NCBI GenBank assembly: GCA_016931225.1
Contig: JAFGFE010000040.1
Location: forward strand, 1-64,000
Length of the DNA: 64,000 nt
Origin: Candidatus Zymogenaceae bacterium
Lineage (GTDB): Bacteria; Desulfobacterota; Zymogenia; Zymogenales; Zymogenaceae
Reading direction: 5' to 3'
Below the pieces are notes generated by a model. It was given only the letters and a program-made list of their open reading frames with translations, was not told the DNA's origin and ran no database searches. Made by a program: the position numbers and the translations under genes. Every line of letters starts with the position of its first letter. The first letter of the stretch is position 1. Shown in pieces: positions 1 through 64,000 of this stretch.

Positions 1-60
1 ACGGTAGCCGAGGAAAGCGTAGCGTAGTATAGTAGAACCGTCTTGCAGGAAGGCAAACTG

Positions 61-999
61 TCAACACAACTCGTGACTACCGCACATAACACCAAAATAA
101 ACATATTCACCAAAATCACCATCAATGTGAGTAGCACCTAAAAAGACCATTCCATCCACTACAGATGGTGGGGCATCAATTACCAACAACTCCCCATACA
201 CCTCACATTCATACTCCCACCTCTTCTCACCGCTGACAATATCAATTGCATAAAGACGCCCTTTATCAATTGAATTAAAACGCCCTTCTATTGTCACCAT
301 ATAGACCGCGTCATCGGCCACAGTTAGGGATAACTCCCGGGGGGAACATCTTATCATGTATTGCCAGTTCAACTCACCGCTCTGCGTGTCAATCGCATAC
401 AGATAATTATCCGTTGTAATACACACCACGCCGTTCGCCGCCGCCGGAGCTGAAGACCGAATAAATTCTTCTGTTTCAAACTGCCACAATAGTTCCCCGT
501 TTTGTGCGTCAACGGCATAGAGGAGAGTATCTGTGCTCTTCACATACACGATACCTTCGACGACAGTGGGCGAAGCACAAATCTCTCCCAATACATCTCC
601 CAGCTCAAATCGCCATCTCATTGTGCCGTTTGCCGCGTCTACGGCATACAGATAGTCCCTGTCATCAGAGTATTTACCCATCCTTCTTGTATACACAACG
701 CCATCAGCCACCGAAGGAGAGGAAAAGTATTCAGCATCATCCTCACAATACTCCCATTCCAACTCGCCCGAATCCCTATTTATGGCATAGAGACAATTCT
801 CCCCATATCCACGAGACGTGCTATATGCTACATAGACCATGTCGCCGGCCACGACAGGAGAGCAATAAAAAAAGGTTTTAAAACACCAACACCACTTCTC
901 TGACACCGGGCTGTTTCTCTTGACAATTGTGGTGTGCGCTATAAAAACCAGCGCGATACACACTGCTGCAATTGCGGTGAGAACAAGTGTCTTCCTCAT
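61..999 (-). CDS. PQQ-like beta-propeller repeat protein, membrane-anchored/exported
   Basis: 312 residues. An N-terminal hydrophobic segment (about residues 5-22) looks like an uncleaved signal anchor. At least five blades follow, each with the PQQ-repeat signature: a 'V-V-x-G-x-V-Y' strand, then 'LYAI/LYAVD' and 'SGELxW' (for example LYAVDAANGTMRW and LYAIDTQSGELNW). Proteins of this fold (BamB-like or PQQ-enzyme-like) are usually periplasmic scaffolds. No PQQ or metal ligands of a dehydrogenase are apparent, so enzymatic activity is not claimed. The reading frame ends abruptly after 'EYVYFGVMCG', where another 'YALDxxxG' motif would be expected, so the C-terminus may be truncated or frameshifted. 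It lies 6 nt downstream of the membrane gene at 1006-1824, probably in one transcript. Both are AT-richer than the genes from 2.7 kb onward. Confidence 0.75.
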   Translation of the reverse strand: MRKTLVLTAIAAVCIALVFIAHTTIVKRNSPVSEKWCWCFKTFFYCSPVVAGDMVYVAYSTSRGYGENCLYAINRDSGELEWEYCEDDAEYFSSPSVADGVVYTRRMGKYSDDRDYLYAVDAANGTMRWRFELGDVLGEICASPTVVEGIVYVKSTDTLLYAVDAQNGELLWQFETEEFIRSSAPAAANGVVCITTDNYLYAIDTQSGELNWQYMIRCSPRELSLTVADDAVYMVTIEGRFNSIDKGRLYAIDIVSGEKRWEYECEVYGELLVIDAPPSVVDGMVFLGATHIDGDFGEYVYFGVMCGSHELC

Positions 1000-1005
1000 G
1001 GTATG

Positions 1006-1824
1006 TTAGCTGTCCCTTTCGTTACTCTTTTGTTTATTCTCGATATTAACTCTGAAATACTCACACAGTACTCTTCCAGGTTGGAAATAGAAAAAGATTA
1101 CAAGTACCGTTGCCACCAGCGGGAAAATGTAATACAACAAAACACCATAGATATTTGATGCCTTATACATTCCGCTGATAAATACCTGGGAAAAAACATG
1201 ATACAGGTTGATCAATGTTATCATTATGAGCACACTCGGAGCGAGAATATATCCAATGGCCTTCTTTCTCATGAGAGTGTGAGAAATAAAAACACTCAAT
1301 ACGACCAATACTGAATCAAGAAAAGGATATTTCACGGGAAACAAGCCTTCCACGTCCAGATCTACCAGGAGCTCCCCGTAACTGAGCATCGGGAGTGTAA
1401 TCAATTGCATCAGTTTCCAAAGAAATATTAAAATGAACAACATGGCCGTCAGCATAACGGGTGTATTTTCGGAAAACCGAGATGCCGTTTCCTCAATATC
1501 AGTTGATACAAATAAAAAGATAACGGCCGATATCGTTATAAGAATAGTAGTATAGTAAGTAACACTATGGAAACCATAGACTAAATAAGAAAAATAATCT
1601 TTCAGTAATATAAAGGAGTTAACCCACAAAAACATGAGAAAACCGATCAGCGCCAGCCTGGCCCTGAGGCTTCCCAACGTGGAAAAAAAGAAAAGCGGCA
1701 ACGCGATTAATACGATGATTGAGTTAACATTACTAAATGAAAGTTTGAAATGGAAAAACAGGGAGAGCCCGGCCAAGGCATACGCAGCAATATTTTTCTT
1801 ATCAGGTATATGTTTCTGATCCAT
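1006..1824 (-). CDS. Polytopic membrane protein of unknown function
   Basis: 272 residues with about seven strongly hydrophobic segments, a short lysine-rich N-terminus (MDQKHIPDKKN) and a charged C-terminal tail. I recognise no catalytic motif or transporter signature. It is the first gene of a probable two-gene unit with the beta-propeller gene 6 nt downstream, which suggests a membrane partner for that exported protein; this is inference only. The upstream Shine-Dalgarno is weak. Base composition is clearly more AT-rich than most of the window, consistent with a separate origin or relaxed composition. Confidence 0.6.
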   Translation of the reverse strand: MDQKHIPDKKNIAAYALAGLSLFFHFKLSFSNVNSIIVLIALPLFFFSTLGSLRARLALIGFLMFLWVNSFILLKDYFSYLVYGFHSVTYYTTILITISAVIFLFVSTDIEETASRFSENTPVMLTAMLFILIFLWKLMQLITLPMLSYGELLVDLDVEGLFPVKYPFLDSVLVVLSVFISHTLMRKKAIGYILAPSVLIMITLINLYHVFSQVFISGMYKASNIYGVLLYYIFPLVATVLVIFFYFQPGRVLCEYFRVNIENKQKSNERDS

Positions 1825-2126
1825 CAGGTAAACCTTGATGTGGTTTTTTATCTCGCGGGGGTCCTATATATGTTTTTTATCACCCCCGTTAATCATAGTT
1901 TGCGTGTGAAAGAAACATAACACAAACAGGATACAATATTAACAAAAATATATGCATGCTGCGCAAATTTCCCTTCACATTGAAATATCATATGTAGTAC
2001 CCATTCCTCCAAAGAAGGTTTTTTATCAGTACTGCCTTGCCACGTACTATTTCACGTATTTTTCATTACTTCCAGGGGAACATGATTCACCTTTCCATTT
2101 CATCGCTGGTTTGTTCCCGTGCCGCT
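1825..2126. other. Intergenic region, no gene seen
   Basis: About 300 AT-rich bases upstream of the membrane gene, containing no convincing reading frame. A 7-bp inverted repeat, CGGGGGT (1856-1862) and ACCCCCG (1882-1888), has a 19-nt AT-rich loop and could form a hairpin just upstream of that gene. Its role is unknown. Confidence 0.4.
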
Positions 2127-2417
2127 TCACTTCCCCTTTTTATTGTGTGCCTCCAGAAAATTCCGCTTTTTCCCCCTCGGCAGTCTCTTGACCGCCGCCT
2201 CCAGGACCAGGGCCGACGCCCGATCGGGACACGGCGCCTGGGAGACGAGGACCACGGGCCGTCGCCCCCGGGTATAGCGGGATGCCGTCCCCCTGTTGTG
2301 CTCGGCAAGCCTCCGGGAGATATCGGTGGTGACGCCGCAATAAAGCGTGCCATCACTGCATTCCACGAGATATACACACCAGGGGGCTCTCGCGTCTTTT
2401 AAAGGATCTTCGCTCAC
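2127..2417 (-). CDS. GIY-YIG nuclease-fold protein (UPF0213/YhbQ-like)
   Basis: Small single-domain GIY-YIG protein. The 'VYLVEC...LYCGVTTDISRRLAEHN' segment carries the Y/G core and the conserved Arg of the family, followed by 'ASRYTRGRRPVVLV', typical of stand-alone UPF0213 members. The usual length of this family is 80-105 residues, and 96 fits. I prefer the GTG start at 2415-2417 because a strong GGGGGGAG ribosome site sits 6 nt upstream; an in-frame start 60 nt earlier has no such support. Stand-alone GIY-YIG proteins are proposed DNA-processing enzymes but are mostly uncharacterised. Confidence 0.75.
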   Translation of the reverse strand: MSEDPLKDARAPWCVYLVECSDGTLYCGVTTDISRRLAEHNRGTASRYTRGRRPVVLVSQAPCPDRASALVLEAAVKRLPRGKKRNFLEAHNKKGK

Positions 2418-2771
2418 GAAGTCTCCCCCCACCCCGCACTTCCCCTGCCGAAAATGATCCGCCGGGTCGGAAAGCACGCCGGGAGGACGGGATGTATCAT
2501 CCGGATGTTCCGAGTCGATCGGAGACCCCGGGAGAAAGTCATTATCTCATCTGTGTATTCCCGCTGCTTCCCCACCTGTGAGGTCGGCCCCGCAGGCAGT
2601 TGTATGCCGGTTCCCAAAACCACGGCAATGCTCCACACAAAATTGAATGAAAAGCCGAACAGCCGGACGTACCGTTCGGAAAAGGAAAGACATCAGACTC
2701 ACCACTGTTCCTCGGGATAAGCTGGGGGCAGATGCGCGACGGTTCGGTGCGGGATAATCGGGTCGTGAACC
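2418..2771. other. Intergenic region, no gene seen
   Basis: About 350 bases between two minus-strand genes. Short open frames exist on both strands, but none has a good ribosome site, family resemblance or plausible length. I saw no repeat or hairpin with a T-run. Confidence 0.35.
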
Positions 2772-3326
2772 TCAGTTTCCGACCCGGTCATCGCTTTGTC
2801 TCGGCGGCATCGGCACGATCATCGACACCCGTCGGCGGTAGTCGTCATACGATTCGCCGAAATCCTTCTTCAATCGCGGCTCCTCCACCCACTTCAGATA
2901 CAAAACCGTCATAGGAATGAAGGCCGCCATGATTAGAAGCCCCATGGGAGAGCCGAGAAAGAGCATACACGCGATGTAACACATATAGGCGCCGAAAACC
3001 ATCGGGTTCCTCGTGTAGCGATAGGGGCCGGACTCCACCAGTTTTTCCGTCCGGGGGCTCACCGTCACGCCGAATCCGTCGGCGGGGCCGCCCCTTCCCC
3101 GGATGACGAGGAAGAGATTGGACCAGACGACAAAAATGAGGCCCGGCAACAGAAACACAACACCGAGTATCGTTCGCGCTAATTGTGTGCCGAAGGGAGC
3201 GCACCCAAGGATGCCGTCCAGCCAGCGGGATGCGAAGAAGAGGCCCGTGGGGATCAGCACCGCAAAAACGGTGACGCCCACGGCGAATCCCGCGATATGC
3301 CTGAGCAGCCGTGCTACTGAAGCCAT
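2772..3326 (-). CDS. Isoprenylcysteine carboxyl methyltransferase (ICMT)-family membrane protein
   Basis: 184 residues with four or five transmembrane segments. The C-terminal signature is that of the ICMT/phospholipid-methyltransferase superfamily: 'GPYRYTRNPM..GAY', a hydrophobic pair, then 'EEPRLKKDFGESYDDYRRRV'. These residues form the SAM-binding region in the family. Bacterial members methylate small substrates or lipids, and the true substrate cannot be read from sequence. It starts 4 nt after the end of the phosphofructokinase gene, so the two are probably cotranscribed, but no metabolic link is evident. The ribosome site GGGGTGA lies just upstream of the chosen ATG. Confidence 0.8.
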   Translation of the reverse strand: MASVARLLRHIAGFAVGVTVFAVLIPTGLFFASRWLDGILGCAPFGTQLARTILGVVFLLPGLIFVVWSNLFLVIRGRGGPADGFGVTVSPRTEKLVESGPYRYTRNPMVFGAYMCYIACMLFLGSPMGLLIMAAFIPMTVLYLKWVEEPRLKKDFGESYDDYRRRVSMIVPMPPRQSDDRVGN

Positions 3327-3330
3327 TGTA

Positions 3331-4542
3331 TCACCCCATGACTTTTTCCACCTCCGGCGCGTGAATGCGTTCGTGGGGAGGCAGAGATCCCACCAGCGGC
3401 CGGGCGTAGTTCTTGAAGTCCACGGTCACCATGTTGTCCCCCTCGATGAACTCCGGGGGCATCTCCTTGGTGCCGCCGGTTACGGCGTCCAGCTTTTCCA
3501 GGCGATATCGCACGGCATAATCCCCGACCCGCTCGATGATCACCGAGCCGTCCACGTTGTGCCATGTGGCGAACTGCAGCGCCCACTCGCCCACCTCCCT
3601 CGCCTCCTGGGCGTCGGTGGAGCTGATGCACCCCAGAAACGACCGCTGAAGATATCCAAAGGTGTCAGACCTGACCCGCTTCACCGCGAGCTTCTTCTTG
3701 ACAGTCTGGACCAGGGCGTCCCCCAGAGAGGTCAGGCCGGAAAGCTGCACGTTGCCGTGGGCGTCCCGCTCGACGGAGTCCATAAGCTGTGTGATGATCG
3801 GCTCGCCCTTTTTGTCGGACACCCCCTCGGAGACCGCCACCACGCACCGCCCGAACTTTTTCAGGATATTCTCCACGTCACCCAGGAACCGGTCCCGATC
3901 GAAGGCCTTCTCCGGCAGATAGATGAGGTGCGGGCCGTCGTCGTCGTAGGTGCGGGCGAAGATCGAGGCCGCCGTCAGAAATCCGGCGTGCCGCCCCATC
4001 ACCACGCCGATATACACCCCGGGAAGGCTCCGGTTGTCCAGGTTCACCCCGGCAAAGGCCTGGGCCACGAACTTTGCCGCGGATCCGTATCCGGGGCAGT
4101 GGTCCGTCGCCAAAAGGTCGTTGTCGATGGTCTTGGGAATGTGAATGACTCGAAGCTCATATCCCGCGGCGTTGGCGTTCTGATTGACGATCTTGCAGGT
4201 CTCAGCGGAATCGTTGCCGCCGATATAGAAAAAATATCTGATGCCGTGGGCCTTGAGGACCTCGAATATCCGCGCACAGTCGTCAGTCGTCGGCTTGTGG
4301 CGGGAGGAGAGTAATCCCGCCGCCGGTGTCCGGGCAACCACCTCCAGATTATGGGTGGACGCCTGGGTCAGGTCGATGAACCGCTCGTTCATCAGCCCTT
4401 CCACGCCGTTGACTGCGCCGTAAAAATTGGTAATGTGGGGGTAACGCCTGGCCTGGAGCACCGCGCCCACAAGGCTCTGGTTTATGACCGCCGTCGGACC
4501 GCCGCCCTGGGCGATAACCGCCCTTCCGGTAATCTGTTTCAT
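3331..4542 (-). CDS. 6-phosphofructokinase, probably pyrophosphate-dependent
   Basis: 403 residues, the size of the long bacterial PFK clade. Visible motifs are the N-terminal 'AQGGGPTAVINQSL' nucleotide/PPi loop (residues 11-24), 'IGGNDSAET' (107-115), 'IPKTIDNDL' (135-143) with the catalytic TIDND, and 'GVVMGRHAGFL'. It is cytoplasmic and phosphorylates fructose 6-phosphate in glycolysis. The Asp in GGND, at the position of the Gly of ATP enzymes, and the Lys in PKTIDND, where ATP enzymes have PGTIDND, are the accepted markers of PPi use. PPi-PFK is reversible and common in anaerobes. The start has a clear GGAGGAG site. It is divergent from the epimerase gene at 4739. Confidence 0.88.
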   Translation of the reverse strand: MKQITGRAVIAQGGGPTAVINQSLVGAVLQARRYPHITNFYGAVNGVEGLMNERFIDLTQASTHNLEVVARTPAAGLLSSRHKPTTDDCARIFEVLKAHGIRYFFYIGGNDSAETCKIVNQNANAAGYELRVIHIPKTIDNDLLATDHCPGYGSAAKFVAQAFAGVNLDNRSLPGVYIGVVMGRHAGFLTAASIFARTYDDDGPHLIYLPEKAFDRDRFLGDVENILKKFGRCVVAVSEGVSDKKGEPIITQLMDSVERDAHGNVQLSGLTSLGDALVQTVKKKLAVKRVRSDTFGYLQRSFLGCISSTDAQEAREVGEWALQFATWHNVDGSVIIERVGDYAVRYRLEKLDAVTGGTKEMPPEFIEGDNMVTVDFKNYARPLVGSLPPHERIHAPEVEKVMG

Positions 4543-4668
4543 GTCTCCTCCGGGATGACGTTCTCGTTCGGGTATATATGACCGCCGCCTATTGACGTAT
4601 CATAAATCCGGCCAAAAGGCAAGATGAACAATCGGCCAAAAGATGTTGGATATGACGAATATGAGTAT

Positions 4669-4697
4669 TTGACAAACGGCACGACCGGTGATATAAG
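4669..4697 (+). promoter_or_regulatory. Sigma-70-type promoter for the epimerase-like gene
   Basis: TTGACA at 4669-4674, a 17-nt spacer, and TATAAG at 4692-4697, about 42 nt upstream of the ATG at 4739. Spacing and hexamers are near consensus. Confidence 0.7.
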
Positions 4698-4738
4698 AGA
4701 CTTTTTTTGCCCTTTCTTTCAATCAGGAATATTTTTGT

Positions 4739-5749
4739 ATGACACAGGTATCATTCGTAACCGGCGGCACAGGGTTTATCGGCGCGGCTTTAACCGAGCG
4801 GCTCATCAGCGAGGGGCATGAGGTCCGGGTGCTGGCCAGAAACCCGGAAAAGGCAAGATCCCTCTTCGGCGATCGCGTCACCGTCGTCACCGGGGATCTG
4901 CTGGACACCTCCGTGCTGCGCGCTGGGCTTGAGGGGGTGGACTACGTCTTTCACCTGGCGGCGATGGTGGGGGATTACGGCCTGAAGAAGGAGTTCTATC
5001 GGGTCAACCGGGACGGCACCCTGGCCCTGGTGGACGCCGCGGCCACAGCATCCGTGGCCCGATTCATATACATGAGCTCCAACGCCGTCATCGGCATGAA
5101 GCGGGAGAAAATCACCACGGAGGCGACCCCCTATTCCAACACCGGCGGACACTACGGCACCAGCAAGGGAATAGCCGAGCGGGAGATATTACGGCGCCAC
5201 CGGGAGGAGGGTTTCCCCGGCGTGATCCTCAGGCCCCCCGCCGTATACGGCCCCGGCTCCCCCAACTGGGTACTCAGAATCGTGGAGCTGATGAAAGAGG
5301 GGCGGATGACCCTCATCGGCGACGGTCGGGGGATCTGCTGGCTGGTGTATGTCGATAATCTGATCGACGCCACCATGCTGACCCTCACCAATAATCGCGC
5401 CCCGGGGGAGGTGTTCATCGTGACGGACGACCGCTCGATGCCGCCGGACGCCCTGACCTGGAATACCTATTTCAATACCCTCGCCGAAACGGCGGGGTTT
5501 CCGAAGGTAACGAAAAACATCCCCGCGTCGCTGGCGAAGGTCCTCGCCCTCATCATGTACGCCCTGTATGTGGCGTTCGGTAAAAAGCCGGTGTTGACCC
5601 CGATGGGCGTGGGCATCCTGACCACCCGGACCGGTGTCTCGTGCGACAAGGCGAAGGAGATCCTGGGCTACGCACCCCGAATCGACATTACGGAGGGAAT
5701 GAAACGCGTGGGCGAGCACCTCAGGAAAACGGGTGTCATCGAAGCGTAA
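4739..5749 (+). CDS. NAD(P)-dependent epimerase/dehydratase (extended SDR)
   Basis: 336 residues. The N-terminal Rossmann motif is 'VTGGTGFIG' (residues 7-15), followed by 'GDLLD', 'VFHLAA', the catalytic 'YGTSK' (YxxxK) and 'LRPPAVYGPG'. The C-terminal half ('RPGEVF'-like segment 'APGEVFIVTDD' and a hydrophobic stretch) resembles the 3-beta-HSD/NSDHL-like branch of extended SDRs, which oxidise or epimerise nucleotide sugars or sterol-like hydroxyls. It is cytoplasmic and soluble, apart from one hydrophobic helix near residue 265. Monocistronic: it has its own promoter and is followed by a GC-rich inverted repeat. The substrate is unknown. Confidence 0.82.
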   Translation: MTQVSFVTGGTGFIGAALTERLISEGHEVRVLARNPEKARSLFGDRVTVVTGDLLDTSVLRAGLEGVDYVFHLAAMVGDYGLKKEFYRVNRDGTLALVDAAATASVARFIYMSSNAVIGMKREKITTEATPYSNTGGHYGTSKGIAEREILRRHREEGFPGVILRPPAVYGPGSPNWVLRIVELMKEGRMTLIGDGRGICWLVYVDNLIDATMLTLTNNRAPGEVFIVTDDRSMPPDALTWNTYFNTLAETAGFPKVTKNIPASLAKVLALIMYALYVAFGKKPVLTPMGVGILTTRTGVSCDKAKEILGYAPRIDITEGMKRVGEHLRKTGVIEA

Positions 5750-5788
5750 TCCTCCAACATCCCGAAAGGGCATTCGATAAAAACATAC

Positions 5789-5817
5789 CGCCCCGGTGTC
5801 CCATCGACCCCGGGGCG
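5789..5817 (+). terminator. Probable terminator after the epimerase gene
   Basis: Perfect 8-bp GC stem CGCCCCGG / CCGGGGCG with a 13-nt loop, followed by the AT-rich TATTATATT. The T-run is imperfect, so termination is likely but not certain. Confidence 0.5.
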
Positions 5818-5892
5818 TATTATATTCGAATATGACCGGCCGGGACGGTGAAGGCCGCCCTCCCGGCCGCCGGGGCGTGGGTGCTTTCGCCC

Positions 5893-6321
5893 TTAAAATC
5901 CCCCGAAGAAGAAGAGGTACGCCCCCAGGACCCGATAATTCGGGAGGCCCGAGTAGGTATATATGGTGCTGCGGGAGGCGTTTTCAATGCGTCCGCTTTC
6001 GATGTAGCCAATGGTGGAGCGGGAGGCGTTCTCCACCCGACCGTCCGAGTTGATGTAGCCGATGGTGGAGCGGGAGGCGTCCTCCACCCGGCCGGAGGAA
6101 TCCACGTAGCCGACGGTTGATCGTGAGGCGTCCTCCACTCGGCCGTCCGAGTTGATGTAGCCGATGGTGGTGCGGGAGGCGTTCTCCACCCGACCCCCGT
6201 CGTCTATGTAGGCCGCCGTAGAGCCACCCGCCGAGTCTATTCGCATCTCTCCCGCCAGGGCAATCGTCCCGACGGCGAGCATACCGATCGCCAGCAGGCC
6301 GAGAATCGTCGGAATCTTCAT
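5893..6321 (-). CDS. Secreted short tandem-repeat protein (beta-flower-like)
   Basis: 142 residues from the ATG with an AAAGGAGT ribosome site; an in-frame start 51 nt upstream lacks one. A signal peptide (residues 1-23, ending in a cleavable ALA-G) precedes a compact exported domain. That domain is built from five near-identical 17-residue units of the form 'GRVE(D/N)ASRSTIGYINSD'. The pattern recalls small 'beta-flower' proteins in which each repeat contributes a strand to a symmetric barrel-like flower; I could not verify this by search. A hydrophobic tail (LGAYLFFFGGF) ends the protein. Function is unknown, probably periplasmic or surface. It stands alone, with no obvious operon partner. 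Confidence 0.7.
   Translation of the reverse strand: MKIPTILGLLAIGMLAVGTIALAGEMRIDSAGGSTAAYIDDGGRVENASRTTIGYINSDGRVEDASRSTVGYVDSSGRVEDASRSTIGYINSDGRVENASRSTIGYIESGRIENASRSTIYTYSGLPNYRVLGAYLFFFGGF
5947..6192 (-). repeat. Five tandem 51-bp coding repeats
   Basis: Four full units (51, 51, 51 and 48 bp) and one partial unit encode RVE(D/N)ASR(S/T)T(I/V)GY(I/V) repeats. DNA identity between units is high, pointing to recent duplication or gene conversion. This is coding sequence, not a CRISPR array. Confidence 0.85.
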
Positions 6322-6618
6322 GTCAACTCCTTTCAGTATATCAATTGTCTTTATGTGACACCCCCCCGTCATCCCCCACGCCGTACGGCCGCCCCGTCGT
6401 CCGGGAGGAACTCGTACCTATAGCATAGACACACGCCCGGGGATGAAGAAATCATATAGTAGGGCGGGCCGTATGGGTACTCCCCCATTTTTTATCAGGG
6501 GAGGCGCCGTTTGGGAGATTGTCATCTCTTCAGGGAATGGGGCTGTTTCACCCGCATCACGGCCGCGTTTAAAAGAGCGGCCCTCGCCACTCCCGATCTG
6601 TAAAACATATTTTTTTAA

Positions 6619-7134
6619 CTATTCCGCCACCATCGCGTTCAGCTCCTCGATGGTCAGGGTGGAATTGTAGATTCCCGAGGCCAGGGTATAGGTGGAGCCG
6701 GGCAGCTTATAGATGTAATTGACCTTCCTCGTCATCTCGTCGGAATCAAGCGTGTGCCAGAACAGCTCCACCCAGGCCCCTTCCGGATTATTCCCGGCGG
6801 CGCATTCCTCGATACCCGATTGGTTTCCCTTGGCGTCGACGAACTCATCGATCCTTTTCCCCACGATGTCGCTCATGGGATGGGCGGCGTAGACGTCGTT
6901 TTCGCAGTCCATCACGAACACATAGGTATCGCCGTAGATCCAGGGGCCGTTCGGATCGTTGAATTCGTCCAGGACCGAGTCGCCGTTGGCGGCGAGGTAT
7001 TCCGCGGCCTCCCGCACCGTGTCGATTACCTCCCGGGGCGTCACCGCCTCCTGGGCACAGCCTATCCCGGCCGTGAATACGCACAAGAGCACGGCCAGAA
7101 CGATCGCCGCCGTCGCTTGTGTTTTCCTTATCAT
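6619..7134 (-). CDS. Secreted single Cache-domain protein
   Basis: 171 residues from the ATG preceded by ACAGGAGAG. A signal peptide (about residues 1-26, ending near CAQEA) precedes a single Cache-like fold. Typical elements are a long helix ('VIDTVREAAEYLAANGDSVLDEFND'), 'GPWIYGDTYVFVMDCENDVYAAHP', 'GKRIDEFVDAKG', and the closing 'RKVNYIYKLPGSTYTLASGIYN'. Cache domains bind small ligands such as organic acids or amino acids. Here no transmembrane signalling module is attached, so it may be a stand-alone periplasmic sensor or binding protein. No gene lies immediately downstream on the same strand. Confidence 0.75.
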   Translation of the reverse strand: MIRKTQATAAIVLAVLLCVFTAGIGCAQEAVTPREVIDTVREAAEYLAANGDSVLDEFNDPNGPWIYGDTYVFVMDCENDVYAAHPMSDIVGKRIDEFVDAKGNQSGIEECAAGNNPEGAWVELFWHTLDSDEMTRKVNYIYKLPGSTYTLASGIYNSTLTIEELNAMVAE

Positions 7135-7303
7135 GTCGCTCTCCTGTAATACTTTATTACTGTAATAAAAGTCATGACGTGTCCCATTATAGCACCGGTG
7201 CCATCGGGAAGACAAAAAAAGCGCACATTCGCCCTGTCGGCCTCCCGGGACCGTCGGAGCGCCGCATTCCGGTCGATCGACGAGATCACAGAACTTCCGA
7301 CTA

Positions 7304-7615
7304 TTATTGCTTTCTGATGAAATAGACCGCGGGCTCGATGCTCCCCTCTTTGCACTCGGGGCAGCGGGAAGGCTTCTTTGTTTTTTTTCGGCCGGAGAAG
7401 ACGAATCCGCACTGCCGACAACAGGCGGGGTCCACCTCCACGGCGTACCCCTCCCGGTTTACCGACTTCAGGGCGTGTTCCAGGTGCGCCGCCGCGTCCT
7501 TTTCCGTGATACCCACCGCCCGGGAGATGTCCCGGATCGTGACGGGACGAAAGGCCATCAGCTCGATGATCTCCCGGCGGATGGTGGCGCCCCGCTCTTT
7601 CGGCTCCTTCGTCAC
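7304..7615 (-). CDS. HTH-Zn-ribbon transcriptional regulator (COG3357-like)
   Basis: 103 residues. An N-terminal winged-helix region ('RREIIELMAFRPVTIRDISRAVGITEKDAAAHLEHALKS', read as separate helices) is followed by a zinc ribbon with the CxxC pairs 'CRQC' and 'CPEC' spaced about 20 residues apart. This architecture matches predicted archaeal/bacterial regulators with an HTH fused to a Zn-ribbon. It is cytoplasmic and DNA-binding. It sits 24 nt downstream of the acyl-CoA synthetase-like gene, probably in the same transcript, so autoregulation or control of that operon is possible but not shown. Confidence 0.75.
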   Translation of the reverse strand: MTKEPKERGATIRREIIELMAFRPVTIRDISRAVGITEKDAAAHLEHALKSVNREGYAVEVDPACCRQCGFVFSGRKKTKKPSRCPECKEGSIEPAVYFIRKQ

Positions 7616-7639
7616 GATCCCTCCGTTCCCGCCAATGCG

Positions 7640-9172
7640 TTAAATCCGCTCCAGGGGGCGCGGTAGGCGGCACTTCCCGTCACCCAGGTCCCGCTTTCCG
7701 GTCACCCGCCTGAGAAAGTCCTGGTAGTCGGTCAGCTTCCTCACCGCGTTCACTGCCCGCTCCATGGAGGGATACACCGGCGCCCCCACCTCCAGGAGCG
7801 CGCTCCGCGCCTTTCGCCACTCCAGCTCCAGCTCCACCTCGTCGGGTTTTTCTGATGTGGCGGTCTCCGGAAAGACGCCGATGACCGGCAGGTTGTATGT
7901 CTCGCATATTTCCCTGATGCCTTCCGCCAGGGCCGGGTAGGTGGCGAAGTTCTCAAGCGGCACATCCTCCTGGCCGGACATCCTCCGAAGGAGGATATAG
8001 ATGTGAAACAGAAACTGGATGACGAAAAAGATATCCACCTTCTCCTTTTCCGCTATGATCTTCATGATCTCAACGAGGGTGGAGGCGTGCACCACCGGGT
8101 TTCCCACGTCCACCGGATTGGTGGGGCTGCTCCCCGCCCCCTGGAGCAGTGCGCCGATCTTCCGTCCGGTCTCCTCCGAAAAGACAGGGAGATTGAGCCC
8201 CGCAAGGTCGATGAGGTCCGCGGACTCCACCGCCAGCCCGCCACCGCCGCCCACGATGGCGATGTCCCTGCCGCCCAGCGGGTGAATGTAGGCCAGCACC
8301 ATTAAAACATCCAGCATCTCCTCCAGCCCCCGGACACCGATGACCCCGGTCTGGGCGAACACCGCCTCCCAAATCTCCCTGTCCCCGCCCATCGAGCCGG
8401 TGTGGCTTTGGGCGGCCCTCCCCCCGGCGTCGGTCAGACCGGATTTCCAGATCACCACCGGTTTCTTCTTCGCGGTGTCGCTCAGCAGCTCGAAGAACCT
8501 CCGGCCGTCCTTCACGCCCTCGATATACGCCGAGATGATCTTCGTATCCGGGTCGTCCGCCAGGTATTGGAGCATGGCTCCCTCGTCCACGTCCACGGCG
8601 TTGCCGTAGCTGACCGCCACCGAAAAGCGAATGCCCCTGCCCAGGGCCATCTGGCCGATGTCGGAGACCATGCCCCCGCTCTGGGAGAAAAAACCGACCG
8701 GGCCGGACTCCCTCGAAAAACCGGCGCCGGGGATGACGGTGATCCCCGCATTCGGGGAATAGATGCCGAAGCAGTTGGGTCCGATGATGCGTATGCCCCG
8801 CTGCGCGATGGCAAAGAGCTCCCGCTCCATCCCGGCTCCCTCCCGGGAGAACTCCGAAAAGCCGGACGACATCACCACCGCCCCCGGTATCCCCATCTCG
8901 AGGGCTTCTTCCAGGTAGCCTTTGACGTATTTTGCCGGCACCGTCACCACCATCAGGTCCGGCGTCTCCGGCAGCTCCAACAGGGAACGGTAGACTTTAT
9001 GACCGAATATCTCATCGGCATTTTTATTGATGGGATAAAATTTTCCGGAATAGCCGATATCGAATATGGCCTTGGGATAGAGCCAGCCGAACTTCCCCGG
9101 GGTGTTTGAGGCCCCCACCAGGGCCAGGGATTTCGGGTGCAGTATCCTGTCGAGGACCGCGTGGTCGTTCAT
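7640..9172 (-). CDS. NDP-forming acyl-CoA synthetase alpha subunit (CoA-binding/ligase domains)
   Basis: 510 residues. An N-terminal CoA-binding Rossmann domain ('HPKSLALVGASNTPGKFGW', split here as VGAS at 19-22) is followed by two succinyl-CoA-ligase-like flavodoxin domains. The phosphorylatable histidine of ADP-forming acetyl-CoA synthetases is present in 'SHTGS' (His257), and 'GPNCFGIYSP' is the usual hinge. These enzymes make ATP from acyl-CoA in fermenters and syntrophs. The ATP-grasp beta domain/subunit is missing here and is not found elsewhere in the window. The start with the CGGAGGT site (9172) is preferred to one 27 nt upstream. It is a paralogue of the next gene. Confidence 0.82.
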   Translation of the reverse strand: MNDHAVLDRILHPKSLALVGASNTPGKFGWLYPKAIFDIGYSGKFYPINKNADEIFGHKVYRSLLELPETPDLMVVTVPAKYVKGYLEEALEMGIPGAVVMSSGFSEFSREGAGMERELFAIAQRGIRIIGPNCFGIYSPNAGITVIPGAGFSRESGPVGFFSQSGGMVSDIGQMALGRGIRFSVAVSYGNAVDVDEGAMLQYLADDPDTKIISAYIEGVKDGRRFFELLSDTAKKKPVVIWKSGLTDAGGRAAQSHTGSMGGDREIWEAVFAQTGVIGVRGLEEMLDVLMVLAYIHPLGGRDIAIVGGGGGLAVESADLIDLAGLNLPVFSEETGRKIGALLQGAGSSPTNPVDVGNPVVHASTLVEIMKIIAEKEKVDIFFVIQFLFHIYILLRRMSGQEDVPLENFATYPALAEGIREICETYNLPVIGVFPETATSEKPDEVELELEWRKARSALLEVGAPVYPSMERAVNAVRKLTDYQDFLRRVTGKRDLGDGKCRLPRPLERI

Positions 9173-9253
9173 GGAAACCTCCGAATTGTACATGTGCACG
9201 TTTCTATCGGTTCCCCGGCCACAGCGAAAGGGAAGAGGTACAGTGGGAACCCG

Positions 9254-10735
9254 CTACGTCGCCGATACGGCGTTTTTGAATTCCACGTACCGGCACACCC
9301 GATCCAGGGCGGCGATTGCCCGGACCACCGTGGAGTATACCGGGGCGCCGGCGGAAAGAAAGGCCGAACGCGCCCTGCGCCATTCACGCTCCAGCTCCAT
9401 GTCCTGGTCGTCCTCAGTGGTGCTTGTCCGGGGAAACACCCCGACGATCGGGACGTCGGTTTCCAAACGGAGTTTTTTGATTCCCTCGGCCAGCCGTGGG
9501 TAGTACGCGAAGGAAGAAAGGGGGGTGTCTTCGCTTTCGGTGATTCGCCTCATGATCACGTGGATATGCTGCATGGTCTGGGAAAGGAGTATCGTATCGA
9601 TATCGCCCGTGTTCGCCGCCGCCTCCATGATGTCGAGCAGCGCATCGGGGGGGACCATCGGGTTCCCGGTGTCCACGGGATTTCCCGGGCTGCTGCCGGT
9701 GGCCGAAAGGTGCGATCCGATGCGGGCGGAAACGTCCTGGGAAAAGGAGGGGAAGGTGAATTGATAATGATATGCGATATCAGACGCCTCCACGCAGAGG
9801 GCACCGCCCCCTCCCAGCATGGCAAGCCGTCTGCCGCCCTTTGGATACACAAGGGAGAACGCCATCAGGGTATCGATCATCTCGGAGAGATCCGTCACCC
9901 TCACCGCCCCGGTCTGGGCGAAGATGCCGTCCCATACCCGCTCTTCGCCCCCCAGAGAGCCGGTATGGCTCATCACCGCCCGGCGACCCGCCGGCGTTGT
10001 GCCGCCCTTCCAAATGACAACGGGCTTTTTTGGGGCCGTCTCCTTGAGCAGCCGAAAAAACTTCTCTCCGTCGGAAACCCCCTCCAGATACGCGGCGATG
10101 ATGTGTGTATCCGGGTCCCGGGCGAAATAGGAAAGCAGATCGAGGTCGGTCACGTCCGCGCCGTTTCCGTAGCTTACCATCGCCGAAAATCGAACGCCGT
10201 AGCTCCTGGCAAGCTGCCCCAGGTCAGCCGTCATACCGCCGCTCTGGGCGAAAAAGCCCACCGGGCCCGGCTCCCGGGAGAAGTCAGACCCCGGAATCAC
10301 CGTGATCCCGGTCTTTGGGGAATAGGTGCCGAAGCAATTGGGGCCGATTACCCGGATCCCCTTTTTCGAGATCTTTTTGATCTCCTCCTCCAGGCGGGCG
10401 CCCTCGTCCCCGTCCTCGGAAAAGCCCGCCGATTGAATGACGGCGCCTTTCACTCCCAGGCGTCGGGCCCGCTCCAGCTCCTCGGGCACGTGACGGGCGG
10501 GGATGGTAAAGACCGCCAGGTCCGGCGCCTCTGGGAGGTCCTCCAGGCTCGGATAGGTTTTCACGCCCCGGATTTCTTCAACCTTTTTATTGATGGGGTA
10601 AATATTCCCGGCATATCCCATACTCTGGATGGCCAAGAGATACAACCAGCCGTATTTCCCCGGCGTGGGAGACGCCCCCACGACGGCGATCGATTTCGGG
10701 TGGATGATGCGGTCGAGGATTTCGTAATCAGTCAT
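9254..10735 (-). CDS. NDP-forming acyl-CoA synthetase alpha subunit, second paralogue
   Basis: 493 residues, collinear with the previous gene: 'HPKSIAVVGASPTPGKYGW', 'IGPNCFGTYSPKTGI', and the phospho-His motif 'SHTGS'. It catalyses, or helps catalyse, acyl-CoA + ADP + Pi to acid + CoA + ATP, again without an ATP-grasp partner in the window. Its start overlaps the stop of the ferredoxin-like gene by 8 nt, suggesting translational coupling. An upstream in-frame start at 10747 is possible. Divergence between the two paralogues is large enough that different acyl specificities are plausible. Confidence 0.82.
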   Translation of the reverse strand: MTDYEILDRIIHPKSIAVVGASPTPGKYGWLYLLAIQSMGYAGNIYPINKKVEEIRGVKTYPSLEDLPEAPDLAVFTIPARHVPEELERARRLGVKGAVIQSAGFSEDGDEGARLEEEIKKISKKGIRVIGPNCFGTYSPKTGITVIPGSDFSREPGPVGFFAQSGGMTADLGQLARSYGVRFSAMVSYGNGADVTDLDLLSYFARDPDTHIIAAYLEGVSDGEKFFRLLKETAPKKPVVIWKGGTTPAGRRAVMSHTGSLGGEERVWDGIFAQTGAVRVTDLSEMIDTLMAFSLVYPKGGRRLAMLGGGGALCVEASDIAYHYQFTFPSFSQDVSARIGSHLSATGSSPGNPVDTGNPMVPPDALLDIMEAAANTGDIDTILLSQTMQHIHVIMRRITESEDTPLSSFAYYPRLAEGIKKLRLETDVPIVGVFPRTSTTEDDQDMELEREWRRARSAFLSAGAPVYSTVVRAIAALDRVCRYVEFKNAVSAT

Positions 10736-11852
10736 CTGTAGTCTCATCTGCGGTTTCTGTGGGTACGGTCAGCGCTTTTATGTATTCATTCAACGTCCCC
10801 TTAGCTTCAACGGCCCGTTGACTCCATTCGAACACGGTGGCGGGGACGTCCGGGACGGGATCCCTGGGGACAAGGGTAATCGCACCTGTGGGACAGGCTT
10901 CGACGCACAGGCCGCACCCAATGCACCTATCCGGGTCGACGACGCCGTCGTCCGCCGCAACGGCATCCATGGGGCAGATCCCCTCGCACACGCCGCAGGC
11001 GGTGCACGATTCGGAGTCCAAAAGGGCGACATTGCTTCCCACCGGCCGGAGATCATATCGTCCGTGTACGGTGGCCACCGCAAGCTGCCCGCAGCAGCAG
11101 GGGCAGCAGTGACAGATGAACGACACCCGATTTTCTGAATTGGACGATACGGAGACCAGCCCCGCCTTGTGAGCGGTCTCCACGATGGCCAGGGCCTCGT
11201 CGACATCGATAAGCCGGGCGATGCCCCGCTCGGCCAGGAATTTCGCGCCGATGCCCACGCCCAGGCACACCTCCCGGGGGCGGTCACACCCCTCGATGGT
11301 GGTGCGGCACGAACAATGGCTCACCGACAGGTGAGATGCGGTGCGTATATAATGTTCGATGGAGTCTCTGTCAAGAACCACAGATGACGATGCAAGGGTC
11401 GTCTCCACCGGCAGGATTCTTCCCATGGGGATCGGCCCACCCAGAGGTTCTTCGTCGCCGCCCCAGCCGTTCATATGGTATCGGCGCCACAGCTCCTTGA
11501 GCCGATCGTAGTCGATATCCAGGGTACCTTTCATGATCGGAAATTCATAGATGCCCGGCACCACGTCGGCGAGCATGCCGTAGGAGTCTTCGTTATAGTC
11601 TATCAGAAAGCCGAGACCCTTGTCTGCAATGGAGTCCAGTATGCGTCGGGCGTCGGGAACGGACATCCCCGCCGCCCGGGCGATGTCCGAAAGCGGCGCC
11701 GGAAGAAAGGGAAGCACCAGGGAAAACTCCGCCTCCTCGGGGGTAAAGAGCATCTCAAGTATCTCGATAAAGTCGTCACCCTGCGGGGCGCCCATGGGTG
11801 TTACGGACAGGCGATCCCTGAGCCGGGCGTATACGGACGAATTCTGTGTCAT
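10728..11852 (-). CDS. Multi-cluster 4Fe-4S ferredoxin-domain protein with N-terminal HTH-like region
   Basis: 374 residues. Residues 1-100 look like a winged helix ('LSDIARAAGMSVPDARRILDSI'). The middle has unusual cysteine groups ('SHCSCRTTIEGC', 'CHCCPCCCGQL'). The C-terminus is a classic 2x[4Fe-4S] ferredoxin: 'CTACGVCEGICP' and 'CIGCGLCVEACPTGAI'. It is likely a cytoplasmic electron carrier or redox-sensing protein. Similar ferredoxin-like proteins are common beside acyl-CoA and Hdr genes in sulfate reducers (family knowledge, not checked). It starts 2 nt after hypB ends and overlaps the synthetase gene, so it is clearly part of one operon. Confidence 0.75.
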   Translation of the reverse strand: MTQNSSVYARLRDRLSVTPMGAPQGDDFIEILEMLFTPEEAEFSLVLPFLPAPLSDIARAAGMSVPDARRILDSIADKGLGFLIDYNEDSYGMLADVVPGIYEFPIMKGTLDIDYDRLKELWRRYHMNGWGGDEEPLGGPIPMGRILPVETTLASSSVVLDRDSIEHYIRTASHLSVSHCSCRTTIEGCDRPREVCLGVGIGAKFLAERGIARLIDVDEALAIVETAHKAGLVSVSSNSENRVSFICHCCPCCCGQLAVATVHGRYDLRPVGSNVALLDSESCTACGVCEGICPMDAVAADDGVVDPDRCIGCGLCVEACPTGAITLVPRDPVPDVPATVFEWSQRAVEAKGTLNEYIKALTVPTETADETTDD

Positions 11853-11854
11853 GA

Positions 11855-12520
11855 TCAGCCTTTTTTCGCCAGGACGCGCTCTCTGAGCCAAGCCACCCAG
11901 GGGTCCAGTCCCTCGCCGGTTTTCATGGAAACCGGGAAGATCGTGGTTTTCGGATTGAGAGATTTCACCGACTTTTCGAACTCATCCATGTCGAAATCGG
12001 TATAGGGCAGAAGATCCATCTTGTTCAGAATGCACGCCTCTGTCTCGGTGAACATGAGGGGATATTTTTTCGGCTTGTCGTGGCCCTCGGGGACCGAGAG
12101 GATCATGACCCGGACGTCTTCGCCCACCTCGAACTCAGCGGGGCAGACGAGGTTGCCCACGTTCTCCACGATGACCAGATCGAAGGGCGTGGCGTCGAAG
12201 GTATCCAGCGTCTGCTCGATCATCGCCGAATCGATATGACACGAGCCCCCGGTGTTTATCTGCACCACGGGGATGCCCACCTCGTCCATCTTTTCCGCGT
12301 CCACGGTGGAGGTGACGTCCCCCTCGATGACCGCCGCCTTGATATCGTCTCCCAATCGCTTGACCGTCTCGATGATGGTGGACGTTTTCCCCGCCCCGGG
12401 GGACGACATCAGGTTGACCACGAAGGTCCCGCTTTCCGCATAGCGGGCCCTCAGCATTTTCGACATCTCATTGTTGTCCTTGAGTATGTCTTCCTGGATG
12501 GTTACCAACTTGACCGGCAT
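11855..12520 (-). CDS. hypB: Hydrogenase/urease nickel-insertion GTPase HypB
   Basis: 221 residues. The G1/P-loop is 'SSPGAGKTS' (residues 39-47), followed by 'EGDVTSTVDAEKM', 'NTGGSCHID' with the metal-site Cys-His pair, 'VENVGNLVCP' and the guanine-specificity motif 'NKMDL'. HypB delivers nickel to [NiFe]-hydrogenase maturation by GTP hydrolysis with HypA. The N-terminal His-rich nickel-storage stretch seen in some species is absent. hypA lies 95 nt upstream on the same strand. No hydrogenase structural gene is in the window, so the client enzyme is elsewhere. AGGAGA lies about 10 nt before the ATG. Confidence 0.95.
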   Translation of the reverse strand: MPVKLVTIQEDILKDNNEMSKMLRARYAESGTFVVNLMSSPGAGKTSTIIETVKRLGDDIKAAVIEGDVTSTVDAEKMDEVGIPVVQINTGGSCHIDSAMIEQTLDTFDATPFDLVIVENVGNLVCPAEFEVGEDVRVMILSVPEGHDKPKKYPLMFTETEACILNKMDLLPYTDFDMDEFEKSVKSLNPKTTIFPVSMKTGEGLDPWVAWLRERVLAKKG

Positions 12521-12615
12521 AGTGTACTGTCTCCTATTCCCTATATTTCTCGCTACAGTGAATTACAATTTTCGTCGAAGATGAGCGCAATTCGCGTCAT
12601 CTTCAGTTCTTTAAT

Positions 12616-12963
12616 TTACATGATCTCGATGCTCTTTACCGTGAACTCTCGACCGGACAATAACTTCGCGCTTCTCTCCCCGCAGGCGGGACAGGCAAAG
12701 TCCATTATCTTTTTGTCCACCTCAAAGGTCTCCCCACACTCATCGCACAGGACTCGGATGGGAATCCGCTCGATAATCAGCTTGGCGTCTTGGGCCATGG
12801 AATCCTTCGCCAGGTAGTCGAAGTAGCGCTGGACCCACTCGTCGATCAGGTCCGTCAGCTCGCCGATGGAAAGGTAAATGCGAACGATTTTGTGCGCCCC
12901 GTTTTTCTCGCCGTGATTCAGGGCGATCTTCAGGATTTCCTCTGTGACCGGAAGCTCATGCAC
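12616..12963 (-). CDS. hypA: Nickel metallochaperone HypA
   Basis: 115 residues when started at the GTG (12961-12963), giving V/M-HELPVTEEI. The His at position 2 and Glu at 3 are the nickel ligands of HypA, so this start is functionally required, and a GGGGAGG site lies 7-8 nt upstream. The longer frame with ATG at 13008 would bury these residues. The zinc site is formed by 'CDEC' and 'CPAC'. HypA binds Ni and hands it to HypB for hydrogenase maturation. The usual length is 113-118. Confidence 0.93.
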   Translation of the reverse strand: MHELPVTEEILKIALNHGEKNGAHKIVRIYLSIGELTDLIDEWVQRYFDYLAKDSMAQDAKLIIERIPIRVLCDECGETFEVDKKIMDFACPACGERSAKLLSGREFTVKSIEIM

Positions 12964-13084
12964 GTATACGCCTCCCCTCGGCCCCGATGCCGACACGCCT
13001 GTATACATAAAAAACGAACGTGCAACTTATTAGAATAATAGAAAATCCCCCCGATGGCAACAACGAAATGCCCCCATGGTCCGT

Positions 13085-13456
13085 TTACCGGGAAGCATGT
13101 TCCGTATCCTCCTCCCTTATGTCCTTCTCTCTCAGCCTGAAGTGCTCGACATAGCCGCAGTCGTCGGGGAGCCAGTCGAACGTGGGGAGGTTTTCCGGAG
13201 TCAGCTTGATGCATTCCGGACAGACCGTGAAACGGTCTTCATACACAAGGCACAGGCCCGTCTCCTGGTCGAGATGCTCACAGGGAGTCGCGGCGATGAG
13301 ATTGTCCTCCTCGTCGACGAGCTTGTCGAAACAGCACTTGCCGCACTTCTTGCACAGGGCGTCCCATTCCGGGGTGTCGGGCAACGGATCGGTCACCGTC
13401 AATCGGGCCGGCGGCTCCGTATTGCCTTTCGTCAGAGTAACCTTAATCTTTGACAT
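13085..13456 (-). CDS. Cysteine-cluster protein (YkgJ/YcgN, UPF0260-like)
   Basis: 123 residues. The signature is 'CKKCGKCCFDK', then 'CEHLDQETGLCLVYEDRF...CPECIKL', a spaced Cys pattern typical of the YkgJ/YcgN families proposed to bind zinc or an Fe-S centre. Function in the family is unknown. The start at 13456 overlaps the 3' end of the radical SAM gene by 14 nt, indicating coupling with it. An in-frame upstream start is possible. It may be an accessory redox or metal factor for the adjacent radical SAM protein, which is inference from position only. Confidence 0.8.
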   Translation of the reverse strand: MSKIKVTLTKGNTEPPARLTVTDPLPDTPEWDALCKKCGKCCFDKLVDEEDNLIAATPCEHLDQETGLCLVYEDRFTVCPECIKLTPENLPTFDWLPDDCGYVEHFRLREKDIREEDTEHASR

Positions 13457-14546
13457 AAGGCACCCACCTTCGGACCAGGGATTCATGGAACATGCGATCC
13501 AGCCCGGCGTTGTTTTTCGGGATCGGACCGATGGGACCGAACACCCGCTCCCACACGTCGCGCCGCTCCATGCAGAGATAGACGAAGAGGTCGGGATCGA
13601 CCTCTTTCAGCCACCTGACCATCTGTGTATACATCTCAACGCGAATCGATTTCAGATACCTGAGCTTGCCGTCGTCTCCCGGAAAGCTCTCGCCGGACAG
13701 CAGCACGCTTTCAGGATATCGCCGATTGACGATGCGCATCAGCCCGGGAGGGCAGCGAAACGTCCCCAGGCTCACCCAGAGGATGCGGCTCGGGTCGACG
13801 GCGTCGAATATCATCCGAACCACATCCCGGTATTCCTCCCGCCACCCCGGGAAATCCACCAGGGGATCGAAGTGAAAACCGAGGAAGTAGCCGGCTTCCG
13901 CAACGCGCTTCGCCGCCTTGAGCCGCGCCTCAATTGAAGGGGCGTTTTTCTCCTCCCGGCGGGCGATGGACCGGGCGTTCAGGGACCAGGAGACGATCGT
14001 CCCGCCCCCGTGATCCAAATCGAGGATATGATCAATCCGGTCGTTCTTTGTCTTCAGCTCGAAAATCATCCCCTTCTTTTTCCGGGCGTACAACACGAAC
14101 CGCCGGGAAAAGTCGGTCAGCTCGTCCATGTGGAAGCTGTCCGCCAGCTCCCCGGTCCCCACCCGGTATATGTACCTTCGCCGGCGGGCCAGCGTCCGGT
14201 CCAGCTCTTGGAAGGTGTCATCGATGTTCACGTTGATCAGGGTGCCGGGGACGTTCAGGTAGTCCTGAAGGATACAGTAGGTGCACCCAAGGCTGCACCC
14301 CAGGACCTGGTTGACGACATGGTAGTTGCAGCAGATATGTCGTCTCGTGCCGGGGCACCGTTTCACGATCCGTCCCCGGTGGGCCGCCAGGATCAGCGTC
14401 CCATTGGTGTTTGGTAATTCCGGTACGTCTGAAATTCCGGACACATACCGGGGGGCGGATTCCACCTTCCCGGCGATGTGCGACGTCAGGGGATACTCCC
14501 GGGCGTCGTCGAGGATGTAGAGTTGCCAAGGTCGGTCCATGTCCAT
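13443..14546 (-). CDS. SPL-family radical SAM protein (spore-photoproduct-lyase-like)
   Basis: 367 residues. The radical SAM triad is in 'GCSLGCTYCILQDYL' (Cys84, Cys88, Cys91), followed by a TIM-barrel with 'FELKTKND', 'SWSLNARSIARREE' and 'AGYFLGFHFDPLV', all characteristic of the SplB superfamily. Canonical SPL repairs the spore photoproduct in DNA and needs a cysteine (Cys141 in Bacillus) as hydrogen donor. The corresponding segment here reads 'YRVGTGELADSF' and has no Cys, so it is probably an SPL homologue with another job. It starts 1 nt after the ParB-like gene ends and overlaps the Cys-cluster gene. Confidence 0.82.
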   Translation of the reverse strand: MDMDRPWQLYILDDAREYPLTSHIAGKVESAPRYVSGISDVPELPNTNGTLILAAHRGRIVKRCPGTRRHICCNYHVVNQVLGCSLGCTYCILQDYLNVPGTLINVNIDDTFQELDRTLARRRRYIYRVGTGELADSFHMDELTDFSRRFVLYARKKKGMIFELKTKNDRIDHILDLDHGGGTIVSWSLNARSIARREEKNAPSIEARLKAAKRVAEAGYFLGFHFDPLVDFPGWREEYRDVVRMIFDAVDPSRILWVSLGTFRCPPGLMRIVNRRYPESVLLSGESFPGDDGKLRYLKSIRVEMYTQMVRWLKEVDPDLFVYLCMERRDVWERVFGPIGPIPKNNAGLDRMFHESLVRRWVPYVKD

Positions 14547-14547
14547 G

Positions 14548-15564
14548 TTACACCAGCGAAAAGAGCTTCCTCACCGCATCACTCCCCGCGGCCTCTGTGA
14601 GAAACCGGGCCGCCTCCTCTATGTCGTCGGGGTCATAAAACCGACACGAAAAGCCGATTCCATCCCCCTCGAAGGTGGGGTGGTGGTCGATCGACGCCGA
14701 TTTCGGGAGGGGAAGGGACGCCGCCGCCCGGTCGAATTCCATTTTCTGTGCGGTGAAACGAGGATAGCGGAGCCCCCGAAGGAGAGACCGCAGCTCCTCG
14801 CCCCGGCGGATTACCTCCCCCTCGTCGCCGTCGAGAAGCGGGACCAACTCGTGAGAATCAAGGATGTCTTTCACCGTCGTCTCGTCCCGCACCTTCATCT
14901 CCCACAAGACGCCCAGGACCTCGTCCGCGGGACCGGAGCCGAGCCGCACCCGCCGCAGGAGTTCCGCAATGTCTCTTCGGTCCGCGGTATCGAACCTCGC
15001 CCATCGCATGAGGATCCGCAGGGAATAGCCCCGCCCGTGAGCCAGCCCCAGGATGTCGACACCCAGGCCGGCCGCGGCCAGAAGATCATCCAGAACCCGC
15101 TCCTGAGCCGAAAATCCCAAAAGCGCCGGCACATCGCCACTCAACAGCCGGAAGCGCTCGACGCCGATATCGTTCACCAAGCGATCCATAAGCACGGCAC
15201 ACTGGGCCGCCGAATAGCGCCGGTCCGGGTAATGCTCCATGAGTCCCCGGATGACGGCGTCTTCCCTGCCCGTGTCCAGGAGCATCGCGGGAACCGCCTC
15301 CAGCCCCAGGTCCCGGGCCGCCAGCAGGCGGCCCCTCCCGGTGACGAGGTGATACCTGTCATCAACGCCCGCGGCCGTGATCAGCTTGATCGGCTCGCGG
15401 ACGCCGCATTGTCGAATCGATGAGACCAAAAGATCGTCCGCCTCGTCTCCCCGCAGGCGTTCCCACGGGGCGCCGAACAGTCCCTCCTGATCGATCAGGT
15501 CGGGGGAGACGGAGAAAACCTCCAAATTCCCCACAACACCGTTATATTTCGAGCAGTCGCTCAT
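14548..15564 (-). CDS. ParB/Srx-fold N-terminal domain protein
   Basis: 338 residues. Residues about 45-110 carry a ParB-like fold ('IRQCGVREPIKLI', 'YHLVTGRGRLLAARDLGLEAVPAML'), with GRGRLLAAR in the place of the GERRxRA CTP-binding motif of ParB. The remainder is largely helical and lacks an obvious HTH of the ParB type. No ParA is nearby, so a role in chromosome partition is unlikely. Stand-alone ParB-like domains may be nucleotide-binding or nucleases. It is tightly coupled to the SPL-like gene (1 nt) and overlaps the upstream glycosyltransferase gene by 23 nt. Confidence 0.7.
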   Translation of the reverse strand: MSDCSKYNGVVGNLEVFSVSPDLIDQEGLFGAPWERLRGDEADDLLVSSIRQCGVREPIKLITAAGVDDRYHLVTGRGRLLAARDLGLEAVPAMLLDTGREDAVIRGLMEHYPDRRYSAAQCAVLMDRLVNDIGVERFRLLSGDVPALLGFSAQERVLDDLLAAAGLGVDILGLAHGRGYSLRILMRWARFDTADRRDIAELLRRVRLGSGPADEVLGVLWEMKVRDETTVKDILDSHELVPLLDGDEGEVIRRGEELRSLLRGLRYPRFTAQKMEFDRAAASLPLPKSASIDHHPTFEGDGIGFSCRFYDPDDIEEAARFLTEAAGSDAVRKLFSLV

Positions 15565-16420
15565 ATCTGTTCACCATATCCTCGTAATATCGAACCGCGG
15601 GATCGTTCCCCCGCTTCTTCGCCCCACCGAGCACCACCCGCCCCTTTTTGACGATTTCCTCCATCACCGCCCGGGCCCGCTCGCGGGAGAGTTTTTCCGT
15701 ATTGAGTATCTTCTCCAGGGCATACAGCCTCAGCATATCCAGACCCCAAAAGCGGTGGGAAAGCTGGTCGTCATGGCCGCCGGTCTTGACGATCAACGCC
15801 TCGTCGATGTATCTCACATGATACCGGCTGGTGATGCGGAGCCATAAATCGTAATCCTCACACGCCAGGAGCATCTCGTCGAACAGGCCCACATCGGAAA
15901 GCACCAGCCTTTGAATCATCACCGACGAGGGGCTCACGATCACCAGGGGAAGCGATTGCAGGAAGATGTCCCCGGTAAATTTTTTATGCCGCTTTTTCGG
16001 ATTCACCCTTCTCTTGTTTCTGATCCATATCTCGTCGGTATAGGAAACCTCCGCCCCCTCGGCCTCCATCACGGAAACCTGCCGGGCCAGCTTCTCGGGC
16101 ATCCATCGGTCGTCCGAGTCGAGAAAGGCGATGTATCGCCCGTTTGCCTGTGCAATCCCCCGGTTTCGGGCGGCGGATACGCCGCGGTTCTCCTGATAGA
16201 TATACCGTACTCGGGGGGCGTGCCGCTTAATCCAGTCGCGGGTCCCGTCGGTGGAACCGTCATCCACCACGATCAGCTCCCACCGGGTAAACCGTTGTTC
16301 TTGCACGCTCTCGATCGCCCCGGGAAGCGCCCACAACCTATTGTGGGTCGGGATGATGACGCTGACATCGACATCATCCTCCGGATCCTTTAACGGCGGA
16401 ATATGTGTCTTTCCATCCAC
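15542..16420 (-). CDS. Family 2 glycosyltransferase
   Basis: 292 residues. GT-A motifs: 'VSVIIPTHNR' at the N-terminus, 'IVVDDGSTDGT', 'ENRGVSAARNRGI', and the metal-binding 'FLDSDDRW' (DxD). 'ACEDYDLWLRI' is the ED-Y acceptor-side motif of GT2. It transfers a sugar from a nucleotide donor, probably to a cell-surface glycan. It is soluble or peripherally membrane-bound, with no transmembrane segments. It is the first gene of the minus-strand run ending near 7304 and overlaps the ParB-like gene by 23 nt. It is divergent from the selenoprotein promoter. Confidence 0.88.
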   Translation of the reverse strand: MDGKTHIPPLKDPEDDVDVSVIIPTHNRLWALPGAIESVQEQRFTRWELIVVDDGSTDGTRDWIKRHAPRVRYIYQENRGVSAARNRGIAQANGRYIAFLDSDDRWMPEKLARQVSVMEAEGAEVSYTDEIWIRNKRRVNPKKRHKKFTGDIFLQSLPLVIVSPSSVMIQRLVLSDVGLFDEMLLACEDYDLWLRITSRYHVRYIDEALIVKTGGHDDQLSHRFWGLDMLRLYALEKILNTEKLSRERARAVMEEIVKKGRVVLGGAKKRGNDPAVRYYEDMVNRYERLLEI

Positions 16421-16491
16421 AGAGTGATACTACGCCCCCCTCCCGCCGGTGTCAAGGGTTCGGAAATTCAGTATCGATATTTTAAGACGTA

Positions 16492-16520
16492 TTGACAATA
16501 CAGGGTCTGTAAAATATAAT
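16492..16520 (+). promoter_or_regulatory. Perfect consensus sigma-70 promoter for the selenoprotein gene
   Basis: TTGACA (16492-16497), 17-nt spacer, TATAAT (16515-16520): both hexamers and spacing are exact consensus. The predicted transcript start is about 20 nt before the chosen ATG at 16548, which has GAGGG upstream. Confidence 0.85.
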
Positions 16521-16547
16521 AGATAATCTGTATCAATGAGGGTATTC

Positions 16548-18215
16548 ATGAAGGGGACATTCACAAAAGATCTCATGATCATGGCTGCGTTGCTGCTCGT
16601 TCTGTCGGCCGTTACCTATTGCACACGGCCCCAGGATCCGGACGCTGCGTCGTTCACCATTATCTATTCCAACGATATGCTCGGTGAGGTCGAGCCCTGT
16701 GGGTGAAAAAGCAACCAGCTTGGCGGTCTTGCCAGGAAAGCAACGTACGTAAAGGGACTCGCCTCGGAGACGGACGACCTGCTCCTTCTGGATGCGGGAG
16801 ACATGCTCTTTCGCCAGTATGATCTGGGGCCTACCGTTGATGAGAGCTACGACCTGCAGGGAAGGCGTTTCATCGAATCCCACAACGCCATGGGCTGGAC
16901 TGCGTTCGCCCCCGGCGAGCGGGATTTCGCGCACGGTACCGATTACCTCCTGGAGATGAGGGATCTGGCGGAGTTCCCGTTTGTCTCGGCCAACATCGTG
17001 GATGCAGAAAGCGGAGAACTCCTCTTCGAGCCGTATATCGTCAAGAAGGTCGCCGGGTTTCGGGTCGGGATCATCGGGGTCATGGGCGAGGGCGTGGAAC
17101 TGACTCAAAGCCGCAGGGACGATCTGGGGATCGATCTGCTCGATCCGATGGAATCGATCAAGGACGCCCTGAAGGAGTTGGACGATACCGCGGATTTTAT
17201 CATCCTGCTGGCCCACACCGGAATGGACGACGCCCAGATCATCGCGGAGAAGATCGACGGTATCGACGTGATCATCGCGGCGCATCTTCCCCGGGGCAAT
17301 TACTACCAGCCGACGAAGATCAACCACACCCTCATCACCCAGGGCTTCGACCAGGGGAAATATCTCGTGCGCCTGGATGTACACATCCAGAGCCCAAAAC
17401 GCCCCTACGATCTCTTCGTGACCGGCAGCGGGGGGATCGGCTCCATCGAGTATCAGAACCTGAAGCTGAAGCTGGAACAGCTCGACGTGGTCGAGCAGGA
17501 CTTTCTGGCGAAGAAGGCCGAGGGGGAGGACGTCGATTACGGCCTGAAGCTCGTCGAGCTTGAACGGAAGAAGGTCGAGGAGATGATCAGTGAGATGGAA
17601 GCCGCAAGCGAGATGGATAACCCGAACTTCGTGACACCGACCCTCATTGCCCTGAGCGACGAGATTCCCGATGACGAGGCAGTCCTGGCGATCGGGAATA
17701 GATACATGAACAGGCTGATCACCATCAAGGAGAAAATAACGCCTGAAGACCCCGGAGACGACGATGCCGGCGCGGACGACGGCGGCACGGAATCCGACGA
17801 CGCCGGAACGTCCTCCGAATGGGACCCGGACGCCAATCCGACGTATGTCGGGATCAAGAAGTGCATCGCCTGTCATAAAACCATCTACACCTTCTGGCTG
17901 ACCACGAAACATTCCCGGGCCTACCCCACCCTGGAGGAGGAAAAGCGCCAGTACGAGCCGGACTGTATCAGCTGTCACACCACCGGGTATAAAAAATACG
18001 GCGGTTTCACCGACATAACGAAGGGTGAGAAATATCTGAACGTCCAGTGCGAGGCCTGCCACGGCCCGGGAAGCCTTCATGTGAGGAATCCGGAGACGAA
18101 AATGAAGGACCTCCATTCCGAGAAGGATTGTCTGAAATGTCACGACGAGGACAACGACGACGATTTCGACTACCAACGAGACCTCGAGATTATCCGATGT
18201 CCCGAACAGGATTGA
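16548..18215 (+). CDS. UshA-like selenoprotein fused to a tetrahaem cytochrome c domain (in-frame UGA)
   Basis: The frame runs 555 codons from ATG 16548 through one TGA at 16704-16706 to the stop at 18213-18215; a plain ORF finder starts only at 16803. Upstream codons give a signal peptide (hydrophobic 12-27, then CTRP), followed by 'IIYSNDMLGEVEPCG-U-KSNQLGGLARKATYV', so selenocysteine is residue 53 directly after CG. Homologues as I recall them have CGC here. The N-terminal half resembles metallophosphatase/5'-nucleotidase domains (DAGDMLF, GERDFAHG, LLAHTGMDD, AAHLPRG). After an acidic linker come four haem motifs: CIACH, CISCH, CEACH and CLKCH. The protein is periplasmic. A SECIS-like hairpin follows the UGA. 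Substrate is unknown. Confidence 0.85.
16704..16741 (+). promoter_or_regulatory. Candidate bacterial SECIS element after UGA
   Basis: UGA at 16704-16706, then a hairpin with stem CUUGGC (16719-16724) / GCCAGG (16731-16736), containing one U-G pair, and a six-nt loop GGUCUU. The loop begins with G about 18 nt after the UGA, inside the 16-37 nt range of bacterial SECIS rules. It contains the GGUCU core seen in the E. coli fdhF element. Confidence 0.7.
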
Positions 18216-18346
18216 GGGATCACCGGCCGGAAACGTTGATGAAATAGACGGCTGAGGGAAGGAGAAGGGAGACGGAAAAAGAGGACAAGGACGGAGAAAA
18301 GAGAAAAGCGGTTTTTTCAGGAGTCGCTTTCACGGGAATTTTCGCT

Positions 18347-18374
18347 TTTACATCTGAAATAAATGTGGTATAAA
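18347..18374 (+). promoter_or_regulatory. Promoter upstream of the leader RNA
   Basis: TTTACA (18347-18352), 16-nt spacer, TATAAA (18369-18374). It would start transcription near 18381, about 10 nt before the structured leader begins, which supports an RNA leader for the downstream oxidoreductase gene. Confidence 0.65.
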
Positions 18375-18390
18375 CAATACAGATATATAC

Positions 18391-18525
18391 ATCTTCCGAG
18401 CCCGTTCATCCTTATGGGAAGGTCGGGCCGTTAGGGTAGCGAGGTAACCCGCCACCCCGCCGTGTTTGCAAAGGAGGAAGCCTTCCGGGGGCGTTATCTC
18501 GCTTCAGGTGGGGGCTTCCTTTTTT
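18391..18525 (+). ncRNA. Structured 5' leader, probable Moco/Tuco riboswitch with terminator
   Basis: Highly structured 135-nt segment ahead of the tungsten-enzyme gene. Helices visible: GCCCG (18400-18404) with CGGGC (18424-18428), GGGT (18434-18437) with ACCC (18447-18450), and a 3' stem GGAAGCC (18476-18482) with GGCTTCC (18513-18519) running into seven Ts, an intrinsic terminator. The segments 'CCGAGCC', 'GCCACCCCGC' and 'AAAGGAGGAAGCC' match what I remember of the molybdenum-cofactor (MOCO) motif. A ligand of molybdopterin or tungstopterin cofactor fits the gene that follows. The match is from memory, and an Infernal search is needed. Confidence 0.55.
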
Positions 18526-18641
18526 ATGACGGGGAGTACATTACCGGCGGTGTGATATGAAACGAGGAGTAATTGAGAATCGGTTTTCTTTTTATTTGAT
18601 TCATACTTTTCACTCTTGATATTCAAAAGAGGAGGATACGC

Positions 18642-20606
18642 ATGCCTGGCGGATTTTTGGGTAAATATCTTATTGTCGACCTCTCAAAAAAAAGTTTTGA
18701 AGTGGTTGAGCCGGGGGAGGACGTCTACAAAAACTTCCTTTCCGGATATGGACTGGGCGCCTATGTGCTGACCCAGAAACAGAAGGCGGGCATAGATCCG
18801 CTCTCACCCGATGCGTATCTTGGCTTCTGTTCCGGGCTGTTGACCGGAACCGGGGCCATGTTCAGCGGACGCTACATGTTGGTGGGCAAATCCCCCCTCA
18901 CCGGCGGCTGGGGAGACGCCAATTCCGGCGGCTATTTCTCTCTTGAAATAAAGCGGGCCGGATACGACGCCGTTTTCTTTACCGGCGCATCGAAGGACCC
19001 GGTCTGGGTGCACCTGGTTGACGACGAGGTCCAGTTCAACGACGCTCAGGATCTGTGGGGCAAGGACACGGTGGAAACCGAGGACATGATCCGGGATAAA
19101 CTAAATGATAAGAGGATCCAGATCGCCTGCATCGGTCAGTCCGGGGAAAAGGTCTCCCTGATCTCCGGTGTGGTGACCGACGCCGGCCGCATTGCGGCGC
19201 GATCCGGCCTGGGCGCGGTTATGGGCAGCAAGAAGCTCAAGGCGTTCTCCGCCAAGGGAACCATGAAGGTCCCGGTCGCCAAGCCCGATGAGTTCAAGGC
19301 CGTCAACAAGAAGTTCATGGACACCTACCGCAAGGAAAATCCCGTAGACAAGTTTCTGGTCATGGTGCTCAATTTCTTCAGCAAGATCATGGTGCGCACC
19401 GGCGTGTCGGTTCCGTCCGAGCCGCACACGGTCAGGGAGATCTTCAAGCAATTCGGCACCGCCGGCCTGACCGCCTTTTCCTCCGAAACCGGCGACAGCC
19501 CGGTGAAAAACTGGAGCGGCGTCGGATATACCGATTTTCCAATCGACACGAAAAGCATCAAATTGTCCGACAACGCGGTCGTCGCCCACGAAAAGAAGAA
19601 GTACCACTGTCAGTCCTGTCCCCTGGGGTGCGGAGGAGTCTTCGACCTGAAAACCGGCAAATACAAGGGCACCGAGGGACACAAACCCGAATACGAAACG
19701 CTGTGCGCCTTCGGCGCGCTGGTGCTCAATGACGACCTCGACACCATCATAGAAGTCAATGAACTGTGCAACCGCGCCGGTATCGACACCATCTCCACAG
19801 GCGGGGCCGTGGCGTTCGCCATCGAGTGCTTCGAAAACGACATCCTGGACGAAAAGGCCACCGGCGGCCTGAAGCTCTCCTGGGGCGATAAGGACACCAT
19901 CATAAAGCTCACCGAGATGATCATCAACCGGGAGGGCATCGGCGACATGCTGGCGGACGGCGTGAAAAAGGCGGCCGCGGAGCTGGGCGGAGACGCCTAC
20001 AAGTACGCGATCCATGCCGGCGGCCAGGAGCTCCCCATGCACGATTCCAAGCATGACGAGGGCTTCGCCATCGCATATCAGTGCGAACCCACCCCGGGAC
20101 GACATACCATCTCCAGCTATCTCTACGGATATGTCTGGAAGGTTAAAAACATCTTCCCGGCGGCCAAGAAAATGGTCAAGCGCGCCAAGGATAAGGACCT
20201 GAAAAAGGTCAACCTCTACACCGCCACGTCCTGGTACCTGCAGGTCCTCAACGGATGCGGACTGTGCGAATTCGGCCCCCTGACGGGACCGGTCCCCACT
20301 GTGGAATATCTCAACGCCGCCACCGGCTGGAACTTCTCCGCGGACGAATACCTGAAAATCGGCGAGAGGATTTTGAGCCTCAGGAAGGCCTTCAACGTCC
20401 GGGAGGGCATTATGGCCAAAGACTCGAAGCTTCATGCCCGGGGCATCGGCGATCCGCCCCTGACCAGTGGACCCCACAAGGGTCACACCGTAGACATAGA
20501 CAAGCTCGAAAAGGCGTTCTTCGACATCGTCGGATGGGACTACACCACCGGCGGCCCCACCGACGCCAAGAAAAAGGAGTTGGGACTGGACAAGCTGAAC
20601 CTGTAG
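18642..20606 (+). CDS. Tungsten-containing aldehyde:ferredoxin oxidoreductase (AOR family)
   Basis: 654 residues, the usual size is 600-650. The N-terminal domain ('GGFLGKYLIVDLS', 'TGAMFSGRYMLVGKSPLTGGWGDANSGG') is the AOR pterin-binding region. 'HCQSCPLGCGG' and a downstream 'GCGLCEFG' supply the four cysteines for the [4Fe-4S] cluster. These enzymes oxidise aldehydes to acids, or reduce acids, with ferredoxin, using a bis-tungstopterin centre in the cytoplasm. The exact substrate is not deducible. It follows the leader RNA and has a strong GAGGAGG site. A hairpin terminator follows the stop. It is monocistronic, which matches control by a cofactor-sensing leader. Confidence 0.92.
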   Translation: MPGGFLGKYLIVDLSKKSFEVVEPGEDVYKNFLSGYGLGAYVLTQKQKAGIDPLSPDAYLGFCSGLLTGTGAMFSGRYMLVGKSPLTGGWGDANSGGYFSLEIKRAGYDAVFFTGASKDPVWVHLVDDEVQFNDAQDLWGKDTVETEDMIRDKLNDKRIQIACIGQSGEKVSLISGVVTDAGRIAARSGLGAVMGSKKLKAFSAKGTMKVPVAKPDEFKAVNKKFMDTYRKENPVDKFLVMVLNFFSKIMVRTGVSVPSEPHTVREIFKQFGTAGLTAFSSETGDSPVKNWSGVGYTDFPIDTKSIKLSDNAVVAHEKKKYHCQSCPLGCGGVFDLKTGKYKGTEGHKPEYETLCAFGALVLNDDLDTIIEVNELCNRAGIDTISTGGAVAFAIECFENDILDEKATGGLKLSWGDKDTIIKLTEMIINREGIGDMLADGVKKAAAELGGDAYKYAIHAGGQELPMHDSKHDEGFAIAYQCEPTPGRHTISSYLYGYVWKVKNIFPAAKKMVKRAKDKDLKKVNLYTATSWYLQVLNGCGLCEFGPLTGPVPTVEYLNAATGWNFSADEYLKIGERILSLRKAFNVREGIMAKDSKLHARGIGDPPLTSGPHKGHTVDIDKLEKAFFDIVGWDYTTGGPTDAKKKELGLDKLNL

Positions 20607-20630
20607 ACGCAACCTCTTCTTTGCAGTGAA

Positions 20631-20664
20631 AAAACGGCCCGTGATACATCACGGGCCGTTTTTA
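20631..20664 (+). terminator. Intrinsic terminator after the AOR gene
   Basis: Long GC-rich stem AACGGCCCGTGAT / ATCACGGGCCGTT with a 4-nt loop, flanked by A-run and T-run, so it can work on both strands. Confidence 0.85.
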
Positions 20665-20724
20665 TATCCGCACAGAAAACCGACGCTCCCGCCATTAATT
20701 CCTACTTTCCTTGTAAAATATTAC

Positions 20725-20782
20725 TTGACAATCGGAGGGGAGTGCCATACCATTGAGTTAGGCATAGCTAACTCAATGGTAT
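20725..20782 (+). promoter_or_regulatory. Promoter with overlapping 36-bp inverted-repeat operator
   Basis: TTGACA (20725-20730), 17-nt spacer, TACCAT (20748-20753). The -10 region is inside a perfect inverted repeat: arms ATACCATTGAGTTAG (20747-20761) and CTAACTCAATGGTAT (20768-20782) with a 6-nt spacer. The permease start codon is 20 nt downstream. The arrangement is that of a repressor site blocking RNA polymerase; an alternative is an RNA hairpin masking the ribosome site. Confidence 0.8.
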
Positions 20783-20802
20783 CCCCCGCATGGGGATATA
20801 CA

Positions 20803-21948
20803 ATGGATATGTGGTACATCATTCTCGAGATACTTGGTGAAATCTGGTGGATTCTCACAGAATCCGCGCCCTTCGTTCTCTTCGGCACATTTTTGGCCGG
20901 GCTTTTATATATCTTCCTCAATCCCGAAATCATCTACCGAAGGCTCTCCGGAAACACATTTGGGTCGGTATTCGCCGCGTCTCTATTCGGCATTCCCCTG
21001 CCGCTCTGCTCATGCGGCGTTCTGCCGGTGGTGGTCTCCCTTTCCAAGCAGGGGGCCAACAGGGGCGCCGTCCTGTCGTTTCTGATCTCGACGCCGGAAT
21101 CGGGGGTGGACTCCATCGCCGTGACCTATGCCCTCATGGATCCCCTCATGACGATCATGAGGCCCCTCGCCGCGTTCGTGTCCGCAATCACCGCCGGCAT
21201 CCTGGGTGTCGTCTCCGGCGGGCCGGAAACACAGGAGGCGCCCGCACGGCCCGACATCACCTGCCGGGTGGACGCCTGCTGCAGTGGTGTGGACTGCCCC
21301 GCAGACCTGCACAAAAACCACCACTCGTTTTGGGAAAAGATGTGGGCGGCGATTAAATACGCCTTTGGTGAGCTGTTTGAAGATTTCGCTCCATGGTTCG
21401 TGATCGGGATTGTCGCCGCGGGAATCCTCACCTCCCTCACCCCTGCGGGCTTTTTGGAGCGTTATCTGGGCGGGGGCGTGCTGACCATGCTCATCATGCT
21501 GGCGATGGGCATCCCCGTATATATCTGCGCCACGGCCTCCACACCCCTGGCCGCGGCTCTGGTTCTTTCGGGGGTCAGTCCCGGTGCGGCGCTGGTGTTT
21601 CTTTTGGCGGGGCCCGCCACGAACGTCGCCTCTCTTTCGGTGGTGGCGGGAAACCTGGGCAGGCGCGCCGTGGTTATCTACGTCACCACCATATCGGTGG
21701 TGGCCGTCGTCATGGGGCTTTTTACAGATTATCTCTACACGACCCTGGGCGTCACCCCCCGGGCCTACGCCGGGGATTCGGCCGAATTCATCCCCGAGGC
21801 GGTCAAGGGTGTTCTGGCGGCGGCGATGATAATTCTCCTTGCCGTCGGCATCTATAGAAAGCTCGTATCCAAACGCTCATCCTGCGATGACACGTGCTCT
21901 CCTGACTCCGCATGTAAAATCGACACGGCACATCCCCACGGCCACTGA
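20803..21948 (+). CDS. Metal-efflux permease (UPF0718/SO_0444-like)
   Basis: 381 residues from ATG 20803, with about ten transmembrane segments. 'PLCSCGVLPVVVSL', 'STPESGVDSI', and 'GIPVYICATASTPLAAAL' followed by 'AGPATNVASL' are hallmark motifs of this permease family, which includes SO_0444 Cu/Zn efflux and ArsP-like exporters. A Cys-rich cytoplasmic insert ('VDACCSGVDC') and the Cys/His tail 'SSCDDTCSPDSACK...HPHGH' suggest metal binding. A longer frame upstream runs through the operator and lacks support. It is adjacent to and convergent with a ZIP transporter, so the pair may balance metal import and export. The cargo cannot be fixed from sequence. Confidence 0.85.
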   Translation: MDMWYIILEILGEIWWILTESAPFVLFGTFLAGLLYIFLNPEIIYRRLSGNTFGSVFAASLFGIPLPLCSCGVLPVVVSLSKQGANRGAVLSFLISTPESGVDSIAVTYALMDPLMTIMRPLAAFVSAITAGILGVVSGGPETQEAPARPDITCRVDACCSGVDCPADLHKNHHSFWEKMWAAIKYAFGELFEDFAPWFVIGIVAAGILTSLTPAGFLERYLGGGVLTMLIMLAMGIPVYICATASTPLAAALVLSGVSPGAALVFLLAGPATNVASLSVVAGNLGRRAVVIYVTTISVVAVVMGLFTDYLYTTLGVTPRAYAGDSAEFIPEAVKGVLAAAMIILLAVGIYRKLVSKRSSCDDTCSPDSACKIDTAHPHGH

Positions 21949-21970
21949 TCTCTTTTCCCGTCACGATCGG

Positions 21971-22729
21971 TCACATCAACCCCAGGGAGACAGCCATTAC
22001 CGCCATACCCCCCAGCACCCCAAGCAGGGCCACGTGTTCCTCACCGTGTCTGAAGGAAAGGGGCAAAAGCTCATCGAAGGAGATGAAGATCATGATCCCC
22101 CCCACTGCGGCAAGGGTCGCCGCCAGTACGTGATCATTCAGAAACGGAGCGAGGATCAGGTAGCCACATATCGCCCCCAGCGGCTCGAACAGACCGGACC
22201 CGAACGAATAGAGAAACGCTGTCCTCCTGTTCTTCGTGGCGTAATAGATCGGCATGGCGACGGCGATCCCCTCGGGTATGTTGTGAACGGCGATGGCGAT
22301 GGCCAGCGGTAGGCCCACGTTTATGTCCGCCAGGGTCGAAAACATTACGCCGATTCCCTCGGGAAAATTGTGTATGGCAAGCCCCATGGCGGTGAAGATG
22401 CCCGCGGACATGAGCTGTCGTTCATCTTCCGTCCCCTTCACCCGTTCCGCGAAGTAGTTATGGGGAATCAGGGCGTCTATGAGAAATATAAACAGGATGC
22501 CGGCAAACAGCCATACATTCCCGCGAATGAAACCGAGGGTCTCTATCGCCGTTCCAAGAAGCTCTACGAACGAAACATATATCATAACGCCCGCCGAAAA
22601 CCCGAGCATGATTGTGAGGTAGCGGTGCTTGAACTCCCTGATGAACAGGGAGATAACGCTGCCTATCCCGGTGGAAAGGCCGGCCAGCGTTGTAATAAGA
22701 AAAGCTGTCCAAAATTCTGTGTGATTCAT
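21971..22729 (-). CDS. zupT: ZIP-family metal transporter (ZupT-like)
   Basis: 252 residues, eight predicted transmembrane helices. The two signature motifs are 'LAIHNFPEGIG' (helix 4) and 'AVHNIPEGIAVA' (helix 5), with the metal-binding His and Glu of ZupT. 'SFDELLP' is in the C-terminal helix pair. It imports Zn2+, Fe2+ or related divalent metals across the inner membrane, probably energy-independently. The start at 22729 has an AGAGAGA site; an in-frame upstream start is weaker. It converges with the permease gene, the stops being 22 nt apart, with no terminator between them visible. Confidence 0.92.
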   Translation of the reverse strand: MNHTEFWTAFLITTLAGLSTGIGSVISLFIREFKHRYLTIMLGFSAGVMIYVSFVELLGTAIETLGFIRGNVWLFAGILFIFLIDALIPHNYFAERVKGTEDERQLMSAGIFTAMGLAIHNFPEGIGVMFSTLADINVGLPLAIAIAVHNIPEGIAVAMPIYYATKNRRTAFLYSFGSGLFEPLGAICGYLILAPFLNDHVLAATLAAVGGIMIFISFDELLPLSFRHGEEHVALLGVLGGMAVMAVSLGLM

Positions 22730-23071
22730 TGTATCTCTCTTTTTATGCGATAGTGTCATTACCTGATCGTGTCAGCACGGGTACCCTCCGCCTCAAAGAT
22801 GTGATACGCCGCGCGTTTACGCAGTATTGTAAATTATATCATCCCTCCCCTTCGGAGACAAAATTTTTGTATATCAGCTTAACATAAAACTTATTTGTGT
22901 TCGACGAACCATGATGATTTTAATGTATTGTATCTTGATGGTTTGGCTGTTTCCGCCACCAGACCCATTGTTCCGTGTCACACAATCTCAATTATCATAA
23001 AGAAAAAAGGACGCAGGATGATGTCCTGCGCCCTTCTGCTTCACGTCACGCTTTCCGAAAAGATATCCGGA
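22730..23071. other. Intergenic region with a terminator for the downstream minus-strand gene
   Basis: No gene visible in this 340-base AT-rich stretch. A strong minus-strand terminator is at 23003-23033; elsewhere I saw no repeat or motif. Confidence 0.5.
23003..23033 (-). terminator. Intrinsic terminator after the acyl-CoA ligase gene
   Basis: Read on the minus strand: GGGCGCAGGA, loop CATCA, TCCTGCGTCC, then TTTTTT. Confidence 0.85.
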
Positions 23072-24748
23072 TCACCCGTCGGATTTGGCCTTTTCAATCT
23101 CCATCTCCTTCAGCTTTCGGCGCAGTATCTTGCCCACCGTGCTCTTGGGCAGGTCGTCGAAAAACTCCACCAGCTTCGGAACCTTATACGCGGCCATTTT
23201 TTCCTTGCAGTAAGCGATCAACTCCGCCTCCGTAAGGGTTTCCCCCTCCTTTACCACGATGCACGCCTTGACCGTCTCCCCCCGGTAGGAATCCGGCACT
23301 CCAATGCAGCAGGCTTCCAGTATTTTCGGATGATCAAAGAGGATGTCGTCCAACTCCAAGGGATAGATGTTGTATCCCCCGGCGATGATCATGTCCTTTT
23401 TCCGATCGACGATGGTGATATATCCATCCTCGTCCATGATGCCGATATCACCAGTATAGAACCACCCGTCCTTCAGGACCTTCTCGGTCTCCTCCGGCTT
23501 CTTGTAATAACCCTCCAACACCTGGGGTCCCTTGATGATGATTTCACCAGCCTCACCAATGGGCACTTCCTTCTTTCCGGATTCCACCTCGACGATCTTT
23601 ATGTCCGTATCGGGAAGCGGCACACCCACGGTGCCCGGCTTCAGGGTACCGCCCCAGGGACCCCCCGCGGCCGCCAGGGTAACTTCCGTCAGACCGTATA
23701 TCTCGCAGATGGTAGCGCCGGTCAGATCCACAAGGTCCCTGATGGTATCCATCGCCAGGGGTGCGGCGCCGGAGACGAACCCCTCGATAAACGACAGGTC
23801 CATCTTGCGAAACTCGGGATTATTCAGGAGCCCCACGAAAATCGTGGGCACTCCCGGAAGCCAGGTCGTTTTCTCTTTCTTGAGAATGTCGATAATCCCC
23901 TGGGGATCCGGCCGCGGGATGACGTGATGCTCCCAGGCCTGCCAGATATTCAAGTTCTGCATTGCGGTGAATCCGGCGGAGTGAAATATCGGAAACGTCC
24001 CCACCATGGAGACCTCACCCGGCCCCCTGACATTGAACCACTCCACCAGTTGCTGCACGTTGCTGCTTAATTTCTGATGGGGCAGCATGACCCCCTTGGA
24101 TACGCCGGTGGTGCCGCCGGTATAGAGGAGCGCCGCCAGCTCGTCCCACCTGCTTTGATCTTCAAAGGGCTCGGCCGAATAACGGCCGATGATATCGGCG
24201 AACACCTTTACTTCGTCGGTCTCCGTGACCTTTTTGTACATCTCCTTCTTGACGAAGGGAAAGAGCTGTTTTTTCGGAAAGGGCAGATAGGAATTGATGT
24301 GACAGCCGATGATGCGCTTGAGCTTCGTTTCCTTTTTTATCTTCTCGATGCGCGGCAAAAGAAGCGTCATGGTCACGAGAGTCGTGGCGTCGGAATCATT
24401 GAGTTGATGGGCCAGCTCCCGCTCGGTGTAGAGCGGGTTGTTCTGTACCGTCACGGCGCCGACGCGCCACGTGGCGTAGTTCGCGATGACCGTCTGGGGC
24501 AGGTTCGGAAGGCACAGCGCCACCTTGTCCCCCTTCTTCACCCCCAGGTCCTGCAGCGCCCGGGCGAATCGATTGACCAGTCGATCAAGCTCACGGTACG
24601 AAATTTTTCTGCCCATGTAGTTCAGGGCGACCTTGTTCGGGAACCGCTCGGCCGACCGGGTCAGCGCCTCGGAGAGAGTGAGTTTTTCGTACTCGATGGT
24701 CGGCTTCACTCCCGCCGCGTATGATTTGAACCAGATTTTTTCTTCCAT
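23072..24748 (-). CDS. Acyl-CoA ligase (AMP-forming, FadD-like)
   Basis: 558 residues from ATG 24748 with an AGGGAG site. Adenylating motifs: the P-loop 'LLYTGGTTGVSKGVMLPH', 'IYGLTEVTLA', 'GWFYTGDIGIMDEDGYITIVDRKKDMI' and the C-terminal catalytic lysine motif 'PKSTVGKILRRKL'. The overall design matches long-chain acyl-CoA synthetases (FadD). It activates a fatty acid with ATP to acyl-AMP and then acyl-CoA in the cytoplasm. Chain length is not deducible. It lies downstream of the branched-chain synthesis genes but with a 400-nt gap and probably its own promoter. A terminator follows it. Confidence 0.9.
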   Translation of the reverse strand: MEEKIWFKSYAAGVKPTIEYEKLTLSEALTRSAERFPNKVALNYMGRKISYRELDRLVNRFARALQDLGVKKGDKVALCLPNLPQTVIANYATWRVGAVTVQNNPLYTERELAHQLNDSDATTLVTMTLLLPRIEKIKKETKLKRIIGCHINSYLPFPKKQLFPFVKKEMYKKVTETDEVKVFADIIGRYSAEPFEDQSRWDELAALLYTGGTTGVSKGVMLPHQKLSSNVQQLVEWFNVRGPGEVSMVGTFPIFHSAGFTAMQNLNIWQAWEHHVIPRPDPQGIIDILKKEKTTWLPGVPTIFVGLLNNPEFRKMDLSFIEGFVSGAAPLAMDTIRDLVDLTGATICEIYGLTEVTLAAAGGPWGGTLKPGTVGVPLPDTDIKIVEVESGKKEVPIGEAGEIIIKGPQVLEGYYKKPEETEKVLKDGWFYTGDIGIMDEDGYITIVDRKKDMIIAGGYNIYPLELDDILFDHPKILEACCIGVPDSYRGETVKACIVVKEGETLTEAELIAYCKEKMAAYKVPKLVEFFDDLPKSTVGKILRRKLKEMEIEKAKSDG

Positions 24749-25154
24749 GTGAAATCTCCCTGAAAAATACATTATGAACGATCCGATCGAACAGATATGT
24801 CGTGCGGACCGTCCGGTATGGTTGTTGCCTTTTTTACGCCGTCGTCTCCTTAAGCGTCCGGCCCACGGCGCTTCCTAAAAACCCGTCGATATACATGATG
24901 CGCCTCGGGAAGTGCCCCTCGGTTCGGGACTGAGTCCTCTGAAACAACGGCTCGTTTAAGACCAATGGCTCGGGGCACATTGGTGAGGCATGATGTGTGG
25001 CCTATGCCTTTTGTGCAAAATCGTCTGCCGTGAGTTTCGGGCGGCCTGTTGCCGTCGGACAAGACCGCGTCACACCCCGACGGCCGAATGATGGAACACC
25101 CGGCGAGGTGATAATCAAAAACCGACGCCGAAATTCGGGCGGGCGCTCATGCGG
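24749..25154. other. Intergenic region with a possible structured RNA
   Basis: About 400 bases with no convincing gene. A long-range inverted repeat GTGCCCC (24912-24918) / GGGGCAC (24972-24978) encloses a small hairpin GGAC-TGA-GTCC, so it could fold as a multi-branched leader of the acyl-CoA ligase gene. Weak evidence. Confidence 0.3.
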
Positions 25155-25718
25155 TCATTCCCGTGTCGCGGAATCATTGGTAAAATTATTGTTTTCGTGT
25201 TTCTTCATCACGGCGATGCCGGACCTGACCACATCTATGATGCCGAAATGTTCCAAGAGCGATAAAATCGTCTCAATCCTATCAGGCGTGCCGTTGAAGG
25301 CGATGGTGATGCGGTTGTCGTGAAGATCCACGATCTCGCCGTGATAGTGGTTGATCACCTGAAAGATGTCTCCGTGTTTTTCGGGGCTGTGATTCAGCCT
25401 GAGCATGATCATCTCGTATTCAAGAAAATCCTCGCTTTCGGACTCCCGTACCTCCAGGACATCAATGAGCTTGGCGATCTGCTTGACCACCCCTTTCAGG
25501 CCCGTGGGGGTCGCCATCAGCTTGATAATGATCTTGTAGATATCCTTCGTCCGGGTGCTGGCGCCGATGAAGGAGGTGATGTTAAATCCCCGCCGGCTGA
25601 TGTGGTTGGCGACGTTGGCGGTCACTCCCGGCTTGTTCTCACACAAGATGAAGATGGTATATTCCTTTTCCTCCTCCTTCGGGTATATCCTCAGTACCCG
25701 TTCCAGTTTCTTGTCCAT
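25155..25718 (-). CDS. Second acetolactate synthase small-subunit-like protein (ACT domains)
   Basis: 187 residues. The N-terminal ACT domain ('YTIFILCENKPGVTANVANHISRRGFNI') and an IlvH-type C-terminal half ('EYEMIMLRLN', 'VINHYHGEIVDLHDNRI') are those of an acetolactate synthase small subunit, though the sequence is divergent from the neighbouring IlvN. It probably senses branched-chain amino acids and activates or feedback-regulates IlvB. It sits 39 nt downstream of ilvN, in one operon with ilvB. Two tandem regulatory subunits are unusual; they may form a mixed complex or set different effector responses. Confidence 0.8.
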   Translation of the reverse strand: MDKKLERVLRIYPKEEEKEYTIFILCENKPGVTANVANHISRRGFNITSFIGASTRTKDIYKIIIKLMATPTGLKGVVKQIAKLIDVLEVRESESEDFLEYEMIMLRLNHSPEKHGDIFQVINHYHGEIVDLHDNRITIAFNGTPDRIETILSLLEHFGIIDVVRSGIAVMKKHENNNFTNDSATRE

Positions 25719-25757
25719 ACTCTCTCTTTTCGTCGATGTGATAATGTGATACTCCTT

Positions 25758-26276
25758 TTATCCCGAAACCTTGATCAGTTTCGGCGGCTGGTTGAGGGAG
25801 CGGTTTCCGCGAAACATCGACACCTTCCCGGTCCTTAGGGACTCGAGGATGCCGTAGGGCTCGAGCCTGGCGAACAACAGGTCAATGCGCGACTGTTCCT
25901 CGGCGATCTCCACGATCGCCGTTCCCTCGAAAATATCGATGACCCTCCCGCCGAAAAAATCCACTAGGTGCAGGATCTCGGTCTTCGTTCCCTCGGTGAA
26001 GTGTATCTTGATCAGGGCGTATTCCCGAAGCTGGGAGTTATCCATATCATGCTCCGCCGTTCGGTGTACATTCACCAGCTTCTGGACCTGTTTTCTGACC
26101 TGCTCTAATACCGCCTCGTCTCCGTTGACGGTAATGGTAAAGCGGCTCTTGCCGGGGATTTCCGTATTGCCGACGCTCAGGGCGTCGATATTGAACCCCC
26201 GCCTGTAGAAAAGGCCGGCGATACGCATGAGCACGCCCGGCTTGTCCTCCACCAGTATCGAGATGATCTTTTGCAT
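25758..26276 (-). CDS. ilvN: Acetolactate synthase small subunit
   Basis: 172 residues from ATG 26276 (AAGGAGCGG site). A classic ACT domain, 'SILVEDKPGVLMRIAGLFYRRGFNIDALSVGNTE', is followed by 'RELALIKI'-like 'REYALIKIHF' and the conserved C-terminal half with 'GGRVIDIFEGTAIVE'. It regulates IlvB and confers valine sensitivity in the family. It lies 17 nt downstream of ilvB. An in-frame extension to 26345 overlaps ilvB and lacks a ribosome site. Confidence 0.92.
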   Translation of the reverse strand: MQKIISILVEDKPGVLMRIAGLFYRRGFNIDALSVGNTEIPGKSRFTITVNGDEAVLEQVRKQVQKLVNVHRTAEHDMDNSQLREYALIKIHFTEGTKTEILHLVDFFGGRVIDIFEGTAIVEIAEEQSRIDLLFARLEPYGILESLRTGKVSMFRGNRSLNQPPKLIKVSG

Positions 26277-26293
26277 GATCTCCGCTCCTTGTT

Positions 26294-27946
26294 TCAGTCC
26301 TCGTACGTCCGATACGGGATGTTTTCCTGGGAGTCGATCAGGCACTCCACCACGAAGGTGTGCTTGGACCTGAGTCCTTCCTCAATGGCGTCGTCGAGCT
26401 GATCGATGGATGTGACCCGCCGGCCGTCAAGCCCCATCGCCCGGGCCGCGGCCACAAAATCCACGTTTTCCGGAAACTCGCACGCCATGTACTTCGCGTC
26501 GTAGAAGGCGTCCTGAAGCTGGCGTATCATCCCCAGATGGTGATCGTTCATCAAAAGCACCAGTACCGGAAGGTCGTAGTGGCTTGATGTGGCAAGCTCC
26601 TGAATGTTCATCATGAAGCTTCCGTCTCCGGTTATCAATATCACTCTTTTATCCGGCCTGGCCACCTTGGCGCCCAGGGACGCGGGCAGGCCGAATCCCA
26701 TCGTCCCCAGTCCTCCGGAGGTGATGAACATGCCCGTATCGAGGCCGGTGCTCTGATAATATTTCGCCGCCCAGATCTGGTGTCTTCCCACATCGGTGGT
26801 CACCACGGCGTCCAGGTTCTTTTTTGAGAGGAGTTCGATCGCCGCCGGGATACCCATGGTTTCGGTCTGTTCGTATCGCTCCAGCTCACCCGTCGGCGGA
26901 GGCTTAGCGGTGATGTCGTTCGCGTGGTCTTTTTCGAGCCGGTTGTTGAGTTCCTCAAGAATCTTGCCCGCATCTCCCACAATGGGGATATCGACTTCCA
27001 CGGTCTTCTCGATCTCCGCGGGATCGATATCGATCTGAATAAATTTCGCCATCTTCTCAAACGCGTCGTACGACAGCACCGCGCGGTCGCCGAATCGGGC
27101 CCCCGCCGCCACGATCACGTCCGCCCGTTTCACCGCCTCCATCGCCCGGCTGGTCCCGTGCATGCCGATCATCCCCAGATAGTAGGGATAATCCGGGGGC
27201 ACGGCGGATTTCCCCATCAGGGTCGTCAGTACCGGCGCCCCCAGCAGTTGGGAAAGTCGAATCAGCTCATCGGTTGCGCCGGAGCGAATCACTCCGCCGC
27301 CGGCGACGATGACCGGATTCTTCGCTCCGGAAAGGAGTTTCGCCGCCCGCTTGATCTGCCCGCTGTGGCCGGAGATAATCGGATTATACCCCTCCAGGGT
27401 CACCACCACATCCGGATCATACACCGCCTCCTCGAGAAGCACATCCCGGGGGATGTCCAAAAGCACCGGACCGGGGCGGCCCGCCTTCGCCAGCCAGAAC
27501 GCGGTCTTCACCGCCGGCACTATTTCACCAGCCGTCATGATGTGCTGATTATGCTTGGTGATGGGGATGGTGATGCCGACGATGTCCACCTCCTGAAACG
27601 CGTCCGTGCCGATGAATCGACGCTCGACCTGTCCGGTGATGGCCACGATCGGCGATGAATCCAGATAGGCGGTTGCAATGCCGGTGACCAGGTTTGTGGC
27701 CCCGGGACCGCTGGTGGCAAGACACACCCCCACCCTGCCGGACGCCCGTGCGTATCCATCGGCCATGTGGGCCGCCGCCTGTTCGTGGCGCACGAGGATG
27801 TGCCGGATATTTGAATCGCACAGCACATCGTAAAAGGGAAGATTCGCGCCGCCCGGATACCCGAAAATCACATCAACCCCCTCTTCCATCAGGACGTTGT
27901 AGAGGATCCGGGCACCGGTCATCCGTTTTTTTCGTTTCGGGCTCAT
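26294..27946 (-). CDS. ilvB: Acetolactate synthase large subunit
   Basis: 550 residues. Thiamine-diphosphate enzyme: the N-terminal 'GYPGGANLPFYD' has the usual shape, the catalytic Glu lies in 'VRHEQAAAHMADGYARASG', and the ThDP/Mg motif is 'GDGSFMMNIQELATS'. It condenses pyruvate with pyruvate or 2-oxobutyrate in valine, leucine and isoleucine synthesis, in the cytoplasm. It is the first gene of the ilvB-ilvN-second small subunit unit and is divergent from GH116. Length is normal (550-590). Confidence 0.94.
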   Translation of the reverse strand: MSPKRKKRMTGARILYNVLMEEGVDVIFGYPGGANLPFYDVLCDSNIRHILVRHEQAAAHMADGYARASGRVGVCLATSGPGATNLVTGIATAYLDSSPIVAITGQVERRFIGTDAFQEVDIVGITIPITKHNQHIMTAGEIVPAVKTAFWLAKAGRPGPVLLDIPRDVLLEEAVYDPDVVVTLEGYNPIISGHSGQIKRAAKLLSGAKNPVIVAGGGVIRSGATDELIRLSQLLGAPVLTTLMGKSAVPPDYPYYLGMIGMHGTSRAMEAVKRADVIVAAGARFGDRAVLSYDAFEKMAKFIQIDIDPAEIEKTVEVDIPIVGDAGKILEELNNRLEKDHANDITAKPPPTGELERYEQTETMGIPAAIELLSKKNLDAVVTTDVGRHQIWAAKYYQSTGLDTGMFITSGGLGTMGFGLPASLGAKVARPDKRVILITGDGSFMMNIQELATSSHYDLPVLVLLMNDHHLGMIRQLQDAFYDAKYMACEFPENVDFVAAARAMGLDGRRVTSIDQLDDAIEEGLRSKHTFVVECLIDSQENIPYRTYED

Positions 27947-28211
27947 ATGTTCCTTCGCATCAACGTTGAATGGTCTTGTTCCTGCCCAATCAGAAACGGC
28001 GACAGGATTTTTCGATTCTATCTGATATGAAGTTGTACTTCAAGGTTTTTTTCCGTACCGATGGTCAATAGTCCACAACAGGTAACGGGGTATAGGACTC
28101 ATCACAAATCGCTGTACGTCTTCAAAAAGTGCTCCACGTGTCTCGAAGCGGTACACAGTCGGGTACAAGTATGGTATAGTATTTCTTCATACTCGATGCG
28201 GGAAACACACC

Positions 28212-30896
28212 ATGACGCCGTCCGAACCTTATTCGAAAAAGGACCTCCGCCGATTCGGCGGACCGAAAGCGCTGAAGGGTCATCACCTTGATGAGGTGGC
28301 CTTCCCCATCGGCGGTATCGGCACCGGCACGCTCTCCATCACCGGACGGGGGCGATTGATCGACTGGGAAATTCAGAATCGTCCGAACAAGGGGTCCATC
28401 AATACCTTCTGCTTTTTCACCCTCTGGGCGAAGGAGCGAGGGAAAGAGCCGGTCACCCGGGTGCTGGCCCAAAGGTCCAACCGCGGCCTGGGCGGGAGTG
28501 GGCCGGGCCACTTTTCCGGCATTGGATTCGGCGCCAACCGCCTTGCGGGGGCGGGCCTCCCCCACATGCAGCACTGCCGTTTCCGGGGACGCTACCCCTT
28601 CTGTGAGATCTCCTTTTCCGACCCCCTCATGCCGGTTGTACCTTCCGTCACCGCATACAACCCGCTGATACCCCACAACGTGGACGACAGCTCCATCCCC
28701 GGGGCGGTGTTTTTGTTTCACATCGAAAATCCGACGGACCGGGAGGTGGAGGCTTCGCTGCTCTCAAACCTCCACAACACGGTGGACGGGGATTTCACAA
28801 ACTATACCGAATTCGCAGAAAAGGACGGTGTGCGCGGCCTCTTCATGACAAGCCGGAAAGAGAAGCCCGAGAGCCCCCGGTGGGGATCCATGGGGCTCTT
28901 CACGACGCACACCGACCTCACCCACACCCGGGCCTGGGTTCGGGGCGCCTGGTACGACAACCTCACCGCGTTTTGGAACGAGGTCTCCGCCACCGGCCGG
29001 GTGACCGACCGCATATACCCGCCCCTGGTGGGGGACGTGGGCACCCTGGGGATGATCGCAACCATACCTCCGGGAGGATCCGTCACCCTGCCGCTGTATC
29101 TGACCTGGTCCTTCCCCACCATGGAGGCATACTGGCGCCCGGACCTCACCGAAGACAACGCGGACCCGGAGCATATCGGTCAGAAACCAAAATGGACCAA
29201 TTACTACGCCAAGCGATTTCCCGACGCCCTCACCGCCGCCGCATACCTGGGTCGGCATCATCGGCGATTGTACGAAAAAACCGCCGAGTTCACCGACGCC
29301 CTTTTCTCCTCGACCCTGCCTGAGTACGTGCTGGACGCGGTGTCGAGCCAGATATCGACCATCCGCTCTACAAGCTGTATCATGCTCGAGAATGGTGAGT
29401 TCTACAACTTCGAGGGCTGCCACGCCCAGGACGGCTGCTGCGAGGGGTCTTGCTCCCACGTCTGGAACTACACCCAGGCGTTGGCCTTCCTGTTCCCCTC
29501 CCTGGAGCGCTCCCTCAAGGAGACGGCCTATCGGTACAACCTCTTTCCCGATGGGCGCATGGCCTTTCGCACCGCCGTGCCTCTGGGGGTGAAGATGGCG
29601 GAGTCGACCGCGGCGGGGGGCTCCGCCGGGGTGGGGGAGGCCTTTCACCCGGCGGCGGACGGGCAGATGGGCGTGATCATGCAGGTCTGGCGGGAGTACG
29701 CCCTCTCGGGCGATCGAGACTGGCTCGCAAAGCTGTGGCCGTCCGTCAAGAAATCATTGGAATACGCCTGGGAATACTGGGACAAAGACAAGGACGGCGT
29801 GATGGAGGGTCTTCAGCACAACACCTACGACATCGAGTTCTACGGACCCAACGGCATGATCACCGGGATGTACCTGGGGGCCCTGGCGGCCGCCGTGCGG
29901 ATGGCCCTCTCTGTGGGCGACGACGCAGCCGCGAATGAATACCGACGGCTCTTGGAAAGCGGCGGACGCAAAGCAGACGAGATGCTGTTTAACGGGAAAT
30001 ACTTCATCCAGATCGTCGATCCCGACGCAAAGGACCTCTCCCCGGTGACGACCGATGTGAGCATGAGCGGGGATGTAATGGACGGCGCCGAGGGAATGGA
30101 GCCGAAATATCAGTACGGTTCGGGATGCCTGAGCGACCAGCTTCTCGGGCAGTGCATGGCGACTATCTTCGGCCTGGGGTACCTGTTCGATTCGGATCAT
30201 GTCCGGACGGCCCTCACATCAATATTTACCCACAACTGGAAGCGGGACCTGACCGGCCACGCCTCCTGTCAGCGGGTCTTCGCCGTGGAGGGTGAGCCGG
30301 GGCTCTTGTTGTGCACATGGCCGAACGGCGGCCGTCCCGCGTACCCGTTCGTCTACTCCGACGAGGTATGGACCGGTATCGAGTACCAGGTGGCGGTCCA
30401 CCTCATCGCCGAAGGGTTCATCGACGAGGGGCTTTCCATCGTGAAGGGCGTGCGCGCCCGCTACGACGGGCGCATGAGAAATCCCTATAATGAAATGGAG
30501 TGCGGCAGCCACTACGTCCGGGCCCTGGCCAGTTACGGCCTGATACCGGCGCTCTCCGGCTTCACCTTCAACGCGCCGGATCATACGTACGGGTTCGCCC
30601 CGAAAATCAAGCGGGAAAACTTCGCCTCGTTCTGGGCCACGGGCACAGCCTGGGGGAGCTACCGCCAGCGGATCACGGCATCGGGGAAGACGGCTCTTCT
30701 TATCGCCCTGGGGGGTGAACTGGAGATAAAGAGGCTGTTATTGTCCCCTGATTATCGAGGGGGGGGATCCGTGACCCTCGGCGGACGACGCGTGGACGCG
30801 GCCTTCGAGGATACGCCCGAAAGGACATCGATCTCTTTTATCGAACCGATAGCGGTCACACCCGCATCACAGCTTCTGATACGGTGCGGTCGATGA
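28212..30896 (+). CDS. GH116 beta-glucosidase / glucosylceramidase-like protein
   Basis: 894 residues. The N-terminal beta-sandwich begins with the family signature 'FPIGGIGTGTLSITGRGRLIDWEIQNRPNKG'. The C-terminal (alpha/alpha)6 barrel includes 'CSHVWNYTQALAFLFPSLE', 'LQHNTYDIEFYGPNGM' and 'PAYPFVYSDEVWTGIEYQVA'. GH116 includes bacterial beta-glucosidases and human GBA2. No signal peptide is visible, so a cytoplasmic enzyme acting on imported glycosides is likely. It heads a close-packed plus-strand group with an alcohol dehydrogenase (70 nt), a radical SAM protein and corrinoid methyltransferases, suggesting its aglycone or sugar is processed by them (inference). Confidence 0.88.
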   Translation: MTPSEPYSKKDLRRFGGPKALKGHHLDEVAFPIGGIGTGTLSITGRGRLIDWEIQNRPNKGSINTFCFFTLWAKERGKEPVTRVLAQRSNRGLGGSGPGHFSGIGFGANRLAGAGLPHMQHCRFRGRYPFCEISFSDPLMPVVPSVTAYNPLIPHNVDDSSIPGAVFLFHIENPTDREVEASLLSNLHNTVDGDFTNYTEFAEKDGVRGLFMTSRKEKPESPRWGSMGLFTTHTDLTHTRAWVRGAWYDNLTAFWNEVSATGRVTDRIYPPLVGDVGTLGMIATIPPGGSVTLPLYLTWSFPTMEAYWRPDLTEDNADPEHIGQKPKWTNYYAKRFPDALTAAAYLGRHHRRLYEKTAEFTDALFSSTLPEYVLDAVSSQISTIRSTSCIMLENGEFYNFEGCHAQDGCCEGSCSHVWNYTQALAFLFPSLERSLKETAYRYNLFPDGRMAFRTAVPLGVKMAESTAAGGSAGVGEAFHPAADGQMGVIMQVWREYALSGDRDWLAKLWPSVKKSLEYAWEYWDKDKDGVMEGLQHNTYDIEFYGPNGMITGMYLGALAAAVRMALSVGDDAAANEYRRLLESGGRKADEMLFNGKYFIQIVDPDAKDLSPVTTDVSMSGDVMDGAEGMEPKYQYGSGCLSDQLLGQCMATIFGLGYLFDSDHVRTALTSIFTHNWKRDLTGHASCQRVFAVEGEPGLLLCTWPNGGRPAYPFVYSDEVWTGIEYQVAVHLIAEGFIDEGLSIVKGVRARYDGRMRNPYNEMECGSHYVRALASYGLIPALSGFTFNAPDHTYGFAPKIKRENFASFWATGTAWGSYRQRITASGKTALLIALGGELEIKRLLLSPDYRGGGSVTLGGRRVDAAFEDTPERTSISFIEPIAVTPASQLLIRCGR

Positions 30897-30966
30897 GACG
30901 GCACGAGGCGGCATAATCGATGATACAACAGGTTTTTTCAATACATATCTATGGCGGTGAGACATA

Positions 30967-31989
30967 ATGCGCGCAGTCGTCTATGACAAGAAAAACAAGC
31001 GGTTGAAACTGATTGAGACGGATATGCCCGTCCCGAAACCGGGGGAAGTCCTGGTGCGGGTCTTCTCCGTGGGCATCTGCGGTTCGGACACGGAGATGGT
31101 CAACGCGGATACGGTGGCCGACGGCTTCATCATGGGCCACGAGGTCGCAGGAATCGTGGAGACGATCGGGGAGGGGGTGACGTCCGTCTCCGTCGGCGAC
31201 CGGGTGACGCCCCGGCCGGTGGGCTGCGGCGAGTGCCCCGTCTGCCTGATGGGAAACACCCACCTGTGCCTCAAAAAGACATCCATCGGCACCGGCTACC
31301 TCCCCGGCGGCTTCGCGGACTTCGTGTGCATCCCGGAGCCGATGCTCTACGCCGTGCCGGAAGGCATGACGCTCAGGATCGCCTCCCTTACCGACACCTT
31401 CGCCGTGCCCGCCCATGCCATCGCCGCATCCGGGCTGAAATCGGGACAGTCCGCACTGATAGTGGGGGCGGGACCCATCGGCCTGTCCGCCCTGCTCCTG
31501 GCGTCTGATGTGAACCCCTCGCCCCTGGGCGTCGCGGACCTGTCTCATAAACGGCTGAATACGGCACTATCCCTCGGGGCGGGGATCGTCTTTTCCCCCA
31601 CGGACGACGGATACTACCAGAACGTCCGGGACGCCTTCGGCGGCCTCGGGCCGGATGTCGCCATCGAGTGCACCGGAAATCCCCACGCCATGACCGACGC
31701 CGTGGAGCTGGTCAGACCGGGGGGGCGGGTGACCCTCACCGGCATCTGCTTCGAGCCGATGACGCTCCATCCCCTTTCCATGATCATGCGGGAGGTCTCC
31801 ATACTCCCCGCCTTTTCATCCCTGCCCGCGGACAACCGCCTCGCCCTGTCGTATTTAGCCCGAAAGCCGGAATCCGCCGGCGCCATCATCTCGGACATCG
31901 TGGCTTTGGATGAGATGCCGGAGATATTCGAGGCCGCACGCCGGGGAGAGGTCGACGGCAAGGTGGTGGTGGAGCCCCATACCGAATAA
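30967..31989 (+). CDS. Zn-dependent medium-chain alcohol/polyol dehydrogenase
   Basis: 340 residues. The catalytic zinc site is Cys in 'GICGSD' and His-Glu in 'GHEVAGIV'. The structural zinc loop has cysteines in 'CGECPVC...C'. The nucleotide-binding Rossmann is 'VGAGPIGLSALLLA'. It is of the sorbitol/threonine dehydrogenase type; the substrate is unknown. It ends 1 nt before the ATG of the radical SAM gene, so the two are likely coupled. Confidence 0.88.
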   Translation: MRAVVYDKKNKRLKLIETDMPVPKPGEVLVRVFSVGICGSDTEMVNADTVADGFIMGHEVAGIVETIGEGVTSVSVGDRVTPRPVGCGECPVCLMGNTHLCLKKTSIGTGYLPGGFADFVCIPEPMLYAVPEGMTLRIASLTDTFAVPAHAIAASGLKSGQSALIVGAGPIGLSALLLASDVNPSPLGVADLSHKRLNTALSLGAGIVFSPTDDGYYQNVRDAFGGLGPDVAIECTGNPHAMTDAVELVRPGGRVTLTGICFEPMTLHPLSMIMREVSILPAFSSLPADNRLALSYLARKPESAGAIISDIVALDEMPEIFEAARRGEVDGKVVVEPHTE

Positions 31990-31990
31990 T

Positions 31991-33475
31991 ATGGTACATT
32001 CGACGAAAAACAACGGGGATGCGGTGGTGCTGATCAATCCACCGTCGGAGGTGCTCACGCCGGAAACGCGGTTCGTCCGCCCCCTCCTCAATTCCCTCCC
32101 CCAGCTGGGCATCGCCTCACTGGCGGCGACGCTCAAAAGAAACGGCCTCTCCGTGTCCATCCTCGACGCCCAGGCTTTGGGAATGTCGGTACGGGAGGTG
32201 GTCTCCTGGGCGACGGCGCACCGTCCCCGGGTGGTGGGCCTGACCGGATACACATCCACCGTCGACGCCGCATCGCTCATCGCGGAAGAAATCAAACAAC
32301 ACAACCCCGACGTCGCGACGGTCCTGGGGGGGCCACACGTGACCGCCGCCTGGGAGCGAACCCTCACACGTTTCCCCGCAATCGATTACGGATTTTTGGG
32401 CGAGGGGGAGTCCACGGCATTGGAGCTCTTCAGAACCCTCCTGTCCGGAAAGACGCCGAGGAGTGTGCCGGGGGCGGTCTACCGGGACGGACCCCGAATC
32501 ATATCGAACGAGCGCCCACCCCTCATCGACGACCTGGATGCGCTTCCGCCCCCGGCGGTGGATCTGTTCGAGAGATTTCCAAGCGCCTATCATCCGCCGA
32601 TACTTCATTCACCGATGGGGACGGCCGTCACCCTGGTCTCGAGCAGAGGGTGTCCCTACCGCTGCACCTTCTGCGACCGGGGGGTTTTCGGAGAACGATA
32701 TCGCTTTCACAGCATCGACTACATCATCGAACAGATCCGAAAGTTTAAAACCGATTACGACATCTCACATATCATCTTCTATGACGATAATTTCACCAGC
32801 AACCGGGCGCACCTCGAAGAATTGCTGGAGGCGATCATCAACCTCCCCTTCGATATCACCTTCAACTGTGACGCCAGGGTCGATCTGGTGGACCGAAAAC
32901 TCCTGGAGATAATGAAGCGCGCCGGGGCCTGGATGATCAACTACGGCATCGAGTCGGGAAGTCAGAAACTCCTGGACGATCTCTCAAAGAAGGTCTCGCT
33001 GGATCGGGCCAAGGAGGCGGTCCTTCTTACGCATGATGCCCAAATCATGGTCAAGGGCCTTTTCATGATCGGTGTTCCGGGGGAGACCGAACAGAGTCTT
33101 GAAGAAACCGGACGCCTTCTTGCAGAGCTCCCCTTTGATTTCGTCAATTTTTCAAAGTATACCCCCTACCCCGGCTGTGAAGACTACAAGACGATCAGGG
33201 AACACGGCGAGTTCGACGAAACCTGGGAGCTGATGAACGCCGTCAATATGGTGTTCGTGCCGAATACGATCACTAAAGAGGCGCTGGAGCGGGCTTCTTC
33301 CAACATGATGGCGGCGTTTTACAAAAATCCTCAGCGCTGGAAATCCTATACAAAAATCATCAAAAAAAATCCCCTGGATCGCATAAAACTCTTGAAACTG
33401 CTGCCAGGATATATAAAATACAAGGCCATGCGAAGAATCTCAAAGGGATCGTCGGAGAGTCCCTTTGATTTTTGA
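31991..33475 (+). CDS. B12-binding radical SAM protein
   Basis: 494 residues. The N-terminal cobalamin-binding-like Rossmann region ('LINPPSEV', 'PQLGIASLAATLKRNGLSVSILDAQ', 'VLGGPHVTA') precedes a radical SAM core with 'SRGCPYRCTFCDRG' (CxxxCxxC). 'GIESGSQKLLDDL' and 'MVKGLFMIGVPGETEQSLEET' are usual for the P-methylase/BchE-like group. Such proteins methylate or rearrange unactivated carbons, and the true reaction is unknown. It begins 1 nt after the alcohol dehydrogenase stop. I chose this ATG because a frame starting earlier overlaps the dehydrogenase. It lies just upstream of the methyltransferases, with which it may share B12. Confidence 0.85.
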   Translation: MVHSTKNNGDAVVLINPPSEVLTPETRFVRPLLNSLPQLGIASLAATLKRNGLSVSILDAQALGMSVREVVSWATAHRPRVVGLTGYTSTVDAASLIAEEIKQHNPDVATVLGGPHVTAAWERTLTRFPAIDYGFLGEGESTALELFRTLLSGKTPRSVPGAVYRDGPRIISNERPPLIDDLDALPPPAVDLFERFPSAYHPPILHSPMGTAVTLVSSRGCPYRCTFCDRGVFGERYRFHSIDYIIEQIRKFKTDYDISHIIFYDDNFTSNRAHLEELLEAIINLPFDITFNCDARVDLVDRKLLEIMKRAGAWMINYGIESGSQKLLDDLSKKVSLDRAKEAVLLTHDAQIMVKGLFMIGVPGETEQSLEETGRLLAELPFDFVNFSKYTPYPGCEDYKTIREHGEFDETWELMNAVNMVFVPNTITKEALERASSNMMAAFYKNPQRWKSYTKIIKKNPLDRIKLLKLLPGYIKYKAMRRISKGSSESPFDF

Positions 33476-33546
33476 CGACAGGGAGAAAAAGCAATGGTAT
33501 GTATCAACATAAAATGTGTAACCATCCCGCTAAACGGAGCATGCCC

Positions 33547-35010
33547 ATGAAAAGTTCAAAATTTCAGGTCTATGATGAAAAGGAAATCCAGGCGATCCAC
33601 AATACGTCACTGGAAATTCTGGAAAAAACCGGTGTGCGGGTGAATCTGAAAAAGCTCAGAGAGATTCTGGCGGACTGCGGCTGTTCGGTCGATGAATCTG
33701 AAAAGATAGTGAAGTTCCCGCCCAAGGTCGTGGAGGAACATATCAAGAAAGCCCCCCGGGAATTCACCCTGAGCGGCCCCGATCCGGAGAAGTCATGGGT
33801 GCTCAACCCGGAAGCGCAGATGTTCAACGGATTGAGCACCGCGATAAATATATATGATCTCGAAACCGGGGAGTATCGGCCCACCACGCTTCAGGATACC
33901 ATCGATCATATCATTATCATGGACTACCTGGATAATATCGTGGTGAACCAGATGGACATCTGGCCTACCGACATTCCGATGCAGACCATCACCACCGAAA
34001 CCATCCGGGGCTGGGCTCTCAACGCCACAAAGCCCTATTCCATGGGAGCCTACGGGGTTCTACCCAGTAAAGACATGACGGAGATGATGGCGCTGGTCAT
34101 GGGGGGACGGGAAAACCTGAAGAAAACCCACCCGATGCTGGGCATTGTCAGCATTCAGAGTCCCCTCTCCACGGCACAGATCCAGCTCGAGGGGATGCTG
34201 GTATTCGGCGAATACGGCCTGCCGGTGATTTTATCGCCCGAGGCGATGGCGGGAACCACGGCCCCGGTGACACTCGCGGGATTGATGGTCCAGCACAACG
34301 CGGAGGTCCTTGCGCACCTGGTCATGGCCCAGGCCGCCAACCCGGGATGTCCGGTGCTCTACGGGAGCGTCTCGACCATCGCGGAAATGCGCCGCGGCAC
34401 CTCGGCCCTGGGATCGGTGGAATGCGGGATGATCAGCGCCGGCGCCGCCCAGATGGCTCATTTCTACGACATCCCCTGCCGGGTGGTCGCCGGCGGCACC
34501 GAGAGCAAGACGATGGACCTCCAGTGCGGCGTCGAGCGGACTCGATCCATGCTGCTCGCGGCTCTTGCCGGCGGCAACTACATCACGTGTGTGGGAATGA
34601 TCGAATCCACCACCGCCACCGCCCAGGAGCTTTCGGTCGTCGACAACGAGATCATCGGAAGCGTCATGCGGGCGGTTCGGGGAATCGAGGTCACCGAGGA
34701 GAGCCTGGCGAAAGAGGTGATAGAGAGAATCGGCCCAGACGGCAACTACCTGATGGAAGACCACACCCAGAAGTTGTTTCGATCCGAGCACTTCATGACC
34801 AAGCTCGCCTCCCTGGAAAAACGGGATATCTGGGAGAAGGAGGGATCGAAAGAGATGGTCGATCGAGCCCGGGAGAGGACCAAGACCATCCTGAAGAAAC
34901 ACACCCCCAGGGACATAGACCCGAAGCTGAAAAAGGAGCTGGATGATTTCTGCAAGAAGGTTGAAGAGCGGGACCTCGACGTCTTCTATGCGGCGGAATG
35001 GGAGGGATAG
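33547..35010 (+). CDS. MttB-family (trimethylamine/betaine) methyltransferase, non-pyrrolysine
   Basis: 487 residues from ATG 33547, which has ACGGAG 7 nt upstream; an ATG at 33541 is too close to it. The MttB core 'ILSPEAMAGTTAPVTLAGLMVQHNAEVLA' (split by positions 34219-34305), 'LYGSVSTIAEMRRGTSALGSVE' and 'VAGGTESKTMD' identify the COG5598 family. Archaeal MttB uses pyrrolysine encoded by TAG; here there is no in-frame TAG, which points to the glycine-betaine/carnitine/proline-betaine branch (MtgB-type). It transfers a methyl to a corrinoid protein, encoded at 36655. Directly followed by a paralogue of equal length. Confidence 0.86.
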   Translation: MKSSKFQVYDEKEIQAIHNTSLEILEKTGVRVNLKKLREILADCGCSVDESEKIVKFPPKVVEEHIKKAPREFTLSGPDPEKSWVLNPEAQMFNGLSTAINIYDLETGEYRPTTLQDTIDHIIIMDYLDNIVVNQMDIWPTDIPMQTITTETIRGWALNATKPYSMGAYGVLPSKDMTEMMALVMGGRENLKKTHPMLGIVSIQSPLSTAQIQLEGMLVFGEYGLPVILSPEAMAGTTAPVTLAGLMVQHNAEVLAHLVMAQAANPGCPVLYGSVSTIAEMRRGTSALGSVECGMISAGAAQMAHFYDIPCRVVAGGTESKTMDLQCGVERTRSMLLAALAGGNYITCVGMIESTTATAQELSVVDNEIIGSVMRAVRGIEVTEESLAKEVIERIGPDGNYLMEDHTQKLFRSEHFMTKLASLEKRDIWEKEGSKEMVDRARERTKTILKKHTPRDIDPKLKKELDDFCKKVEERDLDVFYAAEWEG

Positions 35011-35094
35011 ATCGGACCGGAGTCGCAAATGCGGTCTGATCGCGGTGCGATACCTGATGGAGTCCGATATGAATTGCAAACAAAGGAAATACAC

Positions 35095-36558
35095 ATGAAT
35101 ATCCGAACGTATCGCCCCCTCACCGATGAGGACATACTCGCCGTTCACGACGCCAGCATGGAGATTCTCGAGACGGTGGGCGTGAAGGTGGAGCTGAAGA
35201 AGATACGCGGCATTCTCGCGGACATCGGCTGTGTGGTAAACGAGGGGACGAAGGTCGTCTCCTTTCCGCCGAAGGTCGTATCGGACCACGTAGGAAAGGC
35301 GCCCCGGGAATTTATCATCTCGGGCGCGGACCCACAGCTTCAGTGGACCATGAACCCCGAGGCCCGTATCTACGGAGGTCTCGGAACCGCGGTGAATATG
35401 TACGACCTCATCTCAGGTGAATATGTGGAATCCACCCGGCAACACAACCTCAACCACATGATTCTCATCGATGCATCCGAGAACATCCACACAAACCAGA
35501 CCGACATCACCCCCACCGACATCCCAATGCACACCGTGCATGTCAAGACCTTCAGGGACTGGTTTGTCAACTGCAGAAAGTCCTCGGGCATGGGCGCCTT
35601 CGGCGTCATGGCAACCACCGACATGATGGAGATGCTCTCCATCGCGGTTGGGGGCCGTGTGGCCATAGAAAAGAGGCATCCGTATCTTGTCATCGTCAGC
35701 ATTCAGAGCCCCCTCTCATCGGCACAGATGCAGCTTGAGGGATTGATGATCCTGGCGGAAACAGGGCAACCGGCGCTGCTTTCGCCCGAGTGTATGGCCG
35801 GCACCACGGCGCCCGTGACCCTGGCGGGGCTCATCGCCCAGCACAACGCCGAGGTCCTCTCGCACGTGGTCATGGCCCAGGCGGTGAATCCCGGTACCCC
35901 GGTCATGTACGGCACCGTCTCGACGATCTCGGAAATGCGTCGGGGGACCACCGCCCTGGGATCGGTGGAGACCGGCATCATCAGCGCCTCTCTGGCGCAG
36001 ATGGCCCACCATTACGACCTCCCCTGCCGGGGCGTGGCCGGGGCGACGGAATCGAAGACGATGGACGTCCAGTGCGGCGCGGAGCGAATGCGCTCGATGA
36101 CGCTTGCGGCCATGGGCGGCGTCAACCTGATAACCTGCGCCGGAACCCTGGAATCCACCACCGCCGGCGCCCACGAGCTTGTCCTTATCGATGATGAGCT
36201 CGCCTCGTCCATCGAGCGGGCCATAGGCGGTGTCACCGTGGACGGGACCCACATCGCCCTGGATGTGATCCAACGCGTCGGCCCGGACGGCAATTTTCTT
36301 ATGGAGCCGCACACCCAGCAGCACTTCCGAACGGAACACCTGATGACAAAACTCTCGAACCTGGACAAGAGAGACGTCTGGGAGCGGGAGGGAATGCGCG
36401 ACATGGCGATTCTGGCGAGAGAGAAGGCGAAAAAAATACTCGCCGACCACCAGCCCCGGGAACTGGACCCGAAGCTCATCTCCGAGCTGGATCGGTATGT
36501 GAAAACGGTCGAGGAACGCTCGGTTGATGATTTCTTCGCCGCCGAGTGGGAGGCGTAA
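35095..36558 (+). CDS. Second MttB-family corrinoid methyltransferase
   Basis: 487 residues, AAAGGAAAT site before ATG 35095. It is collinear with the previous gene, sharing 'SIQSPLSSAQMQLEG', 'SPECMAGTTAPVTLAGLIAQHNAEVLSHVVMAQA' (motif across 35785-35885) and 'YGTVSTISEMRRGTTALGSVETG'. No amber codon is present. The two paralogues are clearly related but diverged throughout, so they may serve different methylated amines. It is 85 nt downstream of the first and 97 nt upstream of the corrinoid protein gene. Confidence 0.86.
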   Translation: MNIRTYRPLTDEDILAVHDASMEILETVGVKVELKKIRGILADIGCVVNEGTKVVSFPPKVVSDHVGKAPREFIISGADPQLQWTMNPEARIYGGLGTAVNMYDLISGEYVESTRQHNLNHMILIDASENIHTNQTDITPTDIPMHTVHVKTFRDWFVNCRKSSGMGAFGVMATTDMMEMLSIAVGGRVAIEKRHPYLVIVSIQSPLSSAQMQLEGLMILAETGQPALLSPECMAGTTAPVTLAGLIAQHNAEVLSHVVMAQAVNPGTPVMYGTVSTISEMRRGTTALGSVETGIISASLAQMAHHYDLPCRGVAGATESKTMDVQCGAERMRSMTLAAMGGVNLITCAGTLESTTAGAHELVLIDDELASSIERAIGGVTVDGTHIALDVIQRVGPDGNFLMEPHTQQHFRTEHLMTKLSNLDKRDVWEREGMRDMAILAREKAKKILADHQPRELDPKLISELDRYVKTVEERSVDDFFAAEWEA

Positions 36559-36654
36559 TATCAATCGGATCGACTTTATGAAAAATCATGAGGTATATAT
36601 GCCGCGCGTTGAGCGTTAACAACCGACACAGGATATGTAAAGGAGGATATATAT

Positions 36655-37296
36655 ATGGCCGCACAGATACTGGACGAGCTGAAGGAAGCAATCGTCGAGC
36701 TGAACATCGATGAGACGGAAGAATTGACACAAAAGGCGCTGGACGAGGGCCTGAGCGCCGTCGCCATCCTGAACGACGGACTCCTTCCCGCCCTGGATGA
36801 AGTAGGCGTGCTGTTTCGGGAGGGGGACTATTTTCTGCCCGACGTGCTCATGTCCGTGAAGGCGTACGATAACTCCTTCAAGCTTCTCAAACCGATGCTC
36901 CAGGAGGGGGACTATCAGGCGAAGGGAACCGTCATGCTCGGTACGGTGGCAGGCGATATCCACGATATCGGAAAAAATATCGTGTCCGCACTGCTGCAGG
37001 GCAACGGCTTTGATATCATCGACCTGGGCGTCGACGTGCCGGCCCAGACCTTCCTTGACAAGGCCAAGGAGGCCAATCCTCACATCATCGGCATGTCCGC
37101 CATGCTGACCACCACTATGCCCGCCATGAAGGACGTCATCGACGTATTCACGGAAAACGGCGTGAGGGATCAATTCAAGTTCATTATCGGCGGCTCTCCC
37201 CTCAACCAGAAATTCGCCGACGAGATCGGCGCCGACGGGTACGGAGAAGACGCCCAGGCCGGGGTGGAGCTGGTCAAGCGACTCTTGGGCGTGTAA
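36655..37296 (+). CDS. Corrinoid (methylcobamide-carrying) protein, MtgC/MttC-like
   Basis: 213 residues. An N-terminal helical cap (about 1-88, with repeats like 'ALDEGLSAVAILNDGLLPALDEVG') precedes a B12-binding Rossmann domain with the DxHxxG motif, 'GDIHDIGKN' (Asp101, His103, Gly106), whose His is the lower axial cobalt ligand. It carries the methyl group from MttB-type proteins to an acceptor transferase not in this window. A strong AAAGGAGG site is 7 nt before the ATG. A terminator follows at 37363. Confidence 0.9.
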   Translation: MAAQILDELKEAIVELNIDETEELTQKALDEGLSAVAILNDGLLPALDEVGVLFREGDYFLPDVLMSVKAYDNSFKLLKPMLQEGDYQAKGTVMLGTVAGDIHDIGKNIVSALLQGNGFDIIDLGVDVPAQTFLDKAKEANPHIIGMSAMLTTTMPAMKDVIDVFTENGVRDQFKFIIGGSPLNQKFADEIGADGYGEDAQAGVELVKRLLGV

Positions 37297-37362
37297 GGAC
37301 ATTCATAGAAACAACGGCAATCGCCCGCCCCGGGTGATGGGTGATGCTTTCGAAGCATTTTA

Positions 37363-37400
37363 CAATAAAAACCCCCTCGACATGAGGGGGTTTTTTATTG
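37363..37400 (+). terminator. Bidirectional intrinsic terminator
   Basis: Stem AAAAACCCCCTC / GAGGGGGTTTTT with a 5-nt loop GACAT, with flanking A- and T-runs. It ends the methyltransferase operon and can also serve the convergent lipoprotein gene. Confidence 0.88.
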
Positions 37401-37460
37401 GTAGGTATTTCGCTCCGGTAATCCGTCAGGATTTTTTCTCTATTCACTCCATGGGCATCC

Positions 37461-37934
37461 TCACCGTTTACCGAAGACCGGATCACCCTTCATACCCTTC
37501 AGTATTAGGTTCCCGTCGGGGAGGGCGCGAAAGATGAATACGGTCTCCCCTTCTATCATGAATTCCCTTCCGGTATTCAGCGAAATCCGCCGCTTGGTCC
37601 AGTGGGTTTCGGCGAAGATCATACCGGTATCGTCGTCCATCGATACCCGATCCACATACAGATCGATGTCAAATCCGGTAAAGTCGTCAAGCTCCTCGTT
37701 GACCGACCGCTCCAACGCCGAGTAATCGAGCATATAATCCCGACCGACCCTTTTCATGAAGGCATCCGTATTCTCAGCCTCGTAATTTTGCTCCAGGTCG
37801 GTAAGGACCTCATTGACCTGATCGTATTCGTCCACAACAAAGGGCGTGTTCGCGGCACATCCTGTACATATCAGGACGATACATCCGAGGAAAAACGCCC
37901 TGAATATCCTATCGGTGCTTCTCCATGACACCAT
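37461..37934 (-). CDS. Small exported lipoprotein
   Basis: 157 residues with a signal peptide ending in the lipobox-like 'LICTGC' (Cys around 26), so it is probably lipid-anchored in the envelope. The mature part is a compact alpha+beta domain resembling NTF2/SnoaL-like folds ('VNEVLTDLEQNYEAENTDAFMKRV' as a helix and following strands). No catalytic residues are recognised. The ribosome site is GAGGTGG. Function unknown. Confidence 0.65.
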   Translation of the reverse strand: MVSWRSTDRIFRAFFLGCIVLICTGCAANTPFVVDEYDQVNEVLTDLEQNYEAENTDAFMKRVGRDYMLDYSALERSVNEELDDFTGFDIDLYVDRVSMDDDTGMIFAETHWTKRRISLNTGREFMIEGETVFIFRALPDGNLILKGMKGDPVFGKR

Positions 37935-38051
37935 CGATCCACCTCAGTATCATCTATAGATATAAATATCCTCCCACAACTCCGCACGATACAGACCGTG
38001 TACATTATCTGTTGATTTCCCTAAAGACTCTCTATCCGATCCCGCTCCATC

Positions 38052-38993
38052 TTAAAAATCGGGCGGCGAAGAGCTATCCTCCGGGGATCCTTCCGACTCT
38101 CCGTTGGTCGGTTCCTCGGGTGGAATCTCGGGCGGAATTTCAGGCGGAACCTCCGGAATCTCTCCGGGAATACCTCCCTCGGGAGTGACACCTTCCTCGG
38201 TTGTTGTATATTTTTCCAGGTCGATGGTGGTTTCGTCGAAGACTTCCGATTCACCGAGCTTTTCAAGATCGAAATAGACCGACGGCTCGAATGGAGCTTC
38301 CTCCTCCTCGACGACAGCTTCCACCGGTTCCGGTCGTATCTTCGATCCGACGACAACCATTTCACCGAAGGGTATACCGCTCTTGCCCCAGATCGTCGTC
38401 CATGTATCGACGATGAAATTAACGGCGGCATTATAGTAATCATCATCGGTCAGACTCTTATACCAGATGTAATCGACAAATCCCTTCAGGTCTTCCGAGT
38501 AATTCACAATGGAATGAAAACCATCGTACGTAACGGTGAGGTAGCTTTCGGAGATGAGAAATTCCAGCGGATATCGGGGGGCAACGCCGATATACCGCTT
38601 CGGCTGAATGGAATCGGCGACATAATGACTGACCATTCCCATACGATAGGCGATCACATTCTTCTCGTCGATATCCTCCATTAAAAGCTCCATTACGTTC
38701 AGGGCGAGCTTTTCGACTTCGTCCGGGGCGTCCCCCCGATCCCCTTCGGGAATGTAGTAATGCTTTCTATAGTTGAAGGCATATCCGCTCGGAGTAGCAA
38801 GTATCGTATCCAGATCGACGGCGCCCCTCAGCACATCCTCAATGTATGTACTCATAAAAACACGCAACTCGTACGGACACAGGGCAATGGCGTCTTTGAC
38901 CATTTGAACATGATATTCCGTATCCCATCCAAATGCCGTGGACGACACAAGGAGCAGGCATACTATCGCCAGCGCAACGGTTTTCGACCGCAT
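38052..38993 (-). CDS. Secreted zinc-dependent phospholipase C/P1-nuclease-like protein with a Pro/Glu tail
   Basis: 313 residues. A signal peptide (1-22) leaves a mature start at Trp ('GWDTEYHVQMV'), the N-terminal Trp being a zinc ligand in this superfamily. Helical segments follow, with 'RMGMVSHYVADSIQP', where His and Asp align with the zinc cluster of phospholipase C/S1-P1 nuclease. The last 90 residues form a proline/glutamate-rich, low-complexity tail ('PPEIPPEIPPEEP'), unlikely to be structured, perhaps a cell-wall or surface linker. Activity is inferred, since the zinc ligand set is not fully verified. Confidence 0.65.
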   Translation of the reverse strand: MRSKTVALAIVCLLLVSSTAFGWDTEYHVQMVKDAIALCPYELRVFMSTYIEDVLRGAVDLDTILATPSGYAFNYRKHYYIPEGDRGDAPDEVEKLALNVMELLMEDIDEKNVIAYRMGMVSHYVADSIQPKRYIGVAPRYPLEFLISESYLTVTYDGFHSIVNYSEDLKGFVDYIWYKSLTDDDYYNAAVNFIVDTWTTIWGKSGIPFGEMVVVGSKIRPEPVEAVVEEEEAPFEPSVYFDLEKLGESEVFDETTIDLEKYTTTEEGVTPEGGIPGEIPEVPPEIPPEIPPEEPTNGESEGSPEDSSSPPDF

Positions 38994-39137
38994 GGTCTCG
39001 ACTCCTTTTTTGCGAAATTAAATTAAATGTAGTATAAGTTTTGCAAAATTATATATAATATTAAGGCCCCGTGTCAACCCTTTTTTTCACCTTTTATGCC
39101 GTGTGAGGGATTGTCGCCGTCTTTTTTTCAAAAAAAC

Positions 39138-39175
39138 AAAAAAAACGGACCTTTTTTGATGGAAGGCCCGTTTTT
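39138..39175 (-). terminator. Intrinsic terminator after the LolA-like gene
   Basis: On the minus strand, stem ACGGGCCTT / AAGGTCCGT with one mismatch, followed by a T-run; A- and T-runs flank it on both sides, so it may be bidirectional. It closes the minus-strand LolA unit. Confidence 0.75.
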
Positions 39176-39217
39176 CTCCGTGAACATGAGATAGGGGAGC
39201 ACCTCCCCCCTACTCCG

Positions 39218-39904
39218 TTATTCTCCGGCGCCGATGGTCTCTATGGATGTCCCCGGAGGGAGTTGAACGTCAAAAGCATCCGCATCCAGCGATATATTGA
39301 TTCTTTGATTCGAAAAAACGAGCTCCGTCACGTCGCCCCCGGTCTCATAAAAGGCGACGGCGATCGGCATATATTCTTCATCTATACGGATGACTACCTT
39401 TTCCATCCCATTGCCGTCGTTTTTTTCTTTCGGGATGAACGTCACCTCGATGGTTTTCCCATCCTTCTTCATCGTCACGTCGAAACGATCCTTCATCTCA
39501 TCCATTCCCCCTCCCATGCCGAAACCCATGGGCGCAAGGTCCATCGTATTATCATCGCCCGAAAGATGGATGATCCGCGCCTGGTTGAGACCGGGGAAGT
39601 AAAACATCACCTGCCCGGGAGAGATGCTCATAACGGTGTCGTCCGGGGGATCGTATCGCCACAGCATTCGTTCCGGTTTTTTAAACAACAGGGTTCCCGT
39701 TGAGTGTATAGTATCGGAAAAGAGCGCAAGGCTCTTTTCCTGTCGGAAATCTGCGCCGAAGGTCTCCACACCGCTCCAGAAATTTTCCATCCCGGCGAGT
39801 ACCGTATCCGCCTCACTCTCCCCATAGGCCGCGGGAACCACAAGCACCATCAGAAGCAGTGCTGTGAGGAATGTTTTGCGCCCCATGCTATTGTTCACGT
39901 CCAT
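39218..39904 (-). CDS. lolA: Outer-membrane lipoprotein carrier LolA-like protein
   Basis: 228 residues. A signal peptide (about 7-28) is followed by a LolA fold: 'FGADFRQEKSLALFSDTIHSTGTLLFKKPERMLWRYDPPDD' (39700-39830) and the late 'LVFSNQRIN'-like strand. LolA carries lipoproteins through the periplasm to the outer membrane. Start 39904 has GGAG; a second ATG at 39886 would give a shorter signal peptide. It overlaps the deacetylase gene by 17 nt. A LolB-like lipoprotein lies 1.4 kb upstream on the same strand. Confidence 0.82.
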   Translation of the reverse strand: MDVNNSMGRKTFLTALLLMVLVVPAAYGESEADTVLAGMENFWSGVETFGADFRQEKSLALFSDTIHSTGTLLFKKPERMLWRYDPPDDTVMSISPGQVMFYFPGLNQARIIHLSGDDNTMDLAPMGFGMGGGMDEMKDRFDVTMKKDGKTIEVTFIPKEKNDGNGMEKVVIRIDEEYMPIAVAFYETGGDVTELVFSNQRINISLDADAFDVQLPPGTSIETIGAGE

Positions 39905-40751
39905 ATACCAGCTCCGTGAGGGTTACGGATGAAAGCCCTTTTTTGGAGAGCTCATTGAGGATGGCATCGAGCGCCGTTATCGTGGCGTTTCGGTGAAACC
40001 TGGCGGAGACCCGCTTTTTCCCTCCGCCGTCCGAGGGCCTCGCCAGCGTGGTGCCGTCGTGAAGCAGTACGATCGATCCCGGCCTCACCCGGCGGCTGAC
40101 GTGACGAACAATACGCCACGGATCGGTAAAAAACGTATCCCAGCCCTTCACGTGCCACCCCGCAACCATAAGACCGAGGCGGCGGGCGGCCCGGAAGGTC
40201 GCCTGGGTTGTGTACCCCATGGGGGGACGAAACCAGCGTGGGGTGATGTTGAACCGTTCCACCAGCAGTCGCTGGCACGCCTCGATCTCTTTCAGTTGCT
40301 CTCTGAAGGGCTGAAGGGAAATGAGATGCCGGTGGTGCATGGTGTGGTTGCCGATCTCATGTCCCTCGGATACGATACGCCGTATGATGTCCGGGTGTTC
40401 GTCCGCCATACGGCCGGACACGAAAAACGTCGCCCTCGCACCGTGCCGCGCCAGAACGTCCAGCACAATCCCGGTATAGTCGGGATGCGGCCCGTCGTCA
40501 AACGTCAGGGCGACGACGTCCTCCCTCCCGGAAAGGCGGCACAGGGCGCCTCCGAAGGGAGCAGCCCTGATCCAGAAGATGCCGAGCACCCACCAATGGA
40601 TCAGGAGAAGAAGCGACGCCAGAACAAGGAAACGGGTTCCCTCGCTTCGATCCAAAAGACCCGCACTAATCGTCAGGACACACAGAAGTACGAACACGCC
40701 GGGGCCCGCATTGCGAGAGGGATACCCCGGCGTTTCGGCGTCCCGTTTCAC
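39888..40751 (-). CDS. Membrane-anchored polysaccharide deacetylase (NodB domain)
   Basis: 287 residues starting at GTG 40751, right after the preceding gene's stop. Two N-terminal transmembrane segments (residues about 18-60) lead to a NodB domain: 'VVALTFDDGPHPDYT' (motif 1, Asp-Asp), 'GHEIGNHTMHH' (motif 2 metal His), 'WFRPPMGY' (motif 3) and 'LLHDG' (motif 5). It removes N-acetyl groups from a surface polysaccharide or peptidoglycan. The catalytic domain position suggests a periplasmic or outer face. Confidence 0.85.
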   Translation of the reverse strand: MKRDAETPGYPSRNAGPGVFVLLCVLTISAGLLDRSEGTRFLVLASLLLLIHWWVLGIFWIRAAPFGGALCRLSGREDVVALTFDDGPHPDYTGIVLDVLARHGARATFFVSGRMADEHPDIIRRIVSEGHEIGNHTMHHRHLISLQPFREQLKEIEACQRLLVERFNITPRWFRPPMGYTTQATFRAARRLGLMVAGWHVKGWDTFFTDPWRIVRHVSRRVRPGSIVLLHDGTTLARPSDGGGKKRVSARFHRNATITALDAILNELSKKGLSSVTLTELVYGREQ

Positions 40752-40752
40752 G

Positions 40753-41199
40753 CTAATAGGTCTCCATAACGACCTGGTATTTAACCGCCTCGGTGAAACA
40801 GCGGTTCACCTCGCCGAACACGATGGTGCCTTCGTGCCGCTCGCCCGGATCCAGCTCTCCGGTATGACTGAAGGAGCCGGCGGTGACAAGCTTTCCGTTC
40901 TTGTCAAAAAGGGCCACGGCGATGCCGTAGTCTATCTCGTGTGCGGTATTATTGTAGACGACAAATGTCATGTAGGGGCCGCTGGTTGCGCTCAGGCCGA
41001 ACCTGCCGGTGGTCCCCTTGGTATCGGTGGTGAATCGAACCTCCTTGAGAACCAGCCCGCCGACCTCCATGTCAATCGTCTCCCATTTCTCCATGGTCAG
41101 GCTTTTCGATTTCGAGACGGTCTCTCCCCAGGCGTACGTCGCGGGAAGAGCGACAAGACAGATAAGCGCCAGGACGGCCGTCAGGTGCAGATATCTCAT
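40753..41199 (-). CDS. Small secreted protein of unknown function
   Basis: 148 residues with a signal peptide (1-24, cleavage after 'YAWGE' region). The mature part is beta-rich ('TFVVYNNTAHEIDYGIAVALFDKNGKLVTAGS'), similar in style to FxLYD/immunoglobulin-like secreted domains, but I do not recognise a family. AAGGAG is 7 nt before the ATG. It is immediately upstream of the deacetylase gene. Confidence 0.6.
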   Translation of the reverse strand: MRYLHLTAVLALICLVALPATYAWGETVSKSKSLTMEKWETIDMEVGGLVLKEVRFTTDTKGTTGRFGLSATSGPYMTFVVYNNTAHEIDYGIAVALFDKNGKLVTAGSFSHTGELDPGERHEGTIVFGEVNRCFTEAVKYQVVMETY

Positions 41200-41284
41200 A
41201 ATTTCTCCTTCAAAAACGTTCCTGCTCTCTGTATGTTATGTTCACTCATTTTAAAAACGGTTCACACTGGGGAGGGAGTATCGA

Positions 41285-42142
41285 TCAGAATGTGGGAGGG
41301 CTGAACTGGTCCAGGGGCATGATCGTCCAGGGTTCTTCCGGGGTTGTTTCGAACACCTCGTCCGTCATGGATTCATTGATTGTGAGACCCTTGAGGGTGA
41401 TGGACATCGTCTGTCCCAGAACAAGATCCGTAATCACAATCGTCGCCGGAATCAGGAGACCGTCGACCTCCTGGAAATCCTCATAGGTCGTCCGGGATAC
41501 ACAAACGCCGTCTGCAAATCGCTCCCGGATCAAAGGATGCATGGTCTCCCGGTCGATGACAACCTTCTCGGTGATCTCCCACGACATGTCGGATTCACCG
41601 GGAACAGGCGATATGCCGTAGAGAGTCGTCTCCCTCTCTCGATGCTCCAGGAAAAACACACAATCGTCATCATCCTTCGTCAACGCATTGAAGAAATCGG
41701 AAAAAGGCATGTTTGAAATATCGATACGATCCGCCCCCTCCCCGTTGGAGCCGGTGTCGGCGGTATATGCGATCATTTGCTGGGGTAAAAACAGGGTCAA
41801 CACATCACCGTTCGCCACCGCTTCAAACAGCACAACACCGAAGGGTCCGATATAGGTGAAGCGGACGGCGTCCGGGGTGTGGATCGCCAAGTACCCGGCG
41901 ATGCTTCGGGGCGCCGTCCCGTCTCCCATATCCATCGTTATCCGCACCGTGCCCCGGAGGGTATCAATCCCGCCAAGGACATCCCGGAGCGACAGCGCTT
42001 CCTCGAGCGTGATGCGGGGTGCGAAGGCTTCCGGAGCGATCTTCGCGTTCGGCGTGATGGTCGTACAGGAAACAGCCAGGAGGAAGAGAACAAGGACCGC
42101 CGGTATTGCGTAGATCTGAAAAATACGATCAGTACTCTTCAT
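41285..42142 (-). CDS. LolB/DUF4292-like outer-membrane lipoprotein
   Basis: 285 residues from ATG 42142. The N-terminal signal peptide with lipobox 'LAVSC' (Cys at about 26) gives an anchored protein. The mature domain ('GTVRITMD', 'SIAGYLAIHTPDAVRFTYIGPFGVVLFEAVANGD') matches the half-barrel of LolB/LolA-type lipoprotein carriers, seen in DUF4292 proteins. It may accept lipoproteins from LolA or carry a lipid. It overlaps the radical SAM gene end by 14 nt, so they are cotranscribed. Confidence 0.7.
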   Translation of the reverse strand: MKSTDRIFQIYAIPAVLVLFLLAVSCTTITPNAKIAPEAFAPRITLEEALSLRDVLGGIDTLRGTVRITMDMGDGTAPRSIAGYLAIHTPDAVRFTYIGPFGVVLFEAVANGDVLTLFLPQQMIAYTADTGSNGEGADRIDISNMPFSDFFNALTKDDDDCVFFLEHRERETTLYGISPVPGESDMSWEITEKVVIDRETMHPLIRERFADGVCVSRTTYEDFQEVDGLLIPATIVITDLVLGQTMSITLKGLTINESMTDEVFETTPEEPWTIMPLDQFSPPTF

Positions 42143-43475
42143 TCCAGGCCTTTTCGGCATATACGGCATAATCCTTGGCATATTGATCGAGAAAATTTGA
42201 GAGCTCGGATACGACGTTGTCCGCCCCGTCGTGGGTGAAGTAGACCCCGTCCATCGAGGAAACCTCCCGGAAGACCTCCGGGTGATCGATGATCATGCAG
42301 GGCCGAAGGTGATTGCTGTTTTTTTGCTGGCAGGAACGGATAAATGAAAACGAATTGGAGTTAAGCGCCACCTTCAGGGACGTGTCCTTGATGTTGTGCT
42401 CGGCGAAGTGACAGAATACGCAGGGTTCCACGTCCCCCTGGGAGTTGATATGAAAATATTTCCTTCCCGCCGCGATGCAGCCCCCCACCACCGGGCCGTC
42501 GTTCCAGAAATCCGCTACCAGTATGGGCTTGGTGTTTCGGACATGGCGAACCCAGCGACGTAGTCTGTCTCTCTGCTCGGGGGTTTGCATCAGCTCAAGG
42601 TTCGGCTCCCGTCCGATGGGGACATAGGTGAAGTACCACCCGATGGTGCAGCCCATATCCACCATGTGATCGACGAACACATCGCTGGTAATCAGGTCGG
42701 TATTTATCCTTGTGGCAGTAGCTGAAAATCCGAAGAGGACCCCATCCTCCCTGAGCAGACGCATGGCCTCCATGACCCTTTTATAATGCCCCTCGCCCCT
42801 TCTTAAATCCGTCTCCTCCTCGAATCCCTCGATGCTGATGGCGGGCAGGATATTCCCCGCACGGGCGATGCGCCGGACTAACGGTTCATCCAGGAGCCCG
42901 CCGTGTGTGTATACCTGAAATGCCACGTCATGATGCTTTTCGAAAAGGTCCATCAGGTCTTTCCGGAAAAAGGGCTCTCCCCCGGAAACCACCACGAAGA
43001 ACATGCCGATCTCCTTGCCCTCGTTGATGACCCGATCCAGGACGTCGAAGGAAAGCTCCTCATCCCGTCGGTAGCTCCCGGCATAACATCCGAAGCAGTT
43101 GAGGTTGCAGCGCATGGTGGGAGAGAGAACCATAAGCCCGGGAGGATAGAAGCCGCCGGGGGTTTCGGAAAAGCTCTTTCTGCGGTTGCTCCCGATGAGG
43201 AGCTGGTTTATGATAAACGCCTTGACAAGGGCCTTGCGGTGACGGGGGCTGGTTTCTCGAAGGACTTTTTTGAACACGGTGAAGCTGGGATGGTCGTTAC
43301 GGAACATCTCGCGGATCATCGTGATGGCGCGCTTATAATGATCCCGCTTGGTGATTCTTTCCATCCAGTAGGTGGTTCGGATGAGGTTCTCATCGGAAAA
43401 CGTAGAGAGCACCCCCAGGCCGTGATGCAGAACCTGCACGAGGAAAAATCGTCTAAACTCGTCATATATAGACAT
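42129..43475 (-). CDS. Radical SAM protein with SPASM-like C-terminus
   Basis: 448 residues. Core 'SPTMRCNLNCFGCYAGSYRRDEEL' (CxxxCxxC at about residues 123-130, positions 43075-43110), the SAM-binding 'VVVSGGEPFFRKDL', and 'FSATATRIN'. The C-terminus has 'GGCIAAGRKYFHINSQGDVEPCVFCHFAEHN' (auxiliary Fe-S cluster cysteines). It probably modifies a peptide or a lipid/sugar moiety; the product is unknown. It lies in an operon with the LolB-like gene, whose reading frame overlaps its 3' end. Confidence 0.8.
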   Translation of the reverse strand: MSIYDEFRRFFLVQVLHHGLGVLSTFSDENLIRTTYWMERITKRDHYKRAITMIREMFRNDHPSFTVFKKVLRETSPRHRKALVKAFIINQLLIGSNRRKSFSETPGGFYPPGLMVLSPTMRCNLNCFGCYAGSYRRDEELSFDVLDRVINEGKEIGMFFVVVSGGEPFFRKDLMDLFEKHHDVAFQVYTHGGLLDEPLVRRIARAGNILPAISIEGFEEETDLRRGEGHYKRVMEAMRLLREDGVLFGFSATATRINTDLITSDVFVDHMVDMGCTIGWYFTYVPIGREPNLELMQTPEQRDRLRRWVRHVRNTKPILVADFWNDGPVVGGCIAAGRKYFHINSQGDVEPCVFCHFAEHNIKDTSLKVALNSNSFSFIRSCQQKNSNHLRPCMIIDHPEVFREVSSMDGVYFTHDGADNVVSELSNFLDQYAKDYAVYAEKAWNEEY

Positions 43476-43600
43476 GCTGAGCCTGTTTTCCGTTAATCAC
43501 ATGAATAAAAAAGGCCCTGTCGGAACTCTTGGCCCTGTTGCCTTATCTATAAAATTTTAGTACGAATTATCAATAGCGTCAAGGAAAAAGGGCGTCAATT

Positions 43601-44347
43601 TCATCCGACATCGCCCCGTCGCCAGAAAATACTTCTCAGATATATCATGCTGATCAGAAACGTGTCGAGAACCGGTCTGAAATTACTGGTGTGGTCTTCC
43701 ATATAAATCGCCCTGATCGGAACAAAGCAGAACCGAAAGCCGGCCTTCCCGGATCTGATTATCGCCTCCGCCTCCAGATCGAACCGCGAGGCGGAAAGGC
43801 GTATGGTCGAAAGCAGCGTGCGGGAGTAGATCCGCATGCCGGACTGGCTGTCATCGACCCGATTCCCGGACGCCCGGGACAGGAAAAAATTCCCCACCAG
43901 ATTCGGCCAGAGTCGATATGTGGGGATGTTGTCCCGCTGACCCATCCGGGAGCCGAAGATCAGATCGCCCCTTCCTTCCTCGAAAGCCGAGACCAGACGC
44001 GGGATGTCGTCGGGGTCATGCTGCCCGTCGGCGTCCATTGTCAGTATCCCGTCGGGCATATCAAAGGGCGATTTGTCGCCCGTGAGGGCCGCAAATCCGG
44101 TGCGTAAAGCCGCTCCCTTTCCCATCCTGGTCTTGTGGGAGACGACCCGCGCGCCGCATTTTTGTGCCACAGGTCCGGTTTCATCAATGGAGCCGTCATC
44201 GACAACCAGCACGTCCGGGATATGCTTCCGGGCGCCGGAGACGACATCCCCTATCGTCGGCCCCGCGTTGAGGGCCGGTATAAGGACGACTATCTTCTTC
44301 GCTTCCTTCTGTGAGCCGAGCCCTTGTGTGGAAACAGTTTGCTCCAT
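43601..44347 (-). CDS. Family 2 glycosyltransferase (dolichol/polyprenol-phosphate type)
   Basis: 248 residues. 'VVLIPALNAGPTIGDVV', 'VLVVDDGSIDETG', 'GKGAALRTGFAAL' and 'ILTMDADGQHDPDDI' are the standard GT2 DPM-synthase motifs, with DAD the metal/nucleotide-sugar site. It likely transfers a sugar to polyprenol phosphate. The start overlaps secF by 58 nt, longer than usual, but no better start was found inside the frame. It has a GGTGG site. Confidence 0.85.
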   Translation of the reverse strand: MEQTVSTQGLGSQKEAKKIVVLIPALNAGPTIGDVVSGARKHIPDVLVVDDGSIDETGPVAQKCGARVVSHKTRMGKGAALRTGFAALTGDKSPFDMPDGILTMDADGQHDPDDIPRLVSAFEEGRGDLIFGSRMGQRDNIPTYRLWPNLVGNFFLSRASGNRVDDSQSGMRIYSRTLLSTIRLSASRFDLEAEAIIRSGKAGFRFCFVPIRAIYMEDHTSNFRPVLDTFLISMIYLRSIFWRRGDVG

Positions 44348-45225
44348 GCCAGTACCACCGGGGATGCCACATAGATGGACGAATAGGTACCCACGAGGAT
44401 GCCCACCGTCAGGGCGAACGCGAAATCGTGGATAACCCCGCCGCCCAGGAACAGGAGCGCCAATACCGCCAGCAGCGTCACCCCGGAGGTGATGATCGTA
44501 CGGGACAGGGTCTCGTTGATGCTGCGGTTCATGACCTCCTCTTCCGGCTCCTTCCTGGCCTTTCTCAGGTTTTCCCGGATTCGGTCGAAGACCACGATGG
44601 TATCGTTGATGGAATACCCGATGACCGTGAGGATCGCCGCGATAATAGGAAGCGACACCTCGTAGTTCATGATGGAAAAGGCGCCCAGAGTGATGATTGA
44701 ATCGTGAACCAGGGCCGCCACGGCGCCCAGTGCGTAGCGAAACTCAAAGCGAACGGAGACGTAGATGAGAATGCCGACCACCGCCAGGACCACGGCCAGA
44801 AGTCCCTTTCGTTTCAGGTCCTCCCCCACCCTCGGGCCCACCATCTCCACTCGGCGAAGCTCCACGGATCCCTCTCCGAAGTGATCCGTGAGATTCTCCA
44901 TGACCATCTCCGACAGTGTCGCCACGTCAAGGTCAGTCTCCACCACGCGGATGATGTATTCATTCTTCTCGCCGCCGGTGAAGCTCTGCACTACCGGGTC
45001 CTTCAGACCCGCCGTCGTCAGGATGTCCTTTATCTCGGAAAGGGTGACTTCCTCGGAAAACTGCACCTGGATCAGGCTTCCCCCGGCGAAGTCTATACCG
45101 TAGTTCGGGCCGCCGTGAAGCACCAGTGAGCCGATGCTGATGACGATCAGGACCAGCGAGACGATATATGCGTACGTACGCTTTCCGATGATATCGTAGG
45201 ATACGTCCGGTTTGATGAATTCCAT
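44290..45225 (-). CDS. secF: Preprotein translocase subunit SecF
   Basis: 311 residues, six transmembrane segments. 'YGIDFAGGSLIQVQF' (N-terminal periplasmic strand), a first periplasmic domain with 'LRRVEMVGPRVGEDL', and 'YSINDTIVVFDRIRENLR' (SecF signature) are present. With SecD it uses the proton-motive force to pull proteins through SecYEG. It starts 13 nt after secD ends, with a GAGGAG site. Confidence 0.95.
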   Translation of the reverse strand: MEFIKPDVSYDIIGKRTYAYIVSLVLIVISIGSLVLHGGPNYGIDFAGGSLIQVQFSEEVTLSEIKDILTTAGLKDPVVQSFTGGEKNEYIIRVVETDLDVATLSEMVMENLTDHFGEGSVELRRVEMVGPRVGEDLKRKGLLAVVLAVVGILIYVSVRFEFRYALGAVAALVHDSIITLGAFSIMNYEVSLPIIAAILTVIGYSINDTIVVFDRIRENLRKARKEPEEEVMNRSINETLSRTIITSGVTLLAVLALLFLGGGVIHDFAFALTVGILVGTYSSIYVASPVVLAWSKLFPHKGSAHRRKRRR

Positions 45226-45238
45226 AAGTCATTCTCCT

Positions 45239-46891
45239 CTATACGCTCAACCGCTTGATCCTGAAGCGGGACATCGCAAATTCGAAAACGGTCCGGGACA
45301 CAAATATGGCGGTAAAGAGGCTTGTAACGATACCCACACTCAATGTCACGGCGAATCCCTTCACCGGCCCGGTGCCGAACTGAAACAGCACGAGGGCTGC
45401 GATGAGGGTCGTGACGTTGGCGTCAAGAATCGTGAGAAACGCCTTGGAATACCCCCCCTCGATCGACGCCCGGGGAGTTTTCCCCAGGCGCAGCTCCTCT
45501 CTGACCCGTTCGAACACAAGGACGTTTGCATCAACCGCCATACCGATGGTCAGGGCGATGCCGGCGATGCCCGGCAGCGTCAGGGTGGCCTGAAAGGCGC
45601 TCATGATGCCCAGGATGATAACCATGTTCAAAAACAGGGCCAAATCCGCCACCAAACCCGATGCGCCGTAGTAGAGCGCCATGAAGATGACCACCAGGGC
45701 GCCGCCCACCAGGGTCGCCATAAATCCCATCCTGATGGAATCCGTACCGAGGGAGGGACCCACCGTCCGCTCCTCCAACAACGTCAGCGTTGCCGGCAGT
45801 GCGCCGGCCCGAAGCACGATGGCCAGCTCCTTGGCCTCATCCAGGGGAAAGCTCCCCTCGATGATGGCCGCGCCGCCGGTGATGCGGGATTTAATGACCG
45901 GCGCGGAATAGACGTTGTTGTCCAGTATGATGGCAAGCCGCCGCCCCACATTGTCGCCGGAGACCTTTTCGAACAGCGCCTCTCCCCGGCGGTCGAATTC
46001 GATATGCACGTAGGGCCTTCCCGCCTTGGAGGAATCGAACGCGATGGTTGCGTCGGTGATGACCTCGCCGGTCATCTGGGTTTCCTCTTCCACGAGATAG
46101 GGAACCTCATCCATGATCTCGCCGGTTTCTCTGTCCTTCACCTTCTCGTATACGAGCTCCATCCCCTCGGGAATATTTCCCTTGAGGGCCTCAGACAGCA
46201 TCTCGTCGTCATCCACCACCAGCTTGAACTCCAGAAGCGCCACCTTCCTGATCAGCTCCTTGGCGCTCTCCATATCGCTCACGCCGGGAAGCTGGACCAG
46301 GATGTCGTATTCCCCCTGGCGGATAATTTCCGGCTCGGTCAGGCCCAGCTCGTCCACCCGGTTTCGGATGGTCTCCAGGGTCTGCTCGACGGTGCGGTCG
46401 TTGAACTCGGCCAGGTCTTTTTCCCGGTAGACGAACCTGATCTCCATGCCGCCCTCTTCAATGGTCCGGGACTCGGTGACCGTCAGCATCCGGTATCGCT
46501 CGGAGACATAATCCTTAAGGGCTTGTTCATCCTCGGAGCTTGACAGCACGACCACCAGCTCCGTACCTTCCCGTCCGGATTTTTTATACGCAATCCCCTC
46601 GTCATCCATGTACCCCCCCACCTCGGTGGAGAACCGATCCAGGGAATTGGCCAGGGCCTCGTCCAGATCCACTCCCAGAAGCAGGTGCATGCCCCCCTTC
46701 AGGTCCAGCCCCAGGTGCAGGGTCTTGGAGGGAAGGAGCTTTACCCGTTCGTCCCCCATGGCGATGCCATTGGTCATCCAGTTTGGAAGGGTTCTGTCTT
46801 CTTTCACAATCAGGGTGGGTATGAGGTACGCCACCGAAACCAGCACCACCACAGCGATAATGCCAAATCTGATGCGTAAATCCTTGATCAT
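45239..46891 (-). CDS. secD: Preprotein translocase subunit SecD
   Basis: 550 residues, six transmembrane segments with a large P1 periplasmic domain between the first two. Motifs are 'LGLDLKGGMHLLLGVD', 'RVDELGLTEPEIIRQG' and 'MAVDANVLVFERVREELRLGK'. It forms the SecDF complex that improves export and release of proteins. Order yajC-secD-secF is standard. The ribosome site is GAGAGAG. Confidence 0.95.
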   Translation of the reverse strand: MIKDLRIRFGIIAVVVLVSVAYLIPTLIVKEDRTLPNWMTNGIAMGDERVKLLPSKTLHLGLDLKGGMHLLLGVDLDEALANSLDRFSTEVGGYMDDEGIAYKKSGREGTELVVVLSSSEDEQALKDYVSERYRMLTVTESRTIEEGGMEIRFVYREKDLAEFNDRTVEQTLETIRNRVDELGLTEPEIIRQGEYDILVQLPGVSDMESAKELIRKVALLEFKLVVDDDEMLSEALKGNIPEGMELVYEKVKDRETGEIMDEVPYLVEEETQMTGEVITDATIAFDSSKAGRPYVHIEFDRRGEALFEKVSGDNVGRRLAIILDNNVYSAPVIKSRITGGAAIIEGSFPLDEAKELAIVLRAGALPATLTLLEERTVGPSLGTDSIRMGFMATLVGGALVVIFMALYYGASGLVADLALFLNMVIILGIMSAFQATLTLPGIAGIALTIGMAVDANVLVFERVREELRLGKTPRASIEGGYSKAFLTILDANVTTLIAALVLFQFGTGPVKGFAVTLSVGIVTSLFTAIFVSRTVFEFAMSRFRIKRLSV

Positions 46892-47099
46892 CTTCTCTCT
46901 CTCTTTCCGCCCCGGCTTCCGAGGGATGGGAAAAACCGCCGCCGGTCACTTCCGGTGTGCCTCGTATCTCCCCTCCCGGAACCCGGGCATGAAATCTCCG
47001 GCTGCGGGATACGCAGCGGATATCCTCCGATTCGTCGTCGTCCGTTCACATTCATCCCGGAGGTGTCGAAGGCAACGCCACAGGACAGCCTCGTTACGA

Positions 47100-47447
47100 T
47101 CAGCTCGGCTGATCTTCCCGCTTGACTACGGCGATGGACGACTTGGTCACCTTGACCTTGACGTTCTGGGCCACCTCAACCGTGGCCAGGTTTTCCGCCA
47201 CGGAGGTGACGGTGCCGTGGATGCCGCCGGCGGTGACCACCTGGTCGCCCTTCTTGAGCGCTTCCACCATGTTCCGGTGATCCTTCTGCCGCTTCTGCTG
47301 GGGGCGGATGAGCAGGAAGTAGAAAATTACGAAGATCAGGATGATCGGCACAAAGGCGCCAAAGCTCCCCAGGGGGCCCTCCGCCTGTCCCTCGGGGGGT
47401 GACATGGCCGTCAGGGCCGCCGCGATTGAATACAGAGTGAATGTCAT
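47100..47447 (-). CDS. yajC: Sec translocase accessory subunit YajC
   Basis: 115 residues with one transmembrane segment. 'FVIFYFLLIRPQQKRQKDH' and 'LKKGDQVVTAGGIHGTV' are the YajC signature. It associates with SecDF-YidC at the inner membrane. It overlaps the tgt stop by 4 nt, so it is coupled to it. A 208-nt gap separates it from secD. Confidence 0.95.
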   Translation of the reverse strand: MTFTLYSIAAALTAMSPPEGQAEGPLGSFGAFVPIILIFVIFYFLLIRPQQKRQKDHRNMVEALKKGDQVVTAGGIHGTVTSVAENLATVEVAQNVKVKVTKSSIAVVKREDQPS

Positions 47448-48559
47448 GTATCTTCTCCCGTGATTTTTTCCAAAAAATCCTTCTGAAACGTTTTCATCGT
47501 GTCTGTTCGTATCGCCCGCCTGATATCCCCGATAACCTTGAAATAGAAGGCCAGGTTATGCAGGGTGTTGGCGATGGACGCCAGTATTTCCCCGGAGTGA
47601 AATAAATGCCTGAGATACGCCCGGGAAAAGGTTCGACAGGCATAGCAGTCGCAGTCCTCGTCCACCGGTCGCTCGTCCCGCTTGAAGCGCTCGTTCTTTA
47701 TCACGAGCTTGCCCCGGGAGGTAAAGAGCGTTCCGTTTCGGGCGTTCCGCGTAGGCATGACGCAATCGAACATGTCGGCCCCCAGGGCTGAAAGGTTCAC
47801 GAGGTCCTCAGGGGTCCCCACGCCCATGATATATCGGGGCTTCTCCCGGGGGAGCTCCCCAAGGGCGACGTGTGCCATCTCGTACATCAATCCCTTGGCC
47901 TCGCCCACCGAAAGCCCCCCCACCGCATAGCCGGGAAAGTTAAGCTCAACCGTCTCTTGGGCCGAGCGGCGTCGCAGGTCTTCGTACATGCCCCCCTGGA
48001 CGATGCCGAAGAGCGCCTGGGCGGGAATCGTATGGGCGTGCTTGCATCGCTCGGCCCACCGGAGCGTCAGCTCGAGAGATGACGTGGTCTCCAACCGGGT
48101 GGCGGGATAGGGCGTGCATTCGTCCAGACACATGATGATGTCCGCCCCCAGGGCGTTCTGTATCTCCACGGCGCTCTCCGGTGTCAGGAGGTGCCGGGAG
48201 CCGTCCAGGTGAGACTGGAAGCGCACGCCCTCTTCGGTGATGGTGCGAAGCTCTCCCAGGCTGAACACCTGGAACCCCCCGCTGTCCGTCAGGATGGGGC
48301 GGTCCCACCCCATGAAGGAATGCAGCCCCCCCATATCCCGGACCACGTCGTGTCCCGGTCTCAGGTACAGGTGATACGTATTTGAAAGAACGATCTCGGC
48401 GCCCAGTTCAACAAGACGGTCGGGGCTCATGGCCTTGACCGTCCCCTGGGTGCCCACCGGCATGAATACCGGCGTTTCCACCGCGCCGTGGGGCGTTTCC
48501 AGCATTCCCCGTCTGGCGTCGGTATCCGAGCTTGTATCTAAAACGGTATATGAAAACAT
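47444..48559 (-). CDS. tgt: tRNA-guanine transglycosylase
   Basis: 371 residues from ATG 48559. Catalytic Asp in 'DSGGFQVFSLGE'; the second Asp lies in the late segment containing 'MFDCVMPTRNARNG'. The zinc site is 'CDCYACRTFSRAYLRHLFHSGE'. It exchanges guanine-34 for preQ1 in tRNA (queuosine pathway). An alternative GTG start at 48580 is possible. The neighbour queA does the next step. Length (370-390) is normal. Confidence 0.95.
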   Translation of the reverse strand: MFSYTVLDTSSDTDARRGMLETPHGAVETPVFMPVGTQGTVKAMSPDRLVELGAEIVLSNTYHLYLRPGHDVVRDMGGLHSFMGWDRPILTDSGGFQVFSLGELRTITEEGVRFQSHLDGSRHLLTPESAVEIQNALGADIIMCLDECTPYPATRLETTSSLELTLRWAERCKHAHTIPAQALFGIVQGGMYEDLRRRSAQETVELNFPGYAVGGLSVGEAKGLMYEMAHVALGELPREKPRYIMGVGTPEDLVNLSALGADMFDCVMPTRNARNGTLFTSRGKLVIKNERFKRDERPVDEDCDCYACRTFSRAYLRHLFHSGEILASIANTLHNLAFYFKVIGDIRRAIRTDTMKTFQKDFLEKITGEDT

Positions 48560-48688
48560 CGGCGCACAATCGGCCGGCACGTATTATGTGTATTATTTAT
48601 ATATGCTCTTTGCACCGTATTCATCCGGGGGATTGTGCCGACTTCACCTCCCGCCGCCTTTTCTCCGTCTTCCCCCTCTTACGCCCCC

Positions 48689-49870
48689 TCAGACGATCAG
48701 CATGGCGTCGCCGTAGCTGTAAAACCGGTACTCCTCTTTCACCGCCTCCCGGTACGCCTCCAGTATCTTATCGCGGCCCGCGAAGGCCGCCGTGAGCATG
48801 AGAAGCGTCGAGCGGGGCAGGTGGAAGTTTGTCACCATCGCGCCCGTGATTCGAAATCCGAACCCGGGGGTGATGAAGAGCCGGGTGCCGCCGCTTCCCG
48901 CCGGGACACGGCCGTCGGGTGTCGCCACTCCCTCCAGCGCGCGAACGGTGGTGGTGCCCACGGCGACGATCCGCCTTCCTGCATCCAGCGCTGCGTTGAT
49001 CTTGTCTGCAGCGGCTTCCGATATATCAAAGACCTCGGCGTGCATCCGGTGGTCTTCCACTCTCTCTGTCCTGACCGGGAGGAACGTCCCCGGCCCCACA
49101 TGCAGCGTCACCGTGACCCGCCCGATCCCCATCCCGTCGAGCCGGGCGAGCATCACCTCATCGAAGTGGAGGCCCGCCGTGGGCGCCGCAACGGAGCCCG
49201 GAGGGTCCGCATAGACGGTCTGGTACCTGTTTTGATCATCGGCGTCGGACCAGCCGTCGATCGCCGCATCACCCCGCCGGATATACGGCGGCAGCGGCGC
49301 GCTCCCCCATCGGGAGAGATACGCCTCCAATCCGCCGGCCAGGTCTCCCGGGATTTCCGTTCGGATGGAAAATCCCTCGTCGTCCTTTCCGGTGATGACC
49401 GCCTCCACCCCGCCGGGGAGGAGAATCCGCACCCCGGGTCGGAGGTTCTTGCCGGTCATCAGGCAGCGAAAGACGAAATATTGATTCGGTTCCGGCTTCG
49501 TCTTTTCCTGCACCCCGTCGGTCGCCTCGTCCCCTGTTCCGCCGGAGAGAATCCTTTCCGTCTCATCGTTCGCCGTTCCCTCGCCCGCTTCCCCTTCCTG
49601 CTTCCCCTGCACCCCGTGGGGCAGAAAGAGCAGCTCGGCCCTGCCGCCGGTCTCCTTTTTCCCGATCACCCGGGCGGGCACCACCCGGGAGTCGTTGACC
49701 ACCAGGAGGTCGTCTTTCCCGAGATACTCCGGCAGGTCCGAAAACATCCGGTGGGCGACGTGTCCGGTTGCTCTCTCCAGCACCAGGAGCCGGGAGCCGG
49801 TCCGGTCTTTTGCCGGGCGCTGGGCGATGAGGCGCTCCGGCAGCTCGTAGTCGAAATCGGATACGTCCAT
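48689..49870 (-). CDS. queA: S-adenosylmethionine:tRNA ribosyltransferase-isomerase, with an unusual insertion
   Basis: 393 residues from ATG 49870, against about 340-350 normally. 'DFDYELPERLIAQRP', 'LVVNDSRVVPARV', 'PTAGLHFD' and 'LHVGPGTFLPV' are QueA signatures. It converts preQ1-tRNA to epoxyqueuosine-tRNA. Residues 86-128 (about 49487-49615) are a polar, Gly/Glu/Thr-rich extra segment before 'PNQYFVFRCLM', not found in usual members as I know them. A longer in-frame N-terminus begins upstream but is not QueA-like. It borders the AT-rich island. Confidence 0.92.
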   Translation of the reverse strand: MDVSDFDYELPERLIAQRPAKDRTGSRLLVLERATGHVAHRMFSDLPEYLGKDDLLVVNDSRVVPARVIGKKETGGRAELLFLPHGVQGKQEGEAGEGTANDETERILSGGTGDEATDGVQEKTKPEPNQYFVFRCLMTGKNLRPGVRILLPGGVEAVITGKDDEGFSIRTEIPGDLAGGLEAYLSRWGSAPLPPYIRRGDAAIDGWSDADDQNRYQTVYADPPGSVAAPTAGLHFDEVMLARLDGMGIGRVTVTLHVGPGTFLPVRTERVEDHRMHAEVFDISEAAADKINAALDAGRRIVAVGTTTVRALEGVATPDGRVPAGSGGTRLFITPGFGFRITGAMVTNFHLPRSTLLMLTAAFAGRDKILEAYREAVKEEYRFYSYGDAMLIV

Positions 49871-50213
49871 CGCCGGCCGCTCGCCTCCCGCCGCCCATTC
49901 GGGGTTGATACGTAATTGATACGTAAACTTTATGATGAAATCACATGTCGGCGGCAATGTCAAGGGGAATAATGGGGGAGTGCTATTCACATAAAGGAGA
50001 AAATAATTACATTTAATAGACAGAGCAAGCTTTTTGAAAGATGATAAGAAAAAAATCTACTTCTTTTTTCGATCTTCTTCTGTTATATTACTTTCGGATA
50101 ACCTATTATATACTTATTATATTTATGTAATTCATTATGATTAACGATCATCTCGGATAGTAAAAGGACAACAAGACTCAAGAATTCTCTACTATGTATA
50201 ATTGAAGAACTAT

Positions 50214-51197
50214 ATGCCTGACCCAACAACTACCGATATTAAAAAACCTAGAGAGATCGTCGAAGAACTATGGCCACAAATACAAGGTGGTAATTATATT
50301 GTATGGATTGGCTCTGGTTTATCAGGTGATGAATATCCGAGTTGGGAAGACTCAATAAATATTATATGTCAATCATGTCAAATTCCCTTACTAAATAGAA
50401 ACGATGATGACAAAGAAAAATTGAAGAAAATAGATGCCTGTAGAAAAAAAAATGAAAATCTGTATCTAGAAGAGATCAAAAAGATTTTTGGGAAACATCC
50501 AGAGAAAATACCACCCGCCTATGTTTATCTATCAAAAATTCAATTTGTGGCATATATTACAACAAATTTCGACCCAATATTAAGCATAGTGGGCTTAGAT
50601 AGTAATAACACTATTCACTATTACCCTGACTTAGTAACTAGAATTGAAGGTAGCAGAAAACCAATTTATTATATCCATGGTTTAGTAAGAAGATTCAACA
50701 GAAATACTCGAGAAATTGAACTTAGACCAGAATCATTAGTTTTTTCTGAAACCGATTATCAAAAAGCATACTATGATGATTTGAGTACATTGAAGCATTT
50801 TCTATATAATATTCTTTTGAACTATCCAATTCTTTTTTTAGGGTACCGTCTAGAAGATGACTTAAAAGTAATATTTGGTCATATTCAAAGAATATTACAT
50901 ATTCTTAAAAGCAACAATCCAGACCGTGAAACATTTAAAAAACACATTTTATTACCTACTAGATATGATAATAGCAATGAAAAAAATGGGGAGCCAGAAC
51001 GTGATTATGAAGAAGAAAAAAGAGAAAATGATTTATATAAAGAAATCGATATTGAAGTAATAAGATATGATCCAGAAGACAAAAGCAAACACACCGAAAT
51101 CTATGAAATCTTAGAAATAATCTCTTTTCTGACATCTTCAAGATCAGATATTCAGAATAGCGAGGACTTACCAAGTGCCGAACGAGTTCTTCGATAG
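50214..51197 (+). CDS. SIR2-like (SIR2_2) NAD-hydrolase-type protein, putative defence effector
   Basis: 327 residues from ATG 50214; a TTG start at 50202 is also possible. SIR2-fold motifs in order: 'VWIGSGLSGDEYPSW' (glycine-rich NAD site, residues 30-44), 'YITTNFDPIL' (Asn118, Asp120), 'YYIHGLV' (catalytic-type His155), 'LVFSETDYQKAY' and 'LFLGYRLED'. In bacterial defence proteins this fold usually cleaves NAD+ to stop phage growth. The last 40 residues are charged and Glu/Lys-rich, and it overlaps the next gene by 23 nt. Ribosome site is weak. AT-rich codon use. Confidence 0.85.
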   Translation: MPDPTTTDIKKPREIVEELWPQIQGGNYIVWIGSGLSGDEYPSWEDSINIICQSCQIPLLNRNDDDKEKLKKIDACRKKNENLYLEEIKKIFGKHPEKIPPAYVYLSKIQFVAYITTNFDPILSIVGLDSNNTIHYYPDLVTRIEGSRKPIYYIHGLVRRFNRNTREIELRPESLVFSETDYQKAYYDDLSTLKHFLYNILLNYPILFLGYRLEDDLKVIFGHIQRILHILKSNNPDRETFKKHILLPTRYDNSNEKNGEPERDYEEEKRENDLYKEIDIEVIRYDPEDKSKHTEIYEILEIISFLTSSRSDIQNSEDLPSAERVLR

Positions 51198-54138
51198 AAT
51201 AGGAAAAATAGACAAAGCAATCGAAAAAGGCCCTATGGACTGCAATTTTTCTATTGATGTAGAACCTTATCTATTAGAAGACTCATCAATTTTCTACTTT
51301 TTTGAACATGAAGATTTACGTGAGAATTCCAACTGGCTTGAATTACTTGTCATAGTGGGTAGGTTTGATAGAGCACCTGACTCTATCTATGATGACAAAA
51401 ATAAAACAATATTTTGCCCAATATGGCCTGAATCCCAATACCTCGCCAAGATGGCATCAAGAGCTCCAGATATAGTAACTAAAATCATATTAGAGGTTGT
51501 TCCCGATACAAATAACTATAATGTTCATTTTGATTTTATTAGTTCCGCATTGGCATTACCTCCAGAGAATAAAAGAGAGTTAAGAAGTATTGCAAAAAAA
51601 GAATCAGGCTGGATAAAAGGACAGGGTTATTTTGGTTCATTCCTTGTATACAAATATCAAGAATTGCTAGATAAACTAATTAAATTTGAAGACTTTGAAA
51701 CCGCTCTAGAATTGGCAGATACTCTTCTGGAAGTACTTCCAGATCCAAAAAAAGATGAAAAACTAAAAAATGAAGATAAACTTATCTATCTAACCCCACA
51801 GGCACGCTTTGATTCTTTCCACTATGCAGAAATTATTAGAATAGCCTTTCCGGATCTTACTAAAAATATAGGGATTGAGATTATTAATATCTTATGTTCT
51901 AAATTGACAAAGTTTATCGAATTGTCTGAAACCAACGATGACGGGAATTTCTATAAAGAATTTACATACCATTGGAGACCAGCAATTGAAGATCATGCTC
52001 AAAATTCTAACTATGCTGACCTTGGTGATGTACTGGTTGACGCTGTAAGAGATATGTCAATCTTTCTTATAGATTACGATAGTACAAAATTTCAAGAGAT
52101 TGTATCCTACCTTGAAGATAAAAAGTCACAGATATTTGACCGTATTGTTCTATTCCTCCTGAATAAATATCCAGACTTACTACCCAACAGAGCAATTGAA
52201 GCAATAACAAATATTTCCCTTTTCGATGACATCGCATTTCTCCATGAGTATGCTCGCCTCCTGGATAATCAATTTGATAAACTCTCTCCTAAAACACAAA
52301 AAACTATTTTTAGTTGGATAGATAACCCAGACATCGATGAATTAAGAGACATTTTTAAAAGCCTCATGGGTAGAGAACCAGACGAAAAGGAGCTGATTAA
52401 ACAAAAAGAGAGGTGGCAACTAAAGAAGCTTGCATTAATTGAAAACCATTTAAAAGGAAAAAGAAAGTCAGAATACGAAAAATTAGTAGAAAAATATACA
52501 AAACCGGAGCACCCGGATTTTGCTGTTTACACTTCTATTGGTTCTTTTGGACCAAACAGCCCTATACCAACAGAGGAATTAGAGAAAATGACCATTGACG
52601 AAATGGTCGAAAAAATAAACAACTGGAATTGGCCGGGTGATTTTGGAGGTCCCTCACCTGAGGGATTAAGTCGGGTACTTTCAAATGTTGTAAAAAGTAA
52701 ACCGGAACAATTTGTAGAAGAAACGGAAAAGTTAAAGAATCTGGAAGATCCAACATGTATCAAGGGTATTATAATCGGTCTTAGAGATGCTTTAAAAGAA
52801 GATAGGACTTTTGAGTGGCCTAAACTTCTCAATTTTTGCCTGTGGGTAACTTCACAACCACGAGAGATGGAAATACCTGATAGAGGTAGCTTTGATAAAG
52901 ATCCCGATTGGTCGAGGTCTAGAAGATGGATAGCATCGCTCTTAGATGATGGATTTGATTCAAAAACAAATCCCATACCAATCGAACTACGAAACATGGT
53001 ATGGGGGTTACTCAAGTTACTTGCAGAAGACCCTTCCCCTTACAAGGAGGAAGAAAAAAATTATGATGAATCAGAAATAATGGACTTCATGACATTATCT
53101 ATCAATACGACTCGCGGAGTAGCAATGCACGCTGTGGTCCGCTTTGCATTATGGTTGAGAAGAGATTTTGAAAAAAGATCTAACTCAGAAAGCCTCTTAG
53201 CAAACGGCTTTAGTGAAATGTCCGGCGTCAAAGAAGTCCTTGAAAAACATCTCGATATACAACATGATCCTTCATATACAATTAGATCCGTGTATGGCCA
53301 ATGGTTTCCCTGGCTCGTTCTTTTAGATGAAGCTTGGGCAAAAGAAAATGCTCTAAAAATCTTCCCAGATGATGAGAAAGATAGGAAGTACCTACATGCC
53401 GCATGGGGAGCATATATTAAGTATTCAAGACCTTATAACAATATTTTTGTAATTCTCAAAAAACAATATTCTGATGCTGTTGACATTCTCCCTACTCAGG
53501 AGACTAAAGATGGAAGTTCCACCATATATAGAGATAGACTCGCAGAACATCTCGTGACGTATTATTGGAGAGGATTATTTGATTTAGAAGATTCCCTATT
53601 TAAAAATTTCTGGGAAAAGGCTGATAACTCATTAAGAGAACATACGATAGATTTTTTAGGACGAAATCTGAGCAATACTCCCGAAGATATTGAGAGCGAT
53701 ATCCTAGATCGTTTTAAAAATTTATGGACTTTTAGACTTTCTGTTGTAAATAATGCCGAAAAAAAAGAGAGCTTCATAAGTGAAATGTCTTGCTTCGGAT
53801 GGTGGTTTACTTCAAAGAAATTTGAAGATGCATGGGTTCTACCTAAGCTCTACGAATCACTCAAAATCTCAAGAAAGGTAGAATTCAATCGTGATGTGGT
53901 AAAAAAGCTTGCTGAAATCTCCGATGAATTTCCTGTTGATACTTTTCTATGCTTAAATGAGATAGCGAGAGGAGAAGTAAATCTCTGGGATATAAAGTCT
54001 TGGTATAAAGAAGCATATATTATTTTGGAAAATGCTCTAAATTGTAAAAATAAAGAAATAGTACAAGATGCTATTGATCTCACAAATTATCTTGGAAGCT
54101 TAGGCTTTATTGAAGAGTTTAGAAAATTGGTTGCGTGA
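51175..54138 (+). CDS. Large helical protein partner of the SIR2-like gene (possible DUF4020-like)
   Basis: 987 residues from GTG 51175, with ATG 51235 as an alternative (AAAGG site). No signal peptide, no transmembrane segment and no P-loop, so it is not a STAND ATPase. It appears almost entirely alpha-helical and repeat-like, with Trp/Leu-rich segments such as 'FETALELADTLLEVLP', 'VVRFALWLRRDFEKRS' and 'YLHAAWGAYIKYSRPYNN'. The last resembles, from memory, the C-terminal DUF4020 region of SIR2-linked defence proteins. Coupled translation with the SIR2 gene indicates a complex: this protein may sense phage or restrain the effector. Function is otherwise unrecognised. Confidence 0.75.
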   Translation: MPNEFFDRIGKIDKAIEKGPMDCNFSIDVEPYLLEDSSIFYFFEHEDLRENSNWLELLVIVGRFDRAPDSIYDDKNKTIFCPIWPESQYLAKMASRAPDIVTKIILEVVPDTNNYNVHFDFISSALALPPENKRELRSIAKKESGWIKGQGYFGSFLVYKYQELLDKLIKFEDFETALELADTLLEVLPDPKKDEKLKNEDKLIYLTPQARFDSFHYAEIIRIAFPDLTKNIGIEIINILCSKLTKFIELSETNDDGNFYKEFTYHWRPAIEDHAQNSNYADLGDVLVDAVRDMSIFLIDYDSTKFQEIVSYLEDKKSQIFDRIVLFLLNKYPDLLPNRAIEAITNISLFDDIAFLHEYARLLDNQFDKLSPKTQKTIFSWIDNPDIDELRDIFKSLMGREPDEKELIKQKERWQLKKLALIENHLKGKRKSEYEKLVEKYTKPEHPDFAVYTSIGSFGPNSPIPTEELEKMTIDEMVEKINNWNWPGDFGGPSPEGLSRVLSNVVKSKPEQFVEETEKLKNLEDPTCIKGIIIGLRDALKEDRTFEWPKLLNFCLWVTSQPREMEIPDRGSFDKDPDWSRSRRWIASLLDDGFDSKTNPIPIELRNMVWGLLKLLAEDPSPYKEEEKNYDESEIMDFMTLSINTTRGVAMHAVVRFALWLRRDFEKRSNSESLLANGFSEMSGVKEVLEKHLDIQHDPSYTIRSVYGQWFPWLVLLDEAWAKENALKIFPDDEKDRKYLHAAWGAYIKYSRPYNNIFVILKKQYSDAVDILPTQETKDGSSTIYRDRLAEHLVTYYWRGLFDLEDSLFKNFWEKADNSLREHTIDFLGRNLSNTPEDIESDILDRFKNLWTFRLSVVNNAEKKESFISEMSCFGWWFTSKKFEDAWVLPKLYESLKISRKVEFNRDVVKKLAEISDEFPVDTFLCLNEIARGEVNLWDIKSWYKEAYIILENALNCKNKEIVQDAIDLTNYLGSLGFIEEFRKLVA

Positions 54139-54195
54139 AAAATTAATTTCCTAATTGAGACTTGATCTGACAACTGCTTGGTCTCGTCCAAGAAC

Positions 54196-54289
54196 CTCAT
54201 CCCATCACCCTCGTCCCCAGGAATAATAGCAACAGCCCCAGCACCAACGCCGCCGGGGCGAAGCTCCGTATCACCCCGTCCGGCAGGGT
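54196..54289 (-). pseudogene. 3' remnant of a DUF2065 gene
   Basis: Translated on the minus strand it reads 'LPDGVIRSFAPAALVLGLLL' continuing to 'FLGTRVMG' and stop, near-identical to the end of the intact gene at 56199-56399 (about eight mismatches in 94 positions by eye). Nothing upstream continues the gene, so it is a fragment. Confidence 0.8.
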
Positions 54290-54383
54290 TCGGCTCGTCT
54301 CGATAACGGGAGATCACGGGGCCTTCGGGATCGGCGGCTTTCCGGTCGTCGGGGAATATCGTCCGGATTCAACAACAACACGT

Positions 54384-55253
54384 CTATTCCACCGGGTTGA
54401 GCTCTTCAACACCGAACGGTTTCCCGTGGGAAGTATAGATTGTCTTTGCCCCATGCGCCTTGAGATTATCCCAGCTTTCATATACTTCATCCACGTCTGT
54501 AATATAAATAGGCAGATGCCGGCAATTACAGATATTGAGGAAATCCATGGCGATATCTCCCACAAAAGCGCTGCCGTCGGAAAGTAGTATGGAAATCGAA
54601 TCGTTCGAATGCCCGGGAGTATAGATAATAGTCCCGTCGATGCCGATGGAATGGAGCAAGGAGCCGTCCTCTCCGTCAAGAACGATATCGCCTTCACGCA
54701 GGGTACAGGGAGCGAAGACGAATTTGTGGAAACGGGAAAAGATTTTACCAACAAGAATCTTGACGCATGTGTTGACGGGTCTCGAGTCCTCCACCGACGC
54801 CCCGCTGGAGAGCCCCTCCAGGGCGTTTTTATGGACTATCAGGATCGTTTCCGGATTCTTTTCCAGAAGATCGACCACGAATCCGGAATGGTCGTCATGA
54901 TGGTGGGTGAGAAGGAGATATTTGATCTCGGAAGGTTCAATGCCCAGTTTTTTCAGCTCCTCAAGATACTCCTCGTAATACCCCGGGTAGCTGGTGTCGA
55001 TCTGGAGATATCCACCGTCACATGGAATGAAAAATATATTGGTGAAGGAAAGCTTCATCATGCGAACGCCATCCGGCAGCATTGTCGATGCCTCCTTTGC
55101 GCAAGCCGCATTTCCCCCACCAACAAGGACGAAAAAGCACACCAGAAGCGATATAACCGTCAGAGAAATACGATCTGAACTCACTCGGCGCTTTGATCCC
55201 TTAGACCCAGAGGAAACAGACAAAAACGTGTCCCTGCGGTTCAGTACCTTCAT
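54384..55253 (-). CDS. Exported metallo-beta-lactamase-fold hydrolase
   Basis: 289 residues from ATG 55253 (GAGGGA site). A hydrophobic signal sequence at about residues 28-48 precedes the MBL domain. Metal motif 'THHHDDHSGFV' (HxHxDH), the later 'YTPGHSNDSISI' and 'FVGDIAMD' complete the di-metal site. It is probably periplasmic, hydrolysing an unknown ester or lactone. It is divergent from a TetR gene across a region with two palindromic sites. Confidence 0.85.
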   Translation of the reverse strand: MKVLNRRDTFLSVSSGSKGSKRRVSSDRISLTVISLLVCFFVLVGGGNAACAKEASTMLPDGVRMMKLSFTNIFFIPCDGGYLQIDTSYPGYYEEYLEELKKLGIEPSEIKYLLLTHHHDDHSGFVVDLLEKNPETILIVHKNALEGLSSGASVEDSRPVNTCVKILVGKIFSRFHKFVFAPCTLREGDIVLDGEDGSLLHSIGIDGTIIYTPGHSNDSISILLSDGSAFVGDIAMDFLNICNCRHLPIYITDVDEVYESWDNLKAHGAKTIYTSHGKPFGVEELNPVE

Positions 55254-55317
55254 TTTGAATCCCTCATGAAATTGTATGTGACTCCGACGTCGGCGAGCCG
55301 ACTTTTCTTTCATCCAT

Positions 55318-55370
55318 AATATGAGATGTATCTCATATTGTCAAGAGTAATATGAGGTTCTTCTCATTTT
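55318..55370. promoter_or_regulatory. Two palindromic operators between MBL and TetR genes
   Basis: Site 1 (55318-55339): perfect arms AATATGAGAT / ATCTCATATT with a 2-nt centre. Site 2 (55349-55370): related arms AATATGAGGT / TTCTCATTTT, imperfect. Centres are 31 bp apart, about three helical turns, typical of two TetR dimers on one face. Confidence 0.8.
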
Positions 55371-55464
55371 ATTTGTGCGGTGTCACAGGATTTGTTATAT
55401 TATTTAATACATGGATTCTTGGTTTTCTAAAAAGAACGTTTCATTCGACGGGACAGGAGATAAG

Positions 55465-56106
55465 GTGAATATCGAAAGGGAAAACAAAAGAAAAACAATC
55501 CCCAGGAATCCCGTTCAGGATCGGGGCATCAAGACAAAACAAAAGCTCATTGAGACCGGAAAAGAGATCTTTTCAAAACATGGATTTCACGACATCACCG
55601 CCGACGAGATCGCACATTCGGCCGGTTTAAGCGTCGGGACGTTTTACGCGTATTTCATCGACAAACAGGATATCTTTTTCGCCGTCCTCGACGACTACCT
55701 CATGGAGTTCGACCGGATAATTTCCGAAGGGATACAGAATTTTTTGGCCATCACGGATGCCGATATCTCCACCACCCTTACGAATATCGTGAGGCTTGTA
55801 TTTAAGGAACACAAGAAATCATCGTTTTTTATGAAAGAATTCATAAAGATGTCCCTTTCCGACGAGGAGGTAAATAGGCGACTTCATATCATGGATATGC
55901 GGGTAAGAGACGTGTTAACGGAAAACCTGCTTGCGATTGGAATAGACGAGAAGAGGGCCGTGTCCATTTCATTTGTCATCTACTATGCATTGGAGGGCGT
56001 TATCCACAAGATCGCCCTTGATGACGAGGAGGTAGATGAAAACGCCGTCCTCCTGGAACTGACCAGCCTCCTTTCCGGATATATTGTACATCTGTCATTG
56101 CGGTAG
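55465..56106 (+). CDS. TetR-family transcriptional regulator
   Basis: 213 residues from GTG 55465 (ACAGGAG site 6 nt away); the ATG at 55411 has no ribosome site but would add 18 residues. The N-terminal HTH ('LIETGKEIFSKHGFHDITADEIAHSAGLSVGTFYAYFIDKQDIFFAVL', positions 55550-55690) is a standard TetR DNA-binding domain. The C-terminal helical ligand domain is of unknown specificity. It likely represses itself and the divergent MBL gene at the two palindromes. Confidence 0.88.
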   Translation: MNIERENKRKTIPRNPVQDRGIKTKQKLIETGKEIFSKHGFHDITADEIAHSAGLSVGTFYAYFIDKQDIFFAVLDDYLMEFDRIISEGIQNFLAITDADISTTLTNIVRLVFKEHKKSSFFMKEFIKMSLSDEEVNRRLHIMDMRVRDVLTENLLAIGIDEKRAVSISFVIYYALEGVIHKIALDDEEVDENAVLLELTSLLSGYIVHLSLR

Positions 56107-56198
56107 TTACGGGGTGTATTGACGGCTCGCCTTGCGTGAGAAGGTCCCATGCAAGACTTGAATTGACACCGGCCTAATCCCGCCTGTTCATCTCCCCC

Positions 56199-56399
56199 TC
56201 ATCCCATCACCCTCGTCCCCAGGAATAATAGGAGCAGCCCCAGCATCAGGGCCGCCAGGCCGAAGATCCGTATCACCCCGTCCGGCAGGGTCAGTGCCTG
56301 GGCCATGAACCGTTTCACCATCTCCGGGAAGGCGAAATAGGGTATCCCCTCTATGATAAACAACAGCCCCAGGGCCACCACCAACAGCGAAAAATTCAT
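56199..56399 (-). CDS. DUF2065 inner-membrane protein
   Basis: 66 residues, two transmembrane helices: 'LLVVALGLLFIIEGIPYF' and 'GLAALMLGLLLLFLGTRVMG'. 'EGIPYFAFPEM' is the DUF2065 (YjeT-like) signature. Function unknown in the family. Its 3' end is duplicated at 54196-54289. Confidence 0.85.
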   Translation of the reverse strand: MNFSLLVVALGLLFIIEGIPYFAFPEMVKRFMAQALTLPDGVIRIFGLAALMLGLLLLFLGTRVMG

Positions 56400-56712
56400 G
56401 CCGCGCCTCCCGTTTTTTATGACATTCCGTGATGCAAAGCTCCCCCGCCCACCCGCTCCCGTTTCACCGGCAAATTCACATCCCCCACCCTATCCGTCCC
56501 CTCCATCCCATCATAGAAACGCACGCCCATGCCGTCAAGGGAAAACCGACGCCACACCTCCCGCGGCCGCACGAACGTATCCACCCCCAGGACCTCCCAT
56601 CCCACCCCACCGGCCCCGGCCCCGCACCGGCCCCAGAACAGGATTTCTCATCCTCTGAGACTCCTTTCACACCCCGAAAAAGCGGGATGAATGAATAATC
56701 AATCATTATTTT

Positions 56713-56747
56713 TCTTGACAACCATTCCCCGCTTTGATAAAACTTTA
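56713..56747 (+). promoter_or_regulatory. Promoter with palindrome for the MerR-led operon
   Basis: TTGACA (56713-56718), 17-nt spacer, TAAAAC (56736-56741). A perfect 14-bp palindrome GATAAA-AC-TTTATC (56734-56747) covers the -10 element. Candidate MerR regulator site. Confidence 0.6.
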
Positions 56748-56787
56748 TCGTCTGATTTGCCAGTTTACGTAACCTGGCAGGGGAGGG

Positions 56788-56822
56788 GGCCGCAAGCGAG
56801 GGGGTGAACCCCGCATGCGGCC
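56788..56822 (+). promoter_or_regulatory. Nested hairpin in the MerR-operon leader
   Basis: Outer stem GGCCGC (56788-56793) / GCGGCC (56817-56822) encloses an inner stem GGGG (56101-equivalent at 56901 is not meant; actual positions 56801-56804) / CCCC (56809-56812) with loop TGAA. No T-run follows, so it is not a simple terminator. Role unknown. Confidence 0.45.
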
Positions 56823-56944
56823 TGAATAAACGCCAAGAGAACACTCCGCACAGCACGACACATCCCGGACACCCCACACATCAGAACACAAAAACCCGGT
56901 ATCTTGGATACCGGAGTGATGAATCGCTGAAAGAAGAATCCCGT

Positions 56945-57358
56945 ATGTCTCGAAAACCGGTGAGTACTTCCGAAACCGACGGCACCATGCCCATCAGCGT
57001 GCTTGCGGAAAAGCTAGGCATCTCTCCCCGCACCATCCGCTACTACGAGGAAATCGGCCTGTTGGACACCGTCCGGCGCACCAGCGGCGGCAAGCGCATC
57101 TACACCGACGACGACTTCCGGAGACTCCGGTTCATCATGAAGCTGAAACTCCTGGGCCTGACCCTGGCCGACATGCAGGAGCTCGAGGATATCTATAAAA
57201 TCCACCGGAAAAATTCAAAGGTGTTCCCCCGCCTGATCGAACAGCTCGACACGCACAAAAAAGAGGTGGATCGGCGCATCCAGGAGCTGGACACCCTCAG
57301 AAAAGAGATCGACGAGTTCCAGGAGCGGATGCGGGACAAAATCAGAAAAGAGACATGA
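56945..57358 (+). CDS. MerR-family regulator
   Basis: 137 residues from ATG 56945. N-terminal HTH: 'ISVLAEKLGISPRTIRYYEEIGLLDTVRRTSGGKRIY' (about 57000-57100), then a helical dimerisation coil ('LIEQLDTHKKEVDRRIQELDTL'). There are no extra cysteines of the metal-sensing type. It overlaps cobO by 4 nt (ATGA), so it probably regulates this acyl-CoA/B12 operon, like MerR regulators of acyl-CoA degradation genes. The effector is unknown. Confidence 0.88.
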   Translation: MSRKPVSTSETDGTMPISVLAEKLGISPRTIRYYEEIGLLDTVRRTSGGKRIYTDDDFRRLRFIMKLKLLGLTLADMQELEDIYKIHRKNSKVFPRLIEQLDTHKKEVDRRIQELDTLRKEIDEFQERMRDKIRKET

Positions 57359-57891
57359 AGGAATCACAAACCGGGCTGGTGCAGGTATACACCGGAAACG
57401 GCAAGGGCAAAACCACCGCCGCCCTGGGGCTGGCCCTCAGGGCATGCGGACAGGGGCTCAAAAGCTATATGATCCAGTTTATGAAGGGAGAAATCTACTA
57501 CGGCGAGCTGGGCGCGGCAAAGGCTCTCCCGGATGACTGCCTCATCATCACTCAGATGGGGCGGCCGGACTTCGTCAGCAAGGAAAATCCGGACCCCGTC
57601 GACGTGGAGATGGCTAAAAAGGCCCTGGAGCTGGCCCGGGAGGTCATCTGTGCCGGACGGTACGACATCGTAATCCTGGACGAGGTGAATGTGGCCCTGG
57701 ATTTCGGCCTACTATCCCTCAGTGACGTCATGAAGGTCATCGATGATAAACCGCCCGGTATGGAACTGATCCTTACCGGGCGTTACGCTCCAAGGGAGAT
57801 CATCGATCGCGCGGACCTGGTTACCGAAATGAAAGAGATCAAACACCCCTACGAGCGGGGCGTACCCGCCCGTGTGGGCATAGAACGATAG
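57355..57891 (+). CDS. cobO: Cob(I)alamin adenosyltransferase, CobO/BtuR type
   Basis: 178 residues. The P-loop is 'GNGKGKTT' (14-21) with the CobO pattern 'VYTGNGKGKTTAALGLALR'. 'VILDEVNVALDFGLL' and 'LTGRYAPREIIDRADLVTEM' are conserved. It transfers adenosyl from ATP to cobalamin, making the coenzyme of the mutase encoded next. Start codon overlaps the MerR stop. Confidence 0.94.
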   Translation: MKESQTGLVQVYTGNGKGKTTAALGLALRACGQGLKSYMIQFMKGEIYYGELGAAKALPDDCLIITQMGRPDFVSKENPDPVDVEMAKKALELAREVICAGRYDIVILDEVNVALDFGLLSLSDVMKVIDDKPPGMELILTGRYAPREIIDRADLVTEMKEIKHPYERGVPARVGIER

Positions 57892-58001
57892 AAAAATAGT
57901 CGGATTACATATACATAGTAGATACATATACGGTTTTTTCTTTTTTGCCCGGCCCCGAATGAGTGGACACTCTGAGTGACCGGACATCGGGAGAGGACAC
58001 C

Positions 58002-59681
58002 ATGACACAGAAAAAAAAGGGGACCGACCCTTCCAAGGAAAAGAAGCGCTGGGAGGAGAAAACCCTAACGCCGATTTTGAAAAAATCATCTGAGCAAAAT
58101 CGCAGCTTTACCACCGTCAGCGACGCCAAGATCGACCGACTCTACGGTCCTTGGGACCTCGAGGACTTCGACTACATGACCGACCTCGGCTTTCCTGGGG
58201 AGTATCCCTTCACCCGGGGTGTGTATCCCTCGATGTACCGGGGGCGCTTGTGGACCATGCGCCAGTTCGCCGGGTTCTCCACCGCCTCCGATACCAACAA
58301 GCGATACAAATATCTCTTGTCCCAGGGGACCACGGGTCTTTCGGTGGCGTTTCACATGCCCACCATCATGGGCGTGTGCTCCGACGACCCGAGAAGCTCG
58401 GGCGAGGTCGGCAAGTGCGGCGTGGCCATCGACACCCTCCGGGACATGGAGGACCTGTTCGACGGCATCCCGCTGGAGAAGGTCACCACGTCCATGACTA
58501 CCAACGCCCCGGCGGCCATACTCCTTGCCATGTATGTGGCCGTGGCCGAAAAGCAGGGCGTATCGTCGGATAAAATCGGCGGCACCATCCAGAACGATAT
58601 CCTCAAGGAATACATCGCCCAGAAATCCTGGATATTCCCGCCCCGGCCGTCTCTTCGCATCATCACGGACCTCCTTGCCTTCGCCAAGGACAAGGTGCCG
58701 AGGTGGAACACCATCTCGATTTCCGGTTATCACATCCGGGAGGCCGGGTCCACCGCCGTCCAGGAGCTGGCCTTCACCCTGGCCGACGGCATCGGCTACG
58801 TCCAGGCCGGCATCGACGCCGGCATAAGCGTCGACGACTTCGCCCCGCGGCTCTCATTTTTCTTCAACGCCCACAACGACTTCTTCGAGGAGGTGGCGAA
58901 ATACCGGGCCGCAAGACGCATGTGGGCGAAGATAATCAAAGAGCGGTTTAAAACCGACAACCCCCGCTCCCAGCTGCTGCGCTTCCATACCCAGACGGCC
59001 GGGTGCTCGCTGACGGCCCAGCAGCCGCTGAACAACATCATCCGCACCACCATCCAGGCCATGGCGGCGGTGATGGGGGGCACCCAGAGCCTCCATACCA
59101 ACTCCCTGGACGAAACCCTGGCGCTCCCCACGGAGAACTCAGTGACGGTGGCGTTACGCACCCAGCAGATCATCGCCGAGGAAAGCGGCATCGCCAACAC
59201 CATCGATCCCCTGGGAGGCTCGTATTTCGTGGAGGCCCTCACGAACCGCATGGAGAAAGAGGCCTTCGACTACATCAACAAGATCGACGACATGGGCGGC
59301 ATCATCGCCGCCATCGAGCGGGGATTTCCCCAGCTGGAAATCTCCGATGCCGCCTACCATTACCAGAAGCAGCTCGACAGCGGCGAAAAGACCCTTGTGG
59401 GGGTCAATAAATACGTCATGGACGAGGACCTCCCCATCGAGACCCTCGTTATCGACGATGAGGTGGAACAGGAACAGAAAAAGCGCCTGGGAAAGGTCCT
59501 TGGCGAAAGAAACGCCGAAGAGGTCGCCAATACCCTCGGCGCGCTGAAACACGCCGCGGAGAATTCGGAAAACCTCATGCCCCGCATCCTGAACGCCGTC
59601 AAGGCCTACGCCACCCTCCAGGAGATGGTGGATACCCTCAAGGGCGTTTTCGGAGAATACCGGGATCCGGGGTACCTGTAA
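58002..59681 (+). CDS. B12-dependent acyl-CoA mutase large subunit, isobutyryl-CoA-mutase-like
   Basis: 559 residues from ATG 58002 (GAGAGGA site). TIM-barrel mutase catalytic domain with 'SVAFHMPT', '[17 protein letters not shown]' and '[25 protein letters not shown]'. There is no B12 domain; that is the separate gene at 59900. In methylmalonyl-CoA mutase, Tyr89 and Arg207 hold the carboxylate. Here the positions are Phe89 ('RQFAGFS') and Gln207 ('IAQKSW'), with His244 retained. This matches isobutyryl-CoA mutase (Phe, Gln). It probably interconverts branched and straight acyl-CoA. Pipelines will call it methylmalonyl-CoA mutase. Confidence 0.88.
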
Positions 59682-59899
59682 CAGATAACACCCCGCGCGC
59701 TCGGTGAGGGCGATGGATCGACGGGGAACGGCGGAAGAGAAGAACCGGTCACCTGTAGTGGGGGAGAGACGGAGACGGCATCTGTTTTCCAAGCGGTGCG
59801 GGTGATACGACGAAGTGAAGAAACGATTCGGGAATCGCATCCGATTTCCGAAGGCAACCATATCACAACCTCATAGATGAGGGAGCGAAAGAAGACGAC

Positions 59900-60310
59900 A
59901 TGGCACGAAAGCTGAGAATTCTTTTGGGCAAGCCCGGCCTGGACGGCCACGATCGGGGCGTCAAGGTAGTGGCGAGGGCGCTGAGGGACGCCGGGATCGA
60001 GGTGATCTATACGGGACTCCACCAGACCCCGGAGATGATCGTCTCGGCGGCCATCCAGGAGGACGTGGACGCCGTCGGGCTTTCCGTCCTCTCCGGCGCG
60101 CATAACTACCTTTTTACGAAGGTGATGGAGCTTCTCGCCGAACAGGGCGCGGATGACATCATGGTCTTCGGCGGCGGCATCATCCCCGAGGACGACATCG
60201 AAACCCTCAAGGAACAGGGCGTGGGAGAGATCTTTCTCCCAGGCGACACCACGGATACAATCATCACGTGGATCAACACGCACATCACGCCGAGAGGCGA
60301 CAATCAATAA
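59900..60310 (+). CDS. B12-binding small subunit of the acyl-CoA mutase
   Basis: 136 residues. '[15 protein letters not shown]' carries DxHxxG (His17), the lower axial cobalt ligand; '[19 protein letters not shown]' and '[12 protein letters not shown]' complete the cobalamin fold. It forms the mutase with the preceding large subunit, the arrangement of IcmA/IcmB and archaeal MCM. A 218-nt gap separates it from the large subunit. Confidence 0.93.
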
Positions 60311-60350
60311 CGGTAATGTGAAACGTAATCATCCAAGAGGAGGTTTATGT

Positions 60351-61562
60351 ATGAGCGACAGAAGGGTTTTCGTCCTGGGAGGCGGCATATCCAAAATGGC
60401 CGCCGAACGGGTTGACGGCAACATCCGTGACTGGGTTACCGAGGCGGTCATGGAGGCAGTGGCGGACGCCGGCGTGGAAATCGCCGACATTGATCACGCC
60501 ACCACCAGCTACTTCTCGGATCACTTCGACAAACAGCTCAAAATGGGAGCCATCTTCCACGACTGCATCGGCATGTGCCCCAAGCCCAACGTGCGGGTCG
60601 AGGGAGGCGGCGGCACCGGCGGGCTGGCCATTCGTAACGCATACGCATATATCAAGGCGGGCCTGTGCGATTCGATGATCATCTACGGCACCGAGAACAT
60701 GGGACGTCACGTTCCCTCGGATGTGGCCCAGCAGTTCATCGCCCTGGCTTCCGACACCGACTGGGAGGTCCAGGTTGCGGGCTTCTACATCGCCTACTAC
60801 GCCCTGATGATGCTGTCACACATGGAAAAATACGGGACCAAGGAAGAACAGTTCGCCCTGGCGTCGGTCAAGAACCATCGAAACGCCATATACAACGAAT
60901 ACGCTCAAAGCCCCATGAGAATCACCGTGGACGATGTGATGAACTCACCGCTCATCACCTCGCCCTACAAGCTTCTTGACAACTGCCTCCTCTCCGACGG
61001 GGCGTCGTGTTTGATCTTCGCCACCGAGGAATGGGCAAAAACCCACTCCACGTCCTGGTACAGAAAACCGCGGATCGAGTTCGTGGGCACCGGCTGTGGG
61101 AGCGATTACATGCGCCTGGCCGACCGCCCCCTCCCCTATCCCGGCATCACCCACTTCAGGGCTAAGAAAAACGCCTCCAAACAGGCCTACAAGATGGCGG
61201 GCATCAAGAATCCGGCCAAGGAGCTGGACTGCTTCGAGGTGCACGACGCCTACTCCGGCGTAGAGCTGGTGAGCTGTGAGGATTTGCGGCTCTGCGGATA
61301 CGGCCAGAGCGGTCCCCTGTATGAAGAGGGATACTTCGACCTGGGCGGCGAGCTGCCCATCAACACATCCGGCGGTCTCATCGGCATGGGACATCCAGTG
61401 GGCGCCACAGGCATAAACCAGGGCATCGAGGTTCTCACACAGCTCCGCGAGGAGGCCCATCCCCAGCGGCAGGTCCCGCTCAATAACGGACAGGGCGGCA
61501 TGGACTCCCACGGCGGCACCGGCACCTTCGTGGCCGTCAATATTTTCCGTCGCGTGGACTAA
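60351..61562 (+). CDS. Thiolase-like protein lacking the usual nucleophilic Cys
   Basis: 403 residues (strong AGAGGAGG site). It has the SCP2-thiolase/nondecarboxylating thiolase fold: 'IYGTENMGRH', 'DCFEVHDAYSG' and 'GGLIGMGHPVGATGINQ'. The catalytic Cys region (VExxC-A-S-G in homologues) reads 'VEGGGGTGG' here, Gly87 replacing Cys; the GHP His is kept. Members of this group pair with a DUF35 protein, as here. It could do a retro-Claisen or condensation with another nucleophile, or be a binding subunit. It sits within a B12/acyl-CoA operon. Confidence 0.82.
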   Translation: MSDRRVFVLGGGISKMAAERVDGNIRDWVTEAVMEAVADAGVEIADIDHATTSYFSDHFDKQLKMGAIFHDCIGMCPKPNVRVEGGGGTGGLAIRNAYAYIKAGLCDSMIIYGTENMGRHVPSDVAQQFIALASDTDWEVQVAGFYIAYYALMMLSHMEKYGTKEEQFALASVKNHRNAIYNEYAQSPMRITVDDVMNSPLITSPYKLLDNCLLSDGASCLIFATEEWAKTHSTSWYRKPRIEFVGTGCGSDYMRLADRPLPYPGITHFRAKKNASKQAYKMAGIKNPAKELDCFEVHDAYSGVELVSCEDLRLCGYGQSGPLYEEGYFDLGGELPINTSGGLIGMGHPVGATGINQGIEVLTQLREEAHPQRQVPLNNGQGGMDSHGGTGTFVAVNIFRRVD

Positions 61563-61580
61563 GAGAGGAGATGATATATC

Positions 61581-62213
61581 ATGGCTAAAGGCGTAAGTGT
61601 ATTTAAAGATCCGGAAAAAACCCTCTATCCGAAGCTTCCCGACGTCCCCGATCTGAAGGAAGGCGATCGGGGTCTGGTGCGGACGAAGCTGCACACATTC
61701 ACCGCCGACGACCCGGTGGGACCGAAGCTTCACTGGGATCCGATTCATAGAGCCGACCAGGACCCCTGGAAGGACTTTCGTGAAATTATGCGCATCGAGT
61801 GGAAGATGGAGATCACCTATCGGCACTGCCTGGGCAAGTACTCCAAATTTTTCATCGAGCTGGAAAACAAGAAATTCTACGCAACCGAATGCCCCAAGTG
61901 CGGCTTCGTTTGGGCGATTCCCCGGCCGGTCTGTCCGGACTGCCTGGAAATCACCACATGGAAAGAGCTTCCCGGCACCGGCACGCTTGAAAGCTACTCC
62001 ATCAGCGAGTTCGTGCCCGCCTTCATGAAGGTGGAGCTGCCCTACGTCCTGGCGATGGTCAAGCTGGACGGGGCCGACAGCCTCTTCACCCATCAACTCA
62101 GGAACTGGGGTACCGACCGCTCCAAGATAAAGACCGGCATGCCCATAAAGGTTGCCTACACAAAGGAACCGGTGAACCACCCGCTGCTCTCGATGTGGTT
62201 TGAACCGGCATAA
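61581..62213 (+). CDS. DUF35 OB-fold/Zn-ribbon acyl-CoA-associated protein
   Basis: 210 residues. Zinc ribbon 'CPKCGF...CPDC' near residue 115, followed by an OB-fold ('GTLESYSISEFVPAF', 'LPYVLAMVKLDGAD'). DUF35 proteins partner with thiolases, helping bind acyl-CoA and the acyl-chain tunnel, as in archaeal HMG-CoA synthase complexes and BbsA. It starts 18 nt after the thiolase-like gene with a GAGGAG site. N-terminal 80 residues are extra and unidentified. Confidence 0.88.
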   Translation: MAKGVSVFKDPEKTLYPKLPDVPDLKEGDRGLVRTKLHTFTADDPVGPKLHWDPIHRADQDPWKDFREIMRIEWKMEITYRHCLGKYSKFFIELENKKFYATECPKCGFVWAIPRPVCPDCLEITTWKELPGTGTLESYSISEFVPAFMKVELPYVLAMVKLDGADSLFTHQLRNWGTDRSKIKTGMPIKVAYTKEPVNHPLLSMWFEPA

Positions 62214-62240
62214 GCGTTCCACATACCAACGGACAACATT

Positions 62241-63395
62241 ATGTTGAACTACGATCTTACTGAAGACCAAAATATCCTCAGGGATACCGTCCGCAGCTTC
62301 TCGGAGGAGGTCATCAAGCCGATGGCCGAGGAGCTAGATGAAAAAGCAGAGTTCTCTGTGGAGCTTACCAAAAAGATGGCCGAGCTGGGTCTTTTCGGCA
62401 TGTTCGTGTCGGAAAAATACGGCGGTTCGAATGTGGGCTACATCTCCTACATCATCGCGGTGGAGGAGTTGGCCCGGGTTGACGGTTCCCAGGCGGCGAC
62501 CATCGCTGCCGGCAACTCCCTGGGCATCGGGCCGATATACTATTTCGGCAATGATGAACAGAAGGAAGAATGGCTTCCGAAGCTCTGCGCCGGGGAATGT
62601 CTGGCCTCCTTCGGCCTCACCGAGCCCAACGCCGGTTCCGATGCCGGCGCCTCGAAGACCACGGCAACGCTCAAAAACGGCGAGTGGATCATCAACGGCT
62701 CCAAGATATTCATCACCAATTCCGCCTCGGAGCTTGCCGGCGTCTGCATCGTTCAGGCCATTACAGGCACGCGGGAGGACGGAAAGAAAGAGGTTTCCTG
62801 CATCCTCGTCCCCACCGACACCCCCGGTTTCACCAGGGTGCCGATGAAGAAAAAGATGATGTGGCGGGCGTCGGATACCGGCGAACTCTACTTCGATGAC
62901 GTCCGGGTTCCGGAAAAGAACCTGTTGGGGAATCGGGGCGAGGGTTTTCACCAGATGCTTTACACCCTCGACGGCGGTCGGCTCTCCATCGGCGCGATGG
63001 GTCTGGGCGGCGCCCAGGGGGCCTTCGAAGAGGCGCTTCGTTACGCGAATGAGCGGGAGCAGTTCGGCAGACCCATCGGATCGTTCCAGATCAACGCCTT
63101 CAAACTGGCCGACATGGCCATGGAAATTGAGGCCGCCAGGAACCTCCTGTATAAGGCATGCTGGCTGAGGGAAAACAACCGCCCGTTCGGGAAAATCGCC
63201 GCCATGGGCAAGCTCTATTGCAGCGAGGTCATGAGGCGGGTAGCCACCGAGGCGGTCCAGATCCACGGCGGATACGGCCTGATGAAGGAGTATCCGGTGG
63301 AGCGGTTCTTCCGGGATCAGAAGCTCCTGGAAATCGGAGAGGGAACCAGCGAGGTACAGCGTATCGTTATTTCACGACTTCTCGGAATCAAGTAG
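62241..63395 (+). CDS. Acyl-CoA dehydrogenase (short-chain type)
   Basis: 384 residues. FAD-binding 'FGLTEPNAGSDAGAS', 'IFITNSASE' and the catalytic Glu in 'IGEGTSEVQRIVI', as in butyryl-CoA/isobutyryl-CoA dehydrogenases. 'QIHGGYGLMKEYPVERFFRD' is the dimer/FAD signature. It probably introduces a 2,3-double bond into the acyl-CoA made or consumed by the mutase. No EtfAB pair is in the window. The ribosome site is weak. Confidence 0.92.
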   Translation: MLNYDLTEDQNILRDTVRSFSEEVIKPMAEELDEKAEFSVELTKKMAELGLFGMFVSEKYGGSNVGYISYIIAVEELARVDGSQAATIAAGNSLGIGPIYYFGNDEQKEEWLPKLCAGECLASFGLTEPNAGSDAGASKTTATLKNGEWIINGSKIFITNSASELAGVCIVQAITGTREDGKKEVSCILVPTDTPGFTRVPMKKKMMWRASDTGELYFDDVRVPEKNLLGNRGEGFHQMLYTLDGGRLSIGAMGLGGAQGAFEEALRYANEREQFGRPIGSFQINAFKLADMAMEIEAARNLLYKACWLRENNRPFGKIAAMGKLYCSEVMRRVATEAVQIHGGYGLMKEYPVERFFRDQKLLEIGEGTSEVQRIVISRLLGIK

Positions 63396-63401
63396 TACAC
63401 G

Positions 63402-64000
63402 GTGACCGATCCACGCACACAGGCCGTCCTCGACGGTGATATTCGAACGACCGCCCGTCTCATTCGGGATATCGACGACGAGATGCCCGGATATATCGAG
63501 GCGCTCATGAACATCTACCCCCACACCGGGAAGGCTCACCTTTTGGGTATCACGGGCCTTCCCGGTGCGGGAAAATCCACCCTTGTCGATCAAATCGTCG
63601 AGCATATCAGGATGAGAGGCTCCACCGTCGGTCTTGTGCTGGTGGATCCTACTAGTCCCTTCTCCGGCGGCGCCATCCTGGGCGATCGCATCCGCATGCA
63701 GAGGCACTACACCGATCCGGGCGTCTTCATCCGATCCGTTGCCACCAGAGGACACCTCGGCGGCATCTCCCGCAGCACCAACGACATTGTCAACGTCCTG
63801 GACGCCATGGGCAAAGACACGGTAATCGTTGAGACGGTGGGGGTGGGACAGGATGAAACGGAGATCGCCAGTGCCGCCCACACCACAGTGGTGGTCCTCA
63901 CACCGGGCATGGGCGATGAGATACAGGCCATCAAGGCCGGGATCCTCGAGGTGGGGGATATCTTTGTCATCAACAAGGCGGATCGGGACGGGACCGACCG
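63402..64000 (+). CDS. MeaB/ArgK-type G3E GTPase chaperone (truncated by window end)
   Basis: Partial; starts at GTG 63402 and runs off the window. P-loop 'GITGLPGAGKSTLVDQI' (residues 49-65), 'VLVDPTSPFSGGAILGDRIRMQ', 'VETVGVGQDETEI' and 'NKADRDG' are the MeaB family motifs. MeaB gates cofactor loading and protects the acyl-CoA mutase. Position directly after the mutase/dehydrogenase genes supports that. Confidence 0.9.
   Translation, partial: MTDPRTQAVLDGDIRTTARLIRDIDDEMPGYIEALMNIYPHTGKAHLLGITGLPGAGKSTLVDQIVEHIRMRGSTVGLVLVDPTSPFSGGAILGDRIRMQRHYTDPGVFIRSVATRGHLGGISRSTNDIVNVLDAMGKDTVIVETVGVGQDETEIASAAHTTVVVLTPGMGDEIQAIKAGILEVGDIFVINKADRDGTD

Follow-up and report, generated by a model that had tools for sequence, protein, structure and literature searches.

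The window, a 64,000-nucleotide stretch of contig JAFGFE010000040.1 from a Candidatus Zymogenaceae genome, carries a 555-codon reading frame that is continuous apart from one internal stop, a TGA at codon 53, and that closes on a terminal TGA (Table 1). The first-pass annotation, made from the letters of the sequence, had described this frame as a probable selenoprotein gene with a consensus promoter, a signal peptide, a conserved motif around the UGA and a tetrahaem domain, and each of these sequence features was recovered. The element TTGACA-17-TATAAT agrees with the sigma-70-type consensus at all 12 positions and could act as the promoter; a hydrophobic segment at residues 8–25 is predicted to direct export; the motif reads EPCG-U-KSNQLGGLAR; and four CxxCH motifs lie in the C-terminal part. 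Cys25 (16620–16622), which closes the export segment, is conserved across the four closest sequences, and the residue preceding it is Tyr or His, so that the site does not fit a standard lipobox. Conventional ORF calling starts at the ATG at 16803 and loses the N-terminal 85 residues, as had been noted; the further claim that automated annotation would mis-start the gene holds for ORF calling, yet NCBI-style annotation could recognize the family through its profile, NF041198. When both strands of the window were scanned, 53 TGA triplets were found to precede a SECIS-like hairpin, and the one at 16704 alone also had an open-frame context, defined as a start at least 25 codons upstream and at least 150 open codons downstream.

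Table 1. Features at and around the UGA-containing gene, in window coordinates
Feature	Position	Strand	Basis or remarks
Candidate sigma-70-type promoter, TTGACA-17-TATAAT	16492–16520	+	Pattern match to consensus, 12/12
CDS, predicted UshA-like tetrahaem selenoprotein	16548–18215	+	555 codons, UGA 53 read as Sec; NF041198, 446.7 bits
Predicted N-terminal hydrophobic export segment, residues 8–25	16569–16622	+	Sequence; alignment; helix 8–25 in structural model
UshA/5'-nucleotidase N-terminal fold with degraded catalytic site, about residues 34–290	16647–17417	+	Profile against PDB; AlphaFold and Foldseek; lost ligands
PCGU motif, predicted redox site, residues 50–53	16695–16706	+	Alignments
UGA codon, predicted selenocysteine (Sec53)	16704–16706	+	UGA/Cys interchange among homologues; Sec machinery
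Bacterial SECIS hairpin, apical loop GGUCUU at 16725–16730	16719–16736	+	Pattern; shuffles; Sec versus Cys copies; window scan
Predicted helical linker, about residues 300–397	17445–17738	+	AlphaFold secondary structure
Haem c motif 1, CIACH	17862–17876	+	Sequence; cytochrome c554 Pfam PF13435
Haem c motif 2, CISCH	17964–17978	+	Sequence
Haem c motif 3, CEACH	18048–18062	+	Sequence
Haem c motif 4, CLKCH	18129–18143	+	Sequence
Moco/tungsten riboswitch, RF01055	18382–18492	+	37 bits, just above gathering threshold; ahead of the aldehyde ferredoxin oxidoreductase gene
Aldehyde ferredoxin oxidoreductase (AOR)	18642–20606		Downstream of the selenoprotein gene
SO_0444 family Cu/Zn efflux transporter	20626–21948	+	385.8 bits, cut-off 300
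Zinc transporter ZupT	21971–22759	-	302.5 bits

Upstream of the gene lies a divergent glycosyltransferase. The AOR neighbour recurs in two Zymogenaceae relatives (L076 and L077), which could be plain synteny; a Moco riboswitch was not detected at the gathering threshold at either of these two loci.

The read-through protein belongs, virtually beyond doubt, to the NCBIfam family NF041198 (‘UshA-like (seleno)protein’, UshA_like_PCGU). It scores well above the family cut-off of 275 bits, the match covers residues 18–543 and profile positions 7–519 (near full length), and the CxU motif of the family is present as PCGU; when the N-terminus is omitted from the ORF the score falls by 101.8 bits. The architecture over nearly the whole length, the PCGU motif and the four haems are those of NF041198, and the window protein shows no essential difference from it. 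A second family, NF049981 (UshA-like (seleno)protein family 2), is related in its N-terminal Sec region and is matched at 44 bits against a cut-off of 140.

The selenoprotein family is already known, and the window gene is an additional, well-supported member and a useful annotation. In the Global Ocean Sampling selenoproteome it appears as ‘COG0737, UshA-like, CxU’, with 76 Sec and 92 Cys sequences (PMC2398784); a UshA-like CxU selenoprotein family is likewise present in a table of PMC9312934 and, under NF041198, in PMC13188914. Neither a function nor an experiment for the family was found in the portions of these three papers that were accessible. The family of PMC2398784 has the same name and CxU motif as the window protein, but in the accessible text it is grouped by COG only, with no discussion of a haem domain or of lost residues.

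Homologues were then compared at the codon itself. Of 297 genomes in the phylum, 57 encode an NF041198 member above the cut-off, and in almost all of these the gene has a single internal TGA; where the codon was read directly in the motif, it was UGA at 46 of the 49 distinct homologous loci. The window protein shares 46–47% identity with its nearest relatives, and the closest named ones are Candidatus Zymogenaceae. About 30 distinct homologues, several of which are full-length tetrahaem proteins, have Cys in the Sec column; loci with Cys include L051, L070 and L092–L098, as well as more than 20 further named ones, with Candidatus Electronema, other Desulfobulbaceae, Nitrospirae and Myxococcales among them. 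The possibility raised at first pass that homologues might carry neither Cys nor Sec at this site is therefore not what the alignments give. The gene selA was found in 49 of 51 genomes tested; G043 is without it, and its tetrahaem member (L070) has Cys, which is consistent with the Sec reading. A sequencing error at 16704, also envisaged in the first-pass annotation, is for practical purposes ruled out, since the UGA recurs in this motif in independent genomes of the family (L024, L025, L026 and L078). A chance UGA and a pseudogene were likewise rejected, the UGA being conserved across independent genomes.

In bacteria, SelB together with Sec-tRNA reads a SECIS hairpin and inserts selenocysteine instead of terminating. 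The candidate hairpin in the window (CUUGGC-GGUCUU-GCCAGG) begins 15 nucleotides past the U of the UGA, at the distance and with the GGUCU loop that had been claimed for it, and nearly all Sec copies share a common hairpin spanning the GGLAR codons. Of 46 Sec copies, 41 use GGT for the second Gly of this motif, whereas GGT makes up 16% of the other Gly codons in these genes. Set against Cys copies, Sec copies more often have GGT at this codon (34/39 versus 10/30) and a stem of at least five pairs (34/39 versus 3/30), with median folding energies of -8.2 and -3.4 kcal/mol, respectively; the P values for Sec versus Cys hairpins are below 1e-5, uncorrected for relatedness and shared ancestry. Shuffling that preserves the protein sequence gave p ≤0.05 for the hairpins of 24 among the 46 Sec copies; none of the three non-Sec copies reached that level. 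The window copy itself is moderately better than synonymous shuffles of its own codons (p = 0.083), so that the SECIS assignment draws on the family comparison more than on this one predicted hairpin. The idea that the GGLAR codons alone account for the hairpin was discarded, since the protein motif is common to the Cys copies and the hairpin is not. For the same reason, a shared motif in which the hairpin decays where the UGA is absent, UGA and Cys copies make a clean natural test of a SECIS element, and the patterns of codon use and pairing indicate that synonymous sites are under selection to keep the hairpin. A hairpin just downstream of the UGA with a G in a small apical loop, the bacterial SECIS criterion of PMC1088965, is what lies at this site.

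The genome, which is 99% complete, encodes the whole set of selenocysteine genes that the first-pass annotation had proposed to look for: selA (599 bits), selB (371 bits), tRNA-Sec (selC, 77 bits) and selD (357 bits), all above curated cut-offs. Its selD has one in-frame TGA of its own, at the catalytic position (KAAG-U-AAK), which is a second sign that UGA is decoded as Sec in this organism. This selD, a selenoprotein gene as well, is located on L016 (C33 of the same genome), from about position 2400 downwards on the minus strand.

UGA 53 is thus almost certainly read as selenocysteine in a predicted exported haem protein, and the first-pass call of a probable selenoprotein is supported by the sel genes, by Sec or Cys at the site and by the UGA shared with relatives. 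Termination at codon 53, leaving either a pseudogene or a shorter protein from 16803, is what the standard code would give, and an ORF is indeed open from that ATG; it is nevertheless highly improbable, given the conserved UGA, the Sec/Cys interchange, the SECIS element under synonymous-site selection and the Sec machinery in the genome, and the short form would also be without the export signal required for haem attachment.

The N-terminal domain has the fold of Escherichia coli UshA, the 5'-nucleotidase/UDP-sugar hydrolase, which gave the best Foldseek matches (E about 1e-22). For ligand mapping, ushA of E. coli K-12 was used as the yardstick, with His117/Asp120 taken by us to be its catalytic dyad and Asp41, His43, Asp84, Asn116, His217, His252 and Gln254 its two-metal site. 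Across 51 family members the equivalent of His117 is kept once and that of Asp120 never, and among the metal ligands His43 is kept in 1/51 and Asn116 in 2/51. In the window copy the dyad is replaced by Arg/Ala; His43, Asn116 and Gln254 are lost, and the equivalents of Asp41, Asp84, His217 and His252 are kept, so that with four of seven ligands in place the protein may still have a residual metal site. All catalytic and metal residues are present in the genome's two canonical paralogues, except that His replaces Gln254. The Pfam 5'-nucleotidase C-terminal domain gave no match in the window protein, where a cytochrome c554 domain is found instead. With the catalytic dyad and the C-terminal domain of an active UshA-type nucleotidase wanting and its two-metal site incomplete in these comparisons, the window protein differs from UshA in these losses and in its additional Cys-Gly-Sec and tetrahaem domain.

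Judged from residue identities, ordinary phosphoesterase activity has probably been lost: across the family, the His/Asp pair of the catalytic site and the majority of the UshA metal ligands are gone. The family name is misleading in this respect. The description of the protein at first pass as a periplasmic phosphoesterase is consequently unsupported; nor is the protein a new kind of selenoprotein, belonging as it does to a catalogued CxU family. Were Sec to stand in for a metal ligand or nucleophile, the protein could still be an active 5'-nucleotidase or SoxB-like hydrolase; its kinship of fold and sequence with UshA, CD73 and SoxB would fit this, as would the four ligands still present in the window copy. 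Such a hydrolase appears unlikely in view of the replaced dyad, the family-wide loss of ligands and the missing C-terminal domain, and the protein scores only 97 bits against the SoxB model TIGR04486 (cut-off 550) and 70 bits against the UshA model (cut-off 600). With the UshA-type catalytic site largely gone, Sec53 is likelier to have a redox than a hydrolytic role.

The C-terminal tetrahaem module matches cytochrome c554 by sequence (PDB 1bvb; Pfam PF13435). Only this module is shared with cytochrome c554; in the window protein it is fused to the UshA-like selenoprotein domain, and its four CxxCH motifs are conserved among full-length members. At other loci, cytochromes with 9 and with 16 haems are neighbours of tetrahaem members, those with 16 haems having a NapC/NrfH-like N-terminus; this arrangement fits electron transfer. 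On the explanation we favour, SelB with Sec-tRNA would recognize the hairpin and insert Sec at UGA 53 in place of termination, and the protein would be exported and its haems then attached. Cys51-Gly-Sec53, at the edge of the decayed metallophosphoesterase active site, would form a thiol/selenol redox centre that trades electrons with the tetrahaem domain, making the protein a periplasmic oxidoreductase or electron relay and not a nucleotidase. Taken whole, an exported NF041198 selenoprotein with SECIS-dependent Sec and a redox function on a decayed hydrolase scaffold is the likely account; the particular step from Cys-Sec to haem is somewhat better than an even proposition. In the AlphaFold model, residues 52–55 and most of the haem domain fall below 50 pLDDT, and Sec cannot be placed relative to the haems. 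One tetrahaem member (L031:4-1548) speaks against the redox reading, since neither Cys nor Sec is left in it (SGR, codon CGA) and yet it keeps its haems; it has no SECIS hairpin, and its genome has selA.

A different role for Sec53, as a metal or metalloid ligand, is suggested by four paralogues (L078, L134, L135 and L136) that cluster with ACR3 arsenite efflux pumps (444, 458, 376 and 466 bits, all above cut-off). The Cys-Gly-Sec pair would then bind a soft element such as As or Hg and either pass it on to an efflux system or protect that system. All four clusters contain thioredoxin, three contain ArsR and three a CcdA/DsbD-type protein or ArsG; the SO_0444 family transporter stands two genes downstream of the window gene; and Sec has been proposed as a metal ligand for other selenoproteins (PMC13188914). 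Against this, the window copy lies outside any arsenic cluster, ACR3 occurs in just 4 of 95 contexts, some of which were examined owing to a nearby ArsG/CcdA-like match, and the haem domain suggests electron transfer. Chance would give about 0.3–0.6 ACR3 neighbours per 95 contexts, a comparison to be read with the contexts having been partly picked knowing nearby matches, and for that reason the link of the paralogues to arsenite efflux is a lead only. Among the 12 genomes with ArsG above cut-off, ArsG is near a listed UshA-like gene in G051 only. On this balance a ligand role is rather doubtful, and redox chemistry remains the preferred reading of Sec53.

A broader and still more speculative proposal, which we consider improbable, would make the NF041198 superfamily a dead metallophosphoesterase repurposed for redox work, with Cys-Gly-Sec handling periplasmic arsenic or another metalloid and two electron feeds: the tetrahaem paralogues would be fed by their haems, beside multihaem quinol-linked cytochromes, and the paralogues in ACR3 clusters by thioredoxin and CcdA. 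If true, such selenoproteins would form a class not yet described, acting in metalloid redox chemistry or as metalloid chaperones. In any case, both kinds of neighbourhood, arsenite-efflux and multihaem, offer testable leads to function. Of the paralogues in the four ACR3 clusters, two have UGA and two do not, and the clusters have ArsR, an ArsP-type permease, ArsG or CcdA in varying combinations. An arsenic operon was sought around the window gene and none was found in its neighbourhood.

Short haem-free UshA-like paralogues lie close to selA at eight loci (L137–L142, L144 and L148), some of which also have formate dehydrogenase-like genes nearby. The window's own genome has a second UshA-like protein of this short, haem-free form (L072:1360-2313, on C44), with PCAU in place of PCGU and a SECIS-like hairpin; it scores 208 bits against NF041198, below the cut-off. 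Elsewhere in the window, two tandem MttB-family methyltransferases are followed by a B12-binding corrinoid protein (33472–37296, plus strand), in frames without amber codons. Further along the same strand, at 50202–54138, a SIR2-domain protein precedes a protein of 987 residues that matches Dsr1 in PADLOC (185 bits); the pair may be an anti-phage defence system of Dsr1-like type split over two genes.
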